Assembly: GCF_016820515.1 (NCBI RefSeq)
Contig: NZ_JADHDV010000004.1
Span: 62,001-126,000 of the forward strand
Source: Pseudoxanthomonas beigongshangi
GTDB taxonomy: Bacteria; Pseudomonadota; Gammaproteobacteria; Xanthomonadales; Xanthomonadaceae
Reading direction: 5' to 3'
Length of the DNA: 64,000 nt
Part shown: piece after piece, positions 1 through 64,000 of the stretch
Numbering within the stretch: the stretch's first letter is position 1
Layout of the letters: the number at the start of each line of letters is the position of its first letter
Notes under the pieces: model-generated
What the model saw: only the letters and a program-made list of their open reading frames with translations
Databases searched by the model: none
What the model was told of the DNA's origin: nothing
Made by a program: the position numbers and the translations under genes

Positions 1-559
1 GCCGGCCACAGGAAAACGCATCCGGACCGGCACGCCCCGCGTCCGTCGCCAGCCAGCGCCGATGCGCGGCCAGCGAGTTTTCCAGGATGCGCGGCACCTG
101 CTTGAGGCCGACACGCTCGCTCGCCCAGGCGACGCGTGTCTCGCGGTTCTGCCGGCGCGCGGCGTCCTGTCGTTCGAAGGTCTCGGCCTGCTCGCGCTGC
201 CACGCCGAATCCTCGCGCGGGCGGATGGTCACGCAACCTTCGAACCGGGCCGCCGGCAACGGCCAGCAGTGCGCCGGCACCTTCACCGGAAAGCGGCCCC
301 AGATCATCTCCAGCACGTAGTCCTCGTGACCCTCGCGCGGCGCCACCGTGACCCGCGCGGCCGTGTCGCTGAGGCCCTTGCGGATCACCGTGCCATCGGG
401 CAGTTGCCACTGATAGGGCTCATCGGCCAGCCGCGCTTCCAGTTGCAGGTAGGGCTCATCGGCGGCCATCGCGGCCCCTGTCCCTCCCAGCAGACCCAGT
501 CCGCAGGCCAGAAGGCGCAAGATGCGAGCCGGCTTGGCATGACGCCATGGCATCGGCAT
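1..559 (-). CDS. Secreted protein of unknown function, C-terminus cut by window edge
   Basis: Reading the minus strand from an ATG at 559, the frame stays open to position 1, so only the first ~186 residues are visible. The N-terminus has basic residues, then a Leu/Gly/Ala-rich segment (RILRLLACGLGLLGGTG) and an AMAA-type signal peptidase site, so export is likely. The mature part is rich in Trp, Arg and Glu and has two cysteines (around CW and GC near residues 104-115). I do not recognise the family. In-frame ATGs exist at 580, 559 and 553; GGGAA lies just before the 553 ATG, which may be the true start. Confidence 0.55.
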   Translation of the reverse strand, partial: MPMPWRHAKPARILRLLACGLGLLGGTGAAMAADEPYLQLEARLADEPYQWQLPDGTVIRKGLSDTAARVTVAPREGHEDYVLEMIWGRFPVKVPAHCWPLPAARFEGCVTIRPREDSAWQREQAETFERQDAARRQNRETRVAWASERVGLKQVPRILENSLAAHRRWLATDAGRAGPDAFSCGR

Positions 560-668
560 TTCCCGAAAACAAAGCGCCATTGTGCGGGCGCCACGCCCGG
601 TTCGAGCCGATGGACTCTTCAATGTCACGTGCCGCATCTGAAAATCACGCCCGCAGGGCCGAATCCGC

Positions 669-1235
669 TCAACCGTCGTAGGAACGGCAACCCCAGCGGA
701 ACGCGTAGGCGGCAGCTTCGATGCCGCGCCCGATCACCAGGCGCGGTGCGGTCGCATCCACGCCGGAACGCAGCGGCATGACACGGCTGTATTGCACGTC
801 CAGTTCGCCGAAACCGTCGATCGCCGCCCGCTCTGGTGCGTGCGGCGTGGCTTGCACACGACGGACGAAATCCTCCATGTCGCCGCGCGCCTGCGCGATC
901 ACCGCCACACCGCTATCGCCGCGCACGACGATGGCGGGAATCTCGGTGCCGTCGATCTTCAACGGTTCGCGGAACCGGTACAGCAGGTCGATGATCTCGC
1001 CAGGCGCGCGGTCGGTGATTTCGACGCCGGACGCGCGCAAGCGTTCGGCCAATGCCGGATCACGCCCATCCGGGAAATCGGTGCGGCAATGCAGCGCGTC
1101 GGCGAACAGCGCCGTCACGTCCAGCGGTCCCGCCGGAGTCACCGATCCGGATGACGTGGGAGACGCGCAGGCCGCCAGCAGCACCGGCAGCAGGCATGCC
1201 AGCAGGCGAAAACGAATCGATACGGGGTGGATCAT
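669..1235 (-). CDS. Small outer-membrane lipoprotein, function unknown
   Basis: A 188-residue protein. The N-terminus is basic, then a hydrophobic stretch ending in the lipobox LLAAC at about residues 17-21, so it should be lipidated and sorted to the envelope. The mature chain contains paired cysteines (CRTDFPDG region and GCRSYDG at the C-terminus) that could form a disulfide. No family is recognised. The same frame stays open further upstream, but the lipoprotein signal at this ATG fixes the start. It lies 119 bp downstream of folE on the same strand. Its function cannot be inferred from context. Confidence 0.7.
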   Translation of the reverse strand: MIHPVSIRFRLLACLLPVLLAACASPTSSGSVTPAGPLDVTALFADALHCRTDFPDGRDPALAERLRASGVEITDRAPGEIIDLLYRFREPLKIDGTEIPAIVVRGDSGVAVIAQARGDMEDFVRRVQATPHAPERAAIDGFGELDVQYSRVMPLRSGVDATAPRLVIGRGIEAAAYAFRWGCRSYDG

Positions 1236-1354
1236 GCGACAGCCCTCCGATGGCATTGCGTGGGGATCATGTCCGCGCGCCTCGCGGCAGGCCGGCTTCG
1301 CGAACCTGTCCGGGCCAGCCCGCGACACAGCCGCGCGCAACTGGCCGACGGCAC

Positions 1355-1957
1355 TCAGCGGCGGCCGCCGGTCTCGATGAAACGCAGGAATTCGGCGCGG
1401 GTGCGCGCGTCCTCGCGGAACTCGCCCAGCATCTTGGAAGTGACCATGCTGACGCCGCGCTTGTGCACGCCGCGCGTGGTCATGCACTCGTGCGCGCCGT
1501 CGATCACCACGCCGACGCCGCGCGGTTGCAGCACGTCCTGGATGCACTGCGCGATCTGCGCGGTCAGCTTCTCCTGCACCTGGAAGCGACGCGCGTACAC
1601 GTCCACCACCCGCGCCAGCTTGCTGATGCCGACCACCTTGCCGTTGGGCAGGTAACCCACGTGCGCCTTGCCGATGATCGGCGCCATGTGGTGCTCGCAA
1701 TGGCTCTCGAACTCGATGTCGCGCAGCACGATCATCTCGTCGTAGCCGGCCACTTCCTCGAAGGTACGCGCCAGATACTCGCGCGGATCCATCCGGTAGC
1801 CACTGAACCAGTCGCGATACGCCTTGGCCACCCGCTTGGGCGTGTCCAGCAGGCCCTCACGCGCCGGATCCTCGCCGGCCCACTCCAGCAGCACGCGGAC
1901 CGCGTCCTCGGCCTGCTCCTGGCTGACCTTGCCGGGCTTGTCGTCGGAATGGCTCAT
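1355..1957 (-). CDS. folE: GTP cyclohydrolase I
   Basis: A 200-residue FolE of normal length. It converts GTP to 7,8-dihydroneopterin triphosphate, the first step of tetrahydrofolate (and pterin/queuosine precursor) synthesis, in the cytosol. The zinc site is intact: Cys87 and His90 in the HCEHHMAP motif and Cys158 in GAHECMT. The substrate motifs around [15 protein letters not shown] and [13 protein letters not shown] are also present. The gene stands alone, with the lipoprotein gene downstream and the two-component pair upstream on the same strand. The assignment is secure from motif and length. Confidence 0.97.
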
Positions 1958-2102
1958 GGCATCGAAAACCTGCTTGCGGGGCTGGAGATCCTACCGCATC
2001 GCGGCCAATGGCGTGATTTCGCGGCGCGCGTCGTCGCGGGTCAGAATCGTCGGAAATCAAGCCATCTTTCGTTTCCGATGAGCGCAGGATGAATCCATGC
2101 CA

Positions 2103-3443
2103 CTACGGATTCGCGCCCAGCACCACCGTCGCCCGCAAACCACCCCCTTCCCGGTTTCCGAGTTGCACCTGGCCGCCCAGCGCGCGCGCGAGTTGCTGGG
2201 CGATGGCCAGGCCCAGGCCGGTGCCGCCGGTGGCGCGGCCGCGCGAGGGTTCGAGTCGCTGGAAGGGTTCCAGCACGAGGTCGAGCTTGTCCTCCGGAAT
2301 GCCGGGGCCGCGATCGAGCACGTCGATGCATACGCGCCCCGCGTCATCCAACCGCAGTCGCGTCTCCGCGCCGCCGGCATACGCCAGCGCGTTGTCGATC
2401 AGGTTCTGCACCACGCGGCGCAGCACCTGCGGATGGGTTTTCAAAGACGCGCTGTCGCCTTCCAGGCGTTGCACGGGCTTGCCCATGTCCTGGTAGTCGC
2501 CCACCAGGCTGTCCAGGAACGCGCCCACATCCAGCCGCACCGCGGGCCCGGTGGCGACATTGGCGCCGCGCGCGTAGTTGACGCCTTCGCGCACCAGCTG
2601 GCTGATCTGATCCACGTCCTCGAGCAGGCGGATCTGCGACGGACTTTCGTCCATCGCTTCCAGACGCAGCCGCATGCGCGTGATCGGGGTCTGCAGATCA
2701 TGGGAGATGGCGGCCAGGATCTGGGTGCGCTCGGACACGTGCGCGGCGACCCTCGATTGCAGGACGTTGAGCGCGCGAGCCGCCTTGGCCACTTCCGCCG
2801 GACCTTCCTGCGATACCGGTTCGGGCGGTCCGGCGGGATCCATGCCCTCGGCGGCGGCGGCCAGGCGGGCCAGCGGACGCGTCGCCAGGCGCACCGCGAT
2901 CCAGGCGCAGCCCAGCAGCAGAAGCACCTGCGCCACAAGCACCCACGGCAACCAGCGCGCGATCGGCATCAGCGACGGGGTGACTTCGATGGTCAGCGGC
3001 TGCCCGTCCGCCAGGGTCAGTTCCACCTCGTAGCGCTCGGGCGAACTCGACACCGCGCGCGGCCGCAGGGCATAGCGGTGCATCAGCACATCATCGATGG
3101 CGGCGGTGACCTGCCGCGCGCGATCGTTGGTCAGCGGCGCGCCGGGCTGCGCCGGGCGCAGCAGGTAGCGGTAGGTGCGACGCTCCAGCCGCGGCACCCA
3201 GCGCGCGCGTTCGGCCGGCGACAGACGTTCCAGCAGCGCCACGCTCAACGGAATGTCCTGCTCCAGGCTGGTCAGCATCATCGAGCGCGTCGCGGCGGCG
3301 CGCTCGTAGAACAGCAGGGCGAAGGACAGCGCATGCGCCAGCAGCAGGCCGGTGGCGAGTATCAGCAGCACCCGCGCGCCCAGCGTGCGCGGCAGCCAGC
3401 GCCCGGCGCGCGATGGCAAGGGTGATGGCGAGGGCGTATTCAT
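2103..3443 (-). CDS. Sensor histidine kinase of an OmpR-type two-component system
   Basis: A 446-residue membrane kinase. It has TM1 at about 24-46, a periplasmic domain of roughly 115 residues, TM2 at about 164-186, a HAMP region, then a dimerisation domain with the phospho-accepting His248 (ISHDLQTPITRMR). The ATPase domain shows an N box (NLIDNAL, Asn351), a G1 box (DRGPGIP, 377-383) and a G2 box (GGTGLGLAI). This resembles the EnvZ/RstB-like architecture. Its ATG overlaps the stop of the response regulator (ATGA, 3440-3443), so the two are translationally coupled. The signal sensed is unknown. The neighbouring detoxification genes suggest an oxidative or chemical envelope stress. Confidence 0.93.
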   Translation of the reverse strand: MNTPSPSPLPSRAGRWLPRTLGARVLLILATGLLLAHALSFALLFYERAAATRSMMLTSLEQDIPLSVALLERLSPAERARWVPRLERRTYRYLLRPAQPGAPLTNDRARQVTAAIDDVLMHRYALRPRAVSSSPERYEVELTLADGQPLTIEVTPSLMPIARWLPWVLVAQVLLLLGCAWIAVRLATRPLARLAAAAEGMDPAGPPEPVSQEGPAEVAKAARALNVLQSRVAAHVSERTQILAAISHDLQTPITRMRLRLEAMDESPSQIRLLEDVDQISQLVREGVNYARGANVATGPAVRLDVGAFLDSLVGDYQDMGKPVQRLEGDSASLKTHPQVLRRVVQNLIDNALAYAGGAETRLRLDDAGRVCIDVLDRGPGIPEDKLDLVLEPFQRLEPSRGRATGGTGLGLAIAQQLARALGGQVQLGNREGGGLRATVVLGANP

Positions 3444-4183
3444 GATTCCTCGCCAACCAGCACGACCGGCAGGCTGAAGACGTAGCCTTCGTTGCGCACG
3501 GTCTTGATGTAGGTCTGCTCGCGCGCGCCGTCGCCCAGGCGTTGGCGCAGGCGACTGACCAGCAGATCGATGGAGCGATCGAACAGTTCCGCATCGCGGC
3601 CCTGGGTGAGGTTGAGCAGCTGGTCGCGGCTGAGCACGCGCTGCGGATGATCGATGAAGACCCGCAGCAGCCGGAACTCGGCACCGCTGAGCGGGTAGGC
3701 GGTGTCGTCGACGTCGAGCAGGTGGCGCGCGGTGGTGTCCAGTCGCCACTGGCCGAAACCGATCAGGCGGCTGGCCTCGCTGACCTGGAGATTGGGCGGC
3801 AGCATCCGCGCGCGGCGGATCACCGCGTTGATGCGCGCCAGCAACTCGCGCGAGGAGAACGGCTTGGTAACGTAGTCGTCAGCACCCATCTCCAGCCCGA
3901 TGATGCGGTCGGTCTCGTCGTCGCGCGCGGTCAGCAGCACCACCGGCACCGTGCGGTGCTTGCCGGCGCGCAGGTTGCGGCACAGCGACAGGCCGTCCTC
4001 GCCGGGCATCATCACGTCCAGCACGATCAGGTCGATGTCGCTGGTGTCCAGGGTGGCGCGCATCTCGCGCCCGTCGGCGGCCAGGCTGACCCGCAGGCCG
4101 TTGCGGCGCAGGTAGTCCCCCACCATCTGGCGGATCTCGCGGTCGTCGTCGACCACCAGGACATGATCGGTGTGGGATGACAT
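3440..4183 (-). CDS. OmpR-family response regulator
   Basis: A 247-residue regulator. The receiver domain (1-120) has the acidic pocket Asp12/Asp13, phospho-acceptor Asp56 (LDVMMP), Thr85 and Lys107 (TKPF). The C-terminal winged-helix domain (about 140-240) contains LSGAEFRLL, DRSIDLLVSRLRQRLGD and IKTVRNEGYVF, typical of OmpR/PhoB DNA-binding domains. It is the first gene of the pair with the downstream kinase. OmpR-type proteins bind direct repeats one helical turn apart. Such a repeat (TGTATC at 10-bp spacing) lies about 1 kb away in the divergent region at 5173-5188, which makes the flanking hydrolase/SDR genes candidate targets. That link is inference. Confidence 0.95.
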   Translation of the reverse strand: MSSHTDHVLVVDDDREIRQMVGDYLRRNGLRVSLAADGREMRATLDTSDIDLIVLDVMMPGEDGLSLCRNLRAGKHRTVPVVLLTARDDETDRIIGLEMGADDYVTKPFSSRELLARINAVIRRARMLPPNLQVSEASRLIGFGQWRLDTTARHLLDVDDTAYPLSGAEFRLLRVFIDHPQRVLSRDQLLNLTQGRDAELFDRSIDLLVSRLRQRLGDGAREQTYIKTVRNEGYVFSLPVVLVGEES

Positions 4184-4254
4184 GCGTCTTCTGCTCCGGA
4201 AATCCGGCCGCGGGGGCCGGTGGTTCTATGTGGATGTCGAATGTTAGCGCCTGA

Positions 4255-4287
4255 CCGTGTGCCCGTTCCTTCAAAGCGGGCACACGG
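4255..4287 (-). terminator. Hairpin terminator after the alpha/beta hydrolase gene
   Basis: A perfect 11-bp inverted repeat (CCGTGTGCCCG at 4255-4265, its complement at 4277-4287) with an 11-base loop. It sits 19 bp past the stop of the hydrolase gene on the minus strand and before the response-regulator gene. No U-run follows, so it may only attenuate transcription into the regulator genes. Confidence 0.6.
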
Positions 4288-4305
4288 CGGGCAATGCGAT
4301 GCGGT

Positions 4306-5097
4306 TCAGTGGCCGCCGGTGGCTTGCGCGGACGGCAGGCCGCTGGCTTCGAGGATGGCCTCGCTCACCGCGTCCGGCGCCGACAACGGCGACACGTGGC
4401 CGGCATCGGTCGCACGCAGATGGGCGCCGATGCGCTGCGCGGTGGCGGCCTGCAACTCCGGCGACAGCATGCGGTCGTTGCGCGAGAGCACGTACCAGCT
4501 CGGGTGCGATTTCCACGCGGCGGTCGTCACCGCCTCGCCCAGCGCGCTGGCCTTGAGCGGCAACTGGTGCGCTTCGACCTGGCGCAATTCTTCCGGCGCC
4601 ACGTCCTGGGCGAAATCGCTGGCCAGCGTGGCCGGCGAGAGCGACAGCCAGCCGTCGCGCTCCTGCAACTGTTGCAGGCCCGGAGCGACCGGGAAACCTT
4701 CGCCCTGCTGGGCGGAAGTCTGGCCCGCATCCGGTGCGAACGCCGCCACGTAGACCAGGCCGGAGACCTTGGGATCGTCGCCGGCTTCGGTGATCACCGT
4801 GCCGCCCCAGGAATGGCCGACCAGCACCACCTTGCCCGGCGCGGCGGCGATCGCCTTGCGGGTGGCGGCCACGTCGTCGCCCAGCGAACTCAATGGATTG
4901 TCCACCGCGACCACCGGCACGCCACGCTGGCGCAGGCGTTCGGCCACCTTGTCCCAGCTGGAGGCGTCGGCGAAGGCGCCGTGGACGAGGATGACGGTGG
5001 GCGCCTGCGCATCCGCGCGCGGCGCGGCGGTGGCGGGCAGGGCGGCGGACAGGGCCGCCAGCGACAGGCTCAGGGAAAGCGATAGCGAACGCAGCAT
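4306..5097 (-). CDS. Exported alpha/beta hydrolase
   Basis: A 263-residue hydrolase. A signal peptide (Leu/Ser repeat then ALPATAAPRA) targets it to the periplasm. The alpha/beta fold landmarks are HGAF (39-42, oxyanion), the nucleophile elbow GHSWGG with Ser96, and a late catalytic His in DAGHVSPLSAP. The pattern matches the small EstC/salicylate-esterase-like subgroup of alpha/beta hydrolases, so ester hydrolysis is likely but the substrate is unknown. The start is fixed by GAGGAG just upstream of ATG 5097. It diverges from the SDR gene at 5316 and may share its control region. It belongs by context to the detoxification cluster. Confidence 0.88.
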   Translation of the reverse strand: MLRSLSLSLSLSLAALSAALPATAAPRADAQAPTVILVHGAFADASSWDKVAERLRQRGVPVVAVDNPLSSLGDDVAATRKAIAAAPGKVVLVGHSWGGTVITEAGDDPKVSGLVYVAAFAPDAGQTSAQQGEGFPVAPGLQQLQERDGWLSLSPATLASDFAQDVAPEELRQVEAHQLPLKASALGEAVTTAAWKSHPSWYVLSRNDRMLSPELQAATAQRIGAHLRATDAGHVSPLSAPDAVSEAILEASGLPSAQATGGH

Positions 5098-5315
5098 GGG
5101 AACACTCCTCGGGTTGGGGTGCGCCATTGCACCGCCGCGCTGTATCCGCCGGGTGTCGGCCGCCGGCCGCTTTGTATCCGAATGTATCGACCGCCGGTTT
5201 TCGCCGGCTTGGCTGACAAATGCGGGCTTGCGGGGACACGTCGCCGATACGCCCGGGGCGTGCAATGGCCCCATCGCCGACGGGGCCTCCGCCGGCTCCC
5301 CACGAGGACACGCAC
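5098..5315. promoter_or_regulatory. Divergent promoter region with TGTATC repeats
   Basis: A 218-bp region between the minus-strand hydrolase and the plus-strand SDR operon. TGTATC occurs at 5141, 5173 and 5183. The last two are 10 bp apart, one helical turn, in the sequence TTTGTATCCGAATGTATC. The 5141 copy is three turns from the second. Tandem sites at this spacing are what OmpR-family regulators bind, and such a regulator is encoded at 3440-4183. A related inverse copy (CGGATACAAA) occurs at 9549 before the ccdA-like gene. The assignment as operator is inference from spacing and position. Confidence 0.5.
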
Positions 5316-6056
5316 ATGAGCCAAGACCTTTCGACTTCGAACAGGACCGCGCTGGTATTCGGCGGATCCCGCGGCATCGGCGCCGCGATCGCCCGCCGGC
5401 TGGCACGCGAGGGCCATGCGGTGGCGCTGACCTATGCCTCGCGCGCCGACAAGGCGGCCGAGGTGGTCGCCGACATCCGGGCCGCCGGTGGCCAGGCCAT
5501 CGCGATACAGGCCGACAGCGCCGACCCGCATGCGGTCACCGCGGCGGTGGCCGATGCCACCGCCCGCCTCGGCCCGCTGCAGGTCGCGGTGATCAATGCC
5601 GGCGTCTACCGCGGCAGTCCGCTGGATCGGTTTCCGCTGGAGATGCTGGACCAGATGCTGGCGATCAACATCCGTGGCGTGTTCCTGGCCATCCAGGCCG
5701 CTGCGGCACAAATGGTGGACGGCGGTCGCGTCATCACCATCGGCAGCAACACCGCCGTGCGCGGCGGTGTGGTCGGCAGCAGCGTGTACGCGATGAGCAA
5801 GGCCGCGGTGGCCACATTGGTGCGCGAACTGGCGCTGGATCTGGGACCGCGCCGGATCACCATCAACAACATCCAGCCCGGTCCGATCGACACCGACATC
5901 ACCACCGGGATCGTCGACGTGCTGGCCGATCGCAATCCGCTCAAGCGGATCGGCCACCCCGACGAAGTCGCCGCGCTCGCCGCCTATCTGGCCGGCGACG
6001 AGGCCGGCTACATGACCGGCGCCAGCCTGACCCTCGACGGCGGCTTCTCGATCTAG
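5316..6056 (+). CDS. SDR-family oxidoreductase
   Basis: A 246-residue classical short-chain dehydrogenase. The Rossmann motif GGSRGIG (16-22) binds NAD(P), followed by NAG (94-96). The catalytic set is Ser144, Tyr158 and Lys162 (SSVYAMSKAA). QPGPIDTDI and the C-terminal GASLTLDGGF are typical of the 3-oxoacyl-ACP-reductase-like subgroup. ATG 5316 is preceded by GAGGA at a good distance; the frame is open upstream but without a better start. It has no signal peptide, so it is cytosolic. It opens a plus-strand run with two epoxide-hydrolase-like genes, suggesting reduction or oxidation of a carbonyl or diol product. The substrate is unknown. Confidence 0.93.
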   Translation: MSQDLSTSNRTALVFGGSRGIGAAIARRLAREGHAVALTYASRADKAAEVVADIRAAGGQAIAIQADSADPHAVTAAVADATARLGPLQVAVINAGVYRGSPLDRFPLEMLDQMLAINIRGVFLAIQAAAAQMVDGGRVITIGSNTAVRGGVVGSSVYAMSKAAVATLVRELALDLGPRRITINNIQPGPIDTDITTGIVDVLADRNPLKRIGHPDEVAALAAYLAGDEAGYMTGASLTLDGGFSI

Positions 6057-6106
6057 TCCCGCCGATTTCCCCGTATCCGCACGCCCTTCCCCCTCAGGAG
6101 ATTCCC

Positions 6107-7435
6107 ATGTCGCTGTCCGATGCCCGCTTCCCCGTCGATCTCGAACGCCGCCGCCTGCTCGGCTCGGCCGCCGCCGCCGCGGCTGGCGCGGGACTGCTTG
6201 CCCTGCTGCCCTCGGCCGCCGTGCGCGCCGCCACGTCGCTGGGCGATGACCGCATCCGCCCATTCCGGGCGCAGGTATCCGAACAGGACCTGGCCGATCT
6301 GCGCCGGCGCGTGCGTGCCACCCGCTGGCCGGATCGCGAAACCGTCGCCGATACCTCGCAGGGCCTGCCGCTGGCGACGCTGCGCACGCTGGTCGATTAC
6401 TGGGGCGGCGACTACGACTGGCGGCGGCTGGAAACGCGCATCAACCGCCTGCCGCAGTTCATCACCCGCATCGACGGCGTGGATATCCACTTCATCCATG
6501 TGCGCTCGCGCCATGCCGATGCGCTGCCGGTGATCCTGACCCACGGCTGGCCGGGCTCCTTCCTCGAATTCCTCGGCGCCATCGATCCGCTCACCAACCC
6601 CACCGCGCACGGCGGACGCGCCGAAGACGCCTTCGACGTGGTCATCCCGTCGATTCCCGGCTACGGCTTCTCCTCGCGTCCGGACACCACCGGCTGGGGG
6701 CCGGAGCGGGTCGGCCGCGCGTGGGACGAGCTGATGCGCCGCCTCGGCTACCACCATTATGTTTCGCAGGGCGGCGATCACGGTTCGGTGATCTCCGATG
6801 CGATGGGCCGGCAGCCGCCGCCGGGCTTGCGCGGCATCCACCTGACCATGCCGGCCACCGTGCCCGGCGATCTGATGGCGGCGATCAACGCCGGCGCCGC
6901 GCCGCCGGCCGGACTGGCCGCCGACGAGCGCGAGGCATTCCAGGCCTTGAGCGCGTTCTTCGGCCGCAACGCCGCCTACGGCGCGATGATGGTCACCCGG
7001 CCGCAGACGATCGGCTATGCGCTGAACGATTCGCCGGTCGGCCTGGCCGCGTGGATGTACGACAAGATCGCGCAGTGGACCGACAGCGACGGCCAGCCCG
7101 AACGCGTGCTCGGCCGCGACGCCATCCTCGACGACATCAGCCTGTACTGGCTCACCGGCACCGCGACCTCGGCCGGGCGCTTCTACTGGGAAAACAACAA
7201 CAACAACTTCAGCGCCACCGCGCAGAAGACCGATCGCATCACCGTGCCGGTGGCGGTCTCGGTGTTCCCCGGCGAGATCTACCGCGCGCCGCGCAGCTGG
7301 ACCGAGCGCGCCTATCCCTCGCTGTACTACTTCAACTCGCTCGACAAGGGCGGGCACTTCGCTGCCTGGGAACAGCCGCAGCTGTTCAGTGCCGAACTGC
7401 GCGCCGCGTTCCGGCCGCTGCGCAAGACCCTCTAA
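6107..7435 (+). CDS. Tat-exported epoxide hydrolase (EHN family)
   Basis: A 442-residue epoxide hydrolase. A twin-arginine signal (ERRRLLG followed by a long Ala/Leu stretch and AVRAATS) predicts folded export. The epoxide-hydrolase N-terminal domain (about 50-160) precedes the alpha/beta core with HGWPGS (146-151). The nucleophile Asp224 lies in GGDHGS, where GGDWGS is more common. A late His is in KGGHFAAWEQP. This group opens epoxides to diols through an alkyl-enzyme ester. AGGAG precedes ATG 6107. The leader CAGGAGATTCCCATG is repeated exactly before the OsmC gene at 9087. It lies 50 bp after the SDR gene, so is probably cotranscribed. Confidence 0.92.
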   Translation: MSLSDARFPVDLERRRLLGSAAAAAAGAGLLALLPSAAVRAATSLGDDRIRPFRAQVSEQDLADLRRRVRATRWPDRETVADTSQGLPLATLRTLVDYWGGDYDWRRLETRINRLPQFITRIDGVDIHFIHVRSRHADALPVILTHGWPGSFLEFLGAIDPLTNPTAHGGRAEDAFDVVIPSIPGYGFSSRPDTTGWGPERVGRAWDELMRRLGYHHYVSQGGDHGSVISDAMGRQPPPGLRGIHLTMPATVPGDLMAAINAGAAPPAGLAADEREAFQALSAFFGRNAAYGAMMVTRPQTIGYALNDSPVGLAAWMYDKIAQWTDSDGQPERVLGRDAILDDISLYWLTGTATSAGRFYWENNNNNFSATAQKTDRITVPVAVSVFPGEIYRAPRSWTERAYPSLYYFNSLDKGGHFAAWEQPQLFSAELRAAFRPLRKTL

Positions 7436-7462
7436 CCCCTCCCTTCGCATCGAGGCATCGCC

Positions 7463-8518
7463 ATGAACACCGTTTCCATCGCTCCGACTTCCTCCCTCCG
7501 CCGCCTGCCCCTGGTGTCCTGGCTGCTGGCCGCGTTGCTCGCTTCCGGCAACGCCGCCGCCACGCCGGTCGAAGCACAGGCCAGCACCGCCACGCCCGCG
7601 CTGATCGCCGACAAGCAGATCGACGCCGGTGATCTCAGCATCGGCTACGCCGATCTGGGGCCGGCCAAGGGCGAGGTGGTGATCCTGCTGCACGGCTGGC
7701 CCTACGATATCAACAGCTATGCCCAGGTCGCGCCCCAACTCGCCGCACGCGGCTACCGGGTGATCGTTCCGCACCTGCGCGGCTACGGCAGCACCCGCTT
7801 CCGTTCCGCCGACACGCCCCGCAACGGCGAGCCGGCGGCGCTGGCCTCCGACGTCATCGCGCTGATGGACGCGCTGAAGATTCCGCGCGCCACCCTGGCC
7901 GGCTACGACTGGGGCGCGCGCTCGGCCGACATCGTCGCCGCGCTGTGGCCGGAGCGGGTCAACGCGCTGGTCGCGGTCAGCGGCTATCTGATCAGCAGCC
8001 AGGAGGCCGGCCGCAAGCCGCTGCCGCCGCAGGCCGAGCTGCAATGGTGGTACCAGTACTACTTCGCCACCGATCGCGGCCGCGCCGGCTACACCCAGTA
8101 CACGCACGACTTCGCCCGCCAGATCTGGCAGCTGGCCTCGCCGCGCTGGAAGTTCGACGACGCCACCTTCGCGCGCAGCGCCGCCGCGCTGGACAATCCG
8201 GATCACGTCGCCATCGTCGTGCACAACTACCGCTGGCGGCTGGGCCTGGCCGAGGGCGAACCGAAGTACGCGGCACTGGAGCAGCAGCTGGCGCAGGCCC
8301 CGGCGATCACCGTGCCGACCATCACCATCGAAGGCGACGCCAACGGCGCGCCGCACCCGCAGCCGCAGGCCTACGCCGGCAAATTCACCGGCAAGTACGA
8401 GCACCGCACCTTCGAAGGCGGCATCGGCCACAACCCGCCGCAGGAAGCGCCGGAGGCCTTCGTGCAGGCGGTCATCGACGCCACCCACCTGGCCCACGCG
8501 AAGGGAGGTGCGCGATGA
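7463..8518 (+). CDS. Exported alpha/beta hydrolase, epoxide/haloalkane-hydrolase type
   Basis: A 351-residue hydrolase with an N-terminal signal (RRLPLVSWLLAALLASGNAAA). It has HGWP (77-80) and the nucleophile Asp149 in GYDWGA, which places it with epoxide hydrolases or dehalogenases rather than Ser esterases. A late catalytic His is in GGIGHNPPQEAP. A cap region rich in Trp/Tyr (about 180-230) should shape the active site. It follows the Tat-exported epoxide hydrolase by 27 bp, and its stop overlaps the start of the next gene (ATGA), so the three genes are likely one transcript. Two different envelope epoxide-type hydrolases side by side suggest action on related toxic substrates. Confidence 0.9.
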   Translation: MNTVSIAPTSSLRRLPLVSWLLAALLASGNAAATPVEAQASTATPALIADKQIDAGDLSIGYADLGPAKGEVVILLHGWPYDINSYAQVAPQLAARGYRVIVPHLRGYGSTRFRSADTPRNGEPAALASDVIALMDALKIPRATLAGYDWGARSADIVAALWPERVNALVAVSGYLISSQEAGRKPLPPQAELQWWYQYYFATDRGRAGYTQYTHDFARQIWQLASPRWKFDDATFARSAAALDNPDHVAIVVHNYRWRLGLAEGEPKYAALEQQLAQAPAITVPTITIEGDANGAPHPQPQAYAGKFTGKYEHRTFEGGIGHNPPQEAPEAFVQAVIDATHLAHAKGGAR

Positions 8519-9027
8519 GACGCTTGTTGATTGCCGCCGGCGTGTTCGGCGCCGCCGCGCTGACGCTCGGCCTGATCGGTATCGTGGAAGCACGCGACGG
8601 CAGCCGCTCGCCCGCCGCGCCGATCTATGGCGTGCAACTGCCGGACGGCTACCGCGACTGGCCGCTGGTGGCGCCCGCGCAGGAAGCCGCGCCGCTGGAC
8701 GAACTGCGCGTGATCGTCGGCAACCCGATCGCCATGCGCGCCTACCGCGACAACATCCGCCCCTTCCCCGACGGCAGCGTGCTGGTCAAGCGGGCCTGGA
8801 AACATGAGCAATCGCCGGATTTCGAACCGGCCTCCACTCCCGGCGCCGCCACCACCGTGCAGGTGATGGTCAAGGATTCCAAGCGCTACGCGTCCACCGG
8901 CGGCTGGGGCTATGGGCGCTTCATCGACGGGCGTCCGGTCGATGAAGCCCAGCATCGCACCTGCCATGCCTGCCACGCCGCCCGCGTGAGCGATCGCGAC
9001 TACGTGTTCACCCGCTACGCGCCGTGA
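8515..9027 (+). CDS. Cytochrome P460-family protein
   Basis: A 170-residue protein with an N-terminal signal or anchor (LLIAAGVFGAAALTLGLIG). Near the C-terminus is a haem c motif CHACH (about 150-154). The upstream pattern (LPDGYRDWPLVAP, VIVGNPIAM, FPDGSVLVKRAWK) matches cytochrome P460-like proteins, whose haem is also crosslinked to a lysine. Family members oxidise hydroxylamine or act as peroxidase-like haem proteins. Here the role is unknown, and Lys in VLVKRAWK is only a candidate crosslink residue. It is translationally coupled to the preceding hydrolase by an ATGA overlap. Haem attachment would occur in the periplasm. Confidence 0.87.
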   Translation: MRRLLIAAGVFGAAALTLGLIGIVEARDGSRSPAAPIYGVQLPDGYRDWPLVAPAQEAAPLDELRVIVGNPIAMRAYRDNIRPFPDGSVLVKRAWKHEQSPDFEPASTPGAATTVQVMVKDSKRYASTGGWGYGRFIDGRPVDEAQHRTCHACHAARVSDRDYVFTRYAP

Positions 9028-9086
9028 GTCCACGGCGTTCCTCTCCCGCTCCAACCCACAACACCCACCCATCACAGGAGATTCCC

Positions 9087-9503
9087 ATGAACGCACTCGA
9101 CACCGTCCTCTACACCGGAAAGACCCGCGTCACCGGCGGCCGCGAAGGCCATGCCCGCAGCGACGACGGCCAGCTCGACACCGCACTGTCACCGCCCGGC
9201 AGCGGCCGACCCGGCACCAATCCCGAACAGCTGTTCGCCGCCGGCTGGTCGGCCTGCTTCGAAGGCGCGATGAAGATCGCCGCGCGCGCCCAGCGCATCG
9301 CCCTGCCGGCGGATCTGGCCATCGACGCCGAGGTGGATCTGGGCAAGGTCGGCGACGGCTACCAGTTGCAGGCACGTCTCAATATCTCGCTGCCTGGCGT
9401 GGATCCCGCGCAGGCGCAGGCGGTGGTCGATGAAGCGCACCGCACCTGCCCGTACTCCAAGGCCACGCGCGGCAATATCGACGTGCAGATCCGGATCGTC
9501 TGA
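9087..9503 (+). CDS. Organic hydroperoxide resistance protein (Ohr/OsmC family)
   Basis: A 138-residue cytosolic peroxidase of the Ohr subgroup. Cys57 (GWSACFEGA) and Cys121 (HRTCPYSKA) are the reactive pair that reduces organic hydroperoxides using lipoylated or thiol donors. The conserved Ohr features GTNPEQLFAAG and CPYSKATRGN are intact. The N-terminus (VLYTGKTRVTGGREG) is also typical. AGGAG lies before ATG 9087 in a leader identical over 15 bases to that of the epoxide hydrolase gene. No ohrR-type MarR regulator is nearby, so control by the local two-component system is possible. The Ohr assignment is strong; the in vivo oxidant is not known. Confidence 0.93.
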   Translation: MNALDTVLYTGKTRVTGGREGHARSDDGQLDTALSPPGSGRPGTNPEQLFAAGWSACFEGAMKIAARAQRIALPADLAIDAEVDLGKVGDGYQLQARLNISLPGVDPAQAQAVVDEAHRTCPYSKATRGNIDVQIRIV

Positions 9504-9634
9504 TCCCGTTCGGTAACGAAACACGCGGCGCCCGGTCCCGGACACGTCCGGATACAAAACCGCCGGGCGCCGCACACACCCCCGCGACATGCGCGCGTTG
9601 CAATGGCCTCCATCCCGCACGCGAGTCTCTTCCC
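9504..9634 (+). promoter_or_regulatory. Spacer with CGGATACAAA box before the ccdA-like gene
   Basis: A 131-bp gap in an otherwise tight gene run. CGGATACAAA at 9549-9558 is the exact reverse complement of TTTGTATCCG at 5171-5180. GC-rich complementary blocks (CGGCGCCCGG near 9525 and CCGGGCGCCG near 9562) flank this box and could form a stem. It may be a secondary promoter or operator for the thiol-redox genes. The evidence is only the shared 10-mer. Confidence 0.35.
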
Positions 9635-10339
9635 ATGATCGAATACGCACTGGCCATCGCCGCCGGCATGGCCACCATCCTGTCTCCCTGCATCCTGCCG
9701 GTGCTGCCGATCGTGCTGGCCACCAGCACCGGCGGCGATCGCGCCGGCCCGCTGTGGGTGATCGCCGGCTTCGTCGGCACCTTCGCCGCCGGCGGCATCC
9801 TGCTCGGCGCGCTGTCCGCCTCTTCCGGCGAACTGCAAGGCGTCATCCGCACCGTCTCCATCAGCGTGTTGCTGCTGGCCGGCCTGGCCTGCTTCTGGCC
9901 CGCGCCGTTCGATCGGCTGGTGATGCTGTTCCAACAATGGCGCCAGCAACTCGTGCCGGCGGGCTGGCAGGGTCCGCGCATCGGCGGCCGTCCCGGCGCG
10001 CTGCTGGTGGGTGCGTCACTCGGCCTGGCGTGGACGCCCTGCGCCGGACCGGTACTCGCCTCGGTGCTGTCGCTCGCGGCGACCTCGCAGGCACCGGGCA
10101 AGGCCAGCGCGCTGCTCGGCCTGTACGCGGCCGGCGCCGGCGTTCCGATGCTGCTCATCGCTTACGGCGGCCACTGGATCAACGACCGGTTGCCGTTCCT
10201 CAAACGCCATGCCGGTCGATTGCGCCAGGGTTTCGGCGCGCTGGCCGTCGGTGTCGCCGTGCTGCAACTGACCCAGTACGACGTGTTCGTCTCGGCCTGG
10301 GCCACCCAGTGGCTTCCCCCCGTCTCGCAAGGACTCTGA
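9635..10339 (+). CDS. CcdA/DsbD-like thiol transport membrane protein
   Basis: A 234-residue polytopic protein with about six membrane segments. The two CcdA signature cysteines are in SPCILPV (near residue 18) and TPCAGPV (near residue 134). They sit in the two repeated halves and shuttle electrons from cytosolic thioredoxin across the inner membrane. It is shorter than DsbD and has no periplasmic alpha or gamma domain, so it needs a separate periplasmic partner. The thioredoxin-like lipoprotein gene 2 bp downstream fits that role. Members of this pair resemble the two halves of DipZ. The reducing power may serve the nearby haem protein or peroxidase. Confidence 0.9.
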   Translation: MIEYALAIAAGMATILSPCILPVLPIVLATSTGGDRAGPLWVIAGFVGTFAAGGILLGALSASSGELQGVIRTVSISVLLLAGLACFWPAPFDRLVMLFQQWRQQLVPAGWQGPRIGGRPGALLVGASLGLAWTPCAGPVLASVLSLAATSQAPGKASALLGLYAAGAGVPMLLIAYGGHWINDRLPFLKRHAGRLRQGFGALAVGVAVLQLTQYDVFVSAWATQWLPPVSQGL

Positions 10340-10341
10340 CC

Positions 10342-10890
10342 ATGAACAAGATCGCTTCCCTCTCCACCCTGCTCGCCGCCTGCCTGTTCGCCGCTTCCTG
10401 TTCCCCCAGCGTGCAGGCCGATCCGGTGTCCCCCACCGCCAGTTCGCCCGCGCCGGTCGCACCGGAATTCCGCGGCATCGACCAATGGCTCAACGGCCCG
10501 CCGCAGACCCTGGCCGCCCTGCGCGGCAAGGTGGTGCTGGTCGAGTTCTGGACCTACTCGTGCATCAACTGCGTGCGGGTTATGCCGCACATCAAGGACT
10601 GGCATGCCAAGTACCGCGACCAGGGCCTGGTGGTGGTCGGCGTGCACACGCCCGAATACGGCTACGAAAAGAAACTGTCCAACCTGCAGGCGGCGGTGAA
10701 ACGCTTCGGCATCACCTACCCGGTGGCGCAGGACAACAACTACGAAACCTGGAACGCCTACGGCAACCAGTACTGGCCCGCGCTGTACCTCATCGACGCC
10801 AACGGCCGCGTCGTCTACCAGCACTTCGGCGAAGGCGACTACGACACCACCGAAGCCAAAATCCGCAGCCTCCTGGCCACCCGCAAATAA
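10342..10890 (+). CDS. Thioredoxin-like lipoprotein (TlpA/DipZ-type)
   Basis: A 182-residue envelope protein. Its signal has two possible lipobox cysteines (LLAAC14 and AASC20). The thioredoxin fold begins near residue 40. The active site is CINC (Cys74, Cys77) in EFWTYSCINCVRVMP, characteristic of DipZ-like proteins, followed by GVHTPEYGYEK and a cis-Pro segment (QYWPALYLID). It begins 2 bp after the stop of the CcdA-like gene, so the pair should act together as transmembrane reductant donor and periplasmic thiol reductase. It ends the plus-strand gene run; a REP element follows. Confidence 0.92.
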   Translation: MNKIASLSTLLAACLFAASCSPSVQADPVSPTASSPAPVAPEFRGIDQWLNGPPQTLAALRGKVVLVEFWTYSCINCVRVMPHIKDWHAKYRDQGLVVVGVHTPEYGYEKKLSNLQAAVKRFGITYPVAQDNNYETWNAYGNQYWPALYLIDANGRVVYQHFGEGDYDTTEAKIRSLLATRK

Positions 10891-10939
10891 CCCGCCTCAC
10901 CGGTACCCGGCCACCCGGGTACCGCCCCCTTCCATCCCT

Positions 10940-10963
10940 TGTAGGAGCGACGTAAGTCGCGAC
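10940..10963 (+). repeat. REP element (GGAGCGACGT family)
   Basis: A palindromic REP unit: TGTAGGAGCGACGTAAGTCG continuing as CGAC. The core GTCGCGAC...GGAGCGAC family recurs at least 14 times in the window. It lies just after the thioredoxin-like gene. Confidence 0.85.
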
Positions 10964-11063
10964 CGGAAACCACGCCAGCCCGGATCGCCATCAAAAGCCA
11001 AACATCCAAACGCTGACACATCGGAAAGCCACATCCACAAACAACACCGACGCGCACACCAGA

Positions 11064-11381
11064 CTAGTCCGAACATCCCCCATCACCACCGCCCCCGGCA
11101 CATCCGTCAAAGCCGCTCCCCGAAGCTCCAGGCGCGTCCCCGCCAGTCGCATCCGCATTGTTCGCGAACGCGGTCCGATCCATGAATGGCTTGTCGCCGA
11201 GCGTAACCGTGGCCCTGAAGGCAAGACAGACGACCGCCCCCAATACGGGTACCAGCCACACCAGCGCAAGCTGGGCCACACGGCGCGAACGCGGCATGTC
11301 GGCGTCGCCAACAACCCTGGCGGAGGCAACGAAGTTGAGTATCAACCAAACCCCGATGAGGGCGCCCCATATCCAGCTCAT
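11064..11381 (-). CDS. Small membrane protein, PLDc_N-like
   Basis: A 105-residue protein with two predicted membrane helices (about 1-20, MSWIWGALIGVWLILNF, and 37-56, LALVWLVPVLGAVVCLAF). The second segment, with its WLVPVLGA core, resembles the short PLDc_N-type membrane domain. The C-terminal 40 residues are Gly/Ala/Asp-rich and end in GGGGDGGCSD, low-complexity and probably disordered. GGAGAG precedes ATG 11381. It follows the next gene on the same strand by 28 bp. The function is unknown. Confidence 0.65.
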   Translation of the reverse strand: MSWIWGALIGVWLILNFVASARVVGDADMPRSRRVAQLALVWLVPVLGAVVCLAFRATVTLGDKPFMDRTAFANNADATGGDAPGASGSGFDGCAGGGGDGGCSD

Positions 11382-11409
11382 GCGCTCTCCTTGGTATCTC
11401 TGCGAACCA

Positions 11410-11697
11410 TCAGCCATCCCCTCTACCGGAACCCCGTTGAACAAACGGGAATGGCAGCTCCCGTAGACCGATATCCGGCATCCGTTCCAGCGCCCGCAAT
11501 TCCAGCCCTTCCCATGAACCCTGAAGGTCTTCCTCTGCCAACGATGGCATCCGCCAGACCTCGTAGTGGCCGATGAAGTCATCCAGTTCTTCATCGAAGC
11601 GGGAGTAAAAGAAAAAAGTTTCCTCGCCACGCCTCGCAACTACCATGCGCGGCACGTCCCAGAAGTCCCTGTAAGCAATCACTGACCAGCTTGCCAA
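11410..11697 (-). CDS. Hypothetical acidic protein with TTG start
   Basis: A 95-residue protein I do not recognise. It is rich in Glu, Asp and aromatic residues (ETFFFYSRFDEELDDFIGHYEVW). The start is set by the sequence: the frame has a stop four codons before the TTG at 11697, and GGAGAG sits 4-5 bases ahead of that TTG, so initiation at TTG is the best reading. There is no signal peptide or membrane segment. It is probably cotranscribed with the small membrane protein gene downstream. Base composition is less GC-rich than the flanking core genes. Confidence 0.6.
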   Translation of the reverse strand: MASWSVIAYRDFWDVPRMVVARRGEETFFFYSRFDEELDDFIGHYEVWRMPSLAEEDLQGSWEGLELRALERMPDIGLRELPFPFVQRGSGRGDG

Positions 11698-11952
11698 GGT
11701 GCTCTCCTATGCAGCCTTGCCGCATGTCTGGAATGCGCTGATGCCCTCGAGGCCCTCACGGGCGAATATCCACCCCAGGTAGGAGCGGCCTCCGGCCGCG
11801 AGCTCTCCCGCGCGATGTCCGGTTCCGATGATTGCGACGGTGAGGGTCGTGGCGATCGCGCAAAAAGATCGCGGCCGGAGGCCGCTCCTACCTCGTTTTT
11901 TTCTGCATTGCTTCGTGTGCATCGGGGTTTGTGGCGAGCCTTCACGTCAACC
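11698..11952. repeat. Gene-free spacer holding an inverted REP pair
   Basis: Two REP units in opposite orientation, GTAGGAGCGGCCTCCGGCCG at 11779 (to 11801) and its reverse complement at 11869-11891, about 67 bp apart. Paired, they would form a long hairpin (REPIN-like). This is a GGAGCGGCC variant of the family. I see no credible gene in the spacer. Confidence 0.75.
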
Positions 11953-12501
11953 CTACTCCGCCGCCTCCGGCGCACAGAACGCATTGCTGTAAATCCCCGA
12001 CCGATCAAAACAGCAGGCCCGGCGCTTGCCGGACTCCAGCTGATCACACGCGGTAGCAATGCGCTTCACCCGGGTTTCGGCTTTCTTGCCGGAAGTCATC
12101 CACTGGATCCAGTCGCGGCGCGCGACCGGGGTGAGGGTGGCCCACTGCGCCTTGGCGGCCGGGTGTTCGGCCAGCGCCTTGCGGATATCGGGCGGGACCT
12201 TGGGTTCGGGTTCCACCGCCACCGGCGCCATTTCCAGCGCCACGGTGTCGCCCACCGACACGCCGGCGGCCTCGCGCAGTTTCTTTTCCACCTTGAGCCA
12301 GTGGCTGCCCTGCCCATCCGGCTCCAGCGTCGCCTGGAAGGCATGCCCGTCGAGCCTGCCGTCCACGGTCACCTGGCTGCGCGTGGGCAGCTTCGCACTG
12401 GCCTCGGCCGGCAGGACCAGGAAAGTCCAGGCCGCGCCTTTCGGCTCCGCCGGCCGGGACAGCTTCGCCTTGAATTTGACGGTGTTGGTGGCTGTGCTCA
12501 T
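11953..12501 (-). CDS. YdeI/DUF1905-type protein
   Basis: A 182-residue protein. The N-terminal part (about 1-95) matches the DUF1905 beta-barrel pattern (KFKAKLSRPAEPKGAAWTFL, then HWLKVEKKLREAAGV-VGDTVALEM). The C-terminal part (about 105-170) is the YdeI-like/bacteriocin-protection helical domain with ALAEHPAAKAQWATLTPVARRDW and KKAETRVKRI. Members of this group are linked to low-level resistance to peptides or bacteriocins, but the biochemical role is unclear. An upstream in-frame start exists at 12519; ATG 12501 better fits the family N-terminus. It is a cytosolic protein. Confidence 0.85.
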   Translation of the reverse strand: MSTATNTVKFKAKLSRPAEPKGAAWTFLVLPAEASAKLPTRSQVTVDGRLDGHAFQATLEPDGQGSHWLKVEKKLREAAGVSVGDTVALEMAPVAVEPEPKVPPDIRKALAEHPAAKAQWATLTPVARRDWIQWMTSGKKAETRVKRIATACDQLESGKRRACCFDRSGIYSNAFCAPEAAE

Positions 12502-12528
12502 GGAGGCGAACGATAGCATCGGCAGGGG

Positions 12529-12918
12529 TCATTCGCCTTCATTGGCCTGGCCCACTCCTTTCGAAGGAACAGGACTATCTGGAATCGAGATCCACAGCCC
12601 GGTCTGCGCACCCAAAAAACGGGACGCCCCATCGAAAATCCATTCCACTGCTTCGTCCTCGCTGGCGTGTCGCCATCCCTTTTGAGGTGCGTGACGACCT
12701 CGCCGGACCAACAGCTCCGCCTCGGTTCGGCGGACATCCAATGTGGAGTCGTTGTCGTCCGGAACGGGCACATAAATGAGAGCATCAACAGGCAAGGCCC
12801 TGATCACCTGCCTAAGCGCACTTCGCATTGACTCACCGGTGATATGGACGTTGTGAACCGTGCCAGCTCCCGAGGGCTGGACGGAGATAAGCTTCAGAGG
12901 TAACGAGGAAAAGTCCAT
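12529..12918 (-). CDS. Hypothetical protein
   Basis: A 129-residue soluble protein that I do not recognise. Composition is balanced. Segments such as VRRTEAELLVRRGRHAPQKGW and EAVEWIFDGASRFLGAQTGLWI look like real protein. There are no cysteines forming a motif, no signal and no membrane helix. The ribosome site before ATG 12918 is weak. It lies among other small accessory genes with lower GC than the core. Immunity or regulatory roles are possible but unsupported. Confidence 0.5.
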   Translation of the reverse strand: MDFSSLPLKLISVQPSGAGTVHNVHITGESMRSALRQVIRALPVDALIYVPVPDDNDSTLDVRRTEAELLVRRGRHAPQKGWRHASEDEAVEWIFDGASRFLGAQTGLWISIPDSPVPSKGVGQANEGE

Positions 12919-12937
12919 CGGATCATTCCATCAGTAT

Positions 12938-13414
12938 TTAGCTCGCCACCGCCTTCTCCAGCGCCGCGATGTCGATCTTCTTCATCTCCATCATCGCCTT
13001 GAACGCGCGCTCGGCCTGTTCGCCGCCACCACTGACCAGCTCGATCAGGCGCCGGGGGGTGATCTGCCAGCACAGGCCGAAACGGTCCTTGCACCAGCCG
13101 CACATGATCTCCTGGCCGCCGCCCTCGGTGATGGCCTTCCAGTAGCGATCGGTTTCCGCCTGATCCTCCGTCGACACCTGAAAGCTCATCGCATCGCTGA
13201 AGGTAAACGAGGCGCCTCCGTTCAACAGCAGGAAGGGCTTGCCGAGAATCGTCATCTCGATGGTCAGCACGCCGCCCTGCTTGCCGTCGGGATAGTCGCC
13301 GGGCGCGCGGTTGACCTTGTCGATGCGGCTATCGGCGAAGGTGTCCGCGTAGAACTGGGCGGCTTCTTCGGCGTTGCCATCGAAACACAGGCAGGGCTGG
13401 ATGCGCGGGATCAT
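12938..13414 (-). CDS. VOC-superfamily protein (PhnB-like)
   Basis: A 158-residue glyoxalase-fold protein of the PhnB / 3-demethylubiquinone methyltransferase-like group. It has a typical opening (IQPCLCFDGNAEEAAQFYADTF), the middle motif LTIEMTILGKPFLLLNGG, and FTFSDAMSFQV with GGGQEIMCGWCKDRFGLCWQITPRRL. These are one-domain metal-binding-fold proteins. The enzymatic activity is usually unknown. The start at ATG 13414 matches family N-termini; in-frame extension to 13510 is less likely. It is a single gene without clear operon partners. Confidence 0.9.
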   Translation of the reverse strand: MIPRIQPCLCFDGNAEEAAQFYADTFADSRIDKVNRAPGDYPDGKQGGVLTIEMTILGKPFLLLNGGASFTFSDAMSFQVSTEDQAETDRYWKAITEGGGQEIMCGWCKDRFGLCWQITPRRLIELVSGGGEQAERAFKAMMEMKKIDIAALEKAVAS

Positions 13415-13530
13415 GGCGGGCCTCGTGAGTCGGGTTCGGGATGGGGAGCGTACTGCGGTGACATTTGGTTCAAGTGAATACCGGCTGGCCTCCGGCGAGG
13501 GCGAGCACAAGCGGCATTCGGCGCTTCTGC

Positions 13531-14241
13531 CTATGCGAACTCATTCTCTGACGCTACGATTGAATGCTCCTGCGTTACTTCTATTCCCAGCGTGGTCGGC
13601 GGCATGATGTGGCGAAAGACTATCCGCTGCCCGTTGCTGGTGGTCAGCGCATATTGGCTGACAAGGCCATCTCCCACGGGATCCGATTCATCAATCCGCA
13701 GGATCGAAAAAGGCAAGAATGGCAGTACTTCCTCCAATGGCACGGCATCGATGCACTGATCTTTCGAATAGGAAAGGCGCAGTGCTGAAGGCGAACTGCT
13801 CTCCACCTCAAGATTCAGTCCGGAATAGCGATCTGGCCACATGTTGAATTCGCTCGGGTTGATCCGAACCAGTTCACCATCACTGAACTCCAGAAACGCG
13901 GCATAGGCAACGATCGGCAAAGTCAGGTCATCCACCCAGGCGGAATGAACGCCACTCGCCCGGAACACCCAGATCCTGTGCACGATTCGGCCAATCAACA
14001 GTACGGGGTAATGCACGCTGAGCTCCATCAGTTCAGCCGCCTTCTTGAGATTCCGCCAGTACTCCATGTTGACGGATGCGTTGGAGCCGTGGCGCTCCAA
14101 TGCATTCAATGCTACTTCAAACTCATTGTGCGACAGGTACTCGGAGACCTCAGAATGTCCATCAACAGATGAAATCTGGGCGAGAGCGCCCTGAAGTAAT
14201 CCATTGAGAATCTCCCTTTTTTTGATGATTTTCTCGTCCAT
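13531..14241 (-). CDS. Hypothetical protein with MafI-like N-terminal half
   Basis: A 236-residue soluble protein. The first ~85 residues (LNGLLQGALAQISSVDGHSE, VSEYLSHNEFEVALNALER, YWRNLKKAAELMEL) resemble the small helical MafI-type immunity proteins, which are usually only ~90 residues. The C-terminal ~150 residues are a different, beta-rich unknown region with DDLTLPIVAYAAFLEFSDGE and VPLEEVLPFLPFSILRIDES. MafI proteins protect against polymorphic toxins. Here no toxin is visible next door, so an orphan immunity-like gene is possible. The resemblance is by pattern only. Base composition is lower in GC than core genes, consistent with transfer. Confidence 0.55.
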   Translation of the reverse strand: MDEKIIKKREILNGLLQGALAQISSVDGHSEVSEYLSHNEFEVALNALERHGSNASVNMEYWRNLKKAAELMELSVHYPVLLIGRIVHRIWVFRASGVHSAWVDDLTLPIVAYAAFLEFSDGELVRINPSEFNMWPDRYSGLNLEVESSSPSALRLSYSKDQCIDAVPLEEVLPFLPFSILRIDESDPVGDGLVSQYALTTSNGQRIVFRHIMPPTTLGIEVTQEHSIVASENEFA

Positions 14242-14259
14242 TGCCTACTTGCCGTTTGT

Positions 14260-14601
14260 CTACACCGACAACGCTACGGAGAAGAACCCGGCCCCGAGCC
14301 AAATCAGAAGGAACAGAACGGCGGCGGGCAACACCAGCACACGGAAGAACGCGCCCAGTGCGAGCGCAGCCGCGAGTGCAAGCGTGGTCATCCAGAACAG
14401 CGTGCGGGTTCCTCCCCATACCAGCAGATGCGGGGGACCAACGAGCGACGCATTGAAGATTGAGCCGCCCGGCAACCAGTCCGGTCTATGCAGCGCCACC
14501 CAGCACAGACCCGCATAGGCCAATATCAGACCGGCCAATACGCAGGCACCCAGCACATGCGGCAATAGGCCGGCCCGGCGTTCTCCTTGAGCAGACCGCA
14601 T
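14260..14601 (-). CDS. Small integral membrane protein
   Basis: A 113-residue protein with three likely helices: LLPHVLGACVLAGLILAYAG (about 12-31), TLFWMTTLALAAALALGAFF (about 66-85) and VLVLPAAVLFLLIWLGAGF (about 88-106). No functional motif is seen. AAGGAG precedes ATG 14601. It ends 18 bp before the start of the MafI-like gene on the same strand, so the two may be one transcript. The function is unknown. Confidence 0.6.
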   Translation of the reverse strand: MRSAQGERRAGLLPHVLGACVLAGLILAYAGLCWVALHRPDWLPGGSIFNASLVGPPHLLVWGGTRTLFWMTTLALAAALALGAFFRVLVLPAAVLFLLIWLGAGFFSVALSV

Positions 14602-14639
14602 GCTTCGCTCCTTCCGCCATCCTTCCAATGACTGATCAG

Positions 14640-14742
14640 CAGCATGCCACGCCCTACGGTCATCTGTGGGCCATCTCCGACGGCAAAGCCGCATGGCTAC
14701 CGTAGGCAGTCCGACAGGCGCAGCCTGGAGCCGTTGCGGCTG
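14640..14742 (-). pseudogene. Decayed symE-like fragment
   Basis: Minus-strand translation gives LRLSDCLR, stop, PCGFAVGDGPQMTVGRGMLL. This aligns without gaps with the core of the intact SymE-like protein at 16788-17153 (LRLSGRWLEQ then CGFAVGDDLQVTVGRGVLL), including the same spacing. A TAG stop at 14697-14699 interrupts it and no start or N-terminal half is visible. It is a relic of a second symE copy, on the same strand as the intact one and about 2.1 kb from it. Confidence 0.8.
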
Positions 14743-14771
14743 ACAATCCGTTTCACGCAACCTCCACCCCC

Positions 14772-15599
14772 TCACCCCAACGCCTGCGCACGCTTCCAAT
14801 CCCGCGGCGCCAGCCCCACATGCGCCTTGAACGCGCGCGACAGCGCGGCTTCGCTGCCGTAGCCGACGTCGGCGGCCACGACTTTCAGGGGACGGTCCTG
14901 GCGCAGGGCCTGTTGGGCCAGGCTGACCCGCCAGCCTTGCAGGTACTGGCCGGGCGTGATGCCCAGCGTTTCGCGGAAGGCGCCGGCGAAGACGCTGCGC
15001 GACATGCCGGCGGTCGCGGCCAGATCGTCCAGCGTCCATTCCCGGGCCGGTGATTCGTGCATGGCCACCAGGGCGTGGCGCAGGCGCGGGTGCGACATGC
15101 CGGCCAGCATGCCGCCGCGCACCTCGCCGCGTTCCATCAGCTGGCGCAGGATGAGGACCATCAGCGCCTCGAACAGGCGGTTGATCAAGGCATGGCGGCC
15201 GCACCGCTGCGCGAACGCCTCGTCGAACAGCAGATCCAGCACCGGCGAGGCGCCATCAATCGCGTCGAGCGGCAGGCAGATGAATTCCGGCAGCGACGCC
15301 GCGATGGGATTGCTCGCGCCACCGTCGAAGCGCACGTTGGCGCAGGTCATGTCCGCGCCGCGCACCGGATCGGTGACGAAGCGGTGCGACATCGGCCGCG
15401 GGTACAGCAGCAGGCTGGGCACCTCCACGCAGTGCGAGGCATTGCCGTGGAAAACCTCCACCGCGCCGTGCCGGATCAGGTGCAGCTGGCCCAGGCCCGC
15501 CTCGGCCTCCAGCAGGTTGACGCCACACAGGGCCCCGGCCTGGAACACCTGGGCGGTGACGGAAAAGCGCTCCAGCAGGGCGGCGAGTCGGTCGGACAT
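14772..15599 (-). CDS. AraC-family regulator with cupin_6 sensor domain
   Basis: A 275-residue regulator. The N-terminal cupin-like domain (about 1-160) has the AraC_binding_2/cupin_6 pattern ([27 protein letters not shown]). The C-terminal domain carries two helix-turn-helix units: [20 protein letters not shown] and [21 protein letters not shown], then the typical end GLAPRDWKR. It is divergently transcribed from the chloroperoxidase-like hydrolase gene (15728). Members of this group commonly activate such an adjacent gene. A CGATACG/CGTATCG inverted repeat lies in the shared region. The effector is unknown. Confidence 0.93.
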
Positions 15600-15727
15600 C
15601 AGGACGCTCGGTCAAGTTTAAAGGACGATACGTAGCCAATCGTATCGCCTTGGCGCGCAAAGTACACCTCGCCAACCGGCACGGCCTCACCGCCGACCAC
15701 CCACCCCTTCAGCCAAGGATTCCACCC
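15600..15727. promoter_or_regulatory. Divergent araC/hydrolase promoter with inverted repeat
   Basis: A 128-bp region between two divergent starts. CGATACG at 15626-15632 and CGTATCG at 15641-15647 form a 7-bp inverted repeat with an 8-base spacer, close to the AraC-family gene start at 15599. The position suits binding by the AraC-type regulator and autoregulation. AAGGA precedes the hydrolase ATG at 15728. The role as operator is inference. Confidence 0.5.
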
Positions 15728-16678
15728 ATGAACGTGCTCACCCGCTCCGTCGCCGTCGCCCTGATCGCCTTTGCCGCCCAGACCGGCGCCACCGCCCAGG
15801 CCGCCCAATCCCCGCAGACGCCCACCGCCCTGGGCGCCACCGTCAGCGGCAGCTACGTCACCACCCGCGACGGCGTGCAGCTGTACTACAAGGACTGGGG
15901 CCCGAAGGACGGCCCGGTCGTCACCTTCAGCCATGGCTGGCCGCTCAACTCGGACAGCTGGGAATCGCAAATGCTGTTCCTGGCCGCCAAGGGCTACCGC
16001 GTGGTTGCCCACGACCGCCGCGGCCACGGCCGCTCAAGCCAGCCGTGGGACGGCAACGACATGGACCACTACGCCGACGACCTGGCCGCGGTCATCGAAG
16101 CGCTGGACCTGAAGGACGTCACCCTGGTCGGCTTCTCCACCGGCGGCGGCGAAGTGGCCCGCTACATCGGCCGCCACGGCACCGCGCGGGTCAAGAAGGC
16201 CGTGCTGGTCAGCGCCGTGCCGCCGCTGATGCTCAAGACCGCCGACAACCCGGGCGGCCTGCCGATCGAAGTGTTCGACGGCCTGCGCAAGGGTTCGCTG
16301 GACAACCGCGCGCAGCTGTACACCGACATCGCCTCCGGCCCCTTCTTCAACTTCAACCGTCCGGGCCAGAAGCCGAACGCCGCGATGATCCAGTCGTTCG
16401 TCGCCCAGGGCCTGCAGGCCGGCCACAAGAACACCTACGACTCCATCGCCGCGTTCTCCGCCACCGACTTCCGCGCCGACCTGAAGAAGTTCGACGTGCC
16501 CACCCTGGTGGTCCACGGCGATGACGACCAGATCGTCCCCATCGACAGCTCGGGCAAGGCCTCGGCCGCGCTGGTCAAGGGCGCACAGCTGATCGTCTAC
16601 AAGGGCGCCCCGCACGGCCTGGCGGACACCCACAAGGATCGCCTCAACCAGGACCTGCTGGACTTCCTGGGCAAGTAA
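15728..16678 (+). CDS. Exported alpha/beta hydrolase (non-haem chloroperoxidase-like)
   Basis: A 316-residue protein. The signal peptide is [20 protein letters not shown]. The mature enzyme starts like cofactor-free haloperoxidases/esterases: [47 protein letters not shown]. The nucleophile elbow is GFSTGGGE (GxSxG), the acid is in [11 protein letters not shown], and the base His in [15 protein letters not shown]. Family enzymes hydrolyse esters and can perhydrolyse with peroxide. True physiological halogenation is unlikely. It is paired with a divergent AraC regulator and ended by a strong terminator, so it forms a single-gene unit. Confidence 0.93.
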
Positions 16679-16692
16679 GTCAGCCGCATGGC

Positions 16693-16732
16693 AACAGGCC
16701 CGGACATGTCATGTCCGGGCCTGTTTTTTTTT
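16693..16732 (+). terminator. Strong intrinsic terminator
   Basis: Perfect 15-bp arms (AACAGGCCCGGACAT and its complement), a 3-base loop and a run of T residues (16724-16732). It follows the chloroperoxidase-like gene by 14 bp. Confidence 0.95.
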
Positions 16733-16787
16733 GTGGGTGGCGATACCGGATTCGAGCAACGAGATCGCGCCGGCATGGCGTCAATCG

Positions 16788-17153
16788 TCAACCGCGCGTG
16801 CGCCGACTCACCAGCAACACGCCACGCCCGACCGTCACCTGTAAATCATCACCAACCGCGAAGCCGCATTGCTCCAGCCAGCGGCCGGACAGGCGCAGCT
16901 TGGGCACGGGGCGGCTGACGACCTGCTCGTCGTGGCGTTCGTCGTAGTACTGGAAACCCATCGTGCAGCGTTGCGGAATGCGGAAGCGGCGGCGTTGCGG
17001 GCGCGGAGGCTTTGCGGGCGGCAGCGGTTCGGGTGGCGTGGCTTCCGTGGCGGGCGGATCTTCCGCGATGGTCCAGACGCATCGGGCGCGGCGGGTTTTG
17101 CGAGTGGGGGATCTGGACGCGGTGTTGCGCGCCGGTGACTTGCGATGGGTCAT
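16788..17153 (-). CDS. SymE-type toxin
   Basis: A 121-residue basic protein. The C-terminal half carries the SymE_toxin domain: VPKLRLSGRWLEQCGFAVGD then LQVTVGRGVLLVSR. The AbrB-like fold of this family acts as an RNA/DNA-associated SOS-induced toxin in Escherichia coli, held in check by the antisense RNA SymR. The N-terminal half here is Arg/Pro-rich and unlike the E. coli protein. An antisense RNA over the 5' end cannot be seen by inspection, and I find no clear LexA box. A decayed relative lies at 14640-14742. Toxicity in this organism is inferred from the family only. Confidence 0.8.
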   Translation of the reverse strand: MTHRKSPARNTASRSPTRKTRRARCVWTIAEDPPATEATPPEPLPPAKPPRPQRRRFRIPQRCTMGFQYYDERHDEQVVSRPVPKLRLSGRWLEQCGFAVGDDLQVTVGRGVLLVSRRTRG

Positions 17154-17506
17154 GTGGGATTCCTCGGTTGTCTGGAATCCATCGTCCTGCTGTCAATCAG
17201 GGCGACGGACGGTACGCGGTTGACAGACCGGACCGAGGACCGGCAGACCTTGCGGTCTCCGCGCACCGCCCGCCATATGACAGGCATGCATCCATGCGCC
17301 GAAGACCGGCATGAAAAAAGCGCCGGTCATCGGTCGATGGGCGCTGGTGCGCCTCGGTGATTCGGGCTGTCAAACCCGGCTGCCGGATTCAGGGCAGCAG
17401 GGGAATGGTGCTACGGAGAGGGTGTGGCGTCAAATGACTTTGGAACACTGCGCCGTATGGCGGCTATCGGCCAGAAGCGGACGTTGGCACGTGCCTCTCC
17501 TAAGTC
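17154..17506. other. Gene-free 353-bp spacer upstream of symE
   Basis: No credible open reading frame. It holds TTGACA on both strands (near 17200 on the minus strand and 17220 on the plus strand) and a 7-bp hairpin (GACCGGC ... GCCGGTC near 17306-17330). This is where a symE promoter and a SymR-like antisense RNA could lie, but neither can be established by eye. The right part also receives the 3' end of the SIR2 gene. Confidence 0.4.
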
Positions 17507-20500
17507 CTAAACCCCAGATCTTCTCGCTAGTTCATCCAGCCTCATGTATCTAGGATCCCGAATCAAATTAGGTGCAGCGAGGCCAATTGCATCAAGGCAT
17601 TGACGAAGTTCCTGCGTAAGCCATCTCGGCTGGTCGCTAAAAACAGTGGATAACAGACGCACTGCATGCTCCGGGAAGCGCTCAGAGAGCCCAGATTGCC
17701 GTAGCTGGTGAATCAGATAGCCAGGCTCATCGACCACACCTAGCCAGTTGCCGACCACAGTGATGGCTGATGGGAATTCGTCTCCAGCGGCGACACACAA
17801 GCGGGCCAAAGACTCAGCATTGGCATTCAATGCTTGGTCATTCGATTTCGGCCAAATCCTTTCCCAGAAGGGCAAGACCCGGTTCTTCCAGTAGTCTTCG
17901 CGCTGTTCTCCTGCGCCTTCCAGCGCCCGCACTAGGGCTCGAGCCGATTCGCGCAGGCCTTCGGCAGGGAGCCCGCGGATGGCTGTGGCCAGTTGCGCTA
18001 TGGTGAAAGTGTCGCCGGGATCGAGCGCCGCGAATGTCAGGAACGCCGCGAACTGCTCGCTGTGCTTGCCCAACTGTGAATAGTGATTCGCCGTGTCGAG
18101 AAAGGCGGGCCTGATCGCTTCCATCAACGGGCGATAAAGGCGTGGCGACCAAAGGAACCCTTCCCATGCAGCCTGCGCTTCGGCTTCGGAACGATTCCAG
18201 TCGAGCAGTGGCAGCAGATGTTGCTCCGACCAAGCCTTATCCACCCGGAACAGCGAGAGGGCATGGGCTGCCAGCAAGACCCGACCGTGCCTGAACTTGG
18301 CGACCTGCGTGTCGCAAAGTGCCGTGAAAATTGGCTTGATGGAATCCGGCAATCCTTGTCCATCGTCTGGTTCTCGGCGGTACAACCAATCCAGCAATGC
18401 CTGCGTCACATGGCCGACAGGGTGATTAATGGCCCGAAAGACTGGATCATCAGTGTCGCCGTCGCTATCGACATCGAAATCCAAATGCAAGATCCGTTTG
18501 GCCAACGTCAGGAAGTGATCCTCGTGCCCCTCGAAGGTCTTCGCCACGGCTTGCAGCCACCAACCGATGCCGTGAGACAAGGCTTGTACCAAGTTATCCG
18601 GGGAACCGACGACCACTGGAGCCATGAAATGCCACGAACGATCGCGCAGATTTTCTTCCGCCCAGGCTTGCAGCGCATCGCGCCACCGCTCGACGGGCCA
18701 ATTGTTCTGCTGCGCGAGTGTCCACAACGCGTAGGCCGTTGCCTGAAACATGTCTGAGCACAACTTGCGCCAGTCGTCTTGCTCCGAGTCTCCCAGAACC
18801 GGATGTGCCGACAGATAGTTGAGGAGACCCCGCCTCGTGTGCGGAATTGGAGTGAAAACCTTCCACGGATCGCGATCACCGACCCAACCGCCTCCCATCC
18901 AGATGGGAAATTCGTCGCTCTCATCCGCTGCGAGTTGCCAAGGGTGCTCTGCTGACAGAGTGTCGAACCGGGACAGTCCCGATTGGCTGAGCATCGCGCC
19001 TGTTTGGGCTATTTTCGCAAGTCGCAGCCAAATGCCGTGATCAACGATGTCGTTCCAAGCATCTTGCTCGATTTCTGCGCGATAAAGATCGCGAGGTGGC
19101 CCGGAAAGAATGGCCTGCTCCAGCTCGGCCAGCATATCTGCATCCAGTTGCGGAGCCAGAGAAACCAGCAGACGCATGGTTTCACGCCTGGTTTCTTCAG
19201 ACCAGAGCCACCGTCGCCCATCTGTCAACAGCCAGTCGAATGCCTGCCGAAGTGGGATGACACGCTCCTGCGCGGCCGCGAACAGCGCAAGTCGCCGGAA
19301 TACCGGATATGAACCGTGCGCCCAGGACTCGGCGACGATCCGCGCTCGTTCCGGGGACTTCTTGGCGACGGACAACCACGCATCGCGGGTCAATTCGATT
19401 AGCGCCGTCCAGTCGTGAAAGTTCCTGTTCTGAGAGTGATCTGAAATCGAAGGTTGATGGATGTACGAATGATCGCTATTGCTGTCCACGCCGCCAAGTT
19501 CACGCATCAAGTCGAGCGCGTCGCGCAGTAAGGCGCTGAAATCGTCCATCAGTTCCGGCAGTGCCGCTGCCCATCGTTCATCGTCGGGCATGTCACGCAG
19601 TCCAGAATGGACGTGATCTGATGCCAGCACGACTTCCCATTCCACAATGTCTTTGATTCGATCCTGCACTTCGTTGTCACTGTCCGCGCCGGACCAGCGG
19701 AAAGGCTCGCGCAAAGACAGGCGTGGTGTGAGTGTCTCCCGAAGAGCCAAGCGCACGCTTGCGGTCAACCCTTCGTGCTTGAATTGGTCACGCCAACGGT
19801 AGAGGCTTAAGTCACGAAAGCCCGACTTCACATGCCCGTTGAGCAGCAAGCGCCAAAGGGTTCGCATTGCGGGACGAGGAATGGCGTTAGGGGCATTCGC
19901 TCGAATACGATTCAATTCGGTGTTGCTGCCACCATTTTTGAGTTTGTCTAGTTCGTCGAGACGACGTTCGATCAACCAGATCAGTTGATTGTGCAGCTGG
20001 CCACCGCGCTTGATTAGCCAGATCAATAGTTTTGGGTCGTCGAGGTGACGAAGTAGCCAATGAGCCAGTTGGAACATCACCGAATCCCAGCCGCTGCTGC
20101 GATGTCCGGCGTCAACGATCCTCATCCAGGGGGCGAGCGGGTATGGAGTGGGCCTATTGATCAAGCTGTAGGCGAGCTTGTTGTCCACGGTAGTTTGAGC
20201 CGGCACACTGAATCGTCCCAAGTCGGCATGACGATAGAGCTCCTCACTCAACGGCTCCAGCCAGTCCAGCGACGGCACCGGGTCAAGTTCCGCGAACCGC
20301 TTTGCGGGCAAGCCGCCTGGATCGCTCAACGCCCACAGCATCCGCCCGACGAAATCGTCCTGCTTCGTGCTCGCTAGAGGGCGGGCGATGGCGCATTCGA
20401 CAACGATACGTTCCTTTCCGCGTACACCGTCGCGGTAGGTGTTTGCCCAAGCCCGTAAGGTTTTGTGCAAATAGGCGTGATGCTGATGCTCACGGTAGAG

Positions 20501-21304
20501 GATGGGGGTGACGTTTTTTGCCTTCCATTCGCTGGCGCGATCGACCTCCTTGCCCTTGGAATAGCTGCCGAAGGCGAACATCTCCGGTGGGGATTCCCCC
20601 AGCAAGCGGTCCGCGGCCAACGCATCCATCATGTAGCGCAACACCGGATCGTTGATGCTATACCCAATGAAGCAGACGGTGAAGTTTCGGAACAACTCGC
20701 TCACAAAACGAGCGGCCCAGCGTTCCGTCAGGTAGGCCAGCCCAAAGTCCCCGCTGGAGACCACGAGCCGATCCAGATCGCCTGCCGTTGCCGTGATGGG
20801 CAACAGGCCGTGCAGATACACTAGCCCATCCCACCGGGTCTTCGGCACGGGGAGCAGAGGAGCCTTGTAGTCTGGAAACGACAGCGATTTCGCTGCCCTG
20901 ACCTCCTCGAACAGACGGTCGAAGTTGGTTGTGATGAGTCGTGTGCGGCCATCGCGATTCTGCCCAAGCGTTAGTAGGGCTTCGTGTGTGGCCGTCGCGT
21001 TCGGGGCCGTGAGGTTTGGCGTCAGGATCGTCGCAAGTTCACTGCGCACTTTCCCTCGACCACCGACGACATCCGCTTCCAGGAGTCCAATGGCGGTGTC
21101 GAACTGCCCGGCCTTGATCGCGGACTGCTGTACCAGATTTGGCGTGACCGAAAGGGCTTGATAGAGCTTGTCTACCAGACCGGAAAACCCAGGCAGCTGT
21201 GCAGGATACGAAATTCCCGCGCCACAGAAGAACACTACCTGCCCGTCTTCGTGTAATTGCAGCAGTCGTTCCGGGACATCTGGGCCGTTACGCACGAATT
21301 GCAT
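17507..21304 (-). CDS. Large SIR2-domain protein, Dsr1-like anti-phage sirtuin
   Basis: A 1265-residue protein. The N-terminal SIR2-like domain (about 15-270) shows GAGIS (28-32), Asn126 in TTNFDRLFE and His164 in YLHG, the nucleotide-binding and catalytic signature of NAD-consuming sirtuin-like enzymes. The remaining ~990 residues are largely helical with many Trp, the layout of DUF4020-type SIR2 proteins such as Dsr1. In characterised defence sirtuins, phage sensing by the C-terminal part triggers NAD depletion. It is encoded alone, without a separate sensor. Base composition is clearly less GC-rich than flanking core genes, suggesting transfer. Identification as Dsr1 itself needs a profile search. 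Confidence 0.85.
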   Translation of the reverse strand: MQFVRNGPDVPERLLQLHEDGQVVFFCGAGISYPAQLPGFSGLVDKLYQALSVTPNLVQQSAIKAGQFDTAIGLLEADVVGGRGKVRSELATILTPNLTAPNATATHEALLTLGQNRDGRTRLITTNFDRLFEEVRAAKSLSFPDYKAPLLPVPKTRWDGLVYLHGLLPITATAGDLDRLVVSSGDFGLAYLTERWAARFVSELFRNFTVCFIGYSINDPVLRYMMDALAADRLLGESPPEMFAFGSYSKGKEVDRASEWKAKNVTPILYREHQHHAYLHKTLRAWANTYRDGVRGKERIVVECAIARPLASTKQDDFVGRMLWALSDPGGLPAKRFAELDPVPSLDWLEPLSEELYRHADLGRFSVPAQTTVDNKLAYSLINRPTPYPLAPWMRIVDAGHRSSGWDSVMFQLAHWLLRHLDDPKLLIWLIKRGGQLHNQLIWLIERRLDELDKLKNGGSNTELNRIRANAPNAIPRPAMRTLWRLLLNGHVKSGFRDLSLYRWRDQFKHEGLTASVRLALRETLTPRLSLREPFRWSGADSDNEVQDRIKDIVEWEVVLASDHVHSGLRDMPDDERWAAALPELMDDFSALLRDALDLMRELGGVDSNSDHSYIHQPSISDHSQNRNFHDWTALIELTRDAWLSVAKKSPERARIVAESWAHGSYPVFRRLALFAAAQERVIPLRQAFDWLLTDGRRWLWSEETRRETMRLLVSLAPQLDADMLAELEQAILSGPPRDLYRAEIEQDAWNDIVDHGIWLRLAKIAQTGAMLSQSGLSRFDTLSAEHPWQLAADESDEFPIWMGGGWVGDRDPWKVFTPIPHTRRGLLNYLSAHPVLGDSEQDDWRKLCSDMFQATAYALWTLAQQNNWPVERWRDALQAWAEENLRDRSWHFMAPVVVGSPDNLVQALSHGIGWWLQAVAKTFEGHEDHFLTLAKRILHLDFDVDSDGDTDDPVFRAINHPVGHVTQALLDWLYRREPDDGQGLPDSIKPIFTALCDTQVAKFRHGRVLLAAHALSLFRVDKAWSEQHLLPLLDWNRSEAEAQAAWEGFLWSPRLYRPLMEAIRPAFLDTANHYSQLGKHSEQFAAFLTFAALDPGDTFTIAQLATAIRGLPAEGLRESARALVRALEGAGEQREDYWKNRVLPFWERIWPKSNDQALNANAESLARLCVAAGDEFPSAITVVGNWLGVVDEPGYLIHQLRQSGLSERFPEHAVRLLSTVFSDQPRWLTQELRQCLDAIGLAAPNLIRDPRYMRLDELARRSGV

Positions 21305-21432
21305 ATCAGGCGGACCGTTAGTACAGGGGTTGAGGGAGGATCATGCCATCACCCGAAAGTTCCCTGGCAGGCGCACCGTCCGCTTCGGGTCGAAAGCGGT
21401 CATTCCACTCTCCAGTCTTTTCTCAAATAAAT
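21305..21432. other. Short spacer upstream of the SIR2 gene
   Basis: A 128-bp gap holding the putative SIR2 promoter. It contains GGTCGAAAGCGGTCATTCC, flanked by a partly complementary CCGCTTCGGGTCGAAAGCGG stem. No gene is seen. Confidence 0.4.
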
Positions 21433-22254
21433 TCAGTTGCGTATTCCTTTGCACGTAGGGAACGTGGAGCATCCCCAGAATCCATTTCCATTCCGCCGAT
21501 TAACTCTGTGAACCATCGTTTCGCCACATCGCGGGCAGGACGGTATGTCTATCAGCTTCTCTGTCGTTGCAGCCAGCTTTGGTTCTACGCGATTCCTTGC
21601 GTCAATCGCTCCCGAGCTCACAACTCGTCCTAGCTCGATCATCGCCAACAAAGTTGAACCGTCGATCAGCCCTATCCGCTTCCCCTCGGCAAACCGCTCC
21701 GCATCCGGCGTGAAGCCGCCCAGCGCAGCAATCCGCACCTCATCCGCCCGATGATGAGCCATCAGCCCATACATCTCCCGCACCACATTGACCGGCACGC
21801 GTTCGCGTCGCCATTGCTTGCACTGCACCAGGATGCGTCGACCATCGCGACGCAGAATCAGATCGATTCCGCCGTCGGCGCCACCCAAGCCGGTTTCCTC
21901 GACGCTGTAGCCGCGACGGCGAAAGGCTTCGCCGACCAGCCGCTCGAAGTCGCGCCAACCCAGCGCAGCGAGGCTTTCCAGATCGGTGCGTGTATCCAGC
22001 AACCGGCGGGTGCGCCGGGCATTGAAGAACGAAGCCAGCGCGCCGATGGCGCACACGCCGAAGAACAGCCAGCCGAGCAGCGAGAACGGATGGGACGCGC
22101 CGGTGAACGCCTGCGCCAACGGCCCACCCTGACGGGCGAACCACAGCGGTACGCCGTGAGCGAGCGTGAGATAGCCCAGCGCACCAACCATCAGACCGAC
22201 CGGCCAAGGCAGGCCCGCCAGCACGTCGATGAGATTGCGTTTACCACGTCCCAT
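21433..22254 (-). CDS. Membrane-anchored Mrr-like restriction endonuclease with zinc finger
   Basis: A 273-residue protein. Two N-terminal membrane helices (about 12-40 and 57-77) are followed by an Mrr_cat-type nuclease domain: LGWRDFERLVGEAFRRRGY, then GGADGGIDLIL with Asp131 and QCKQW with Gln144/Lys146, the PD-(D/E)xK core. The C-terminus is a topoisomerase-type C4 zinc ribbon (CPRCGETM ... CSTFPTCKG). Mrr-like nucleases cleave methylated or foreign DNA, but membrane-anchored versions are common housekeeping-like genes in this bacterial group, so a defence role is not certain. It lies 128 bp upstream of the SIR2 gene on the same strand. Confidence 0.88.
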   Translation of the reverse strand: MGRGKRNLIDVLAGLPWPVGLMVGALGYLTLAHGVPLWFARQGGPLAQAFTGASHPFSLLGWLFFGVCAIGALASFFNARRTRRLLDTRTDLESLAALGWRDFERLVGEAFRRRGYSVEETGLGGADGGIDLILRRDGRRILVQCKQWRRERVPVNVVREMYGLMAHHRADEVRIAALGGFTPDAERFAEGKRIGLIDGSTLLAMIELGRVVSSGAIDARNRVEPKLAATTEKLIDIPSCPRCGETMVHRVNRRNGNGFWGCSTFPTCKGIRN

Positions 22255-22408
22255 GTGGCCTTCCCCATTACCCCGGGGCGGACCATAGCGCGAATCTGGG
22301 CGCTATTGAAGGGTGCGGCCCGCCGTTTGTCGGCTTGGGGAATGGTGGAGCCTCGGAATCTATCTTCCTGCCGACTTGGACTTTACTCCGCCAGTGTCGC
22401 AGCCCAGG

Positions 22409-22678
22409 TCATATGACCCGACCGTTGAGCGCAAGAAGTCTGGCGATGACCATGACCCCAATCCTTTCGTACATTTCCGAGCTGAGGCTCATTGCCTCCA
22501 TTTCTGCATTCGAAAGTTCAGGAGTAAAGGTAAAGAAATAGTCGTGCGACCAGTTGATGGGATTGGTCTCTCCATCGGCTCGCACATCATCAAAAAAGAG
22601 GCGACTTGTGCCATCCCCCATATCGCGAAGACAGACTACAACGCCCATGCTTGCGCGGATTTTGTCGTCAAATTCCAT
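22409..22678 (-). CDS. Hypothetical acidic protein
   Basis: An 89-residue protein of unknown function with net negative charge (CLRDMGDGTSRLFFDDVRAD, ELSNAEMEAMSLSSEMYERI). ATG 22678 has AGGAAAG ahead of it. It is 27 bp downstream of the next small gene on the same strand, so probably cotranscribed. Lower GC than the core genome. It is possibly an immunity or antitoxin-sized protein, but no family is recognised. Confidence 0.5.
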   Translation of the reverse strand: MEFDDKIRASMGVVVCLRDMGDGTSRLFFDDVRADGETNPINWSHDYFFTFTPELSNAEMEAMSLSSEMYERIGVMVIARLLALNGRVI

Positions 22679-22705
22679 GACTTTCCTTTGGCTTACAGCC
22701 GCAGC

Positions 22706-22963
22706 TTATCGAACTAACCTGCATGGTCTGCGTTCTTCCGCGTAGTGCTTCTGGATGGCCTTGATGATGGATTCCCGCTCATCGTCTGATACGGCACGCA
22801 CCGATGTCTCATCAGCATCCAGCCAATGCTGAATTGAGTCCGCATGGATTACCCGGCCACGAGAGAATAGACCCTCTTCATAGTCGACCCACACCAGCAC
22901 CGAGAGCCCCTCCATGCGATATGCAAGCGTCTCCCGGTCAACCCAATCGATGCGGTACTGCAT
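22706..22963 (-). CDS. Hypothetical small protein
   Basis: An 85-residue protein starting MQYRIDWVDRETLAYRMEGL. The beta-rich opening and helical end (DDERESIIKAIQKHYAEER) suggest a compact alpha/beta fold. No family is recognised with confidence. It is followed closely by the acidic protein gene. The size and pairing resemble immunity genes of polymorphic toxin loci, but no toxin gene is adjacent. Confidence 0.5.
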   Translation of the reverse strand: MQYRIDWVDRETLAYRMEGLSVLVWVDYEEGLFSRGRVIHADSIQHWLDADETSVRAVSDDERESIIKAIQKHYAEERRPCRLVR

Positions 22964-23043
22964 GAGCCGAAGCGTTCCCTGTCTGGCGGACGCCCACTAT
23001 CTCATGGGTCAGCTTGAATCCGGCTCCACGGCGGCATCCCTCC

Positions 23044-23925
23044 TTAGTGCCGTTTTGCGGCTTCCTTTTCCTTCAGCGCTTCCTCGAACGCCGCCCTGAA
23101 GTCCTTCACCATCGCAGGAAGTACGGCAGGGTCAACAAACGCATCCGGCTCCCCCGCATCACGCCTGGCCGCCCGCTCCAGCACATCCGCCATCTCGGGA
23201 TGGCTGGTCAGCACGATGTCCGCGCGCATGGCGGCGAGCTTGGCGAAGGTGGCGCGGTAGTCGTCGGCGATGCCGGGATACGCCTGGTTGCCGACCAGGG
23301 TGTTGCCGGCCACGGTGATGCTGCACAGGAACAGCACCTGGCGCGGGGTGCCGCGGTCGTCCACGGTCATGCTCCAGCTGGTGCAGCCGCGGGTGTGGCC
23401 GGGGGTGAGGTGGGCGGTCAGGACGACGTCGCCCAGGCGGGCCTGCTGGCCGTCGCTGATGACCTCGTCCACCGGGATGGGGTCGAAGGGCATGATGCCG
23501 TAGTTGTTGTCGCCTTCGTTCCGGCCGTTCTCCAGCGCCCAGCGGTCGCCTTCGCTGGCGAGAAAGCGCGCGCCGGTGTCGCGCTTGAGCTGCGCCATGG
23601 CGCCGACGTGGTCGGCATGGGCGTGGTCGCTGAGCAGCAGTTTGACCTCGCGCAGGGGCACACCCAGGCTTTCGATGTTGCGCTCGATCTGGCTGGCGTT
23701 CTCGGCCAGGGTGGCGTCGAGCAGGATGGCGCCTTCATCGGACTTGATGAGGTAGGCGGCCAGGCCCTGGGTGCCGACGTAGTAGACGTTCCCGACGATG
23801 CGGAAAGGTTTGACGGGTTCCGACCATTCCGGCGGATCGTGCGCCAGGACCGGCAGCGTCATGGCGCCGGCCATGACCATCGCGAAAATCCGAACCACCG
23901 AACGAAACCCATGACCTGCGTTCAT
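23044..23925 (-). CDS. Subclass B3-type metallo-beta-lactamase
   Basis: A 293-residue exported MBL-fold enzyme. The signal peptide (RIFAMVMAGAMTLPVLA) is followed by a zinc site matching subclass B3: His101-Ala-His103-Ala-Asp105-His106 (DHAHADH), His177 in LTPGHTRGCTSW and His242 in TSHPEMADV. The GHT.G.TSW segment is a B3 hallmark. B3 enzymes hydrolyse penicillins, cephalosporins and carbapenems, and chromosomal versions are common in Xanthomonadales. Whether this one hydrolyses drugs or another substrate cannot be told. ATG 23925 is chosen because it gives a clean signal peptide; an upstream in-frame start exists at 24012. Confidence 0.85.
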   Translation of the reverse strand: MNAGHGFRSVVRIFAMVMAGAMTLPVLAHDPPEWSEPVKPFRIVGNVYYVGTQGLAAYLIKSDEGAILLDATLAENASQIERNIESLGVPLREVKLLLSDHAHADHVGAMAQLKRDTGARFLASEGDRWALENGRNEGDNNYGIMPFDPIPVDEVISDGQQARLGDVVLTAHLTPGHTRGCTSWSMTVDDRGTPRQVLFLCSITVAGNTLVGNQAYPGIADDYRATFAKLAAMRADIVLTSHPEMADVLERAARRDAGEPDAFVDPAVLPAMVKDFRAAFEEALKEKEAAKRH

Positions 23926-24081
23926 GCTCACTGCCAGTCCTCTGTCGGGAAGGACTGGGACATTGCCCCGGCGGGCTTCGGCGCACAAATAACCAAAACT
24001 TGTGCGACGCATGAGTTGTTCTAATGGAAGTGTCGGTACAGGCTGATATCACCCGTGAGCGATTTTCCTGCACTTCGGATT

Positions 24082-24840
24082 TCAGTCACGTCCCTCTGCC
24101 GCGTCGCCGGAGGCGTTGCTCCCGGCCGACTTTCCGGGCGGGAGCGCCTGTTGTTCCTTGGCGATTTCTTGCAGGTATTGCTTGAACCCGGAAAGCTCGC
24201 CGTCAACTTCGAGCGCATCGAGCCGCTCCAGGTAGCGCTTTGCGTCGTCGTTCCGGCCGATCCTTCGGTTGTACTCGCCGAGCAGGTACAGGTTTTTAAG
24301 GGTCTCACCGGGGTCAGCTGACGCCGCCAGGCTCTTCTCGAGCAGGGGGAGCGCCTTCCTCACATACGCAAGGCTAGTCTCGCTATCTTCCCGGGTTTCA
24401 AACGCCATCAAACGGAAGAAATGGCACCAGAAGTCATCGTCCATTCCACGGGCGGCATAAACCTTCTCCGCCCACTTCAGGTGATCCTGCCGGGACTGTG
24501 GCGGCGCATTTCGATCGAAGTTGGTCTTGAGCCAGTCCTTCAGGACTGCTCGCTTGGCCGTATCCAGCTCCGCGAAGTCGTTTCCGAATGCGATGTAGCC
24601 GGACGCCGGGTTGAACCAGAGCCAGTTGCTGTCGGTGAATGGCCAGAAGACCTGATCGGACTTTTCCGGCCAGCTGTAGACGTAGCTGCCGGATGACATG
24701 GGTTGGTGAACCTTTACGCGCTCGTTCGTGACCGGATCGCGCACCTCGCTCTTGGCCCAGGTGATCGCCCGGGCGGACATGGGCACGATACAGAGCAGGG
24801 CTGCGATCAGCAGCGCTTTGGTGCGAATCCAGTGGTGCAT
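24082..24840 (-). CDS. Exported protein, function unknown
   Basis: A 252-residue secreted protein. The signal is KALLIAALLCIVPMSARA. The N-terminal part (TWAKSEVRDPVTNERVKVHQ, SGSYVYSWPEKSDQVFWPFT, WFNPASGYIAFGNDF) is aromatic-rich. The middle and C-terminal part is helical with a TPR-like arrangement (ETLKNLYLLGEYNRRIGRND, DAKRYLERLDALEVDGELSG). It has some likeness to DUF2225-type proteins, but I cannot confirm it. The start MHHWIR is preceded by AGGGGAC. No clear operon partner. Confidence 0.75.
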   Translation of the reverse strand: MHHWIRTKALLIAALLCIVPMSARAITWAKSEVRDPVTNERVKVHQPMSSGSYVYSWPEKSDQVFWPFTDSNWLWFNPASGYIAFGNDFAELDTAKRAVLKDWLKTNFDRNAPPQSRQDHLKWAEKVYAARGMDDDFWCHFFRLMAFETREDSETSLAYVRKALPLLEKSLAASADPGETLKNLYLLGEYNRRIGRNDDAKRYLERLDALEVDGELSGFKQYLQEIAKEQQALPPGKSAGSNASGDAAEGRD

Positions 24841-25008
24841 GGCGTCCCCTTTTGGCCTGTTCCCTAGGGCCACGCAGAGCAACGTCCCCAATGCTCCGCG
24901 CGTCGTGGGCAGACCTTAGCATGGGGCGGCCGGGTACCTGGCGCCGGGTATCCGGCGGCGGGCTGAATCGCTCGGGCAACTGCTCCCGCCAAGCCGGTAT
25001 GACCGTCT

Positions 25009-25776
25009 CTAATCAGATTCGACGCGTTCGGCCCGTTCACTGACCGCCCCGTTCTCGAACACCGCCAGCGTGCGCACCCTGCCCGCCGCGTCGCTTTCAA
25101 ATTCAAAGTGCAGATCGCGCTCTCGGGCGAAGAAGCGGTTTTTCGTCTCCGGGTAAAGCGTGGCCACGAAGTCGCCGGCGGTGAGCTTGAGGTGATCGCC
25201 ATCGACGGAAACGAGGATGTCGCCAATCCGTGCCGAGCGGTAGCGGCCCGCGTACGTGGCGAGCGTCGAGGGGTCGAGTGCGAAGGTGACGGATGGCGGC
25301 GTGTAGGGGACCGGCCCGTGGCCGTAGCTCAGTACACGATGCATGCGCCATTGGCCGTCGGCGAACTTCCAGACGGTGGTGAATTCGGCCTGCCCGTCCA
25401 GGTACTCGGGCTTTCCCGCTTCCTGCGCGTAAAACCGGTGCTTGCCGGAGAGGATGGCATAGCCGTCCTTGAGGGGATGGAACACCAGGCTTTCATCCAC
25501 GACTTCGCGCCGCACCCGCATCTGTGGATTGCCACACACACCCTTTCGCAGCGACTCAATCAAGGCCTCGCGTGAAACCGTCAGGCCGGTCTTGTCGTGG
25601 TAGAACTCGACATCGGCCGTGAGCAGGCGGCCCATCTCCTTCATGTCGCAGGCGTTGTAGGCCTTCCAGAATTGCGTGTCGGCGGCGCGGACCTGTGCGT
25701 CTTCGTTCTCCGCCGCGGGCGATGCCGCGATGGCCACGAGGAGTGACGCGGCCATCAGAAACCTGGTCTGCTTCAT
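25009..25776 (-). CDS. Exported SnoaL/DUF4440-type protein
   Basis: A 255-residue exported protein with signal RFLMAASLLVAIAASPAAE. The first domain (about 25-140) has the NTF2-like DUF4440 pattern: VRAADTQFWKAYNACDMKEM, LTADVEFYHDKTGLTVSREA, and W(K)FADGQWRMHRVLSYGH. The second domain (about 160-250) resembles the DUF3471 beta domain (ATYAGRYRSARIGDILVSVD and VATLYPETKNRFFARERDLH). The combination appears in periplasmic proteins near beta-lactamase-like genes. No enzymatic residues are evident. Confidence 0.82.
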   Translation of the reverse strand: MKQTRFLMAASLLVAIAASPAAENEDAQVRAADTQFWKAYNACDMKEMGRLLTADVEFYHDKTGLTVSREALIESLRKGVCGNPQMRVRREVVDESLVFHPLKDGYAILSGKHRFYAQEAGKPEYLDGQAEFTTVWKFADGQWRMHRVLSYGHGPVPYTPPSVTFALDPSTLATYAGRYRSARIGDILVSVDGDHLKLTAGDFVATLYPETKNRFFARERDLHFEFESDAAGRVRTLAVFENGAVSERAERVESD

Positions 25777-26001
25777 GTCCCATGCCTCCGCTTCAGCAGG
25801 CACGATTGGGAAGGATTACCGCTCCCGGCTCAAGCGCCGTAAGTCACGGCTCCCGACAAATGCCTGGCGAAGGCGGCGAAGCCAGGCATGCGGGTGGAAC
25901 GGCACTGCCGGTGGGGATAGCGGGCTCGGCTTGGGGCTTGTGGTGACGCTGCCGGTGCTGCTTCCTGCCAGTGGCAATAGACGTCCTGCCGATGGAGGGA
26001 T

Positions 26002-26412
26002 TCAACGAATCTGGTAAGTCCCCTGAATCACGACGGGGAAACCCTTCTTGGCGAATGACTCCGGCGGCGGCGGGGCTTTTATCTTCGTGATGCGCTCCGC
26101 GTAGCACCGGGTGTAGTTGCTCTGTTCCTTTTCCGCGACGGCGACATTGATGATGTTGCCCGTGGCATCGATGTCGAACACCGTGGTGAACTTCTCCGTT
26201 GTTCCTTTCTGTCCCTGGCTGGAGCAATCGCCATGGGCCTTTTCGAACGCCTCGTCTGTTTCCGGCATGAACTCCTGCATCAGATACTCGCGACCAACCG
26301 GCGATGAGCGTTCCACCTTGGTGGCGCGGGCAACACGCGCGTCGAAATCGTCACCGGCGTACGCCATTCCGGTGAACAGGAGCAGGGTCAGCATGCATGC
26401 GGGCTTGATCAT
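26002..26412 (-). CDS. Small exported hypothetical protein
   Basis: A 136-residue protein with a clean signal peptide (MIKPACMLTLLLFTGMAYAG). The mature domain ends in a pattern (FTTVFDIDATGNIINVAVAE, GFPVVIQGTYQIR) reminiscent of TonB C-terminal-like domains (a beta sheet with FDID..G.I), with Cys in DCSSQ and RCYAE possibly disulfide-linked. No membrane partner is adjacent. The assignment to a TonB-like fold is tentative. Confidence 0.7.
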   Translation of the reverse strand: MIKPACMLTLLLFTGMAYAGDDFDARVARATKVERSSPVGREYLMQEFMPETDEAFEKAHGDCSSQGQKGTTEKFTTVFDIDATGNIINVAVAEKEQSNYTRCYAERITKIKAPPPPESFAKKGFPVVIQGTYQIR

Positions 26413-26855
26413 CCGAACCTCGAGGTCAATGGATCCGGCGGAACGCCGGGAATGGAGTCACTCGGAACGTCCAACCGTCTCCGCCGCCTTGGGTGCGAAG
26501 CGGCCGGTCCCGGTGTAGTACTCCAGCATGTACCTGGTTCCCTGCCCCTCCCGTCGCGCGGCGGTCGCCACCACGATAGCGAAGTCCTGGCGGAGGCGCC
26601 ATTTGGCGCCGGGCGTCACCCGCTATCCGGCACTCGCGTCCGGCCCGATCTACCCAAGGCTCGCCATGATGCTCGATGGGCCGGTTATGGATCCCAATCA
26701 CCGCGCAGCCTGGCAGCACGGCAGCGTGCACGCCATGGACCTGTGGTGGGAACAGGTTCCGCGTCCGCCCAAGACGTGGTGGCTCAACTGGCGGGACGCG
26801 TTGGGGTGAGGGGCCATCGGGCAAATCCTGCAAGCAATTCGAGCGATAGAAGTTA
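26413..26855. other. 443-bp region without an intact gene
   Basis: It holds the decayed minus-strand reading frame described at 26458-26690. A plus-strand frame (26528-26809), rich in Trp and Pro, could equally be chance. I see no promoter or repeat here. Confidence 0.4.
26458..26690 (-). pseudogene. Gene remnant with two in-frame amber stops
   Basis: The minus strand reads GPSSIMASLG, stop, IGPDASAG, stop, RVTPGAKWRLRQDFAIVVAT, then a plausible C-terminus with RYMLEYYTGTGRF and a TGA at 26458. Both internal stops are TAG and could have come from TGG (Trp). The smooth protein-like frame across them suggests a pseudogene whose 5' part is gone. Its family is not recognised. From GTG 26617-26619 a short open frame of 53 residues remains. 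Confidence 0.4.
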
Positions 26856-27452
26856 ATGTCGCGATCGGCAAGCCTGCTATTGCTTCCCTGGACCGGTTCC
26901 CGACTGCATCCGGAATGGGAATCTTGCTTGCACTCCAATACGTCCCACCCACGTTCGCCCAGGATATTCAGCGTGGGTGCCTTCAACTGGAAGTCCATCA
27001 CCACGCTGATCGTTCTTGTCTCCCTGGTTGCCCTGCTGCTCTCCGGGGAGAATGATCGCGGCTTCATCCTCTATGTCTTGTCGATCTGCGGATTGATCTT
27101 CTTTGCCTTGTTCTTCCAGATGCATTTCCCGCGGATCACGCTCTCGGGGGATGTCCTGGTCGTGGGCGGCGGTCTCTACAAGGCCAGGGTCGCCCTGTGC
27201 CAACTCGAGGTCACGGGCGCTTCCCTATTGGATGGCGACGAACCGTCCGGGCTGGGGTGGCGGCTCAACGGCATCGGCATTCCCGGTTACTGCCAGGGCT
27301 GGTTCAGTGGCCCCAGGAAGAAGAAGATCTTCGCCATCGTTACCCGCCGCCGGCAGCGCGTTTATGTGCCCACTTCGGCGGGTTTCGACCTGATGTTGAC
27401 GCCGGATGATCCACATAGCTTCCTGAGGGCGTTGAAGGCGGAAGCCGACTAG
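26856..27452 (+). CDS. Membrane protein with PH-like domain
   Basis: A 198-residue protein. Two adjacent membrane segments (about 49-62, TTLIVLVSLVALLL, and 70-88, FILYVLSICGLIFFALFF) precede a soluble beta-rich domain: LSGDVLVVGGGLYKARVALC, KKKIFAIVTRRRQRVYVPTS, LTPDDPHSFLRAL. This is the layout of bacterial PH-domain membrane proteins (bPH_2/DUF304-like). The true start may be later, since the first ~40 residues are unlike a helix. The function is unknown. Confidence 0.65.
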   Translation: MSRSASLLLLPWTGSRLHPEWESCLHSNTSHPRSPRIFSVGAFNWKSITTLIVLVSLVALLLSGENDRGFILYVLSICGLIFFALFFQMHFPRITLSGDVLVVGGGLYKARVALCQLEVTGASLLDGDEPSGLGWRLNGIGIPGYCQGWFSGPRKKKIFAIVTRRRQRVYVPTSAGFDLMLTPDDPHSFLRALKAEAD

Positions 27453-27562
27453 CCATGTGGCCGGGAAGACCGTTCTGACGGCCTGTCGATTTCCGGCCAG
27501 GTCGTTCGTCTATCCAGAGAAGGCGGCGCGGCAGCGCCATTCCCATCATCAGGAGACCCGCC

Positions 27563-28213
27563 ATGAGCCCCACCATCACCGCCTTCGAAAGCTCGCCGGA
27601 TCGCGGCGGGGGCCTGTCACGCGACGTGCGGGTGCGCTGGGCATTGGAGGAAGCCGGGCAACCCTACGATGTGCGGCTGTTGTCCTTCGCCGCGCTCAAG
27701 CAACCCGGGCACCTGGCGCTGCAGCCCTTCGGCCAGATTCCCACCTATGAGGAAGGCGACCTGACGCTGTTCGACTCGGGCGCCATCGTGCTCCACATCG
27801 CGGAGCGCCACGCCGGCTTGTTTCCCGAAGACCCCAATGGCCGCGCACGCGCGATCACCTGGATGTTCACCGCGGTCAGCACGATGGAGCCGCCCATCGT
27901 CGAGCACGGCATGATGAGGATCTTCGAGAGCGGCCAGCCCTGGTTCGAACCGCGCATTGCCATGATCGAGCAGCGGGTCCGGACCCGGCTGGCCCAGCTC
28001 TCCGCGCGCATGGGCGACGCCGACTGGCTGGATGGTGCCTTCAGCGCCGGCGACCTGCTGATGATCTCGGTGCTGCAACGGCTGCGCGGTTCGAACCTGG
28101 TGGACGAGTATCCGAACCTCGCCGCCTATGTGGCGCGAGGGGAAGCGAGGCCAGCGTATCAGCGGGCGTTCGCGGCGCAGTTGGCGGTGTTCGAGGCTTC
28201 GCAGGCGGGATGA
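27563..28213 (+). CDS. Glutathione S-transferase family protein
   Basis: A 216-residue two-domain GST. The N-terminal thioredoxin-like domain contains RVRWALEEAGQPYDVRLLSF, the cis-Pro motif FGQIPTYEEGDLTLFDSGAI and the glutathione-binding Asp-Ser. The C-terminal helical domain has WLDGAFSAGDLLMISVLQRL, the N-capping box region. It conjugates glutathione to electrophiles or acts as a peroxidase or isomerase; the substrate is unknown. AGGAG lies before ATG 27563. It is a single gene. Confidence 0.93.
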   Translation: MSPTITAFESSPDRGGGLSRDVRVRWALEEAGQPYDVRLLSFAALKQPGHLALQPFGQIPTYEEGDLTLFDSGAIVLHIAERHAGLFPEDPNGRARAITWMFTAVSTMEPPIVEHGMMRIFESGQPWFEPRIAMIEQRVRTRLAQLSARMGDADWLDGAFSAGDLLMISVLQRLRGSNLVDEYPNLAAYVARGEARPAYQRAFAAQLAVFEASQAG

Positions 28214-28317
28214 AGAACGGTATTGACCAATGGATGATTCAGATATGAGATCGTCGTCTGGAGATGACCCTGGTCCCCATGCCGGATGGACGGCGCAGGT
28301 TCCACTTTTCTGACCTG

Positions 28318-28602
28318 CTAGGTCCCCATGACGAAGAAGGTAAAGCCACTGCCGGTAACCCGGTCAGCATTCATTGGAACCTCCAAGATTTCCTCGAAGA
28401 AGACCCTTGCATCCTCTGACTTTGATTCTGGAGGAACATTGAAAATCTCTTCGTCACGCAGGAGGCCCAACGCGAGCATCTCGGCCTCGTCCGGATTGGG
28501 AGCCTCCACGAAACGTGTCGTATAGAAACCAATTGGTGACGATTCGCCCAGCATGGCGCCTGGAAAGTTCTCTCCACAGATAGAGCATCTATAAAGCGGC
28601 AT
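28318..28602 (-). CDS. Hypothetical protein with N-terminal CxxC
   Basis: A 94-residue protein starting MPLYRCSICGENFPGAMLGE. The lone CSIC pair (Cys6, Cys9) could bind metal with partners elsewhere or be a half-site. The rest is acidic (NPDEAEMLALGLLRDEEIF). ATG 28602 with AAGG is preferred over an in-frame TTG at 28638. No family is recognised. It is a low-GC accessory gene. Confidence 0.5.
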   Translation of the reverse strand: MPLYRCSICGENFPGAMLGESSPIGFYTTRFVEAPNPDEAEMLALGLLRDEEIFNVPPESKSEDARVFFEEILEVPMNADRVTGSGFTFFVMGT

Positions 28603-28723
28603 GGGACGCCTTGCCTTGCGGGTCTGATCCGGGGACAAAATCGTACAACGCGTCGGCGGAAAGCAGAATACGCAAGTGAGCTTACGGCCGGAAAGCGGTT
28701 CGCGCTCCCGGCATTGAACCGAA

Positions 28724-29500
28724 TCAGCTCATTGCACGCGGCGGAGTCTCCCCCGAGCGCAAGGTCAGCACCCGCACGCCGGTCCTGGTCACCGCCACGG
28801 TGTGCTCGAACTGCGCTGACAACTTGCCGTCGCGGGTGTAGACCGGCCATTCATCCGGATGGGAGCGAATGGCTGCCCGGCCGGCGTTGAGCATGGGCTC
28901 GATGGTGAACACCATGCCCTCTTCCAGTTCCAGTCCGGTGCCCGGCGTGCCGTAGTGGAGCACCTGTGGGTCCTCGTGCATTTCGCGGCCGATGCCATGG
29001 CCGCAATATTCCTTCACGACGCTGTAGCCATGCGCGCGCGCGTAGTGGGCGATGGCGTGGCCGACGTCGCCCAGGCGCGCGCCCGGACGCACCGCCGCGA
29101 TGCCCTGCCACATGGCGCGGTAGGCGGTGGCCACCAGCCTTCGCGCCGGATAGGCGACCTCGCCCACCAGGTAGGTGGTGCTGGAATCGGCGATGTAGCC
29201 GTTCTTTTCCAGGGTGATATCCAGGTTGACAATCTGGCCGCCGCGCAGCACGTCGTCCTTCGACGGCATGCCATGGCAGACGACGTCGTCGATGGAGGCG
29301 TTGAGCACATACGGAAATCCGTACTGTCCCTTGCTGGCGGGCCGCGCTTTCAGTTCGCCGACGATCATGCGCTCGACGAAATCATTGATGTCCAGCGTAT
29401 TCCGCCCTTCCAGATCCATACGACCCAGCGCGTCGAACACCTTGGCCAGCAGCGATCCGGCTTCCGCCATCAACGCGATTTCGGCGGTGCTCTTGATCAC
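28724..29500 (-). CDS. map: Type I methionine aminopeptidase
   Basis: A 258-residue MetAP. All five metal ligands are present: Asp94 (NLDIT), Asp105 (IADSS), His168 (CGHGIG), Glu201 (TIEPM) and Glu232 (FEHT). It removes N-terminal Met from nascent proteins. It begins at GTG 29498-29500, overlapping the stop of the ParD-like gene (GTGA), so the two are translationally coupled. This is probably a second, accessory MetAP, because its partner is an antitoxin-like protein rather than rpsB/tsf or glnD neighbours. The SPSKDD loop and the lack of an N-terminal zinc motif fit type Ia. Confidence 0.93.
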   Translation of the reverse strand: MIKSTAEIALMAEAGSLLAKVFDALGRMDLEGRNTLDINDFVERMIVGELKARPASKGQYGFPYVLNASIDDVVCHGMPSKDDVLRGGQIVNLDITLEKNGYIADSSTTYLVGEVAYPARRLVATAYRAMWQGIAAVRPGARLGDVGHAIAHYARAHGYSVVKEYCGHGIGREMHEDPQVLHYGTPGTGLELEEGMVFTIEPMLNAGRAAIRSHPDEWPVYTRDGKLSAQFEHTVAVTRTGVRVLTLRSGETPPRAMS

Positions 29501-29709
29501 GTGCGGCCCGGGCGCAGGGTTTGCGGTCGCACGCCGGCCGCGCGCAATTCGTTGGCGACGATGTCCTGGAAGCTCAGTTCCGGGTTCATTTCGCAGAGCA
29601 TGCCGACCTTGATCCAGAAGTTGGCCTGCGCGTTGATGGAGCGGCTTGTCACGGTGCAGGCGCGACGAATCTGGTCGTGGAGGTCGTCGTCGATGTTGAC
29701 TATACCCAT
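29497..29709 (-). CDS. ParD-like antitoxin-family protein
   Basis: A 70-residue protein. The N-terminus (MGIVNIDDDLHDQIRRACTV) and helix (SRSINAQANFWIKVGMLCEM) match the ParD_like family, a ribbon-helix-helix DNA-binding fold. The C-terminal part (ELSFQDIVANELRAAGVRP) would be the interaction arm. GGAAAGA precedes ATG 29709. It is coupled to the downstream map gene by a GTGA overlap, in the position a toxin would normally take. A large palindrome upstream suggests autorepression. No RelE/ParE toxin is adjacent. Confidence 0.85.
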   Translation of the reverse strand: MGIVNIDDDLHDQIRRACTVTSRSINAQANFWIKVGMLCEMNPELSFQDIVANELRAAGVRPQTLRPGRT

Positions 29710-29730
29710 GGGTCTTTCCAGTGGTTGGAC

Positions 29731-29756
29731 TATACGAAGCATATATGTTTCGTATA
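29731..29756 (-). promoter_or_regulatory. 26-bp palindromic operator upstream of the parD-like/map pair
   Basis: Arms TATACGAA (29731-29738) and TTCGTATA (29749-29756) are exact complements. The centre contains the smaller palindrome CATATATG (29740-29747). It lies 22 bp upstream of the ParD-like start codon. A ribbon-helix-helix protein binding such a palindrome would autoregulate the operon. Confidence 0.75.
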
Positions 29757-29829
29757 TTGCACTCAAGACCTGCCATTGCCGGTCCGCTGGTGGATATCCG
29801 TGTGATTGGAAGCCTTGGGCGATGACGCG

Positions 29830-29853
29830 GTCGCGACTTACGTCGCTCCTACA
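29830..29853 (-). repeat. REP element (GGAGCGACGT family)
   Basis: GTCGCGACTTACGTCGCTCC followed by TACA, the inverse orientation of the unit at 10940. It lies between the parD-like operator and the serine hydrolase gene. Confidence 0.85.
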
Positions 29854-29965
29854 GGGCGCGATTGCGTGGTTGAGTCCGCTTCGGTGTGCGGGAAGGCGCA
29901 AGGCGGATTAAACCGCGCGTGTGGTTCACGCATCCCATTCGGCAATCCCGGCGAGGAAAAGGCAC

Positions 29966-31477
29966 ATGAGTCCAGCGCGCAAGCTCCGCCTGCTTTGCAT
30001 ATTGCTCGGTTCCGCCCTGTGGCTGTCCGCCCTGTTCGCGGCTAGCGCCGCGGAGCCGCCAGAACCGTATGCGGCGATCCAGGCGGACGTCGAGAAGGAA
30101 GTCGCGGCCGGCCGGCTCACCGGTATTTCGATGGCGGTGGTCAAGGACGGCCGGATTATCTGGGAGCAGGGCTTCGGCTGGGCCGATCGCGAAGCGCGCC
30201 GGCCGGCCACGGCGCACACGGCGTTCTCGGTGGCCTCGACCACCAAGCCGTTCACCACCCAGGCAGTGATGATGCTGGCGACCGAAGGCAAGCTCGATCT
30301 GGATCGCCCGGCCAATGACTACCTGGGCGTGGAAAAGATCGTCGACGCGAACGGGCCTTCGCGCGAGGCCACCGTGCGCCGGCTGGCGACGCATTCGTCG
30401 GGCTTGCCGACGTTCTTCTCGATGTATCCCGAGGGCGGCGTCGCCAGGCAACCGACCATGCCGGAACTTATCCGCGACTATGGCCACCTGATCGCGCCGG
30501 TCGGCGAGCGCTACGAGTATTCCAACGTGGCGATGGGCATCCTGGGCGAGATCGTCGCGCGCCAATCGGAACAGGAATTCGGCGCCTTCCTGCGCGATCG
30601 CATCCTCCAGCCGCTGGGCATGAAGGACAGCTTCTTCGACACCGATCTGTCGCGCCGCGCGGAAATGGCCGTGCGCTACAACGACGACGGCAAGCCGCTG
30701 CCTTTCTACCTGACCGGCACGCCGGGTTCCGGCGAGCTGTACGCCAGCGCGCACGACCTGGCGCGGTTCGCGATGCTGCACCTGGGCGGCGAGGGGCTGG
30801 ACGCCTCCGCGAGGATTCTGGGCCAGGCGCAACTGGACGAGCTGCATCGTCCGGCCACTCAGGTCGCGCCGCACTTCCACTACGGGATGGGTTGGGAGAT
30901 CTACGACGAGCCCGGACGGATCGGCGTGCTGCATCACGGCGGCGGACAGGCGGGCGTCAAGGCGGAGTTCGTGCTGGTGCCGTCGGCCAACGCCGCGGTG
31001 ATCGTGCTCAGCAACCGGCGCGGCGAGAAGAACTTCATCGACGACGTGCGCGACCGCCTGCTGAAAACGGTGGTGCCCGGCTGGACCCGCCTGCCCCGGC
31101 CGGCGAACGCGCCGCTGCTGCCCTTGCAGCCGGTGAAGGACTATCGCGGCACCTGGCGCGGGACGCTGCTGGCGCAGGGCCGGCGCGTGCCGATCGTGAT
31201 GGTCATTGCGGATGCCGGCAAGGCGACGCTGGCGGTCGGCGACGGCCCGGCCAATCCGATTGCCGATTTCGGCCTGATCGACGGGCTGGTGTCGGGCGAG
31301 GTCAAGGGCGATGTCGGCAGCCCGGATACCCGCCGCGAAAGGCTGAAGGATCTGGCATTGGCATTGAAGCTGCGCGGCAACCGGATCGACGGCGAAATCG
31401 TTGCCTGGCGCAAGACTTCCGAGAACATGAACATGTTCCCGTTCTGGACGGATCTGGAGCGTGTCGCGGACGAGTGA
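29966..31477 (+). CDS. Exported serine hydrolase (class C beta-lactamase/esterase family)
   Basis: A 503-residue exported enzyme. The signal peptide (LRLLCILLGSALWLSALFAA) is followed by the beta-lactamase/transpeptidase-like fold: Ser91-x-x-Lys94 in ASTTKPF, Tyr185-Ser-Asn in YEYSN, and HHGGG in the third-motif position. The mostly beta C-terminal ~140 residues (about 360-500) form an extra domain. The family includes esterases, peptidases and AmpC-like enzymes; the HHGGG variant (instead of KTG) favours an esterase or peptidase rather than a true beta-lactamase. GAGGA lies ahead of ATG 29966. Confidence 0.9.
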   Translation: MSPARKLRLLCILLGSALWLSALFAASAAEPPEPYAAIQADVEKEVAAGRLTGISMAVVKDGRIIWEQGFGWADREARRPATAHTAFSVASTTKPFTTQAVMMLATEGKLDLDRPANDYLGVEKIVDANGPSREATVRRLATHSSGLPTFFSMYPEGGVARQPTMPELIRDYGHLIAPVGERYEYSNVAMGILGEIVARQSEQEFGAFLRDRILQPLGMKDSFFDTDLSRRAEMAVRYNDDGKPLPFYLTGTPGSGELYASAHDLARFAMLHLGGEGLDASARILGQAQLDELHRPATQVAPHFHYGMGWEIYDEPGRIGVLHHGGGQAGVKAEFVLVPSANAAVIVLSNRRGEKNFIDDVRDRLLKTVVPGWTRLPRPANAPLLPLQPVKDYRGTWRGTLLAQGRRVPIVMVIADAGKATLAVGDGPANPIADFGLIDGLVSGEVKGDVGSPDTRRERLKDLALALKLRGNRIDGEIVAWRKTSENMNMFPFWTDLERVADE

Positions 31478-31493
31478 TCGTGCGGGACATTCC

Positions 31494-31844
31494 CTATTTG
31501 CGCAGGATCTTCTCCATCGCCTTGCCCTTCGCCAATTCATCGACCAGCTTGTCCAGGTAGCGGATTTTCCGCATCAGCGGATCCTCGACCTCCTCCACCC
31601 GGATGCCACACACCACGCCGGTGATCAGCGAGACGTTGGGATTCAGTTGCGGCGCCTGCGCGAAGAAGGATTCGAGGCTGGCGTCGGATTCGATCTGCTT
31701 GCGCAGGCCGGCCTCGCTGTAGCCGGTGAGCCAGCGGATGACCTGGTCGAGCTCCTCTTGCGATCGCCCCTTGGATTCCACTTTCTTGAGGTACAGCGGA
31801 TACACGCTGGAGAACTTCATCGCGAAGAGCTTTTCTAGGCGCAT
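31494..31844 (-). CDS. DUF2200-family protein
   Basis: A 116-residue protein. The core [20 protein letters not shown] with [18 protein letters not shown] is the hallmark of DUF2200. The C-terminus has [20 protein letters not shown]. It is a small cytosolic protein of unknown function. GAGGAAA precedes ATG 31844; an upstream in-frame start at 31880 would overlap the RhuM gene and is less likely. It follows the RhuM gene by 13 bp, so it is likely cotranscribed. Confidence 0.88.
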
Positions 31845-31857
31845 TGGGATTTCCTCA

Positions 31858-32901
31858 TCAGGGACGCTTACCCTTTCCACGGGTCTTGAGCGCCTTCTCC
31901 GCCGCTTCCAGCGTTCGCAGATCTTCCATATCCGCCGCCATCGCTTCCGCGCTGCGCCGCTGGGTGGAAAATTGCTCGTAGCGCTCGTAGGCCAGGGCTT
32001 TCATCGAAGCATGGCTGACCGTGCCAGTGCCCTCCAGGACGGGACGATCATTGAAGGCCAGCAGCTTGTCCACGTTCTCGCGCCAGTAGTCGAGGGTAAG
32101 CGATTTGCGATCCTTGACCCGAAGTTCCGCCTGTTCAAGGAATATCACCACCAGGCGGTTGAGCGAATCGATCTCGTCGGCGGTTAGATAGTTCTTGGCG
32201 ACGATGACGTCCGCCTTGCGGACGCGACTACCTTCCCAGGCGTTGAGCCCCATATTGGGCTGGTCGGGGTCGGCACGCGCGATGACCAGCTCGGCGGCCG
32301 TCTTGCCGGTCACCGCATACAGCAGTTTGTTCTGGACTTCGGCAAAGAACAGCGACGCCTGCTGCTCGCTGTCGCGGTAATCCACACTGAGGGCGAAGAG
32401 ATCGCGAACCTTCTGGTAGAAGCGCTTCTCCGACGCACGGATATCACGGATGCGTGCCAGCAGCTCATCAAAATAGTCCCAACCTCTCGGATCCTTGAGG
32501 CGGGCGTCGTCCATGACGAAGCCTTTGACCAGATATTCGGAGAGCTGCGTGGTGGCCCACTGGCGAAACTGGGTGCCGCGGGCAGAGCGGACGCGATATC
32601 CAACGGCGAGGATCGCTTCGAGATGGTAATGGTCCACCTGGCGGCGAACCTGGCGCTGTCCTTCGTTCTGAACTATCCGGAATTTCCGGATAGTTCGTTC
32701 AGGTTCAAGTTCTCCTTCTGAAAAGACGTTTTGCAGGTGCTCACTGATTGTCTTGACGCTTACTTGGTATAGATCAGCGATCTGCACTTGGGCTAGCCAA
32801 ACTGATCCGCCATCCAGCCGCACCTGGATGCGGGTCTTCGCATCCTCCGTGCGATACAGGATCAGATCCGAAACCGGCTCTTGGGTGTCTTCCGGACTCA
32901 T
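31858..32901 (-). CDS. RhuM-family protein
   Basis: A 347-residue protein of the virulence RhuM family. The start ([20 protein letters not shown] with [26 protein letters not shown]) includes a helix-turn-helix-like region. It is followed by [20 protein letters not shown] and [30 protein letters not shown]-type helices. RhuM was named in a Salmonella pathogenicity island and is often found on mobile elements; its biochemical function is unknown. AAGGAG precedes ATG 32901. It starts 31 bp after recD ends, in the same direction, so it may ride on the recCBD transcript. Confidence 0.88.
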
Positions 32902-32932
32902 GCAATCTCCTTGTGTTTCTCAACTACGCCCA

Positions 32933-34933
32933 TCAGGTTAGCCCTTCCGCCCCTAGACGCCACCCCAACCCCGACCACCGGCTCGCGTGCCTCGCCAGTG
33001 CTTCGCGGATCACCGCTTCGCCACCGGCCACGTGCAGTTCGCGGCGGGCGCGGGTAAGGCCGGTGTAAACCAGTTCGCGCGAGAGCACGCGGTTGGTGCG
33101 GGCGGGGAGCAGCAGCCAGACGGTGTCGAACTCCGAGCCCTGGGCCTTGTGCACGGTCATGGCGAAAGCGGATTCGTGCGCGGGCAGGGCGGCGGGATGG
33201 AAGGCGCGTGGCTGGGCCGGGTCGTCGCCGGGGAACCAGGCGGCGAGCGCGCCCTGTTCGTCCCTCAGGCAGATGCCGATATCGCCATTGAACAGGCGGT
33301 GGCGGTAGCTGTTCTCGGTGACGATGAGCAGTTGGCCGTGGAAGTGGCCCTGCCCGGCGGCGCGGGGCAGGCCGGCGCCCTGGCTTTCCAGCAGCAGGCG
33401 TTCGATGCGTGCATTGAGCGTGCGCGCGCCCTGCGGGCCTTCGCGCACGGCGGTGAGGATGCGCAGGCGGCTGGAGAGTGCCAGCGCCTGTGCGGGCGTG
33501 GTCGCGGTCGCCAACGCTTGCCAGTGGGCGAGCAAGGCGTCCTGCTGGGTTTGCAGCGGGTCGGCGAGGTTTTCGTGGAAGTGGACGTTGGACAGTTCGC
33601 CGGCGCGCAGCAGGGCGAGCGTGGTGTCGACATCGCCTGCGCGCACGGCGTCGGCGAGGGGAGCGAGTTGCAGCGACTCGCTCTGGCGCCAGCCACGCTG
33701 GAGATGGACGCGGATGCCGGAAAACGTTTCCTGCGTGCCCGGGTGCGGGTCGCTGCCTTCGCCGGGACGATGGGCGATCCCGTCGATGGCGGCGGCGAGG
33801 ATGGCGGACAGGACGTCGCCCGCCTCCACCGAGGGCAGCTGATCCGGATCGCCCAGCAGCACCAGCCGTGAGCCGTCGGGGATGGCGTCGACCAGCTTGG
33901 CCATCAGTGGCAGATCGACCATGGAGGCTTCGTCCACGACCACGACGTCGAACGGCAAGGGATGATCGGCGTCGTGGCGGAAGCGCGGTGAGTCGGGAAT
34001 CGTGCCGAGCAGGCGATGCAGGGTGGTGCCGGTGGTGGGCAATGCGGAAAGCAGGTCGGCGTCGATGCCGGCGGCGGCCAGTGCCTGGATGGCATGGCGC
34101 ACGCTTTCGGCCATGCGCTCGGCGGCGCGTCCGGTGGGCGCGGCCAGGGCGATGCGCGGCAGCGGGTGGCCGACATCGCGCGCCTGTGCCGCGAGCAGCA
34201 CCAGCAGGCGCGCGGTGGTAGTGGTCTTGCCGGTGCCGGGGCCGCCAGTGACGAGCAGGAGGCTGTGATGGAGGGCGAGGGTGGCGGCCAGTGCCTGGTG
34301 ATCGATGGTCGTGTTGCCCCCATCCGCCCTTCGGGCACCTTCCCCCGCAGGCGGGGGAAGGGATTTGTTGGGTTCAGCACCAAATTGCTCTTCCGCGAAT
34401 AGAGGAAGTGTCTGATTCTTCTCTACCTTGAGCCCTTCCCCCGCGTGCGGGGAAAGGGTTGGGATGGGGACACCCGGAAACAGCCGAACAAACAACGCAT
34501 CAAGCGCGGACACTTCTCCCGCATCAACTCGATGCGCCGCGATACGCCGCAGACCCTCCGCCAGTTGGCGTTCGTATTCGCGATAACGACGCAGGTAGAG
34601 CAGTCCCCGCTCCAGCACCAGCGGTGCATGCGGATCGGAAACGGCGACCGGATCATCCGGGGTGGCAACCCAGCGCGACGCCGCCAGTTGCGAAGCCCAC
34701 GTGTCCGCTGCCGGCCAGACGATATCGGCATCCGTCTCCAGCAGTGCCTGCGGCTGCGCGAGCAATAGCCCGGCATGGCCCTTGGACACGGCGAGCGAGG
34801 CGAACGCGGTGGCGGCGAGGACGTCGTCGGGAGTGTCGCGATCGAGACGGCGCAGGCTCTGGGCGAGCGCGTGATCGAGGGTGCGCAGGTGGCCGGCTTG
34901 CCAGAGGTTGGCGAGGAGGTTGTGGGTGTTCAT
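32933..34933 (-). CDS. recD: Exonuclease V subunit RecD, with REP-encoded linker
   Basis: A 666-residue 5'-3' helicase subunit of RecBCD, which repairs double-strand breaks and degrades linear DNA. Walker A (GGPGTGKT) is at 230-237, followed by the DEAS motif, the GDPDQLPSVEAGDVL motif and the C-terminal MTVHKAQGSEFDTVWLLLP motif. Between the N-terminal domain (to ~150) and Walker A, residues ~155-205 are encoded by two REP-type palindromes (34316-34362 and 34432-34471) read in frame, giving two PPPAGEG/SPHAGEG segments. The start overlaps the recB stop (ATGA). The enzyme is otherwise complete. Confidence 0.95.
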   Translation of the reverse strand: MNTHNLLANLWQAGHLRTLDHALAQSLRRLDRDTPDDVLAATAFASLAVSKGHAGLLLAQPQALLETDADIVWPAADTWASQLAASRWVATPDDPVAVSDPHAPLVLERGLLYLRRYREYERQLAEGLRRIAAHRVDAGEVSALDALFVRLFPGVPIPTLSPHAGEGLKVEKNQTLPLFAEEQFGAEPNKSLPPPAGEGARRADGGNTTIDHQALAATLALHHSLLLVTGGPGTGKTTTTARLLVLLAAQARDVGHPLPRIALAAPTGRAAERMAESVRHAIQALAAAGIDADLLSALPTTGTTLHRLLGTIPDSPRFRHDADHPLPFDVVVVDEASMVDLPLMAKLVDAIPDGSRLVLLGDPDQLPSVEAGDVLSAILAAAIDGIAHRPGEGSDPHPGTQETFSGIRVHLQRGWRQSESLQLAPLADAVRAGDVDTTLALLRAGELSNVHFHENLADPLQTQQDALLAHWQALATATTPAQALALSSRLRILTAVREGPQGARTLNARIERLLLESQGAGLPRAAGQGHFHGQLLIVTENSYRHRLFNGDIGICLRDEQGALAAWFPGDDPAQPRAFHPAALPAHESAFAMTVHKAQGSEFDTVWLLLPARTNRVLSRELVYTGLTRARRELHVAGGEAVIREALARHASRWSGLGWRLGAEGLT
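34316..34362 (-). repeat. REP-type palindrome inside recD
   Basis: CCTTCCCCCGC and GCGGGGGAAGG arms preceded by CCATCCGCCCTTCGGGCAC. The same sequence occurs in the mlaF-mlaE spacer at 43121-43168. It is translated in frame as SLPPPAGEGARRADGG. Confidence 0.85.
34432..34471 (-). repeat. Second REP-type palindrome inside recD
   Basis: GCCCTTCCCCCGCGTGCGGG followed by GAAAGGGTTGGGATGGGG, related to the other CCCCCGC palindromes. It is translated as IPTLSPHAGEG. Together with the first unit it brackets a short unique segment. Confidence 0.8.
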
Positions 34934-37900
34934 GCGCGATCACCTGCGCGGTTGCCCCCACCCCGGCCCTCCCCCGCTTGCGGGGGAGGGGGCAGATCGC
35001 GGGACGATGGAACGGAGCCGGCGAACAAGGCATCGAGTGCATGGACGAGTTCGGGAGCGAAGCGTTGGGCGTGGACGCCAGGCGAGGGATCCCGGGTGAG
35101 ATCCATGCCGCGGCAGAACAGGTAGCGCACGCCGCCGAAGTCGCGTACATAGTCATAGGCCTCGCCCAGCCGGAAACGCAGCCAGCGGTGCAGGGCCAGC
35201 GTGTAGATCAGCGCCTGCAGGTCGTATTCGCTGTGCGCCATCGCCTGCTGCATCGAGGCGGTGTCATAGCCGGGCAACTGGTTGGACTTGTAGTCCAGCA
35301 CGTACCAGCGTCCGTCCCGGCAATAGGTCAGATCGATCAGGCCGGTCATCAGGCCTTCCAGCCGCTGGCGCAGGCCGAACGCGTGCCGCTGGCGCAGCAC
35401 GCCATGCTCGTGCAGCAACGCGAGCAGCGCGGTGACCGGCGTGGAGGTCATGGCGAAATGGAATTCGATTTCCGCGCGGCGCATGTTCGGCGGCAGGTCG
35501 GCGAGGCGACCGCCTTCGGGCATCACCGTGCCCAGGGTATGGCCGATCAGCGGCACCAGCACGGCGAGGCCGTCGGCGACATCGGCTTCGGCATAGCCAC
35601 CCGCGCGCAGGGCGTCGGCGATGATCCGGTCCTGTCCGGCGGGCGCATCGTCGCCGGGTCGCCAGTCGCGCCAGGCAGCGAAGTCGGCGTCTTCCAGCGC
35701 GGCGTGCATGACCACGCCGAAGTGGCTGCCGGCGAAACGCGGATCGGCGGTGAAGACGGAAGCGGCGGTTTCGGCGCCGGCTTCGTCGACGTCGGCCACG
35801 CGGGTTTCGTCCTCGCCGCCGGGGTCGGCCTGGGTGGCGGCGGCCAGCGGGTCGGCGCCGGATTCGGCGTGGGCGAGCTGGGTGAAGCTGTAGACCCACC
35901 AGTCGGCGGCGATACGGCGGCGGGCGATGCGCGCGGGCGCCACGCCGGCGTCGTGTTCGGCAGGCAGGCGTGGCGGCGGCGGTTCGGCCGGGCCTTCGAC
36001 GATGCGGACATCGGCGTGCCCGCGCAGCGATTCGGCGCCGGCCAGCAGCGGCGCGAGGCGACTCCTGGCGAAGTCGGTGATGTCGCCCGCCGCGATCCAC
36101 AGCGCATGCTCGGCGCGGGTGAGGCCGACATAGAGCAGGCGTGCGTCCTCGGCCTGGCCATCGCCGGAAGCCGCGTCGCCGGCGGCCTTCCACGCCGGAT
36201 CCTCCTTGTCGATGCGCCAGCGCAACACGCGGCGGCCGCCTTCGTGCAGCACGCGGTAGCGGCCACTGTCCGGACGGCGCGTGCCGATGCCGGTGAAGGG
36301 CAGGTACACCAGCGGGTACTCCAGGCCCTTGCTCTTGTGCAGGGTGACGATCTGCACGCGGAGCGCGTCCGATTCCAGTCGCAGCAGCTGGGTCTCGTCG
36401 TCGGGATCGGCGTTGGCGATGCGCGCCTGCAACCAGTCGAGCAGGCCGTGCAGGCCGAGCGTGTGCGCGGCGGCTTCCTGCAACTGTTCGCCCAACTGCA
36501 GGTAGTTGGTCATGCGGCGCTCGCCGTCGATCAGGCCAAGCAGGCGTTCGGCCTGTTCGGCGCACAGGTCGGACACCAGCGCGAACGGACCGCTGCGCTG
36601 CCAGCGCTCGCGCCAGTGCAGCAGACGGGCCTGGTGGTGCCGCTGCGCGTCACCTTCGGTTTCCAGCGCGGCAATCGCGTGGGCGTCCTCGCCCAGCAGC
36701 ACGGTGGACAACGCGGTGCGCAGGCGGCCGCTGTCGGCCGGTTGCAGCAGCGCCAGCAGCAGGGTGCGCAGTTCATCGGCTTCGGTGGTCTCGAACAGGC
36801 TCTGCTTGCCGGCGGCGACGGCGGGCACGCCGGCGCGGGCGAGCGCCTGCTGCATGCGGGTGGCGTCGCGGTGGTTGCGCACCAGCACGGCGATGTCGCC
36901 GGGACGCACCGGACGGCCGTCGAGCAGCGCGCGGCCTTCGCGCGCGTCGTTCAATACGCGATGGATCTCGGCCACGCAGGCGGCGGTGGCGGCGTCGCGC
37001 GAGCCGTCGGCGCCGAGCGGCTGGCCATCCGCCTGGCGCAGCAGGCGCAGGGTCAACGCGGGCGCCGGTTCGCCATCGCGCAGATAGTCGGCGTCACCGC
37101 GCTTGCCGCCGGCATGCACGGGTTCGAACTGGATGCCGGGATGGAGAAAGGCGTCCTGCCCCGCCTCCCGCGCGCCGTCGTACAGCGCCTGGACGGCGCG
37201 CAGCACGCCGGGGCGCGAGCGGAAGTTGTGATCCAGCCGCGGCGCCTCGTCGGCTTCACCGCGCGCGAGCAGGTAGGTGGCCACGTCGCCGCCGCGGAAA
37301 CCGTAGATGGCCTGCTTGGGATCGCCAATCAGGAATAGCGCCGGCACGTCGCCGATCGCGCGCACCTCGTCCGAGTCGCCGAACACCCGCGCGAAGATGC
37401 GCCATTGGCGCTCGTCGGTGTCCTGGAATTCATCCACCAGCGCGACCCGGTACTGCGCGCGCAACCGCGCCACCAGCGCTTGCCGGTGCGGACCTTCCAG
37501 CGCTTCGGCGACGCCTTCGATCAGATCATCGTAGGTTCGCACGCGACGCAGCCGCCTGAGCGCGTCCAGGCGCTGGCGCGCCTCGGCGCGCAGGCGGTGC
37601 AGCAGGGCCGTGCGTTGCAGCAGCTGCACCCGCTGCCAGGCCGCATCGGCCTCGCACCAATCGCGCAAGGCGTCGAACAACGGCGACGCCGGCGCGCCGG
37701 CACCCTGCCCTTCCTTGCAGAAGCCGGCCAACGCGTCCGGCAACAGCTTCTGCACGTGGGTTTTGTCGGTGCGTGGCCAGTCGCCCAGCCGCGTGCCCGC
37801 CTGGAGTTCCTCGAACGCCTTGTCGAAGCTCGGCCGCTTCGCGCGCCGGCCATCGAACACCTTGTTGTCGAACGCAGCCGCAATCGCCGCGCGTGCGTCG

Positions 37901-38631
37901 GCCTGATGGTTGGTGATGGCCTGGATCAGATTCGCGGCGCGGGCCGCGCGCACGGCCTGTGTTTCAGCCTGCGCCCGCGGATCGGCATCGGGCGGTACCT
38001 GCGGATACAGCGGCAACGGTCCGCACAGCGCCGGCAGATCCCCGGCGAGCGCATCCGGTCCGTTCCACAGGCCCACCAGCGCGTCGGCGTCGGCCGGATC
38101 GGCCGCGTGCGCGCGCCACAGATCGGCGGCGACCTCGGCGTACAGATCGCGTGCGTTGCCGAGCAGTTCGAACGCATCGAAGCCCTGCCCGGTTTCCAGC
38201 GCGTGTTCGCGCAGCACGCGCGCGCAGAAACCGTGGATGGTGAAGATCGCGGCCAGATCGGTTTCCTCCGCCGCGATGCGCAGGCGGCGGGACAACTGGT
38301 CGGGAGTTTCCTCGCCGCGTTCGAGCTGGCGCTGGAGAATGCCGCGGGTCAGCGCGGCCTCGTGGCTGTCGTCGTTGCCGGCGAGCGTGCCGACGAGGCC
38401 GGCGGCCAGCGACAGGCGTTCGCGGATGCGCTTGCGCAGTTCCTGGGTGGCGGCCTCGGTGTAGGTCACCGCCAGCACCTGGCCCATGCGCAGGCGCTGT
38501 TCGACGATCAGGCGGGTGAACAGGGTGGCGAGCGTGTAGGTCTTGCCGGTGCCGGCGCTGGCTTCGATCAGCTGCACGCCATCGAGCGCGCGGGTCAGGT
38601 AGGCATCGGCCGCGGGCATGGTCGCGCTCAT
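34930..38631 (-). CDS. recB: Exonuclease V subunit RecB
   Basis: A 1233-residue 3'-5' helicase and nuclease subunit. Walker A is ASAGTGKT (24-31). Helicase motifs follow: VTYTEAATQELRKRIRERL, IHGFCARVLREHALE, ALVDEFQDTDERQW, IGDPKQAIYGFRGGD, LHKSKGLEYPLV and RLLYVGLTRAEHAL. The C-terminal nuclease motif is VLDYKSNQLPGYD (~1108-1120), intact for DNA cleavage. The start overlaps the recC stop (ATGA) and its stop overlaps recD. The last ~20 residues (DLPPPPQAGEGRGGG) are encoded by a CCCCCGC palindrome at 34953-34994, an acquired tail. Confidence 0.97.
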   Translation of the reverse strand: MSATMPAADAYLTRALDGVQLIEASAGTGKTYTLATLFTRLIVEQRLRMGQVLAVTYTEAATQELRKRIRERLSLAAGLVGTLAGNDDSHEAALTRGILQRQLERGEETPDQLSRRLRIAAEETDLAAIFTIHGFCARVLREHALETGQGFDAFELLGNARDLYAEVAADLWRAHAADPADADALVGLWNGPDALAGDLPALCGPLPLYPQVPPDADPRAQAETQAVRAARAANLIQAITNHQADARAAIAAAFDNKVFDGRRAKRPSFDKAFEELQAGTRLGDWPRTDKTHVQKLLPDALAGFCKEGQGAGAPASPLFDALRDWCEADAAWQRVQLLQRTALLHRLRAEARQRLDALRRLRRVRTYDDLIEGVAEALEGPHRQALVARLRAQYRVALVDEFQDTDERQWRIFARVFGDSDEVRAIGDVPALFLIGDPKQAIYGFRGGDVATYLLARGEADEAPRLDHNFRSRPGVLRAVQALYDGAREAGQDAFLHPGIQFEPVHAGGKRGDADYLRDGEPAPALTLRLLRQADGQPLGADGSRDAATAACVAEIHRVLNDAREGRALLDGRPVRPGDIAVLVRNHRDATRMQQALARAGVPAVAAGKQSLFETTEADELRTLLLALLQPADSGRLRTALSTVLLGEDAHAIAALETEGDAQRHHQARLLHWRERWQRSGPFALVSDLCAEQAERLLGLIDGERRMTNYLQLGEQLQEAAAHTLGLHGLLDWLQARIANADPDDETQLLRLESDALRVQIVTLHKSKGLEYPLVYLPFTGIGTRRPDSGRYRVLHEGGRRVLRWRIDKEDPAWKAAGDAASGDGQAEDARLLYVGLTRAEHALWIAAGDITDFARSRLAPLLAGAESLRGHADVRIVEGPAEPPPPRLPAEHDAGVAPARIARRRIAADWWVYSFTQLAHAESGADPLAAATQADPGGEDETRVADVDEAGAETAASVFTADPRFAGSHFGVVMHAALEDADFAAWRDWRPGDDAPAGQDRIIADALRAGGYAEADVADGLAVLVPLIGHTLGTVMPEGGRLADLPPNMRRAEIEFHFAMTSTPVTALLALLHEHGVLRQRHAFGLRQRLEGLMTGLIDLTYCRDGRWYVLDYKSNQLPGYDTASMQQAMAHSEYDLQALIYTLALHRWLRFRLGEAYDYVRDFGGVRYLFCRGMDLTRDPSPGVHAQRFAPELVHALDALFAGSVPSSRDLPPPPQAGEGRGGGNRAGDRA
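34953..34994 (-). repeat. REP-type palindrome in the 3' end of recB
   Basis: TGCCCCCACCCCGGCCCTCC then CCCGC...GCGGGGGAGGG. It is in the CCCTCCCCCGC subtype also seen at 43045-43086. It lies within the last codons of recB and adds a Gly/Pro-rich tail. Confidence 0.85.
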
Positions 38632-41600
38632 GCGGCGTCTCCTTCGCCGACGTCGCGATCGCGCGCATGGCCGCGCCGCACGAGGTCGTAGATCACCAGG
38701 CTGGTGTCTTCCAGCTGGCGATAGTCGGCTTCGTTGGCGAACGGGTCCCGACCGCGCAGTGCGAGCCGGATCGCCTCGCCCTCCCCTTCGGCCCAGCCGC
38801 CGTTGCCGTCGCCGTGCCAGCGCTTCCAGGCAACGCCGCGACGCTTCTCCGGATCGGCGTTCCAGATGTCCCAGCCGGTATAGGGCGCGAACCACAGCGG
38901 TTCGCGCAGGCCCCGGGCGTGCAGGGAAAGCAGTTGCCGCAGCGCATCGCGCGCCTGTGCCTCGTCCGGCGCGTCGATCACGTACGGGCCCGGACCATCG
39001 CCGCCGTCATGGAACTGCACCAGCGGCAGTCGCGCGCCGGCCGCGTTGGCGAGCAGCCAATCCAGGCCCCAGCGCAGCGCGGCGTTGCCGTTGATCGGGT
39101 CCGCGCGCATCCGCACCAGGCCGCGCGGATGCACGTCGGCGACGCGACCGTGCAGCTGCACATCGTCAATGCGGATCTCATAGCGCGCGGAGGTGACGAC
39201 GTCGTTCGCCAGCCAGTCGCGGCGCGCCTGCGCGAACGGGCGGATTTCCGCGAGCAGGGTTTCGAACTGGCGTTCGCCCAGCGCGCCGGAAGGCAGCAGC
39301 GCGCGGGCACGCAGGCGGGCGCGCAGGCCGGGCTCCTCGCCGGCGTCGAGCGCCTCGATCACCGCCTGTTGCAGGGCGGCGCGCTCCAGCCCGCGGCCGG
39401 GCAGCACCAGCGGTTCGACATCCTCGGCCTGTTCGATCGGCTCCGGCAGCCGCAGACCCAGCCGCTGGGCGAGGAACTGGCCGTGCGGATCGGCGAAGAA
39501 ACGACGCAGCGTGTCCAGCGACAATTCGGTGGCGGGCGTGTCCAGTGCCGGCAGCGGGCCGGCCAGCCACGGCGACAACGCGGCGCGCGCGCCACCCAGA
39601 CGATCCGCGGCCGGACGCCATTGCGCGCGATAACTGAAGCGGCGTGGTTCGTCGCCACCGAAGGCCGCCGGCGCGAACGGCTGCAAGGGATGCTGCACGA
39701 CCAGCGCTTTCCGCGCGGCCGGGTCGGCGTGGTACGCCGCCGCCGCGTCCAGCAGTTCGCTGACCAGCACCGAAGGCTCGCGGGCGCTGCCGTCGCGCGG
39801 ATCCGCGCCCTGGTAGCTGAGGTAGAACACATCCTGCGCGGCCGCGAACAGTTGCAGGAACAGGTAGCGATCGTCCTCGCGGGTGGAGCGGTCGCCATGC
39901 CGGCGGCGCTCGGTGCCCAGTTCGGCGGTGAGGCGGTTGAGGCCGGCGGCCGGATCCCGGTGCGGGAACTCGCCGTCGTTCATGCCGAGCAGGCAGGTCA
40001 CCCGGAATGGCAACAGCCGCATCGGCACCATCCGGCCCACGCTGATGCCGCCGGTGAGCAGCGGCGCGCGGGTGTCGGCTTCCGAGAGCAGTTCGGTGAA
40101 GTGCGCGCGCACCACTTCCGCCGGCACCTCGGCGTCGTGGCCGGCGGCCTCGGCGTCGCGGGCGAAGCGATCAATCAGCGTGCGCAGGCGATCCAGCGCG
40201 CGTTGCGCGCGCGGCGCAGCCGGGCGCTCCGGCAGCAGCGCGTCGAGCAGGCGCAACAGGCGTTCGCGCCACTGCGCGGGCGCCAGCGCCTGGCCCAGGT
40301 CGCGGCGCTGGCGGGCCAGTTCGCGCAGCAGGCGGATCAGGGTGTCGAGCGCATCGAGCGCGCCGCCTTCCAGCTCCGTCCACGGCGCGACCCCGGCGAT
40401 CTCGTCCGCGGCGCCGCTGGCGTGGCCCAGCAACAGCCGATCCAGCGCGAACTGCCAGGTGTAGGCGTCGTCGGCGGGCGCAGCGGACGCGGCGCGGTGC
40501 GCGGCGTCCAGGCCCCAGCGCGCGCCGGCCGCGCGCAGCCAGCCATGCAGGCGCTCGATGGCGTCGGTGTCCAGCTCGGCGGCCTCGGCCACCGGCGCGC
40601 TGGCCAGAAGATCGAGGATCTCGTCCAGGCCGAAGCGCGAGATCGGCAGCGCCAGCAGCCGCAGGAAGACCTCGGCCAGCGGTTCGCTGGCCAGCGGACT
40701 GGTGTCGGCCAGCGCCCACGGCAGCGCGTCGGCGTGGCCTTCACCGCCGAATACCGCGTCAAGGTAGGGCACGTAGGGATCGATGTCCGGCGCCAGCACC
40801 GCGATCTCGCGCGGCTGCAGCGGCGGATCGAATCGTTTGTCGTCCAGCAGCGCGCGCAGTTGGTCATGCAGTACCTGCACTTCCCGCAGGCGGGTGTGGC
40901 AGGCGTGGATCTGCAGGCCGGGATCCTGGCGATCCACCTGCCCGCGCGGCGGACCGGATGGCGCGGGACGACGATGGAACAGATCCCGCTGCATGCGGTG
41001 CAGCAGGCTGTCGGACAGACCGCCCTCGGCCAGGGTGGGCGCGGGGTCCTGTTCGGGATCGGCATAGGCGGCGATTTCGCCGGCCGGATGCACGACTTCG
41101 TAACTGCCGAGCACGGCCATGAAATCGCGACCGGCCGCGCCCCAGGCCTGCAACAGCGGGTTCTCGCCGGCTTGCCCGGCAAAGGGATCGGCCACGCCCG
41201 CGCGCAGGCGTTCGCCCAGTGTCTGCAGATCGCCCCAATACGCCTGGGTGGGCGTGGGCAGATAGAAATGCAGGGTGCCGGCGCGCGCCTGGGTGGCGAC
41301 CACGCGCAGCACGTCGGGCGAAATATTGAGGGTGGCGAAGGCGAACAGGCGCCCCGGCAAGCCGGCCGGCAGCGCCGAGTCGGGGCCGGCGAAGCGATCG
41401 AGATATTGCTGGATGCGGCGCGCGCGATGTTCGCGCCCGGCGGCGATGTGCCGCCACAGCAGCGCCTGCGGATCTTCCGGATCGGCGCCGGCTTCCCAGC
41501 GCAGCAGCCAGTCGCGACGCCAGGCCTGGTACTTCTCGAACACCCCGGCCAGCTCGCCGGCCAGCGCCCATGGCTTCACCGGGTCGCGACCGGCCAGATA

Positions 41601-41963
41601 GGCGCGCAGCGCCGCCAGCGCGGGCCGCGCCAGCAGCGCCGGATCGGTCAGCGCCGCGTACAGGCGCCAGCGCAGGCCGGCCGCGTCCAGATCCTCGCCT
41701 TCGCCGGGCACGTTGGCGGCCAGCGCGCGGGCGACGAATTCGCCAGGGGTCAGGAATTCCAGGTTCGCCGCCACCCCGTGTTCGGCCGCCAGCGTGGCCT
41801 GCAGCCAGCGCCGCATCGCCACCTGCGGAATCAGCACCAGCTCCGGCGCCAGCAACGGCTGTCCGGGCACGGGCCGGCGCAGCTCGGCCGCCAACAGGCC
41901 CGCCAGCACGTCCAGGGAATTGGAGTGGTAGAGGCGGAAGTCGGGCATCGCGGCGTCGGGCAT
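38628..41963 (-). CDS. recC: Exonuclease V subunit RecC
   Basis: A 1111-residue subunit that recognises Chi and organises the RecBCD complex. The N-terminus (FRLYHSNSLDVLAGLL), the vestigial helicase region (PQVAMRRWLQATLAAEHGVA, GEFVARALAANVPGEG) and the motifs LSYQGADPRDGSAREPSVLV and LGMNDGEFPHRDPAAGLNRL are characteristic. The first start is ATG 41963; a second ATG at 41948 would give the more typical MPDFRLYHS. It is the first gene of recC-recB-recD, each coupled by ATGA. The order recC-recB-recD is usual in this group (ptrA is absent). Confidence 0.96.
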   Translation of the reverse strand: MPDAAMPDFRLYHSNSLDVLAGLLAAELRRPVPGQPLLAPELVLIPQVAMRRWLQATLAAEHGVAANLEFLTPGEFVARALAANVPGEGEDLDAAGLRWRLYAALTDPALLARPALAALRAYLAGRDPVKPWALAGELAGVFEKYQAWRRDWLLRWEAGADPEDPQALLWRHIAAGREHRARRIQQYLDRFAGPDSALPAGLPGRLFAFATLNISPDVLRVVATQARAGTLHFYLPTPTQAYWGDLQTLGERLRAGVADPFAGQAGENPLLQAWGAAGRDFMAVLGSYEVVHPAGEIAAYADPEQDPAPTLAEGGLSDSLLHRMQRDLFHRRPAPSGPPRGQVDRQDPGLQIHACHTRLREVQVLHDQLRALLDDKRFDPPLQPREIAVLAPDIDPYVPYLDAVFGGEGHADALPWALADTSPLASEPLAEVFLRLLALPISRFGLDEILDLLASAPVAEAAELDTDAIERLHGWLRAAGARWGLDAAHRAASAAPADDAYTWQFALDRLLLGHASGAADEIAGVAPWTELEGGALDALDTLIRLLRELARQRRDLGQALAPAQWRERLLRLLDALLPERPAAPRAQRALDRLRTLIDRFARDAEAAGHDAEVPAEVVRAHFTELLSEADTRAPLLTGGISVGRMVPMRLLPFRVTCLLGMNDGEFPHRDPAAGLNRLTAELGTERRRHGDRSTREDDRYLFLQLFAAAQDVFYLSYQGADPRDGSAREPSVLVSELLDAAAAYHADPAARKALVVQHPLQPFAPAAFGGDEPRRFSYRAQWRPAADRLGGARAALSPWLAGPLPALDTPATELSLDTLRRFFADPHGQFLAQRLGLRLPEPIEQAEDVEPLVLPGRGLERAALQQAVIEALDAGEEPGLRARLRARALLPSGALGERQFETLLAEIRPFAQARRDWLANDVVTSARYEIRIDDVQLHGRVADVHPRGLVRMRADPINGNAALRWGLDWLLANAAGARLPLVQFHDGGDGPGPYVIDAPDEAQARDALRQLLSLHARGLREPLWFAPYTGWDIWNADPEKRRGVAWKRWHGDGNGGWAEGEGEAIRLALRGRDPFANEADYRQLEDTSLVIYDLVRRGHARDRDVGEGDAA

Positions 41964-42183
41964 CCGGCTATCTTGCCGCAGCGGACCCGTGGCGCCGAGC
42001 CGGATCCGATCCGGCGGCCCGCGGGGCCCGCGGGGCCCGCGCGATGGGATTGTCTTTCCCGCCGGAAACCGGCTCCGTCGGTCCAGGTTTCCGGCACAAT
42101 ACCTGTACCGGTCAGTTCGGTTTTGTTCAGCCGCCAGCCGCGAAGCTTCCTCGTTGCTTTTCCGTTAAGCGCCCGCCCCCGCC
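41964..42183. promoter_or_regulatory. Divergent recC / mlaF promoter region
   Basis: A 220-bp region between the recC and mlaF starts. It contains three tandem 9-mers (GGCCCGCGG) at 42016-42041. There is no ORF. No certain promoter element can be named by eye. Confidence 0.4.
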
Positions 42184-42975
42184 ATGACATCCGCCGACAC
42201 ACCCGCCGTGCGCCTGTCCGATGTCCGCCTCGATCGCGGCGGACGCGCCATCCTGCGCGACATCGCGCTGACGGTGCCGCGCGGCAGCATCACCGCCGTG
42301 CTCGGTCCCAGCGGCAGCGGCAAGTCCACCCTGCTGGCGGCGCTGACCGGCGAACTGCCGCCGGCCGCGGGCCAGGTGGAAGTGTTCGGCCAGGCCGTGC
42401 CGCGCCGCAGCCACGCGCTGCTGGAGATGCGCAAGGGTATCGGTGTGCTGTTGCAGGGCAATGGCCTGCTCACCGATCTGACCGTGGCCGAGAACGTGGC
42501 GCTGCCGCTGCGCACCCACACCCGGCTGGCCGCGCCGCTGATCCGGCGCCTGGTCGAGTTCAAGTTGAACGCGGTCGGCCTGCGCGCCGCCGCCGATCTG
42601 TATCCGCGCGAACTGTCCGGCGGCATGGCCCGCCGGGTCGCGCTGGCGCGCGCCCTGGCGCTGGATCCGCCGCTGATGATCTACGACGAGCCGCTGACCG
42701 GACTGGATCCCATCGCCAGCGGCGTGATCATGAGCCTGATCCAGCGCCTCAACGACACCCTGGGGCTGACCAGCATCATCGTCACCCACCACGTCCACGA
42801 AACCCTGCCGATCGCCGACCAGGCGCTGGTGATCGCCAACGGCGGCCTGGTGTTCACCGGTACGCCGGCCGAACTGGAGAACACCGGCGACCCGCTGGTG
42901 CGCCAGTTCCTGCGCGGCGAACCGGATGGCCCGATCGCATTCGATGCGGTCAAGCGCGTGGGGGAAGCCGCTTGA
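42184..42975 (+). CDS. mlaF: MlaF, ABC transporter ATPase for phospholipid transport
   Basis: A 263-residue ATPase of the Mla system, which moves phospholipids between outer and inner membranes and preserves outer-membrane asymmetry. Walker A is GPSGSGKST (41-49), the signature is LSGGMARR (~144-151), and Walker B is LMIYDEPLTGLDP (~163-175), followed by the His switch (VTHH). It opens the mla operon. A 220-bp spacer with REP-type palindromes separates it from mlaE. Confidence 0.94.
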   Translation: MTSADTPAVRLSDVRLDRGGRAILRDIALTVPRGSITAVLGPSGSGKSTLLAALTGELPPAAGQVEVFGQAVPRRSHALLEMRKGIGVLLQGNGLLTDLTVAENVALPLRTHTRLAAPLIRRLVEFKLNAVGLRAAADLYPRELSGGMARRVALARALALDPPLMIYDEPLTGLDPIASGVIMSLIQRLNDTLGLTSIIVTHHVHETLPIADQALVIANGGLVFTGTPAELENTGDPLVRQFLRGEPDGPIAFDAVKRVGEAA

Positions 42976-43195
42976 AGCCGGGAAGCGGGAAGCGGGAAGC
43001 GGGAATCGAAGCCGTGCACGGCCGCCTTGCCGCACTCATAAATAGCCCCCTCCCCCGCGACGCGGGGGAGGGTTGGGGTGGGGGCAGGGATGAAGACGTA
43101 TTCGTCCAGGTTCCTGCATTTGCCCCCATCCGCCCTTCGGGCACCTTCCCCCGCCAGCGGGGGAAGGGACTGCGGCCTAAGGGAGGGATCCACTG
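42976..43195 (+). repeat. mlaF-mlaE spacer with tandem repeats and two REP-type palindromes
   Basis: Three exact copies of GGGAAGC (42980-43000) followed by GGGAATC form a short tandem array. A CCCTCCCCCGC palindrome (43045-43086) and a CCATCCGCCC-type palindrome (43121-43168, matching the recD insertion) follow. GGGAGGGA before ATG 43196 may serve as the ribosome site. These elements lie inside an operon and may affect mRNA folding between the two genes. Confidence 0.8.
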
Positions 43196-43948
43196 ATGCC
43201 GTTCATTGCCGCCACCCGTTCGCTTGGCCGTGCGGGGCTGTTCTCGCTGTCGGTGTTCCGGGCCTCGGCGCCGACCCGTGATTTCTTCGCCGAGCTGACC
43301 CGCGAGATCTACAAGATCGGCGGGCGCTCGTTGCCGATCATCGCGGTCGGCGGCGCGTTCGTGGGGCTGGTGCTGACCCTGCAGGGCTATCGCACCCTGA
43401 CCACGTTCGGCGCCTCCGACGCGCTGTCGACGCTGCTGGGCCTGTCGCTGTACCGCGAACTGGGTCCGGTGCTGACCGCGCTGCTGTTCATCGGCCGCGC
43501 CGGCAGTTCGATTGCCGCCGAGCTGGGCCTGATGCGCGCCACCGATCAGATCAAGGCGCTCGAGCTGATGGCCATCGATCCGGTCGCCAAGGCGGTCGCG
43601 CCGCGCTTCTGGGCGGCGGTGCTGACGGTACCACTGCTGACCGGTTTCTTCTGCAGCCTGGCGATCAGCGCCAGCTACTTCGAAGCCGTGCACGTGCTGG
43701 GCCTGGACAACGGCACGTTCTGGTCCGCGTTGCAGAACAGCGTGGATTTCTGGGACGACTTCGGCGTGGCGCTGCTGAAGTCGGCGGTGTTCGGCGGCAC
43801 CAGCGCGCTGGTCGCGGCCTACGTGGGCTACCACGCCGAACCGACCATCGAGGGCACCTCGGTGGCGACCACCCGCGCGGTGGTGAACGCCTCACTGCTG
43901 GTGCTGATGTTCAATTTCGTCCTTTCCGCCCTGCTTTTCCGGAGTTGA
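43196..43948 (+). CDS. mlaE: MlaE, phospholipid ABC permease
   Basis: A 250-residue polytopic permease. The MlaE/permease signature includes GRSLPIIAVGGAFVGLVLTL, LGPVLTALLFIGRAGSSIAAELG and LGLMRATDQIKALELMAIDP, with about five membrane segments. It pairs with MlaF as the energised core of the MlaFEDB complex in the inner membrane. The start ATG 43196 is 220 bp after the mlaF stop and next to a GGGAGGGA site. Confidence 0.95.
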   Translation: MPFIAATRSLGRAGLFSLSVFRASAPTRDFFAELTREIYKIGGRSLPIIAVGGAFVGLVLTLQGYRTLTTFGASDALSTLLGLSLYRELGPVLTALLFIGRAGSSIAAELGLMRATDQIKALELMAIDPVAKAVAPRFWAAVLTVPLLTGFFCSLAISASYFEAVHVLGLDNGTFWSALQNSVDFWDDFGVALLKSAVFGGTSALVAAYVGYHAEPTIEGTSVATTRAVVNASLLVLMFNFVLSALLFRS

Positions 43949-43952
43949 TGCC

Positions 43953-44486
43953 ATGGCCGTCCGTGGACCCCGTCTCGAATTCGCCGTCGGCGCCTTCCTG
44001 CTGCTGGCCCTGGCCTCGCTGCTGGTGCTGGCGATCGCCTCCACCAACAAGCGCTTCGGCATCGGTGGCGGCAGCTACGAGCTGAAGGCGCGCTTCACCA
44101 ACCTGGGCCAGCTGCGCAAGCAGGCGCCGGTCAAGATCGGCGGCGTGGTGGTCGGCCAGGTGGCCGACATTCAGCTGGATCCGGTCAAGTTCGAGTCCAT
44201 CGTCACCCTGTCGCTGGATACCAAGTTCAAGGATCTGCCCGCCGATACCTCCGCCGGCATCTTCACCAGCGGCCTGCTGGGTGAGAACTACGTCGGCCTG
44301 TCGCCCGGCGGCGATCCGGAAGTACTGAAGCCCGGCGAGGAAATCGCCTTCACCCAACCGGCCGTGGATCTGTTGCAGCTGGCCGGCAAATACATGTTCA
44401 GCGGCGGCGGCAGCGCCGGCAGCAGCCCCCCCGGCGAAGAAGCCGCTCCGCCCGCACAACCGACGGAAGAACAAACCCAGCCATGA
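43953..44486 (+). CDS. mlaD: MlaD, MCE-domain substrate-binding subunit
   Basis: A 177-residue protein. One N-terminal helix (FAVGAFLLLALASLLVLAIA, ~10-29) anchors an MCE domain (~38-117): YELKARFTNLGQLRKQAPVK, IGGVVVGQVADIQLDP, AGIFTSGLLGENYVGLSPGG. The last 40 residues are Pro/Glu-rich (SGGGSAGSSPPGEEAAPPAQ) and likely disordered. MlaD forms a hexameric pore over MlaE that carries phospholipids. It starts 4 bp after mlaE and its stop overlaps mlaC (ATGA). Confidence 0.95.
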   Translation: MAVRGPRLEFAVGAFLLLALASLLVLAIASTNKRFGIGGGSYELKARFTNLGQLRKQAPVKIGGVVVGQVADIQLDPVKFESIVTLSLDTKFKDLPADTSAGIFTSGLLGENYVGLSPGGDPEVLKPGEEIAFTQPAVDLLQLAGKYMFSGGGSAGSSPPGEEAAPPAQPTEEQTQP

Positions 44487-45154
44487 AAACGATCATGAAA
44501 CGTTCCCTCCTGCCGTTCGCCTTGGCCACCGCGCTGCTTGCAGGCGTGCCGGTGCTCGCCAGCGCGCAGACCGCCACCGCCCAGGCCGCGCCGAGTTCGG
44601 CCAGCCAGGTGGTGCTGACCAACAGCTCGCGCATCATCGGCACGCTGGAAAAGCGCCGTGCCGAGTTCAAGGCCAACCCGGCCACCCTGCGCCAGTACGT
44701 GTCCGGCGAGTTCAACAACCTGTTCGACCGCGAGTACGCGGCCCGGCTGGTGCTGGGCATCCACGGACGCGGCGCCAGCGACGCCGACGTCAAGACTTTC
44801 GCCGACGCGCTCGGCGACAGCCTGATGACCCGTTACGGTTCGGCGCTGCTCGACTTCAATACCCAGCTGAAGGTGCGGGTGAAGTCCGAGTCCGCCCTGC
44901 CCGGCGGACGCGGCGTGAAGGTCGCCAGCGAGATGCTGCGCCCGGACGGCGAGCCGATTCCGGTGGATTACCTGCTGCGCCAGGCGGGCGGCAAGTGGAA
45001 GGTGTTCGACGTGATGGTGGAGGGCGTCTCGTTCGTGCAGACGTTCAAGACCCAGTTCGACACCCCGCTGCGGCAAAAATCGATCAGCCAGGTCGCCGCC
45101 GACCTCCGTGCCGGCAAGTTGCAGACCAATGCCAGCGCCAGCGGCAAGAAGTGA
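44483..45154 (+). CDS. mlaC: MlaC, periplasmic phospholipid shuttle
   Basis: A 223-residue exported protein. The signal (SLLPFALATALLAGVPVLASA) is followed by the Tol_Tol_Ttg2 domain: VVLTNSSRIIGTLEKRRAEF, LFDREYAARLVLGIHGR, DVMVEGVSFVQTFKTQF. It carries phospholipids between MlaFEDB and MlaA. The ATG overlaps the mlaD stop. The mlaB start codon overlaps its 3' end by 26 bp. Confidence 0.94.
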   Translation: MKTIMKRSLLPFALATALLAGVPVLASAQTATAQAAPSSASQVVLTNSSRIIGTLEKRRAEFKANPATLRQYVSGEFNNLFDREYAARLVLGIHGRGASDADVKTFADALGDSLMTRYGSALLDFNTQLKVRVKSESALPGGRGVKVASEMLRPDGEPIPVDYLLRQAGGKWKVFDVMVEGVSFVQTFKTQFDTPLRQKSISQVAADLRAGKLQTNASASGKK

Positions 45155-45437
45155 CGCCGGCGTCGCCCGCGAGGGCGACGCGCTGGTATTCCGCGGTGCG
45201 CTGGATCGCGCCGCGGCGGTCGCGCTGTGGCCGCAACTGGCCAAGGCCACCGGCGTGCAACGCATCGTCCTGACCAATGTCACTACCGTGGATAGCGCCG
45301 GCTTGGCATTGTTGGCCGAACTGGCCGCGCAGGTACGCGCGTCCGGCGGCGTGCTGGCCATCGAAGGCCAGCCTGCCGGCTTCACCGAACTGTGTGCCGC
45401 GTACCGCCTGACGCCGGGACTGGAGTTCCCGGCCTGA
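45129..45437 (+). CDS. mlaB: MlaB, STAS-domain protein
   Basis: A 102-residue cytosolic STAS protein. The core is VQRIVLTNVTTVDSAGLALL then AQVRASGGVLAIEGQPAGF, the STAS NTP-like/Ser motif typical of MlaB. It stabilises the MlaF dimer. The likely start is ATG 45129, inside mlaC; an earlier alternative start at 45108 is possible but lies deeper in mlaC. The overlap is strong evidence that mlaC and mlaB are translated from one message. Confidence 0.85.
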   Translation: MPAPAARSDAGVAREGDALVFRGALDRAAAVALWPQLAKATGVQRIVLTNVTTVDSAGLALLAELAAQVRASGGVLAIEGQPAGFTELCAAYRLTPGLEFPA

Positions 45438-45468
45438 CCCTCTCCCCCCGAGATTCCAAGGAAACGGG

Positions 45469-46506
45469 ATGAACACCTTCCGACTCTGCACCGTGCTCCT
45501 GTTCGCCGCGCTGGCCACGGCCTGCGCGTCGGCGCCGAAGACGGCCTCCGCTCCGGATCCCGCCGCCGGCGCCACCGTGATCGACGGTAGCGCACCGGTG
45601 GCCGCCGCCGAAGCCGCACCTTCGTCCTCGACCGAAATCGCACCGGATCCCGGCGCCACGGTTCCGCCGGTGGAAGTGCCGGCCACTGCCGCGACCACCG
45701 ATGCCGATGCGCCGGCCACCAGTGCCGAAGACGACTTCGCCGCCATCTACGGCGGTGCGGTGGCAGACCCCACCCTGCCCGCCGCGGTGTCATCGCCGGC
45801 GGTGTACGACCCGTGGGAGAAGTTCAACCGCAAGGTGCACCGCTTCAACAACGCGGTGGATCGCGCGGTCGCGCGCCCGCTGGCCCGCGCCTATTCCAAC
45901 GTGGTGCCGCGGCCGATGCGACTGGGCGTGAGCAATTTCTTCGACAACCTGACCCAGCCGCTGGCCGCCATCAACCACCTGTTGCAGGGCCGCCCCAAGT
46001 ACGCCGGCCAGGCGCTGGGCCGGTTCCTGTTGAACTCCACGCTGGGCATCGGCGGCATTTTCGATCCGGCTTCCGACGCGAAGCTGCCCCGTCGCAGCGA
46101 GGATTTCGGCCAGACCCTGGGCGTCTGGGGCTGGAAGAAGTCGCGCTACGTGGAACTGCCGTTCTTCGGCCCGCGCACCGTGCGCGACGTGTTCGGCCTG
46201 GCTGGCGACATTCCGCTCAGTCCGGTGCGCTACATCGAGGACGACAAGACCCGCATCTTCCTGCAGGGCCTGAACCTGGTGGACACCCGCGCCCAGCTGC
46301 TGTCGCTGGACAGCCTGCGCGAAGGCGCGGTCGACGACTACACCCTGGTCCGCGATTCGTGGATGCAGCGCCGCGCCTATCAGATCGAGGGCACCCGCTC
46401 GCAGGATCAGGACCAGTCTCTGCCGGACTACCTCAACGACGAGGATCCGGATCCGACCGTTCCGGCCAACGCCATGCCGATGCCGGAGATCACTCCGGGC
46501 GGCTGA
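45469..46506 (+). CDS. mlaA: MlaA (VacJ), outer-membrane lipoprotein
   Basis: A 345-residue lipoprotein. The lipobox is around ALATACAS. An Ala/Thr/Pro/Asp-rich linker of ~90 residues separates it from the MlaA domain: YDPWEKFNRKVHRFNNAVDR, ARAYSNVVPRPMRLGVSNFF, GRFLLNSTLGIGGIFDPAS, FGQTLGVWG, YVELPFFGPRTVRDV. It removes misplaced phospholipids from the outer leaflet with porins. The long linker is longer than in E. coli. The gene closes the operon, 31 bp after mlaB, and a terminator follows. Confidence 0.95.
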   Translation: MNTFRLCTVLLFAALATACASAPKTASAPDPAAGATVIDGSAPVAAAEAAPSSSTEIAPDPGATVPPVEVPATAATTDADAPATSAEDDFAAIYGGAVADPTLPAAVSSPAVYDPWEKFNRKVHRFNNAVDRAVARPLARAYSNVVPRPMRLGVSNFFDNLTQPLAAINHLLQGRPKYAGQALGRFLLNSTLGIGGIFDPASDAKLPRRSEDFGQTLGVWGWKKSRYVELPFFGPRTVRDVFGLAGDIPLSPVRYIEDDKTRIFLQGLNLVDTRAQLLSLDSLREGAVDDYTLVRDSWMQRRAYQIEGTRSQDQDQSLPDYLNDEDPDPTVPANAMPMPEITPGG

Positions 46507-46513
46507 GGCTCTC

Positions 46514-46681
46514 CGCGACCGACGTTGGTCGCGAAGCGGATCTCCCGCAAAGAAAACCGGCGCAATGCGCCGGTTTTTTGTTTTTCCAACCGGTTCCGGA
46601 TGGCTTCCTGTGGGAGCGGCGTCAGTCGCGAGTTTTGGGGTTCCGAACGTTGGAACAATCGCGACTGACGTCGCTCCCACA
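46514..46681. repeat. REP units in the convergent mlaA/rmuC spacer
   Basis: CGCGACCGACGTTGGTCGCG (46514-46533) is a variant unit. TGTGGGAGCGGCGTCAGTCG (46609-46632) and its inverse (46659-46681) form a REPIN-type doublet with a 26-bp loop. They lie between the converging mlaA and rmuC genes and surround the terminator. Confidence 0.85.
46553..46585 (+). terminator. Bidirectional intrinsic terminator between mlaA and rmuC
   Basis: AAAACCGGCGC and its complement GCGCCGGTTTT form an 11-bp stem with an AAT loop, then T-rich sequence. A-rich flanks on the other side make it usable from both strands. Confidence 0.9.
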
Positions 46682-46703
46682 GGGATGGGCCCAGGGGTCG
46701 AGG

Positions 46704-48053
46704 CTATTCCGCCTCGTCGGCGCCGAGCAGCTTCTGGCTGTCCTCGCCGGGCAGGGCTTCGACGTTGCGCAGCTGGCGCTCGATGGCGCGGGTGCGCACG
46801 CCGGCGGCCTTGATGCTGTTCTGCACGGTATCGAGCTGGCTGTGGGCCTTCTCCAGCACGGTGGCGAACTTGCCGAACTCGGTCTTCACCGCGCCCAGCA
46901 GGTGACGGACCTCGCTGGAGCGCTGTTCGATGGCCAGGGTGCGGAAACCCATCTGCAGGCTGTTGAGCAGCGCGGCGAGCGTGGTCGGGCCGGCCACCAC
47001 GATGCGGTGTTCGCGCTGCAGGGTATCGACCAGGCCGGGCCGGCGGATCGCTTCCGCATAGAGGCCCTCGGTGGCCAGGAACATCACCGCGAAGTCGGTG
47101 GTGTGCGGCGGCACCACGTACTTTTCGTTGATTGACTTGGCCTGCACCTTGATCGCGCGTTCGAGCTGCGCGCCCGCGCCGCGCATCGCTTCGGTGTCGC
47201 CGCGTTCCTGCGCGTCCAGCAGGCGCTCGAAATCCTCGCGCGGGAACTTGGCGTCGATCGGCAGCCACACCGGCGCCTGATCCTCGCCACGCCCGGGCAG
47301 ACGGATGGCGAAGTCGACCGCTTCGCTGCTGTCCGGACGAACCCGCACGCCGCGCGCGAACTGCTCGCCGGTCAGCACCTGTTCGAGCAGGTTTTCCAGC
47401 TGCACTTCGCCCCAGCCGCCGCGATCCTTGACGTTGTTCAGCACACGCTTGAGGTCACCCACGCCGGTGGCCAACTGCTGCATTTCGCCCAGCCCACGCT
47501 GCACCTGCTCCAGCCGCTCGGACACCAGCTTGAACGAGGCGCCCAGCCGCGCTTCCAGGGTGGTCTGCAGTTTTTCATCCACCGTCTGCCGCATCTGCTC
47601 CAGCTTGGCGGTGTTGTCGGCCTGCAGTTCCTTCAGTCGCGCTTCCAGGGTGGTGCGCATCTCGCCGATGCGCAGTTCGTTGCGCTGGGTCAGTTCGGCC
47701 AGCCGCTGGCCCAGGGTGTCGGCGAAACGCTGCTGCGATTCGGCCGCTTCCAGCCGGCCTTTACGGGCATCCTCGTTCAGTGCCTCGCGCAGGACGTCCA
47801 ATCGCTGGTCGGTGCGGGTGCTCAGATCGGCCAGGCTGCGACCGAAGCCCTCGATGCGGATTTCCTGCTGGCGCGACAACCCTTCCAGCTGCTCGCGCAG
47901 CTCGCCGCGCCCGTCGCGCTGTTCGTCGCGCAGCGCGCGCTCCAGTACGCCGCCCAGACGGTCCTCGGGTCGGCGCAGCAGCAACACGACCAACAACACG
48001 ACGGCCGCGGCGGCGAGGATCAGGAGCAGGACGAGCAGGGTCTGGGTATCCAT
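46704..48053 (-). CDS. rmuC: RmuC-family DNA recombination protein
   Basis: A 449-residue protein. One N-terminal membrane helix (TLLVLLLILAAAAVVLLVVLL), a long coiled coil (~40-200, rich in Glu/Arg/Leu/Gln) and a RmuC nuclease-like domain (~205-410) with VGDLKRVLNNVKDRGGWGEV, LENLLEQVLTGEQFARG, WLPIDAKFPREDFERLL and DFAVMFLATEGLYAEAIR. RmuC limits inversions between short inverted repeats, which is notable in a genome full of palindromes. The start at ATG 48053 gives the membrane anchor. Confidence 0.95.
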   Translation of the reverse strand: MDTQTLLVLLLILAAAAVVLLVVLLLRRPEDRLGGVLERALRDEQRDGRGELREQLEGLSRQQEIRIEGFGRSLADLSTRTDQRLDVLREALNEDARKGRLEAAESQQRFADTLGQRLAELTQRNELRIGEMRTTLEARLKELQADNTAKLEQMRQTVDEKLQTTLEARLGASFKLVSERLEQVQRGLGEMQQLATGVGDLKRVLNNVKDRGGWGEVQLENLLEQVLTGEQFARGVRVRPDSSEAVDFAIRLPGRGEDQAPVWLPIDAKFPREDFERLLDAQERGDTEAMRGAGAQLERAIKVQAKSINEKYVVPPHTTDFAVMFLATEGLYAEAIRRPGLVDTLQREHRIVVAGPTTLAALLNSLQMGFRTLAIEQRSSEVRHLLGAVKTEFGKFATVLEKAHSQLDTVQNSIKAAGVRTRAIERQLRNVEALPGEDSQKLLGADEAE

Positions 48054-48181
48054 GGCGGACAGTGTAGCCGGGCGCGTCTCAGTCCTTGATACCAACGTCG
48101 CGGCAAACCGCCGGTGCACGCGCATGACAGGCCGGATTTTCGGGCGCAGAATCCGAGTTCCCCTGATTGAAACGAATCGCC

Positions 48182-48802
48182 ATGCAGTGGATGGGCATCC
48201 AGGATCTCGGCACCTTCGTGGCGGCCGTGATCGTCTTCCTCGCCATTCCCGGTCCGGGCACGTTTTCGCTGCTGACGGCCACCGGCAAGGGCGGCCTGCG
48301 CGCCGGTTACGCGACCCTGGCCGGACTGGCGCTGGGCGATCAGATCCTGATGTGGCTGGCGGTGATCGGCGTGGCCGCGCTGCTGAAGGCCAATCCGGTG
48401 CTGTTCGGGCTGGTGAAGTACGCCGGCGCCGCCTATCTGATCTGGATTGGCGTGCAACTGCTGTGGCAGCGCGGCGAAGGCGCCGGTGGTCCGGTGCGGA
48501 TGGAAGCCGGGCGCTATTTCCGCCAGGGCATCCTGGTCACCCTGCTGAATCCGAAGGCCATCATCTTCTACATGGCGTTCTTCCCGCTGTTCATCGATCC
48601 GGCCCACCACCAGGGCCTGGCGACCTTCGCCACGATGGCGGCGCTGATCGCGGTGATCACGCTGCTGTACTGCTCGCTGCTGATCCTGGCCGGCCACGCG
48701 ATGAGCCAGCGGGTGCGCCAGCAGCCACGCCTGCGACGCTGGCTGCAATCGTTGGCGGGCGTTTTCCTGGTCGGCTTTGGCGTGCGGCTGGGCACTGGTT
48801 GA
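48182..48802 (+). CDS. LysE/RhtB-family amino-acid exporter
   Basis: A 206-residue transporter with about six helices. The N-terminal signature (VIVFLAIPGPGTFSLLTATG KGGLRAGYATLAGLALGDQ) and the mid motif (LVKYAGAAYLIWIGVQLL, FRQGILVTLLNPKAIIFYMA) are typical of RhtB-like threonine/homoserine or other amino-acid exporters. The substrate is not predictable. ATG 48182 is preferred to an in-frame TTG at 48167. Its stop is 10 bp before the DUF488 gene, a likely two-gene unit. Confidence 0.93.
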   Translation: MQWMGIQDLGTFVAAVIVFLAIPGPGTFSLLTATGKGGLRAGYATLAGLALGDQILMWLAVIGVAALLKANPVLFGLVKYAGAAYLIWIGVQLLWQRGEGAGGPVRMEAGRYFRQGILVTLLNPKAIIFYMAFFPLFIDPAHHQGLATFATMAALIAVITLLYCSLLILAGHAMSQRVRQQPRLRRWLQSLAGVFLVGFGVRLGTG

Positions 48803-48812
48803 GGAGACTCCC

Positions 48813-49166
48813 ATGGACCTGCGGATCAAGCGTGCCTACGAACCCGCCGCGCGGACGGACGGCAAGCGGATCCTGGTCGACCGGCTTTGGCCGCGCGGGG
48901 TGTCGAAGGAAAAGCTGGACGCGGAGTGGATGAAGGCGGTGGCGCCCAGCGCCGAATTGCGTACCTGGTACGGGCATGAGCCATCGCGCTGGGATGGGTT
49001 CCGGGAGCGTTACTTCGCCGAACTGGACGCCCAGCCCGAAGCATTGGCACCGCTGCGCGAGGCTTTGAAGCACGGCCGGGTGACCCTGGTCTACGGCGCG
49101 CGCGACCCCGAGCACAACCAGGCCGTGGCGCTGGCGGAGTATCTGAAGAAGCATCGCGGGCGGTAG
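48813..49166 (+). CDS. DUF488-family protein
   Basis: A 117-residue protein with the DUF488 pattern: IKRAYEPAARTDGKRILVDR LWPRGVSKEKL, then LRTWYGHEPSRWDGFRERYF and VTLVYGARDPEHNQAVALAEYL. Small proteins of this family are of unknown function, possibly DNA- or nucleotide-related. The segment LVYGARD.EHN lies where relatives carry a catalytic-looking Cys or Ser. GAGGAG precedes ATG 48813. Confidence 0.92.
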   Translation: MDLRIKRAYEPAARTDGKRILVDRLWPRGVSKEKLDAEWMKAVAPSAELRTWYGHEPSRWDGFRERYFAELDAQPEALAPLREALKHGRVTLVYGARDPEHNQAVALAEYLKKHRGR

Positions 49167-49538
49167 GGTTCGGCGCCCCGGGGCAGAAGCAAATCCCCCT
49201 CGGTCCCCCTTTTTCAAAGGGGAGGAAAAGCTGGTTTCCGGCGCGGGGCTTCCCTGCATGCCCCTTTGACCAGCCATGCGGCTGTTGAAAGGCGCTTGAA
49301 AAAGGGGGCGGGCGGCCGCGTCAGCGGGTGACGGGGCTTGACCCGCATTCGGCGGTTGAGAAGCGCTTGCTTTTCGCGCCAGCATCCAGCGCTCTTCGGC
49401 AACCGTAAACCCGGACACCGGTGGTGCGCTGCCGATTGCCAGCAGGGCGACCGGCCTTTAGCCTGCACGCGCCTCGACTCATATTGCCGTCGAGCCTCAC
49501 CCGGCCTGCCGGGTCCCTTCCGTATTCAAGGACACTCC
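49167..49538. repeat. Gene-free 372-bp spacer with long repeat elements
   Basis: AAATCCCCCTCGGTCCCCCT then TTTTCAAAGGGG (49190-49222) forms a hairpin of a third palindrome family. Between 49255 and 49310 the inverse of a segment from 52566-52606 appears: both share CAACAGCCG-ATGGCTGGTCA. An AAGGA ribosome site for the permease lies at the right end. No gene is seen. Confidence 0.75.
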
Positions 49539-50960
49539 ATGCAGACCTGGCTCCGGCGCAAGTCCATCGATCGCGTCACCGTGCACGAGGAGGGCCGCCG
49601 GCTGGTGCCCACGCTGAGCTGGCCCCATCTGGTGGCGCTGGGCATCGGCGCGATCGTCGGGACCGGCATCTACACCCTGATCGGGGTGGGCGCGAACCTG
49701 GCCGGTCCCGCCGTGCTGCTGTCGTTCGTGGTCGCCGGCGTGGTCTGCGCCTGCGCGGCGCTGGCCTATGCCGAGATGGCGACGCTGATGCCCGCGGCCG
49801 GCAGTGCCTATACCTACAGCTACACCGTGCTGGGCGAATCCATCGCCTGGGTGGTCGGCTGGAGCCTGATCCTGGAGTACTCGCTGGTGGTCAGCACGGT
49901 CGCGGTGGGCTGGTCGGGTTACGCGGTCGGCTTCCTGAAAGGCATGGGCGTTGATTTGCCGACCATGCTGACCGTCGGTCCGCACGCAGGCGGCCTGATC
50001 AACCTGCCGGCGGTGCTGATCACCTTCGTGGTGGCCGGCCTGCTGATTGCCGGCACCCGCGAGAGCGCCACCCTCAACGCCATCCTGGTGGTGGTCAAGG
50101 TGATCGCGCTGGCGGTGTTCGTCGCCATCGCGCTGCCGCAGTTCGATGCGGCCCACCTGGAACCCTTCATGCCCTACGGCTTCGTCAAGTCGATGGGTGC
50201 GGACGGCGTCGAGCGCGGGGTGATGGCCGCGGCGGCGATCATCTTCTTCGCCTTCTACGGCTTCGATGCGATCTCCACCGCCGCGGAAGAAACCAAGAAT
50301 CCCGGTCGGGATCTTTCGATCGGCATCGTCGGCTCGATGATTGGCTGCACCCTGATCTACATCGTGGTCGCCGCCGCCGCGGTCGGCGCGATGAGCTACA
50401 CCGTGTTCGGCCAGAGCCCGGAACCGCTGGCGCTGATCCTGCGCGAACTGGGCCAGGGCACCGCCGCCAAGGTCATCGCCGGCGCCGCCGTGGTCGCCCT
50501 GCCGACTGTGCTGCTGGCGTTCCTGTACGGCCAGAGCCGCATCTTCTTCGTGATGTCGCGTGACGGCCTGCTGCCGCGCGGGCTGTCCAAGGTCAACCCC
50601 CGCACCGGCACGCCGGTGGCGATCACCGTGTTCACCGCGATCCTGGTGGCCGCGCTGGCCGGCGTGGCGCGCCTGGACGAAATCGCTGCGCTGGCCAACG
50701 CCGGCACGCTGGCGGCGTTCATCGCGGTGGCGGTATGCCTGCTGGTGCTGCGCAAACGCGATCCCAACCGTCCGCGCGTGTTCCGCACGCCGGCCGCCTG
50801 GCTGGTCGGCCCGCTGGCGATCGGCGGCTGCCTGTATCTGTTCTGGAGCCTGCCGCGCACCACCCAGCTGTGGTTCCTGGCCTGGAACGCCATCGGCGTG
50901 GTGGTCTACCTGCTGTACAGCCGTCGCAGCAGCCTGCTGGCCAAGGGCAGCGACGCGTAA
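49539..50960 (+). CDS. APC-superfamily amino-acid permease (YfnA-like)
   Basis: A 473-residue transporter with about 12 helices. The N-terminal cytosolic segment (MQTWLRRKSIDRVTVHEEGR) and the first-helix motif (GIGAIVGTGIYTLIG) match the cationic/neutral amino-acid transporter group (YfnA/CAT-like). The consensus AAAIIFFAFYGFDAISTAAEE and GRDLSIGIVGSM, PVAITVFTAILVAALAG support it. ATG 49539 has AAGGA upstream. A terminator follows. Confidence 0.94.
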   Translation: MQTWLRRKSIDRVTVHEEGRRLVPTLSWPHLVALGIGAIVGTGIYTLIGVGANLAGPAVLLSFVVAGVVCACAALAYAEMATLMPAAGSAYTYSYTVLGESIAWVVGWSLILEYSLVVSTVAVGWSGYAVGFLKGMGVDLPTMLTVGPHAGGLINLPAVLITFVVAGLLIAGTRESATLNAILVVVKVIALAVFVAIALPQFDAAHLEPFMPYGFVKSMGADGVERGVMAAAAIIFFAFYGFDAISTAAEETKNPGRDLSIGIVGSMIGCTLIYIVVAAAAVGAMSYTVFGQSPEPLALILRELGQGTAAKVIAGAAVVALPTVLLAFLYGQSRIFFVMSRDGLLPRGLSKVNPRTGTPVAITVFTAILVAALAGVARLDEIAALANAGTLAAFIAVAVCLLVLRKRDPNRPRVFRTPAAWLVGPLAIGGCLYLFWSLPRTTQLWFLAWNAIGVVVYLLYSRRSSLLAKGSDA

Positions 50961-50988
50961 GCCTCGCCGCCGGCAACACGCCGGGAAG

Positions 50989-51013
50989 AAGCGGGCTCCG
51001 GCCCGCTTTTTTT
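50989..51013 (+). terminator. Intrinsic terminator after the permease gene
   Basis: A GCGGGC stem, TCCG loop and GCCCGC, followed by TTTTTTT (51007-51013). Confidence 0.95.
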
Positions 51014-51131
51014 CATGCGCGATGGCGACTGTACGCAGGCGAACGGAATGCCACCGATACCGGCCTGCTTCATTCCGCGGGGCGCGGGCGGGTAAGATGC
51101 CGCGCAGACAAACACCGCCTGGTACCCGACG

Positions 51132-52349
51132 TTGATCATCCATCCCAAAGTCCGCGGCTTCATCTGCACCACCACCCATCCGCTCGGTTGCGAGCTCAAC
51201 GTCCGTGACCAGATCGCCGCCACGCGCGCGCAGGGCGTGCGCACGGACGGTCCGAAGAAGGTATTGGTGATTGGTGCGTCCAGTGGCTACGGGCTGGCGG
51301 CGCGCATCTCGGCGGCGTTCGGTTTCGGCGCGGACACCCTGGGCGTGTTCTTCGAGAAGCCGGGCAGCGAGAAGAAGGCCGGCACCGCCGGCTGGTACAA
51401 CGCCGCCGCGTTCGACAAGTTCGCCAAGGAAGCCGGGCTCTACAGCCGTTCCATCAATGGCGACGCGTTCTCCGACGAAGCCCGCGCCCAGGTCATCGAG
51501 CTGATCAAGAACGAAATGGGTGGCCAGGTGGACCTAGTGATCTACTCGCTGGCCTCGCCGGTGCGCAGGCTGCCCTCGACCGGCGAGCTGAAGCGCTCGG
51601 CGCTCAAGCCGATCGGCGCGGCCTACACCTCCACCGCCATCGACACCAACAAGGACGCCATCATCCAGGCGACCATCGAGCCGGCGACCGAGCAGGAGAT
51701 CGAGGACACGATCACCGTGATGGGCGGCCAGGACTGGGAACTGTGGATCGACGCGCTGGCCAAGGCCGGCGTGCTGGCCGACGGCGCGCGCACGGTCGCC
51801 TTCAGCTATATCGGCACCGACATCACCTGGCCGATCTACTGGCATGGCGCGCTGGGCCGGGCCAAGGTCGATCTGGACCAGACCGCGCACCGCCTGGACA
51901 AGCGCCTGGAAGCGACCGGCGGCGGTGCCAATGTCGCTGTGCTGAAGTCGGTGGTGACCCAGGCCAGCTCGGCGATTCCGGTGATGCCGCTGTACATCAG
52001 CATCGTGTTCAAGGTGATGAAGGAACTGGGCCTGCACGAAGGCACCATCGAGCAGCTCGACCGCCTGTTCCGCGATCGCATGTACCGCGCGGACGGCCAG
52101 CCGGCGCAGACCGACGACGAGAACCGCCTGCGGCTGGACGACTGGGAACTGCGTCCGGAAGTGCAGGCCAAGGCCAAGGCGCTGTGGCCGCAGATCACCA
52201 GCGAGAACCTGTTCGCGCTGACCGACTACGCCAACTACAAGCACGAATTCCTGAAGCTGTTCGGCTTCGAGCGCGATGACGTGGACTATGACGCCGACGT
52301 GGATCCGGACGTGAAGTTCGACTGCATCGAATTGTCGCCGGAAGGCTGA
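51132..52349 (+). CDS. fabV: Trans-2-enoyl-ACP/CoA reductase FabV (TTG start)
   Basis: A 405-residue NADH-dependent enoyl reductase of the FabV class, completing fatty-acid elongation; this class is naturally insensitive to triclosan. The cofactor motif is GASSGYGLA (48-56). The YX8K catalytic pair is Tyr236 and Lys245 (in [10 protein letters not shown]). The conserved opening [19 protein letters not shown] is directly preceded by a TTG at 51132, and no in-frame ATG is near, so TTG is the start. There is no strong ribosome site, which may limit expression. Confidence 0.96.
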
Positions 52350-52698
52350 GGGATCAGGGAGCTTTCTTGCTTCTGCCTCCCCCTTCGGAGAAGGGGGAAT
52401 GAGGGGGACTCACTGTTTGCGCGAAGAGCAAATCCCCCGTCGCCTCCGGCGCCCGCCCCCTTTTTCAAAGGGGGCTAAGTGAAAGCCTTATCGTCAGGAA
52501 CCCTCTTCTTCTTCCCCCTTTGCAAAAGGGGGATTGAGGGGGATTTGCTTTCGCGCCAAGAGCAGGCGCTTCCCAACAGCCGAATGGCTGGTCAAGGGGG
52601 CTAAGAGAAACTCTATCGTCCGGAGCCCGCTTTGACCTCCCCCTTTGAAAAAGGGGGAATGAGGGGGATTTGCTTTTGCAAGGTCTCCCGCCGACCGC
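52350..52698. repeat. Cluster of CCCCCTTT...AAAGGGGG palindromes
   Basis: At least four palindromes of one family (near 52378-52400, 52460-52482, 52513-52535 and 52637-52660), many flanked by AATCCCCC or GGGGGATTTGCTTT. The segment at 52566-52606 (CGCTTCCCAACAGCCGAATG GCTGGTCAAG) matches, inverted, the element at 49255-49310. They sit between the converging fabV and RlmI-like genes. No gene is seen. Confidence 0.8.
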
Positions 52699-53877
52699 TC
52701 AGTCCACCACCCGGCAGAACACCGCTTTCAGGTAGCGCGATTCCTGCACGTGCGCCATGAAGGGATGGTCGGCGCCGGCGCCGGACACCTTGAGGATCTG
52801 GATGGTGCGGCCGGAGAAGTAGGCCGCGCGGCGCAGCATGTCGAGGAACTGTTCCTCGCTGACCAGGCCGGTGCAGGAAAAGGTCGCGAACAGGCCGCCC
52901 GGCTTGACCACGCCCAGTGCCAGCTTGTTCATGTCCAGGTATTTCTTCAGCGCCGCGATGACCTGTTCGCGATCGCGGGTCATCTTGGCCGGATCCAGGA
53001 TCACCACGTCGTACTGATCGCCCCGGTTCGCCGCATCGCGCAGGTACGGGAAGATGTCGGCCTGCACGAACTTCGGCCGCACGTCGTTCAAGCGCGCGTT
53101 GCCCTTGGCGATCTCGATCACATCCTGGTCGATGTCCACGCCGACCACTTCGCTGGCGCCGCGCGCGGCCGCGTAGACGGCGAAACCGCCGGTGTTGCAG
53201 CACAGGTCCAGCACCCGCTTGCCGCCGCACTGGTGCGACAGCCATTCGCGGTTCTCGCGCTGGTCGGCGAAGAAGCCGGTCTTGTGCGCCCCTGCCGGAT
53301 CGGCGCGGAACTTCACCCCGTACTCGCTGATGACGGCCGGCGGCACCGGATCGCTGCCGCGGAAATCGAAGCTCTCCTGTTTCTGGATGTGCTCCTCGGC
53401 GAAGCTGTAGAAGCGCGCGCCGGGGAACTGTTCCTGCAGGGCCTCGTAGATCCACTCGCGGTGGCGGAACATGCCGGCGCTGAAGAACTCGACCACCAGC
53501 AGGTCGCCGTAACGATCCACCACCAGGCCCGACAGACCGTCGCCCTCGGCGTGGACCACCCGCCAGGCGTCGGTGGTCGCGTCCAGCTTGAGCACGTCAC
53601 GCCGCAGCGACACCGCCTCGGCGATCTTGCGCGAGAACCAGCCGGCGTCGATCGGAACCTCCGGATGGGTCTCCAGGATACGCACGGCGATGCGCGAATG
53701 GCCGTTGTAGAAGCCCCGGCCGATCCACTCGCCGTCCACCCCGACCACGTCGACGATGCTGCCCGGCTTGGGCTTCTGGACGGGCTTCTCCACCAGTTTC
53801 TGGAAAATCCACGGGTGGCTGGAGCGCCAGGCGTTCTTGAGGCGTACGACGGGGAGCGGGCTGTTCATGAACGCCAT
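52699..53877 (-). CDS. rlmI: RlmI-like 23S rRNA cytosine-C5 methyltransferase
   Basis: A 392-residue methyltransferase. The N-terminal PUA-like region (about 1-80: VRLKNAWRSSHPWIFQKLVE, GEWIGRGFYNGHSRIAVRIL) is followed by the EEHI-type middle domain and the class I SAM fold: VLDLCCNTGGFAVYAA, VGVDIDQDVIEIAKGNA, VILDPAKMTR, and the catalytic-Cys segment FATFSCTGLV. RlmI methylates C1962 of 23S rRNA. The start may be ATG 53877 or 53868. The gene is convergent with fabV and divergent from terC. Confidence 0.9.
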   Translation of the reverse strand: MAFMNSPLPVVRLKNAWRSSHPWIFQKLVEKPVQKPKPGSIVDVVGVDGEWIGRGFYNGHSRIAVRILETHPEVPIDAGWFSRKIAEAVSLRRDVLKLDATTDAWRVVHAEGDGLSGLVVDRYGDLLVVEFFSAGMFRHREWIYEALQEQFPGARFYSFAEEHIQKQESFDFRGSDPVPPAVISEYGVKFRADPAGAHKTGFFADQRENREWLSHQCGGKRVLDLCCNTGGFAVYAAARGASEVVGVDIDQDVIEIAKGNARLNDVRPKFVQADIFPYLRDAANRGDQYDVVILDPAKMTRDREQVIAALKKYLDMNKLALGVVKPGGLFATFSCTGLVSEEQFLDMLRRAAYFSGRTIQILKVSGAGADHPFMAHVQESRYLKAVFCRVVD

Positions 53878-53929
53878 TTTACATTTCCCGTTGACCGGCC
53901 CGGCCCCTTGCCCTGAAAATCGCCGCCAG

Positions 53930-54060
53930 AAGGGGAGTAGCTCCCAACGTGCCGGCCGTCATTTCGAGCGTTCACGCTCCGGTCCCACGGCAGCCAGAGA
54001 CCTGGCTGTGAGCGAGACCTTCGCCGCAACGGCGAAGATCTGCCCCGGAGTCCCCCCGAT
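53930..54060 (+). promoter_or_regulatory. yybP-ykoY manganese riboswitch
   Basis: The leader has the conserved aptamer sequence AAGGGGAGTAGC (53930-53941), a variable stem, then GAGCGAGACCTTCGCC, GGCGAAGATC and a closing TGCCCCGGAG (54041-54050). This is the yybP-ykoY consensus, with the GGGGAGUAGC and GAGACC elements that create the Mn2+ pocket. It precedes the TerC/Alx gene, its usual client. Mn2+ binding is expected to raise expression. Confidence 0.9.
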
Positions 54061-54117
54061 CCCGTGCATGCCTGTCGCCCTGCGGCCTGGACTTGACTCT
54101 TTCCGACGGGACTTTCG

Positions 54118-55077
54118 ATGCAAACGATAGGCAATCCATGGTTGTGGGCCGGCTTCGCCGGCGTGGTGGTGATCGCGCTGCTGGTCGATCTGGTGCTGAT
54201 GCGCCACGGCGGCGCGCACCGGGTGACCTTCAAGGAGGCGCTGTACTGGAGCCTGGGCTGGATCGGCCTGGCGCTGCTGTTCAACGCCGGCCTGTGGTGG
54301 TACGTCAATGAAACCGCCGGCGTGGCGATGGCGAACAAGGTCGGCCTGGAATTCCTCACCGGTTACCTGGTGGAGAAATCGCTGGCTGTCGACAACATCT
54401 TCGTGTTCCTGATGCTGATGAGCTACTTCGCGGTACCGGAGGAGCAGCGCCAGCGCGTGCTGGTGATCGGCATCCTCGGCGCGATCGTCCTGCGCAGCAT
54501 CCTGATCTTCGCCGGCGCCGCGCTGTTGGCCCATTTCCACTGGCTGCTGTACGTGTTCGGCGCGTTCCTGCTGCTGACCGGCGTGAAGATGTGGTTCGCC
54601 GCCGGCAAGGAGCCGGATCTGGAGCGCAACCCAGTGCTGCGCTGGATGCGCGGGCACCTGCCGCTTTCGCCCGAGTACCACGGCGAGGCACTGAGCGTCG
54701 TCCGCGACGGCAAGCGCTGGTACACCCCGCTGTTCGTGGTGCTGGTGCTGATTGGCGTCACCGACGTGATCTTCGCGGTGGACAGCATCCCGGCGATCTT
54801 CGCGATCACCGCCGATCCGTTCATCGTGCTGACCTCCAACGTGTTCGCGGTGCTGGGCCTGCGCGCGATGTTCTTCCTGCTGGCCGGCATGGCCGATCGC
54901 TTCCACCTGTTGCCCTACGGCCTGGCGGTGGTGCTGGCCTTCATCGGCACCAAGATGCTGCTGATCGACGTGTTCAAGATCCCGGTGCTGTGGTCGCTGG
55001 CTGGCGTGGCCGCGATCCTGGGCGTGACCATCGCCCTCAGCCTGGCGCGTCCGGCCAAGCCGGGCACGCACGCCTGA
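54118..55077 (+). CDS. alx: TerC/Alx-family manganese exporter-like protein
   Basis: A 319-residue membrane protein with about nine helices. TerC-family motifs are EKSLAVDNIFVFLMLMSYFA and VTDVIFAVDSIPAIFAITAD, with acidic residues (Glu, Asp) inside helices that coordinate a metal. It is about the usual length of Alx (~320). The yybP-ykoY riboswitch in its leader links it to Mn2+ homeostasis, as Mn2+ exporter or protection protein. ATG 54118 is 57 bp after the riboswitch. Confidence 0.94.
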   Translation: MQTIGNPWLWAGFAGVVVIALLVDLVLMRHGGAHRVTFKEALYWSLGWIGLALLFNAGLWWYVNETAGVAMANKVGLEFLTGYLVEKSLAVDNIFVFLMLMSYFAVPEEQRQRVLVIGILGAIVLRSILIFAGAALLAHFHWLLYVFGAFLLLTGVKMWFAAGKEPDLERNPVLRWMRGHLPLSPEYHGEALSVVRDGKRWYTPLFVVLVLIGVTDVIFAVDSIPAIFAITADPFIVLTSNVFAVLGLRAMFFLLAGMADRFHLLPYGLAVVLAFIGTKMLLIDVFKIPVLWSLAGVAAILGVTIALSLARPAKPGTHA

Positions 55078-55158
55078 CCGGCCGCCGGGACGGCCATCCC
55101 GTCCACGGGATGGTCTGTCCCCGGCCGCCGGCCCTTGCAAACGCGGGGGCCGGGCGCC
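55078..55158 (+). other. Short spacer with a GC-rich hairpin
   Basis: CCATCCCG (55094-55101) pairs with CGGGATGG (55106-55113), a hairpin without a T-run between terC and the rhomboid gene. It may be a weak terminator. Confidence 0.4.
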
Positions 55159-55950
55159 ATGCAGATTTCCATGGACCTGCATCATCCCGATCATCCGGCC
55201 TTCGATCCGGACACCCAGCGCCGGCATGACCGCCGGCGCCTGCTGTGGGCGCTGAACCTCAGCCTGGCCTTCGTGCTGCTGCTGGCGGTGGTGTTCTCGG
55301 CGCAGTCCAGCTTCGACTGGGCCCGGTTCGCCATCGCGCCGCTGCAGGTGCAAGGCCTCATCGGCATCCTGACCGCGCCGCTGCTGCACGGTTCGGTCGA
55401 GCACATCGCCGCCAACGCCACCGCCCTGCTGATGCTCGGCACCCTCGCCGGCGCGGTATACCCGCGCGCGACCGCCTGCGCCGTGCCACTGGTGTGGCTG
55501 GGCGCGGGATTGGGGCCGTGGCTGCTGGGCGATCCGGGTTCGCATCACCTCGGCGCCAGCGGCCTGACCCATGGCCTGATGTTCATGATCTTCATGCTCG
55601 GCCTGCTGCGCCGGGACCGCGCCGCGATCGCGGCCGGCATGATCGCGTTCCTGTTCTACGGCGGCATGGTGCTGAGCATTTTGCCGCAGGAACCCGGCGT
55701 GTCCTGGCAGGCGCACATGGGCGGCGCCGTCGGCGGCTTCATCGCCGCGATCCTGTTCCGCCGCCTGGACCCGCCACTGCCGCGCAAGCGCTACAGCTGG
55801 GAGGACGAGGAAGAATCGATCGCGCCAATCGACGACGAACTGGAACCCCCGGCGCCGCGCGAGGTGCCGGTGCTGTGGGTGCGCCCGCAGGACGACGGCG
55901 TGCGCGGGGTGGTCCTGCGCTTTCCGCCGCGCGAGCCGCCGGGGCAGTAA
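55159..55950 (+). CDS. Rhomboid-family intramembrane protease
   Basis: A 263-residue membrane protein with about six helices. The catalytic Ser134 is in HLGASGLTHG (GxSG) and the partner His186 is in SWQAHMGGAVGG. HGSVEHIAANATAL supplies the conserved His-Asn region of helix 2. The last ~65 residues are cytosolic and acidic (EDEEESIAPIDDELEP). The substrate is unknown. The gene follows alx on the same strand by 81 bp. Confidence 0.92.
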   Translation: MQISMDLHHPDHPAFDPDTQRRHDRRRLLWALNLSLAFVLLLAVVFSAQSSFDWARFAIAPLQVQGLIGILTAPLLHGSVEHIAANATALLMLGTLAGAVYPRATACAVPLVWLGAGLGPWLLGDPGSHHLGASGLTHGLMFMIFMLGLLRRDRAAIAAGMIAFLFYGGMVLSILPQEPGVSWQAHMGGAVGGFIAAILFRRLDPPLPRKRYSWEDEEESIAPIDDELEPPAPREVPVLWVRPQDDGVRGVVLRFPPREPPGQ

Positions 55951-56409
55951 ATCGTTTGCCTGTTGGGGCGATTCCACTGCGATCCGTTTTGTTGTTCGAG
56001 CGGGTCGGGAATCGCGACTGACGTCGCTCCCACATGATGGGATTCTCGGCATTGTTCCTTGTGGGAGCGACGTGAGTCGCGAGCTTTTGACTCCTCGGAC
56101 GAGACGGGATTGTCGCGACTTACGTCGCTCCTACAAGGATGGATTCGTGGCACCGCTTTCTGTAGGAGCGACGTAAGTCGCGACAGCCTTTCGATGGAAT
56201 GGCGAAACGCCGTCCATATCCAGGCCGCAGTCCAACCCCATGTCCTGCCGTCATCCGAACGGACATCCGGGGGCGCATGACAGTCATCGCATGACCTTCC
56301 CTTGCGAAGTAACGACGCCGCCCGGACATTCATCGCCATCGCGATTCGAGTCGCTTCCTCAATATGAAAGTAATCGTATAGTGACGGCCCCGCTTGGAGT
56401 CGCGATGAA
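55951..56409. repeat. 459-bp spacer with four REP units
   Basis: Units at 56012-56034 (inverse), 56060-56082 (TGTGGGAGCGACGTGAGTCG), 56112-56135 (inverse) and 56161-56184 (TGTAGGAGCGACGTAAGTCG). The alternation of orientation makes two REPIN doublets. The remaining 225 bp before the chitinase gene includes ATGAAATGAG, where a possible minimal ORF (ATG AAA TGA) overlaps the chitinase start. No other gene is seen. Confidence 0.85.
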
Positions 56410-57561
56410 ATGAGCAGATTGATTCGGTCAGGGTGGTTGGCGCTGGCTTTCGCTTTCTCGGTCGGCGCCGTCGAAACACAGGCCGCGCAGGCGAAGGACG
56501 ATTCGGGATATCGAGTGATCGGCTACGTCTCCGACGGCGAGAAGCTTCCGCCGATCAGCGCGCGCAAGCTGGACGTCATCAACTTCGCCTTTGCCCACGT
56601 CAATCCGCAACATGAAGTGTTCCTGCCCCGCGAAACCGCGGCGCGCTCGCTGGCGGGACTGACCGCGCTGCGCAAGGACAATCCGGATCTGAAGATCGTG
56701 CTGTCGGTCGGCGGCTGGGGCGCGGGAAATTTCTCCGAAGCGGCCGCCACCGAAGCGGCGCGTGCGCGCTTCGCCGACACCGCGGTCGAACTGGTGCGCC
56801 GGCATGATCTCGATGGCGTGGACATCGACTGGGAATACCCCGGCCATCCCGGGCCGGGCATCAGCTACAGCGCCGACGACAAGGCCAACTTCCCGCTGAT
56901 GCTGGAGGCTGTACGCACGAAACTCGACGCGCTCGGCAAGACCCAGGGAGATCGGTATTACCTGCTGACCATCGCGGCGGCCGACGGTGACGCGGCGCGC
57001 GGCCTGGACATCCCGCGCATCTCGGCGATCCTGGACTGGATCAACCTGATGACCTACGACTTCTACGGCAGCCTCAAGCGCACCACCGGCCACCACGCCG
57101 GCCTGCGTCCGTCGCGCACGGCCGAGCCGGGCAGCCGCAACACGGTGCAGGCGGTGGAGGAGTTCCTCGCTGGCGGCACGCCGCCACGCAAGCTGCACGT
57201 CGGCCTGGCATTCTACGGCCGCACCTTCGACGAGGTGACCGACGGCAACAATGGCCTGGACCAACCGTTTGCCAGCGGCGGCGGCTTCATTTCCTGGCGG
57301 GAGATCGCCCGTTCACGGCTGAACAAGGAAGGCTACGTCCGCCATTGGGACGAGCAGGCACAGGCGGCGTGGCTGTGGAATCCGACGCTGCGCAAGATGA
57401 TCAGCTACGAGGATCCGCAGGCGCTGAAAGCCAAGGTGGCCTACGTGCGCGAGAAGGGCCTGGGCGGCGTGATGTACTGGGAGCAGAGCAACGACCCGGA
57501 CGAGCAGCTGCTGGATGTGACCCGCGAAGCCCTGTTCACCGACACGCCCGCGAAACGCTGA
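56410..57561 (+). CDS. Secreted GH18 chitinase-like protein
   Basis: A 383-residue exported glycosyl hydrolase. The signal peptide is LIRSGWLALAFAFSVGAVET. The catalytic motif DGVDIDWE (135-142) contains Glu142, the GH18 acid/base, and is preceded by KIVLSVGGWG (the SxGG motif). The C-terminal chitinase insertion and strand motifs are present (MTYDFYGSLKR, KLHVGLAFYGRTFDEV, GVMYWEQSND). It is single-domain with no chitin-binding module. It fits a scavenging or lytic lifestyle. Catalytic activity is likely but chain length and specificity are unknown. Confidence 0.93.
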   Translation: MSRLIRSGWLALAFAFSVGAVETQAAQAKDDSGYRVIGYVSDGEKLPPISARKLDVINFAFAHVNPQHEVFLPRETAARSLAGLTALRKDNPDLKIVLSVGGWGAGNFSEAAATEAARARFADTAVELVRRHDLDGVDIDWEYPGHPGPGISYSADDKANFPLMLEAVRTKLDALGKTQGDRYYLLTIAAADGDAARGLDIPRISAILDWINLMTYDFYGSLKRTTGHHAGLRPSRTAEPGSRNTVQAVEEFLAGGTPPRKLHVGLAFYGRTFDEVTDGNNGLDQPFASGGGFISWREIARSRLNKEGYVRHWDEQAQAAWLWNPTLRKMISYEDPQALKAKVAYVREKGLGGVMYWEQSNDPDEQLLDVTREALFTDTPAKR

Positions 57562-57579
57562 ACCGCGGAAATGCCTTCT

Positions 57580-57785
57580 TGTGGGAGCGACGTGAGTCGC
57601 GACGGTGGTTTCCGGAGCCGATGCGCTGGAAAGGCGTCGCGACTTACGTCGCTCCCACAGGGAAGGGTTGTGAGAATCGGATGCAATGCAACACCCGAAT
57701 CGCCCTTGTAGGAGCGACGTGAGTCGCGACAGCGGTTTCCGAAGCCGATGCGCTGGAAGGCGTCGCGACTCACGTCGCTCCTACA
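57580..57785. repeat. Two nearly identical REPIN doublets
   Basis: Doublet 1 spans 57580-57659, doublet 2 spans 57707-57785. Each starts with TGTNGGAGCGACGTGAGTCG, has an inverse copy at its end, and shares the interior GGTTTCCGGAGCCGATGCGC (GGTTTCCGAAGCCGATGCGC in the second). The near-identity over about 80 bp indicates a recent local duplication or transposition. They lie in the 275-bp spacer between the converging chitinase and TonB receptor genes. Confidence 0.9.
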
Positions 57786-57836
57786 AAAAGCGATGGCATC
57801 CCGCTCCGCCGGTTGGACGGCGGAGCGGGCGTTTCC

Positions 57837-60113
57837 TCAGAACTTCATCGTGAACTCGGCGCCGACGGTGCGCGGTTCGTTGATGAATCCGGTCAGGTTG
57901 TTGAAGTCGATCGCGCCGACGATGCGGGTCTGGTCGGTGATGTTGCGGCCGAACAGTGCCACTTCGTAGTCACCGTAGTTCCAGCCGTAGCCGATGCGCA
58001 GGCCGCCTTCCAGCGAGGACTTGCCGGTGAATTCCACCGACTCGTACAGGAAGAAGTTGACTTCGCTGCGATAGGCCCAGTCGGTGTAGAAGTACAGCTC
58101 GGCGCCGTCGCCCATCGGTACGCTGTAGCGCGCGGTCAGGTTGTGCACCCACTTCGGCGCCTGCGGCAGCGGATTGCCGTTGATGCGGGCGAAGCCATTG
58201 ACGATCGGATCGGTGACCGTGCAACCGCCGCCGCACGGGGCGACGCCAAGATCCGCATCCTTGATCTCGGTGTCGTTGTAGCTGCTGCCGAAGGTCACCA
58301 GCAGGTTGTCCAGCACGTAGGCTTCCAGATCCAGCTCGAAGCCTTGGCCGATGGTCTTGTCGGCATTGAGCAGGTTGGCCTGGTTGGTACCACCGCCGAC
58401 CGCGATCAGCTGCTGGCCGTCGACGTTGTAGCGGAACACGTTGAAGCCCACGCGCGCGCGCTTGTCCCACAGGTCCGCCTTGACGCCGGCCTCGTAGGAA
58501 ATCACTTCCTCCGAGTCGGCCTTGGTCACGGTGCCGAAGGCCACGCGGCCCTGGATCGACGGCGCACGGAAGCCCTTGGCGACGCGGGCGTAGAAGTTCA
58601 CGTTGTCGTTGAACGCATAGACCGCGCTGCCATCCCAGCTGACATCGTCCACGTCGGTGTGCTCGCGGAACGGACCGCCGATCGGCGAACCGCCGGGTAC
58701 CGCCTGCAGCACGCTGGCGCTGAAGTCCTTCTTGTCCTGGGTGTAGCGCACGCCGCCGCGCAGCTTCAGCTTGTCGGTGGCCTGGTACTCACCGGAGGCG
58801 AACACCGCCCACGCCTTGTTTTCCTGCTCCTGGATCGCGTGGCCGCTCTGCGGATTGCCCGAGGCCAGCGAGTCGTAGTTGAAGCTGTCGATGCGGATGT
58901 CTTCCTTGAACCAGAACAGGCCGGCCTGCCAGTTGAACTTGCCGGCGTAGTCCGATTCCAGGCGGAACTCCTGGGTGAGCTGCTTGTGGTGCGGCAGGCC
59001 GTCGGCCGATTCGGACGGGAAGCGCGCGCCGATCAGCGGCTGGCCGGCGTCGATGCCGTCGGCCGGGTTGAAGTCGAAGGTGTACACGTAGCCGCCGTCG
59101 ATGTCGCCGCGGTTGAGCGATTCGGCGGTCTCGTAACCGGTGATCGAATACAGGTTGTAATCGCCCAGATCCCAGCGCAGGCGGGCGCTGCCGCCCCAGG
59201 TGTCGAGCTCGGAGAAGTTCACGCCATCCGTGTACATCTTCTCCTTGTCGAAACCCGGCACGAAGTCATTCGTGCCCGGCTTGATGATGTTGGCGCGGAA
59301 CAGGCGGGCGGTGCCGTTGAGGTGGCGCTTGTGCAGGTTGAACAGGCCTTCGAACGCGTCGCCCTCGTACAGGAACTGCACGCGCGCGGCGGATTCGTCG
59401 TAGCCCTCGGCACCGCGATCCGGGCCGGCCGGGTTCTGGTTCGTCACCCAGTCTTCCTTGCGCTGGTACAGCGCCGACACGCGCGCGGACCAGCGCTCGC
59501 TCAGCGGACCGCCGATGGCGCCCTCGAAATTCCACATGTTGTCGCTGCCGTAGGACAGCTGGGCATAGCCGTCCAGCTCGCGGGTCGGCTTGGCCGATTC
59601 GAACTTGACCACGCCGGCCGGGGTGTTGCGGCCGAACAGCGTGCCCTGCGGACCGCGCAGCACCTCGATGCGCTCCAGGTCGAAGATCGGGAAGCCCTTC
59701 AGCAGCGGGCTTTCCTGGACCACTTCGTCGTACACCAGCGAGACCGGCTGCGAGGCGTTGAGATCGAAGTCGGTGTTGCCCAGGCCGCGGATGTAGAAGC
59801 GCGGGAACGCGCGGCCGTAGGAGGATTCGATGTTGAGGCTGGGCACGCGCGCGGACAGGAAGCGGATGTCGTTGCCGCCGGAACCAAGCACGTCCAGCTT
59901 CTCGCTGCTGACGCTGGAGATGGAGACCGGGACGTCCTGGATGTTCTCGACCTTGCGCTGCGCGGTCACCTGCACGGTGTCCAGCGTGGACGCTTCGGTC
60001 TTGGGAGCGGTGGTGGCTGCTTCCTGGGCGAGCACACTGCCGAACGGCAGCAGCGCGGCGATGGCGAAGGCAAGGCGGTGCGGCCGCACGGCGGTGGAGC
60101 GGAGTCGGGACAT
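57837..60113 (-). CDS. TonB-dependent outer-membrane receptor
   Basis: A 758-residue receptor. The signal (AFAIAALLPFGSVLAQEAA) is followed by a TonB box-like segment (LDTVQVTAQRKVENIQDVPV) and a plug domain with FYIRGLGNTDFDLNASQ and VVKFESAKPTRELDGYA. The 22-strand barrel follows, with typical GYGWNYGDYEVALFGRNITD and a terminal Phe (EFTMKF). The SVSSEKLDVLG plug resembles receptors for siderophores or plant/polymer compounds in the FecA/PcuA-like group; the ligand is unknown. ATG 60113 is preferred to an upstream in-frame start at 60176. Confidence 0.94.
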   Translation of the reverse strand: MSRLRSTAVRPHRLAFAIAALLPFGSVLAQEAATTAPKTEASTLDTVQVTAQRKVENIQDVPVSISSVSSEKLDVLGSGGNDIRFLSARVPSLNIESSYGRAFPRFYIRGLGNTDFDLNASQPVSLVYDEVVQESPLLKGFPIFDLERIEVLRGPQGTLFGRNTPAGVVKFESAKPTRELDGYAQLSYGSDNMWNFEGAIGGPLSERWSARVSALYQRKEDWVTNQNPAGPDRGAEGYDESAARVQFLYEGDAFEGLFNLHKRHLNGTARLFRANIIKPGTNDFVPGFDKEKMYTDGVNFSELDTWGGSARLRWDLGDYNLYSITGYETAESLNRGDIDGGYVYTFDFNPADGIDAGQPLIGARFPSESADGLPHHKQLTQEFRLESDYAGKFNWQAGLFWFKEDIRIDSFNYDSLASGNPQSGHAIQEQENKAWAVFASGEYQATDKLKLRGGVRYTQDKKDFSASVLQAVPGGSPIGGPFREHTDVDDVSWDGSAVYAFNDNVNFYARVAKGFRAPSIQGRVAFGTVTKADSEEVISYEAGVKADLWDKRARVGFNVFRYNVDGQQLIAVGGGTNQANLLNADKTIGQGFELDLEAYVLDNLLVTFGSSYNDTEIKDADLGVAPCGGGCTVTDPIVNGFARINGNPLPQAPKWVHNLTARYSVPMGDGAELYFYTDWAYRSEVNFFLYESVEFTGKSSLEGGLRIGYGWNYGDYEVALFGRNITDQTRIVGAIDFNNLTGFINEPRTVGAEFTMKF

Positions 60114-60350
60114 GGCGATGGCTTTCCGGTGGGTGGTCGGGAGCGGCGGGCGCCGCCTAGCATGCGAATGTTGCATTACAGCAACAGGCGGGGCAATGGC
60201 CGGAAGTCCTGTTCATGCCGAAGGTAACGGCAATCCCGCCGCCCCGCGATGGCGGTCGCGTTCCGACCGTACCGGGCAGGACTTCCGGGTATGTCGCAGG
60301 CGGGGTCGCGCGGCTAGACTCGCGGCTCTTTCCACCCCCGGACACCCCTC
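60114..60350. repeat. TonB-receptor/AIM24 divergent spacer with long inverted repeat
   Basis: CCGGAAGTCCTG (60200-60211) and its exact complement CAGGACTTCCGG (60277-60288) are 65 bp apart. It is a 12-bp perfect inverted repeat, possibly a binding site or RNA hairpin upstream of either gene. The spacer has no ORF. The regulator is unknown. Confidence 0.6.
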
Positions 60351-61370
60351 ATGAGCCAGTGGTATTTCCATAGCCCCAATGATCAGCAGCGGGTCGGTCC
60401 GCTGGACGACGAAGCCGCCCGCCGCCACGCCCAGCTCAACCCCGGCGCGCTGGCCTGGCGCGAGGGCATGCGCGAGTGGAAGGCGGTGCGCGAGGTGCCG
60501 GAACTGGGCGGCGGCGCCAGCACCCCGCCGCATGTGCCGCCGCTGCCGGGTTCCGGCGGACGCCGCGGTGCCGACGAGATCGATTTCCGCATCGTCGGCC
60601 ACGACATGCAGTTCGTCGAGGTCGAGCTGGATCCGGGCGAGAGCGCGATCGCCGAAGCCGGTGCGCTGATGTTCAAGGACGGCACGGTGCAGATGGATAC
60701 CGTGTTCGGCAACGGCTCGCACAGCGGCCAGGGCGGCGGCTTCATGGACAAGCTGCTGTCGGCCGGCAAGCGCGTGCTGACCGGCGAGAGCCTGTTCACC
60801 ACGGTGTTCACCCATACCGGCACGGGCAAGGCCAAGGTCGCGTTCGCCGCGCCCTACCCCGGCACGGTGCTGGCGATGAAGCTGGACGAGCACGGCGGTC
60901 GCCTGATCTGCCAGAAGGACAGCTTCCTGGCCGGCGCGCGCGGCGTCAGCGTGGGCATCCACTTCCAGCGCAAGATCCTCACCGGCCTGTTCGGCGGCGA
61001 GGGCTTCATCATGCAGAAGCTGGAAGGCGACGGTTGGGTGTTCGTGCATGCCGGCGGCACCGTGGTCGAGCGCGAGCTGCAGGCCGGCGAGCGCATCGAC
61101 GTCGACACCGGCTGCGTGGTCGCCTACCACGCCAGCGTGCACATGGACGTGCGTCCGGTCAGCGGTATCAAGAGCATGTTCTTCGGCGGCGAAGGTGTGT
61201 TCCTGGCCACCCTGACCGGTCCGGGCAAGGTCTGGATGCAGTCGCTGCCGTTCTCGCGCCTGGCCGGCCGCATGCTGCAGGCCGCGCCGCAGGCCGGCGG
61301 ACAGGCGCGCGGCGAAGGCTCGGTGCTGGGCGGGCTGGGCCGGATCCTGGACGGCGACAACAGCTTCTGA
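60351..61370 (+). CDS. GYF_2 plus AIM24-like (TIGR00266) protein
   Basis: A 339-residue protein. The N-terminal ~55 residues form a GYF_2-like module (WYFHSPNDQQRVGPLDDEAA) that binds Pro-rich partners. The rest (~75-320) is the AIM24/TIGR00266 beta-structure: FRIVGHDMQFVEVELDPGES, AIAEAGALMFKDGTVQMDTV, GQGGGFMDKLLSAGKRVLTGESLF, GGTVVERELQAGERIDVDTG. Family members are of unknown function, some associated with membranes. A Pro/Gly linker joins the two domains. Confidence 0.88.
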   Translation: MSQWYFHSPNDQQRVGPLDDEAARRHAQLNPGALAWREGMREWKAVREVPELGGGASTPPHVPPLPGSGGRRGADEIDFRIVGHDMQFVEVELDPGESAIAEAGALMFKDGTVQMDTVFGNGSHSGQGGGFMDKLLSAGKRVLTGESLFTTVFTHTGTGKAKVAFAAPYPGTVLAMKLDEHGGRLICQKDSFLAGARGVSVGIHFQRKILTGLFGGEGFIMQKLEGDGWVFVHAGGTVVERELQAGERIDVDTGCVVAYHASVHMDVRPVSGIKSMFFGGEGVFLATLTGPGKVWMQSLPFSRLAGRMLQAAPQAGGQARGEGSVLGGLGRILDGDNSF

Positions 61371-61522
61371 GCAGGCACCGGCGGCGGGAGCGCAGCCACT
61401 CCCGTCGCCCCGAAGCCGGCTGGCTGCCAGGACAGCCTCGGGCAACCGGAGCCGCCGGTTGGAAGCCATTGAACCGCCGCGCGGTATCCTGCGCCGTCGA
61501 TTTCCACTCCACCTGCACATTC

Positions 61523-62542
61523 ATGAATCCGCTCCGCCCTCGCCTTTCCTGGCTGCTGCCACTGGTGCTGCTGGCCGCCTGCGGCGGCAATACCCGGCCA
61601 TCGCCGCCGCCCGCCGCGGTGACGCCGGTCGCGCCGGTACCGCCACCGCCGCCGGTGAAGATCGGCATCGCCCTGGGCGGCGGCGCGGCCAAGGGTTTCG
61701 CCCACATCGGCGTGATCAAGATGCTCGAGGCCAATGGCATCCAGCCGGTGGTGGTTTCCGGCACCAGCGCCGGCAGCGTGGTCGGCGCGCTGTACGCCAG
61801 CGGCATGGATCCGTTCCAGATGCAGAAGCAGGCCTTCGCGCTGGATGAAACGAAAATCCGCGACGTGCGGCTGTTCTCCGGCGGGCTGGTGCAGGGCCAG
61901 GCCTTGCAGGACTACGTCAACGACCTACTGGGCAAGCGTCCCATCGAGAAGCTGAAAAAGCCGTTCGCCGCCGTCGCCACGCAACTGGAAACCGGACAGC
62001 GCACCGTGTTCGTGCGCGGCAATGTGGGCCAGGCGGTGCGCGCCTCCAGCAGCATCCCCGGCGTGTTCGAGCCGGTGGTGATCGGCAAGTCGACCTACGT
62101 CGACGGCGGCGTGGTCAGTCCGGTGCCGGTGGATGCCGCGCGCCAACTGGGCGCGGACTTCGTGATCGCCGTGGACATCTCCACCAAGGCGCCTGGCACG
62201 CGGCCGGGCAGCATGCTCGGCATCGTCAACCAGTCGATCACGATCATGGGCCAGAAACTCGGCGAGCAGGAGTTGGCGCGCGCGGACATCGTCATCCGGC
62301 CACGGGTCAACGAGATTGGTCCTGCGGATTTCGAGCAGAAGAACAACGCGATCCTGGAAGGCGAGCGCGCGGCGATGGCGGTGATGCCGCAGATCCGCGA
62401 AAAGCTGCAACGCGTGCAGCGCGAGCGCCTGGCCGCGCACACGGCGAAGACCGCGCCGGTCGTTCCGCCCAAGCCCGCGGACTGCGACGACGAGGGATTC
62501 CGCCTCGGCAAGCTGTGGGGCGGCAAGAAGAAATGCGAGTAG
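61523..62542 (+). CDS. Patatin-like phospholipase lipoprotein
   Basis: A 339-residue lipoprotein. The lipobox is LLAAC20, followed by a Pro-rich linker. The patatin domain has the glycine-rich oxyanion loop GGGAAKGFAHIG (52-63), GTSAG with Ser82, and Asp194 in YVDGGVVSPVP, the catalytic dyad. The C-terminus is helical and basic (KLWGGKKKCE). RssA-like envelope lipases cleave acyl chains from phospholipids. The substrate is unknown. It faces the periplasm or outer membrane. Confidence 0.93.
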   Translation: MNPLRPRLSWLLPLVLLAACGGNTRPSPPPAAVTPVAPVPPPPPVKIGIALGGGAAKGFAHIGVIKMLEANGIQPVVVSGTSAGSVVGALYASGMDPFQMQKQAFALDETKIRDVRLFSGGLVQGQALQDYVNDLLGKRPIEKLKKPFAAVATQLETGQRTVFVRGNVGQAVRASSSIPGVFEPVVIGKSTYVDGGVVSPVPVDAARQLGADFVIAVDISTKAPGTRPGSMLGIVNQSITIMGQKLGEQELARADIVIRPRVNEIGPADFEQKNNAILEGERAAMAVMPQIREKLQRVQRERLAAHTAKTAPVVPPKPADCDDEGFRLGKLWGGKKKCE

Positions 62543-62626
62543 AGCGGAGCTTGCTCCGCTGAGCGTTTCCGGACCGGCGCCAATGCCGGGCAAGCTCGGC
62601 ATCTACATGATGCCGCGTACCCGCCG

Positions 62627-63241
62627 CTAAGCCACCGCGCGTGCCAGGTTTTCCCTTGCGCGGGTTTCCAGCCGGTCGTGGAAATATGGCGTCGTGTACA
62701 GCCGTGGCCGCTCCAGGAATCCCTGCAGGATGGCGCGCCGCTTGCGCCGGAACAGCCAGCCGGGCACGAAGGCGTATTCCCGCCGGATCTGCGCTTCGTA
62801 TTCGGCGAAGCGCGCCGTGTCCGCACCGAGGATGCCCAGATCGATATCCACCAGCAGCTGCGCGTCGGCATCGGCGGGAACCGCATCGTGCCGGGTGGCC
62901 ATGATCAGCGCATGCACGCGATCGGCGACCGCGCGTTCCACCTCCGCGTCCAGCAGCGCCTCACGCGCCCAGTCCGCGCTGCGAGCCTCGTTGTCGGATC
63001 GCTTCACGTCGTAGATGGCGTCGTGGAACCACAAGGCCAGCGCGATCTCATCGGGATGTGGCGCCAGCGCGCGCGCCTGGTCGAAGGCCGCCAGGCATTC
63101 GCCGAGGTGTTGCAGCGTGTGGTAGTGGCGATGCGGTTCCTGGTAGCAGGCCAGCAGCCGCTCGCACCACGCCAGGCCATCACCGATCGCGCCGACGCCG
63201 CGCCATGCGCGCTGCCAGGACGATTGCAGATGCTGTTTCAT
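62627..63241 (-). CDS. HD-superfamily metal-dependent hydrolase
   Basis: A 204-residue protein. The HD core includes HYHTLQHLGECL and WFHDAIYDVKRSDNE (His73-Asp74), then DIDLGILGAD. It matches the N-methyl-D-aspartate receptor NMDAR2C-type predicted HD phosphohydrolases. The substrate is unknown; nucleotides are typical. ATG 63241 is chosen; an in-frame start at 63268 would add nine basic residues. Confidence 0.88.
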   Translation of the reverse strand: MKQHLQSSWQRAWRGVGAIGDGLAWCERLLACYQEPHRHYHTLQHLGECLAAFDQARALAPHPDEIALALWFHDAIYDVKRSDNEARSADWAREALLDAEVERAVADRVHALIMATRHDAVPADADAQLLVDIDLGILGADTARFAEYEAQIRREYAFVPGWLFRRKRRAILQGFLERPRLYTTPYFHDRLETRARENLARAVA

Positions 63242-63321
63242 CGTGCGAAGTCTACGCCTCTTGCCCACGCGTGATCCGCCCGCATCTCTGCCATCGAATC
63301 CCCCGCCGGAGTTCCCGCCGC

Positions 63322-63657
63322 ATGTCCGTTTCCTCCCCTGCCGACCTGGCCGCCATCAACCACAAGATCGTCGCCGCGGGCGAAGTCCTGCCCGCGGTCA
63401 CCCTGAAGGACGGCAGCCGCGTGCAGACCGGTACCGTGGCCACGCTGCTGCACAACATCACCCTGTACAACGCGGGCGAACGCGGCCGGGTGGAAACCGA
63501 ACTGGCCGCCGCCATCCCGACCCTGTTCAAGGTCGGCCTGTTCGATCTGTTCCCGCCGGCCGAATGGATCGCCGGCGACAATCCCGGTCGGCGCCACGTG
63601 GGCGAACTGGCATTGGCGCACCGGGACGGCGCGCGCGTGGAAAGCGGCGACGCTTGA
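63322..63657 (+). CDS. Hypothetical small protein (DUF7709-like)
   Basis: A 111-residue cytosolic protein. It contains AAINHKIVAAGEVLPAVTLK, VATLLHNITLYNAGERGRVE and VGLFDLFPPAEWIAGDNPGR. It resembles a small conserved family of gammaproteobacterial proteins of unknown function. There is no strong ribosome site before ATG 63322. It has no operon partner. Confidence 0.7.
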   Translation: MSVSSPADLAAINHKIVAAGEVLPAVTLKDGSRVQTGTVATLLHNITLYNAGERGRVETELAAAIPTLFKVGLFDLFPPAEWIAGDNPGRRHVGELALAHRDGARVESGDA

Positions 63658-63679
63658 CCGCGCTGGAGACGCCATCCGT

Positions 63680-64000
63680 CTAGAGCAGGCGGATCCATTG
63701 CCGCAGCACGGCTTCGAACGCGGCCTGGCGACGGCGCAGATCCGCCATGTCGGCGAAGACCACCCGCGCGCGATCCGGTCCCAGCCATTCCAGCAAGCCG
63801 TCGGGATCATCAATCGCGGGTTTTCGCTCCGGCGCCCGCGTCTTCGCGCCCAGATGCAGGATCACGCCCATGCCCTGTTTCGCACGCAGGTGGGTGGTGG
63901 CGAAGTATTCGTCCAGGCGCCAGCTCGGCGCATTCCATTTGACGCCTTCGGCGATACGCGCGTCCACGCCGGTGATGATCCGGCGCAGCGCTTCCAATTC
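63680..64000 (-). CDS. DUF1801-family protein, N-terminus beyond window
   Basis: At least 106 residues of a DUF1801 protein: RIITGVDARIAEGVKWNAPS with YFATTHLRAKQGMGVILHLG and DRARVVFADMADLRRRQAAF. The Trp-rich EGVKWNAPSW segment is typical. The frame runs off the right edge (the first in-window candidate start would be a TTG at 63997), so the true N-terminus lies outside. Related proteins bind small ligands and are of unknown function. Confidence 0.88.
   Translation of the reverse strand, partial: ELEALRRIITGVDARIAEGVKWNAPSWRLDEYFATTHLRAKQGMGVILHLGAKTRAPERKPAIDDPDGLLEWLGPDRARVVFADMADLRRRQAAFEAVLRQWIRLL

Follow-up and report, generated by a model that had tools for sequence, protein, structure and literature searches.

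In-frame repeats inside genes, those of recBCD included, are already published. In the main text of Di Nocera et al. 2013 (PMC3733652), intragenic REPs of the GTAG and CGTC types are described, also in recBCD genes, and REPs are found at about the same recB site in X. campestris and X. oryzae. The authors propose that such segments form loops or linkers and doubt that their presence in repair genes is a coincidence. The string "recd" does not occur in the main text of that article (Figure 7B and the supplements lie outside this count), and its sections on intragenic REPs do not discuss a clamp motif. According to excerpts of PMC2229807, Rickettsia palindromic elements (RPE) are fused in frame in conserved genes and are tolerated by the protein. 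As for the enzyme itself, E. coli RecBCD was reported in 2026, as a novel finding, to bind the beta sliding clamp via the sequence QVEMEF in the nuclease domain of RecB (PMC13254535, in the part of the text available). The clamp consensus Q-phi-x-[L/M]-[F/L] and a hexamer are given in excerpts of PMC11139829, which also describe the motif AMSLF with a preceding Gln in the clamp-loader subunit delta and state that isolated delta peptides compete poorly.

The recD gene considered here resembles the genes with REPs of PMC3733652, as far as that text goes, in that short palindromic repeats stand in the coding region of a DNA-repair gene; unlike those REPs, its palindromes have no GTAG or CGTC head. 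With the RPE, as excerpted, it shares in-frame palindromic repeats tolerated in conserved genes, but the RPE are elements of 105–146 bp in Rickettsia, whereas the repeats here are units of about 25–55 bp in Xanthomonadaceae and form an inverted pair in RecD. Because repeats within recBCD genes are published in the main text of PMC3733652, the RecD insertion itself is a fresh case of a known phenomenon. The new parts are the recurrence of repeats at RecD and a conserved clamp-like motif in a repeat-built tether, the latter being a testable proposal drawn from sequence. The literature searched, which was mostly without subscription papers and supplements, described neither a clamp motif in RecD nor the present insert. 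The features of the window, i.e., of the whole analysed stretch of 64,000 nucleotides, are as follows.

32933–34933, minus strand: recD, the alpha subunit of RecBCD, 666 aa (open reading frame, TIGR01447, phmmer, Foldseek).
34316–34471, minus strand: in-frame insert of 156 nt, residues about 155–206, at the junction of the N-terminal domain and the helicase domain (palindromes absent from 32/34 congeneric RecDs; pLDDT).
34431–34471, minus strand: palindrome copy 1 with a flanking arm, read PIPTLSPHAGEG.
34363–34432, minus strand: 70-nt spacer separating the RecD palindromes.
34385–34417, minus strand: codons of NQTLPLFAEEQ, a putative clamp-binding short motif (codon comparison of the window with RX3).
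34311–34362, minus strand: palindrome copy 2, which includes the GCCCTTCGGGC hairpin and is translated as SLPPPAGEGARRADGG.
34953–34994, minus strand: third palindrome, inside the 3' end of recB, read PPPPQAGEGRGGG as the RecB C-terminal tail.
43045–43168, no strand given: two intergenic copies of the same repeat kind, for comparison.

The initial annotation had stated that recD carries two palindromes translated in frame, and this was borne out, with the peptides as described. The open frame of 666 aa runs uninterrupted through both palindromes (ORF list), and the product matched TIGR01447 (543.5 bits, 6.5e-163, residues 8–660), E. coli RecD 1w36_D by phmmer (3.3e-78, residues 210–657) and, as the best Foldseek match, RecBCD chain D 5ld2_D (3.1e-44). 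The palindromes proper, 34337–34362 and 34433–34458, have 1 mismatch each to CCCTTCCCCCGCNNGCGGGGGAAGGG and form inverted arms of 25 nt, 92% complementary and 70 nt apart. The equivalent of the insert site in E. coli RecD lies between residues 145 and 151. In an AlphaFold model of the RecD monomer alone, based on a 20-sequence alignment (A1), pLDDT was below 50 at residues 159–208, with helices 141–151 and 212–222 on either side; the insert is predicted to be a disordered interdomain segment. An assembly or frameshift artefact was ruled out by the intact frame in three separate genomes.

The search for congeneric RecDs covered 36 genomes in addition to the present one; G006 gave no match and G034 a partial one, which left 34 RecDs for comparison. 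Alignment with these relatives showed that the palindromes are absent from 32 of them and present only in the nearest named relatives by RecD, Pseudoxanthomonas sp. z9 (L078) and the Pseudoxanthomonas MAG RX3 (L077), at the same place as in the window. The RecD loop comprises 58 residues in the window vs. 6 in the nearest Pseudoxanthomonas relatives without the insert (52 codons more). Most of the 32 insert-free RecDs had 6–7 loop residues; the loops of L018, L026 and L108 had 13, 16 and 20, also without palindromes. The length of the insert, for which variation among strains had been considered, does vary: z9 has 24 extra codons inside palindrome 1, in frame and with a GCGCGGC/GCCGCGC hairpin, and RX3 has 8 extra codons inside palindrome 2, likewise in frame. 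A search of RecD orthologues for the same residues without repeat-like DNA did not refute the earlier reading.

With up to 3 mismatches allowed, the CCCTTCCCCCGCNNGCGGGGGAAGGG-type palindrome had 4 matches in the window, whereas 100 dinucleotide shuffles gave 0. In the whole genome, the pattern with up to 2 mismatches was found 112 times on the forward and 113 times on the reverse strand (reversed-pattern control, 0 and 1). The RecD insert used as a query gave 117 matches in its own genome, itself included; both of its repeat parts matched many other places with 78–100% identity, and 34375–34428 (query positions 66–119, most of the spacer) had no other match in the genome, by which a REPIN-like unit with a conserved spacer was ruled out. 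The shared arm GGTGCCCGAAGGGCGGRTGRGGG was present in 17 of the 18 genomes searched, at 1 to 61 places each (control, 0 in all 18), and occurs also in genomes with an empty RecD loop. The recD palindromes had further been said to match copies in intergenic spacers. This held for 43045–43168, which sits between the plus-strand open frames 42184–42975 and 43196–43948, but not for 34953–34994, which lies inside recB and codes for the RecB tail.

A string search of the four stretches with copies revealed no GTAG head at the repeats; the sole GTAG (minus strand, 34423–34426) is in the spacer near palindrome 1 and is not kept in RX3. GTGG was present in two arms, that of one intergenic copy (43078) and, as CCAC, that of the RecB-tail copy (34958); the same search did not find it at both copies of the RecD insert. 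No CGTC was found in the four stretches, and one GACG at 43059 is in the loop of an intergenic palindrome. For the two PF01797 (IS200-like) genes found in the genome, the surrounding sequence, to a distance of about 1.5 kb, contained no copy of this palindrome, and inspection showed both genes to be flanked by other repeats, GTGG- and GTAG-headed. Since both of these Y1-type transposase genes stand between other repeats and lack this palindrome nearby, a RAYT origin was not adopted and the recD repeats are not called RAYT REPs here. The two genes themselves (L197 and L198; G000 C23:137406 and C1:29507), flanked by GTGGGAGCGAC and GTAGAGCGGAGC palindromes, are likely RAYT units.

The recB coding region ends at 34930, its stop overlapping the recD start, and the palindrome 34953–34994 is translated within the RecB tail, DLPPPPQAGEGRGGGNRAGDRA up to the stop. 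The RecB tails of z9 and RX3 are similar to that of the window. Based on a repeat-peptide regular expression, RecB tails with translated repeats were found in 24 of 114 rows, of which 19 are distinct after removal of the duplicates L077, L078 and L117 and the loose matches L085 and L092. The RecB C-terminal region of L142 contains a long inserted tract of degenerate NPGSDPARNA-type repeats.

A frame-blind screen based on GC3 indicated in-frame copies also in ValS, a YheS-like ABC-F ATPase, an IcmF-like mutase and a TSCPD-domain protein, by which RecD as the only target of the repeat is ruled out. The screen covered 127 copies in 47 clusters, in fetched stretches only and with a regular expression looser than the whole-genome pattern. 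Its strict thresholds missed recD, relaxed thresholds recovered recD and recB, and doubtful frames (e.g., C17 plus strand, C23, C33, C6:43106) were left uncounted. At the last of these places (L037, G000 C6:43106), four palindrome copies follow one another, and both strands have long open frames there. The TSCPD-domain protein, which had 0 NCBIfam families at the cut-off, looked like the C-terminus of a B12-dependent ribonucleotide reductase, with Pfam TSCPD as the sole support. The YheS match was split at the insert in 9/9 congeneric genomes, stopping near 342 and resuming near 375 with 6 bases between (343 and 370 in G005). The ValS match was split near 525 and 576 in 7/9 and unbroken across the insert in the other two, G002 and G005. 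In G005, a copy of the repeat arm (C2:295716–295738) lies within the ValS-matching stretch, suggesting an in-frame copy of its own. For IcmF, the empty site is less clear because in 4 of the 11 matching relatives the alignment continued through the insert without a break. The composite repeat uses a single one of the six possible frames in recD and in the genes for YheS, IcmF, ValS and the TSCPD protein, where it gives LPPxAGEGARRADGG or a variant, while an intergenic copy is open in all six. The chance of five genes agreeing on a frame is (1/6)^4, about 0.0008, computed after the fact, and the agreement suggests that other readings were purged.

RecD was present in 390 of the 395 family genomes searched. 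Among the loci read, palindrome-derived peptides were found in the RecD interdomain loop of the genera coded g26 (Xanthomonas-like by its repeat-rich sequences and kinship), g36, g47, g48 and g62, of Luteimonas (L080) and of the window clade, and the DNA of these loops is lineage-specific. Part of the loci was chosen for matches reaching into the loop, so these fractions are not estimates of prevalence. A tree of 100 rows was built after leaving out 16 rows (duplicates, the frame-split L009 and L098) and 29 near-identical ones. It was obtained by a quick method without a mixture model and carries a long-branch warning that includes L094 with L128. On this tree, palindrome peptides in the RecD loop were present in 25/100 rows with at least 10 changes of state, as labelled by regular expressions that missed L118, whose loop contains repeat DNA. 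The site-1 motif was present in 18/100 rows with at least 4 changes, under looser labels that include TLPLF, NLELF and QLSLL. Beyond the published cases, repeats of this kind are present in several further lineages of the family, both in the RecD loop, for which the recurrence is well supported within the genomes read, and in the RecB tail.

Other RecD loops vary as well. The second loop (window 33720–33781, residues about 385–405), which is AHRPGEGSDPHPGTQ here, differs across relatives; L110, L006, L004 and L029 have RHPREGGDP or a similar sequence in it, which resembles the in-frame translation of a CGTC-type repeat. Tandem SEASPFSGR-type repeats occupy a third place, near window residue 557, in L108, L030 and L109.

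The spacer between the RecD palindromes codes for NQTLPLFAEEQ. This motif, absent from the initial annotation, carries the clearest sign of selection at the locus and is shared by three closely related genomes. Between the window and RX3, its 11 codons include 4 identical, 6 synonymous and 1 nonsynonymous, so that 10/11 residues are kept; the twelve other spacer codons tested include 1 identical, 0 synonymous and 11 nonsynonymous (Fisher p 0.00038, for this one pair and a motif noticed before testing). The comparison with z9, with one synonymous codon difference in the motif, is uninformative. Based on these codons, NQTLPLFAEEQ looks to be under purifying selection while its flanks diverge. 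In the same pair, 24/28 palindrome codons are identical vs. 275/449 in the helicase core, and the remainder of the gene is less identical than the palindromes (Fisher p 0.003); this DNA-level conservation of the palindromes could be repeat homogenisation. The earlier proposal that the repeats were domesticated as a linker therefore stands in part: the segment is in frame and predicted to be disordered, but the conservation of the palindromes could have this other cause and the clearest selection falls on the spacer motif.

TLPLF of the window fits the last four positions of the clamp motif, with Gln one place early, as in delta. It lacks Gln at position 1 of the consensus Q-phi-x-[L/M]-[F/L] and is not a strict clamp motif. 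Delta Q-AMSLF, as given in the excerpts of PMC11139829, and RecD Q-TLPLF have the same spacing of Gln, hydrophobic residues and Phe. The two differ in their setting. The clamp motif of delta is located in a folded domain, whereas the tether that holds the RecD candidate is predicted to be disordered.

The strict pattern Q.[DS][LM]F occurred 8 times in 110 RecDs (115 rows minus L009, L098, L117, L147 and L149), always in sparsely occupied columns (mean occupancy no higher than 26% of rows). Seven occurrences were wholly in the 2,097 loop residues and 0 in the 67,436 core residues. When the loops were shuffled internally 20,000 times, 7 was never reached (mean 0.009), the pattern having been chosen after examples were seen and related rows not being independent. 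Looser forms (Q-phi-x-[LM]-[FL] and the hexamer) occur also in the folded core of many RecDs, e.g., QLILL, and therefore only the strict form is informative. The strict motifs fall in three lineages: the g48 clade, L094 (Vulcaniibacterium) and L111–L113, which have QVDLF, QSDMF and QGDMF in the second RecD loop near window residue 396.

In g48, a Stenotrophomonas-like clade, 90 of 91 genomes had a match, and in the best-scoring 30 of the 90 loci the strict motif was found in 12/14 expanded loops (six of the 14 also belong to the set of 110) and in 0/16 short ones. The motifs are QGDLF, QSDLF, QPDLF, QLDLF and QADLF, with two in L212; QLDLF and QADLF match the consensus fully, and the other three have no aliphatic second residue. 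In part of the clade, the motif stands directly beside translated palindromes, as in SAQPDLFLLPLAGEGARRADEG, while L199–L202 and L204 have the motif without palindrome peptides.

The E. coli RecB–clamp contact, as described in the accessible part of PMC13254535, is similar to this case in that a short motif links RecBCD to the clamp, here with a candidate motif only. It differs in that QVEMEF belongs to the RecB nuclease domain, whereas here a loop of RecD contains the candidate, and RAEIEF and alike, without Gln, stand at the position in RecB. Across the family, the RecB hexapeptide is RAEIEF, RPEIEF, RNEMEF or similar, and Gln at position 1 was seen in none of the 111 rows where it was found (of 114, duplicates included). 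The motif is missing from the RecD interdomain loop in 82/100 tree rows (loose labels), so docking through RecD would not be general, and the Xanthomonas-like RecD loops read have repeats and no motif. With Gln missing in 111/111 RecBs, these counts do not support a RecD motif that replaces a lost RecB motif everywhere. The window RecC (ORF 38628–41963, minus strand) has QRDLF at residue 325, a position taken as folded core, and may hold another clamp site.

Based on the above results, we suggest that disordered tethers built from repeats present a beta-clamp docking motif on RecBCD, and we give this reading a probability of about 0.5. A family of short palindromic repeats has been inserted in frame into the loop between the N-terminal and helicase domains of RecD, where it now forms an inverted pair around the 70-nt spacer; this first step is shown by the sequence, the absence in relatives, the predicted disorder and the fact that other lineages have such repeats too. 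When translated, PIPTLSPHAGEG and LPPPAGEGARRADGG would serve as proline/glycine-rich spacers of a flexible tether, as their predicted disorder and composition suggest. The tether would display NQTLPLFAEEQ, and this motif would most likely attach RecBCD to the beta sliding clamp in the manner of delta Q-AMSLF or the QLDLF consensus. Such docking would link the resection of ends with the restart of replication. A clamp function is not required of the repeats themselves, because they are also present in proteins without a known link to the clamp. More tentatively, the Xanthomonadaceae RecD loop may be a repeatedly used docking site: repeats would lengthen the tether, clamp motifs (QLDLF, QADLF, QGDLF, Q-TLPLF) would evolve more than once, and the clamp contact of RecBCD would move from RecB to RecD in those lineages.

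It is also quite possible, at somewhat under even odds, that the insert is a neutral passenger. Copies would survive only where the peptide is harmless, as in a flexible interdomain loop, and have no function, the spacer being a residual. The in-frame copies of the same genome in ValS and in the YheS-like, IcmF-like and TSCPD-domain proteins, the matches split in congeneric genomes for YheS (9/9) and ValS (7/9), and the 32/34 congeneric RecDs that do without the insert are all consistent with this, and the common frame in five genes is what purging of harmful readings would give. Against a passenger speak the 10/11 motif residues kept despite 6 synonymous changes, a pattern not shared by the remaining spacer codons, and the canonical clamp motifs in the same RecD loop of another clade.

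The evidence of selection is independent of the partner, and the spacer motif could be selected for binding something other than the clamp, e.g., RecC, RecA, SSB or the helicase core. The departure of the window motif from the strict form agrees with such a partner. We nevertheless regard it as unlikely, since the three other lineages named above have strict Q.[DS][LM]F motifs, either in this loop of RecD or in a different one. Finally, a function at the RNA or DNA level is improbable. Here the inverted pair would form a strong hairpin in the mRNA and either slow down ribosomes between the two domains or adjust how much RecD the operon yields. The insert folds at −88.9 kcal/mol (z −5.37 vs. 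200 shuffles) and its palindrome codons are unusually identical, but with the extra sequence in z9 (palindrome 1) and RX3 (palindrome 2) the hairpin is no longer a plain one, the same folding is expected of every inverted pair of these repeats, the identity could stem from homogenisation among about 112 copies, and synonymous sites of the spacer motif are not conserved (6/11 codons changed).

If several lineages place a clamp motif in RecD, as the docking reading proposes, this would be independent evolutionary support for the interaction of RecBCD with the clamp. Palindromic repeats within genes need not be mere passengers and could build spacers around a working motif. Should the RecD loop prove to be a docking site used repeatedly in the Xanthomonadaceae, mobile repeats would have been the raw material for a regulatory linker in the main enzyme of double-strand-break repair.
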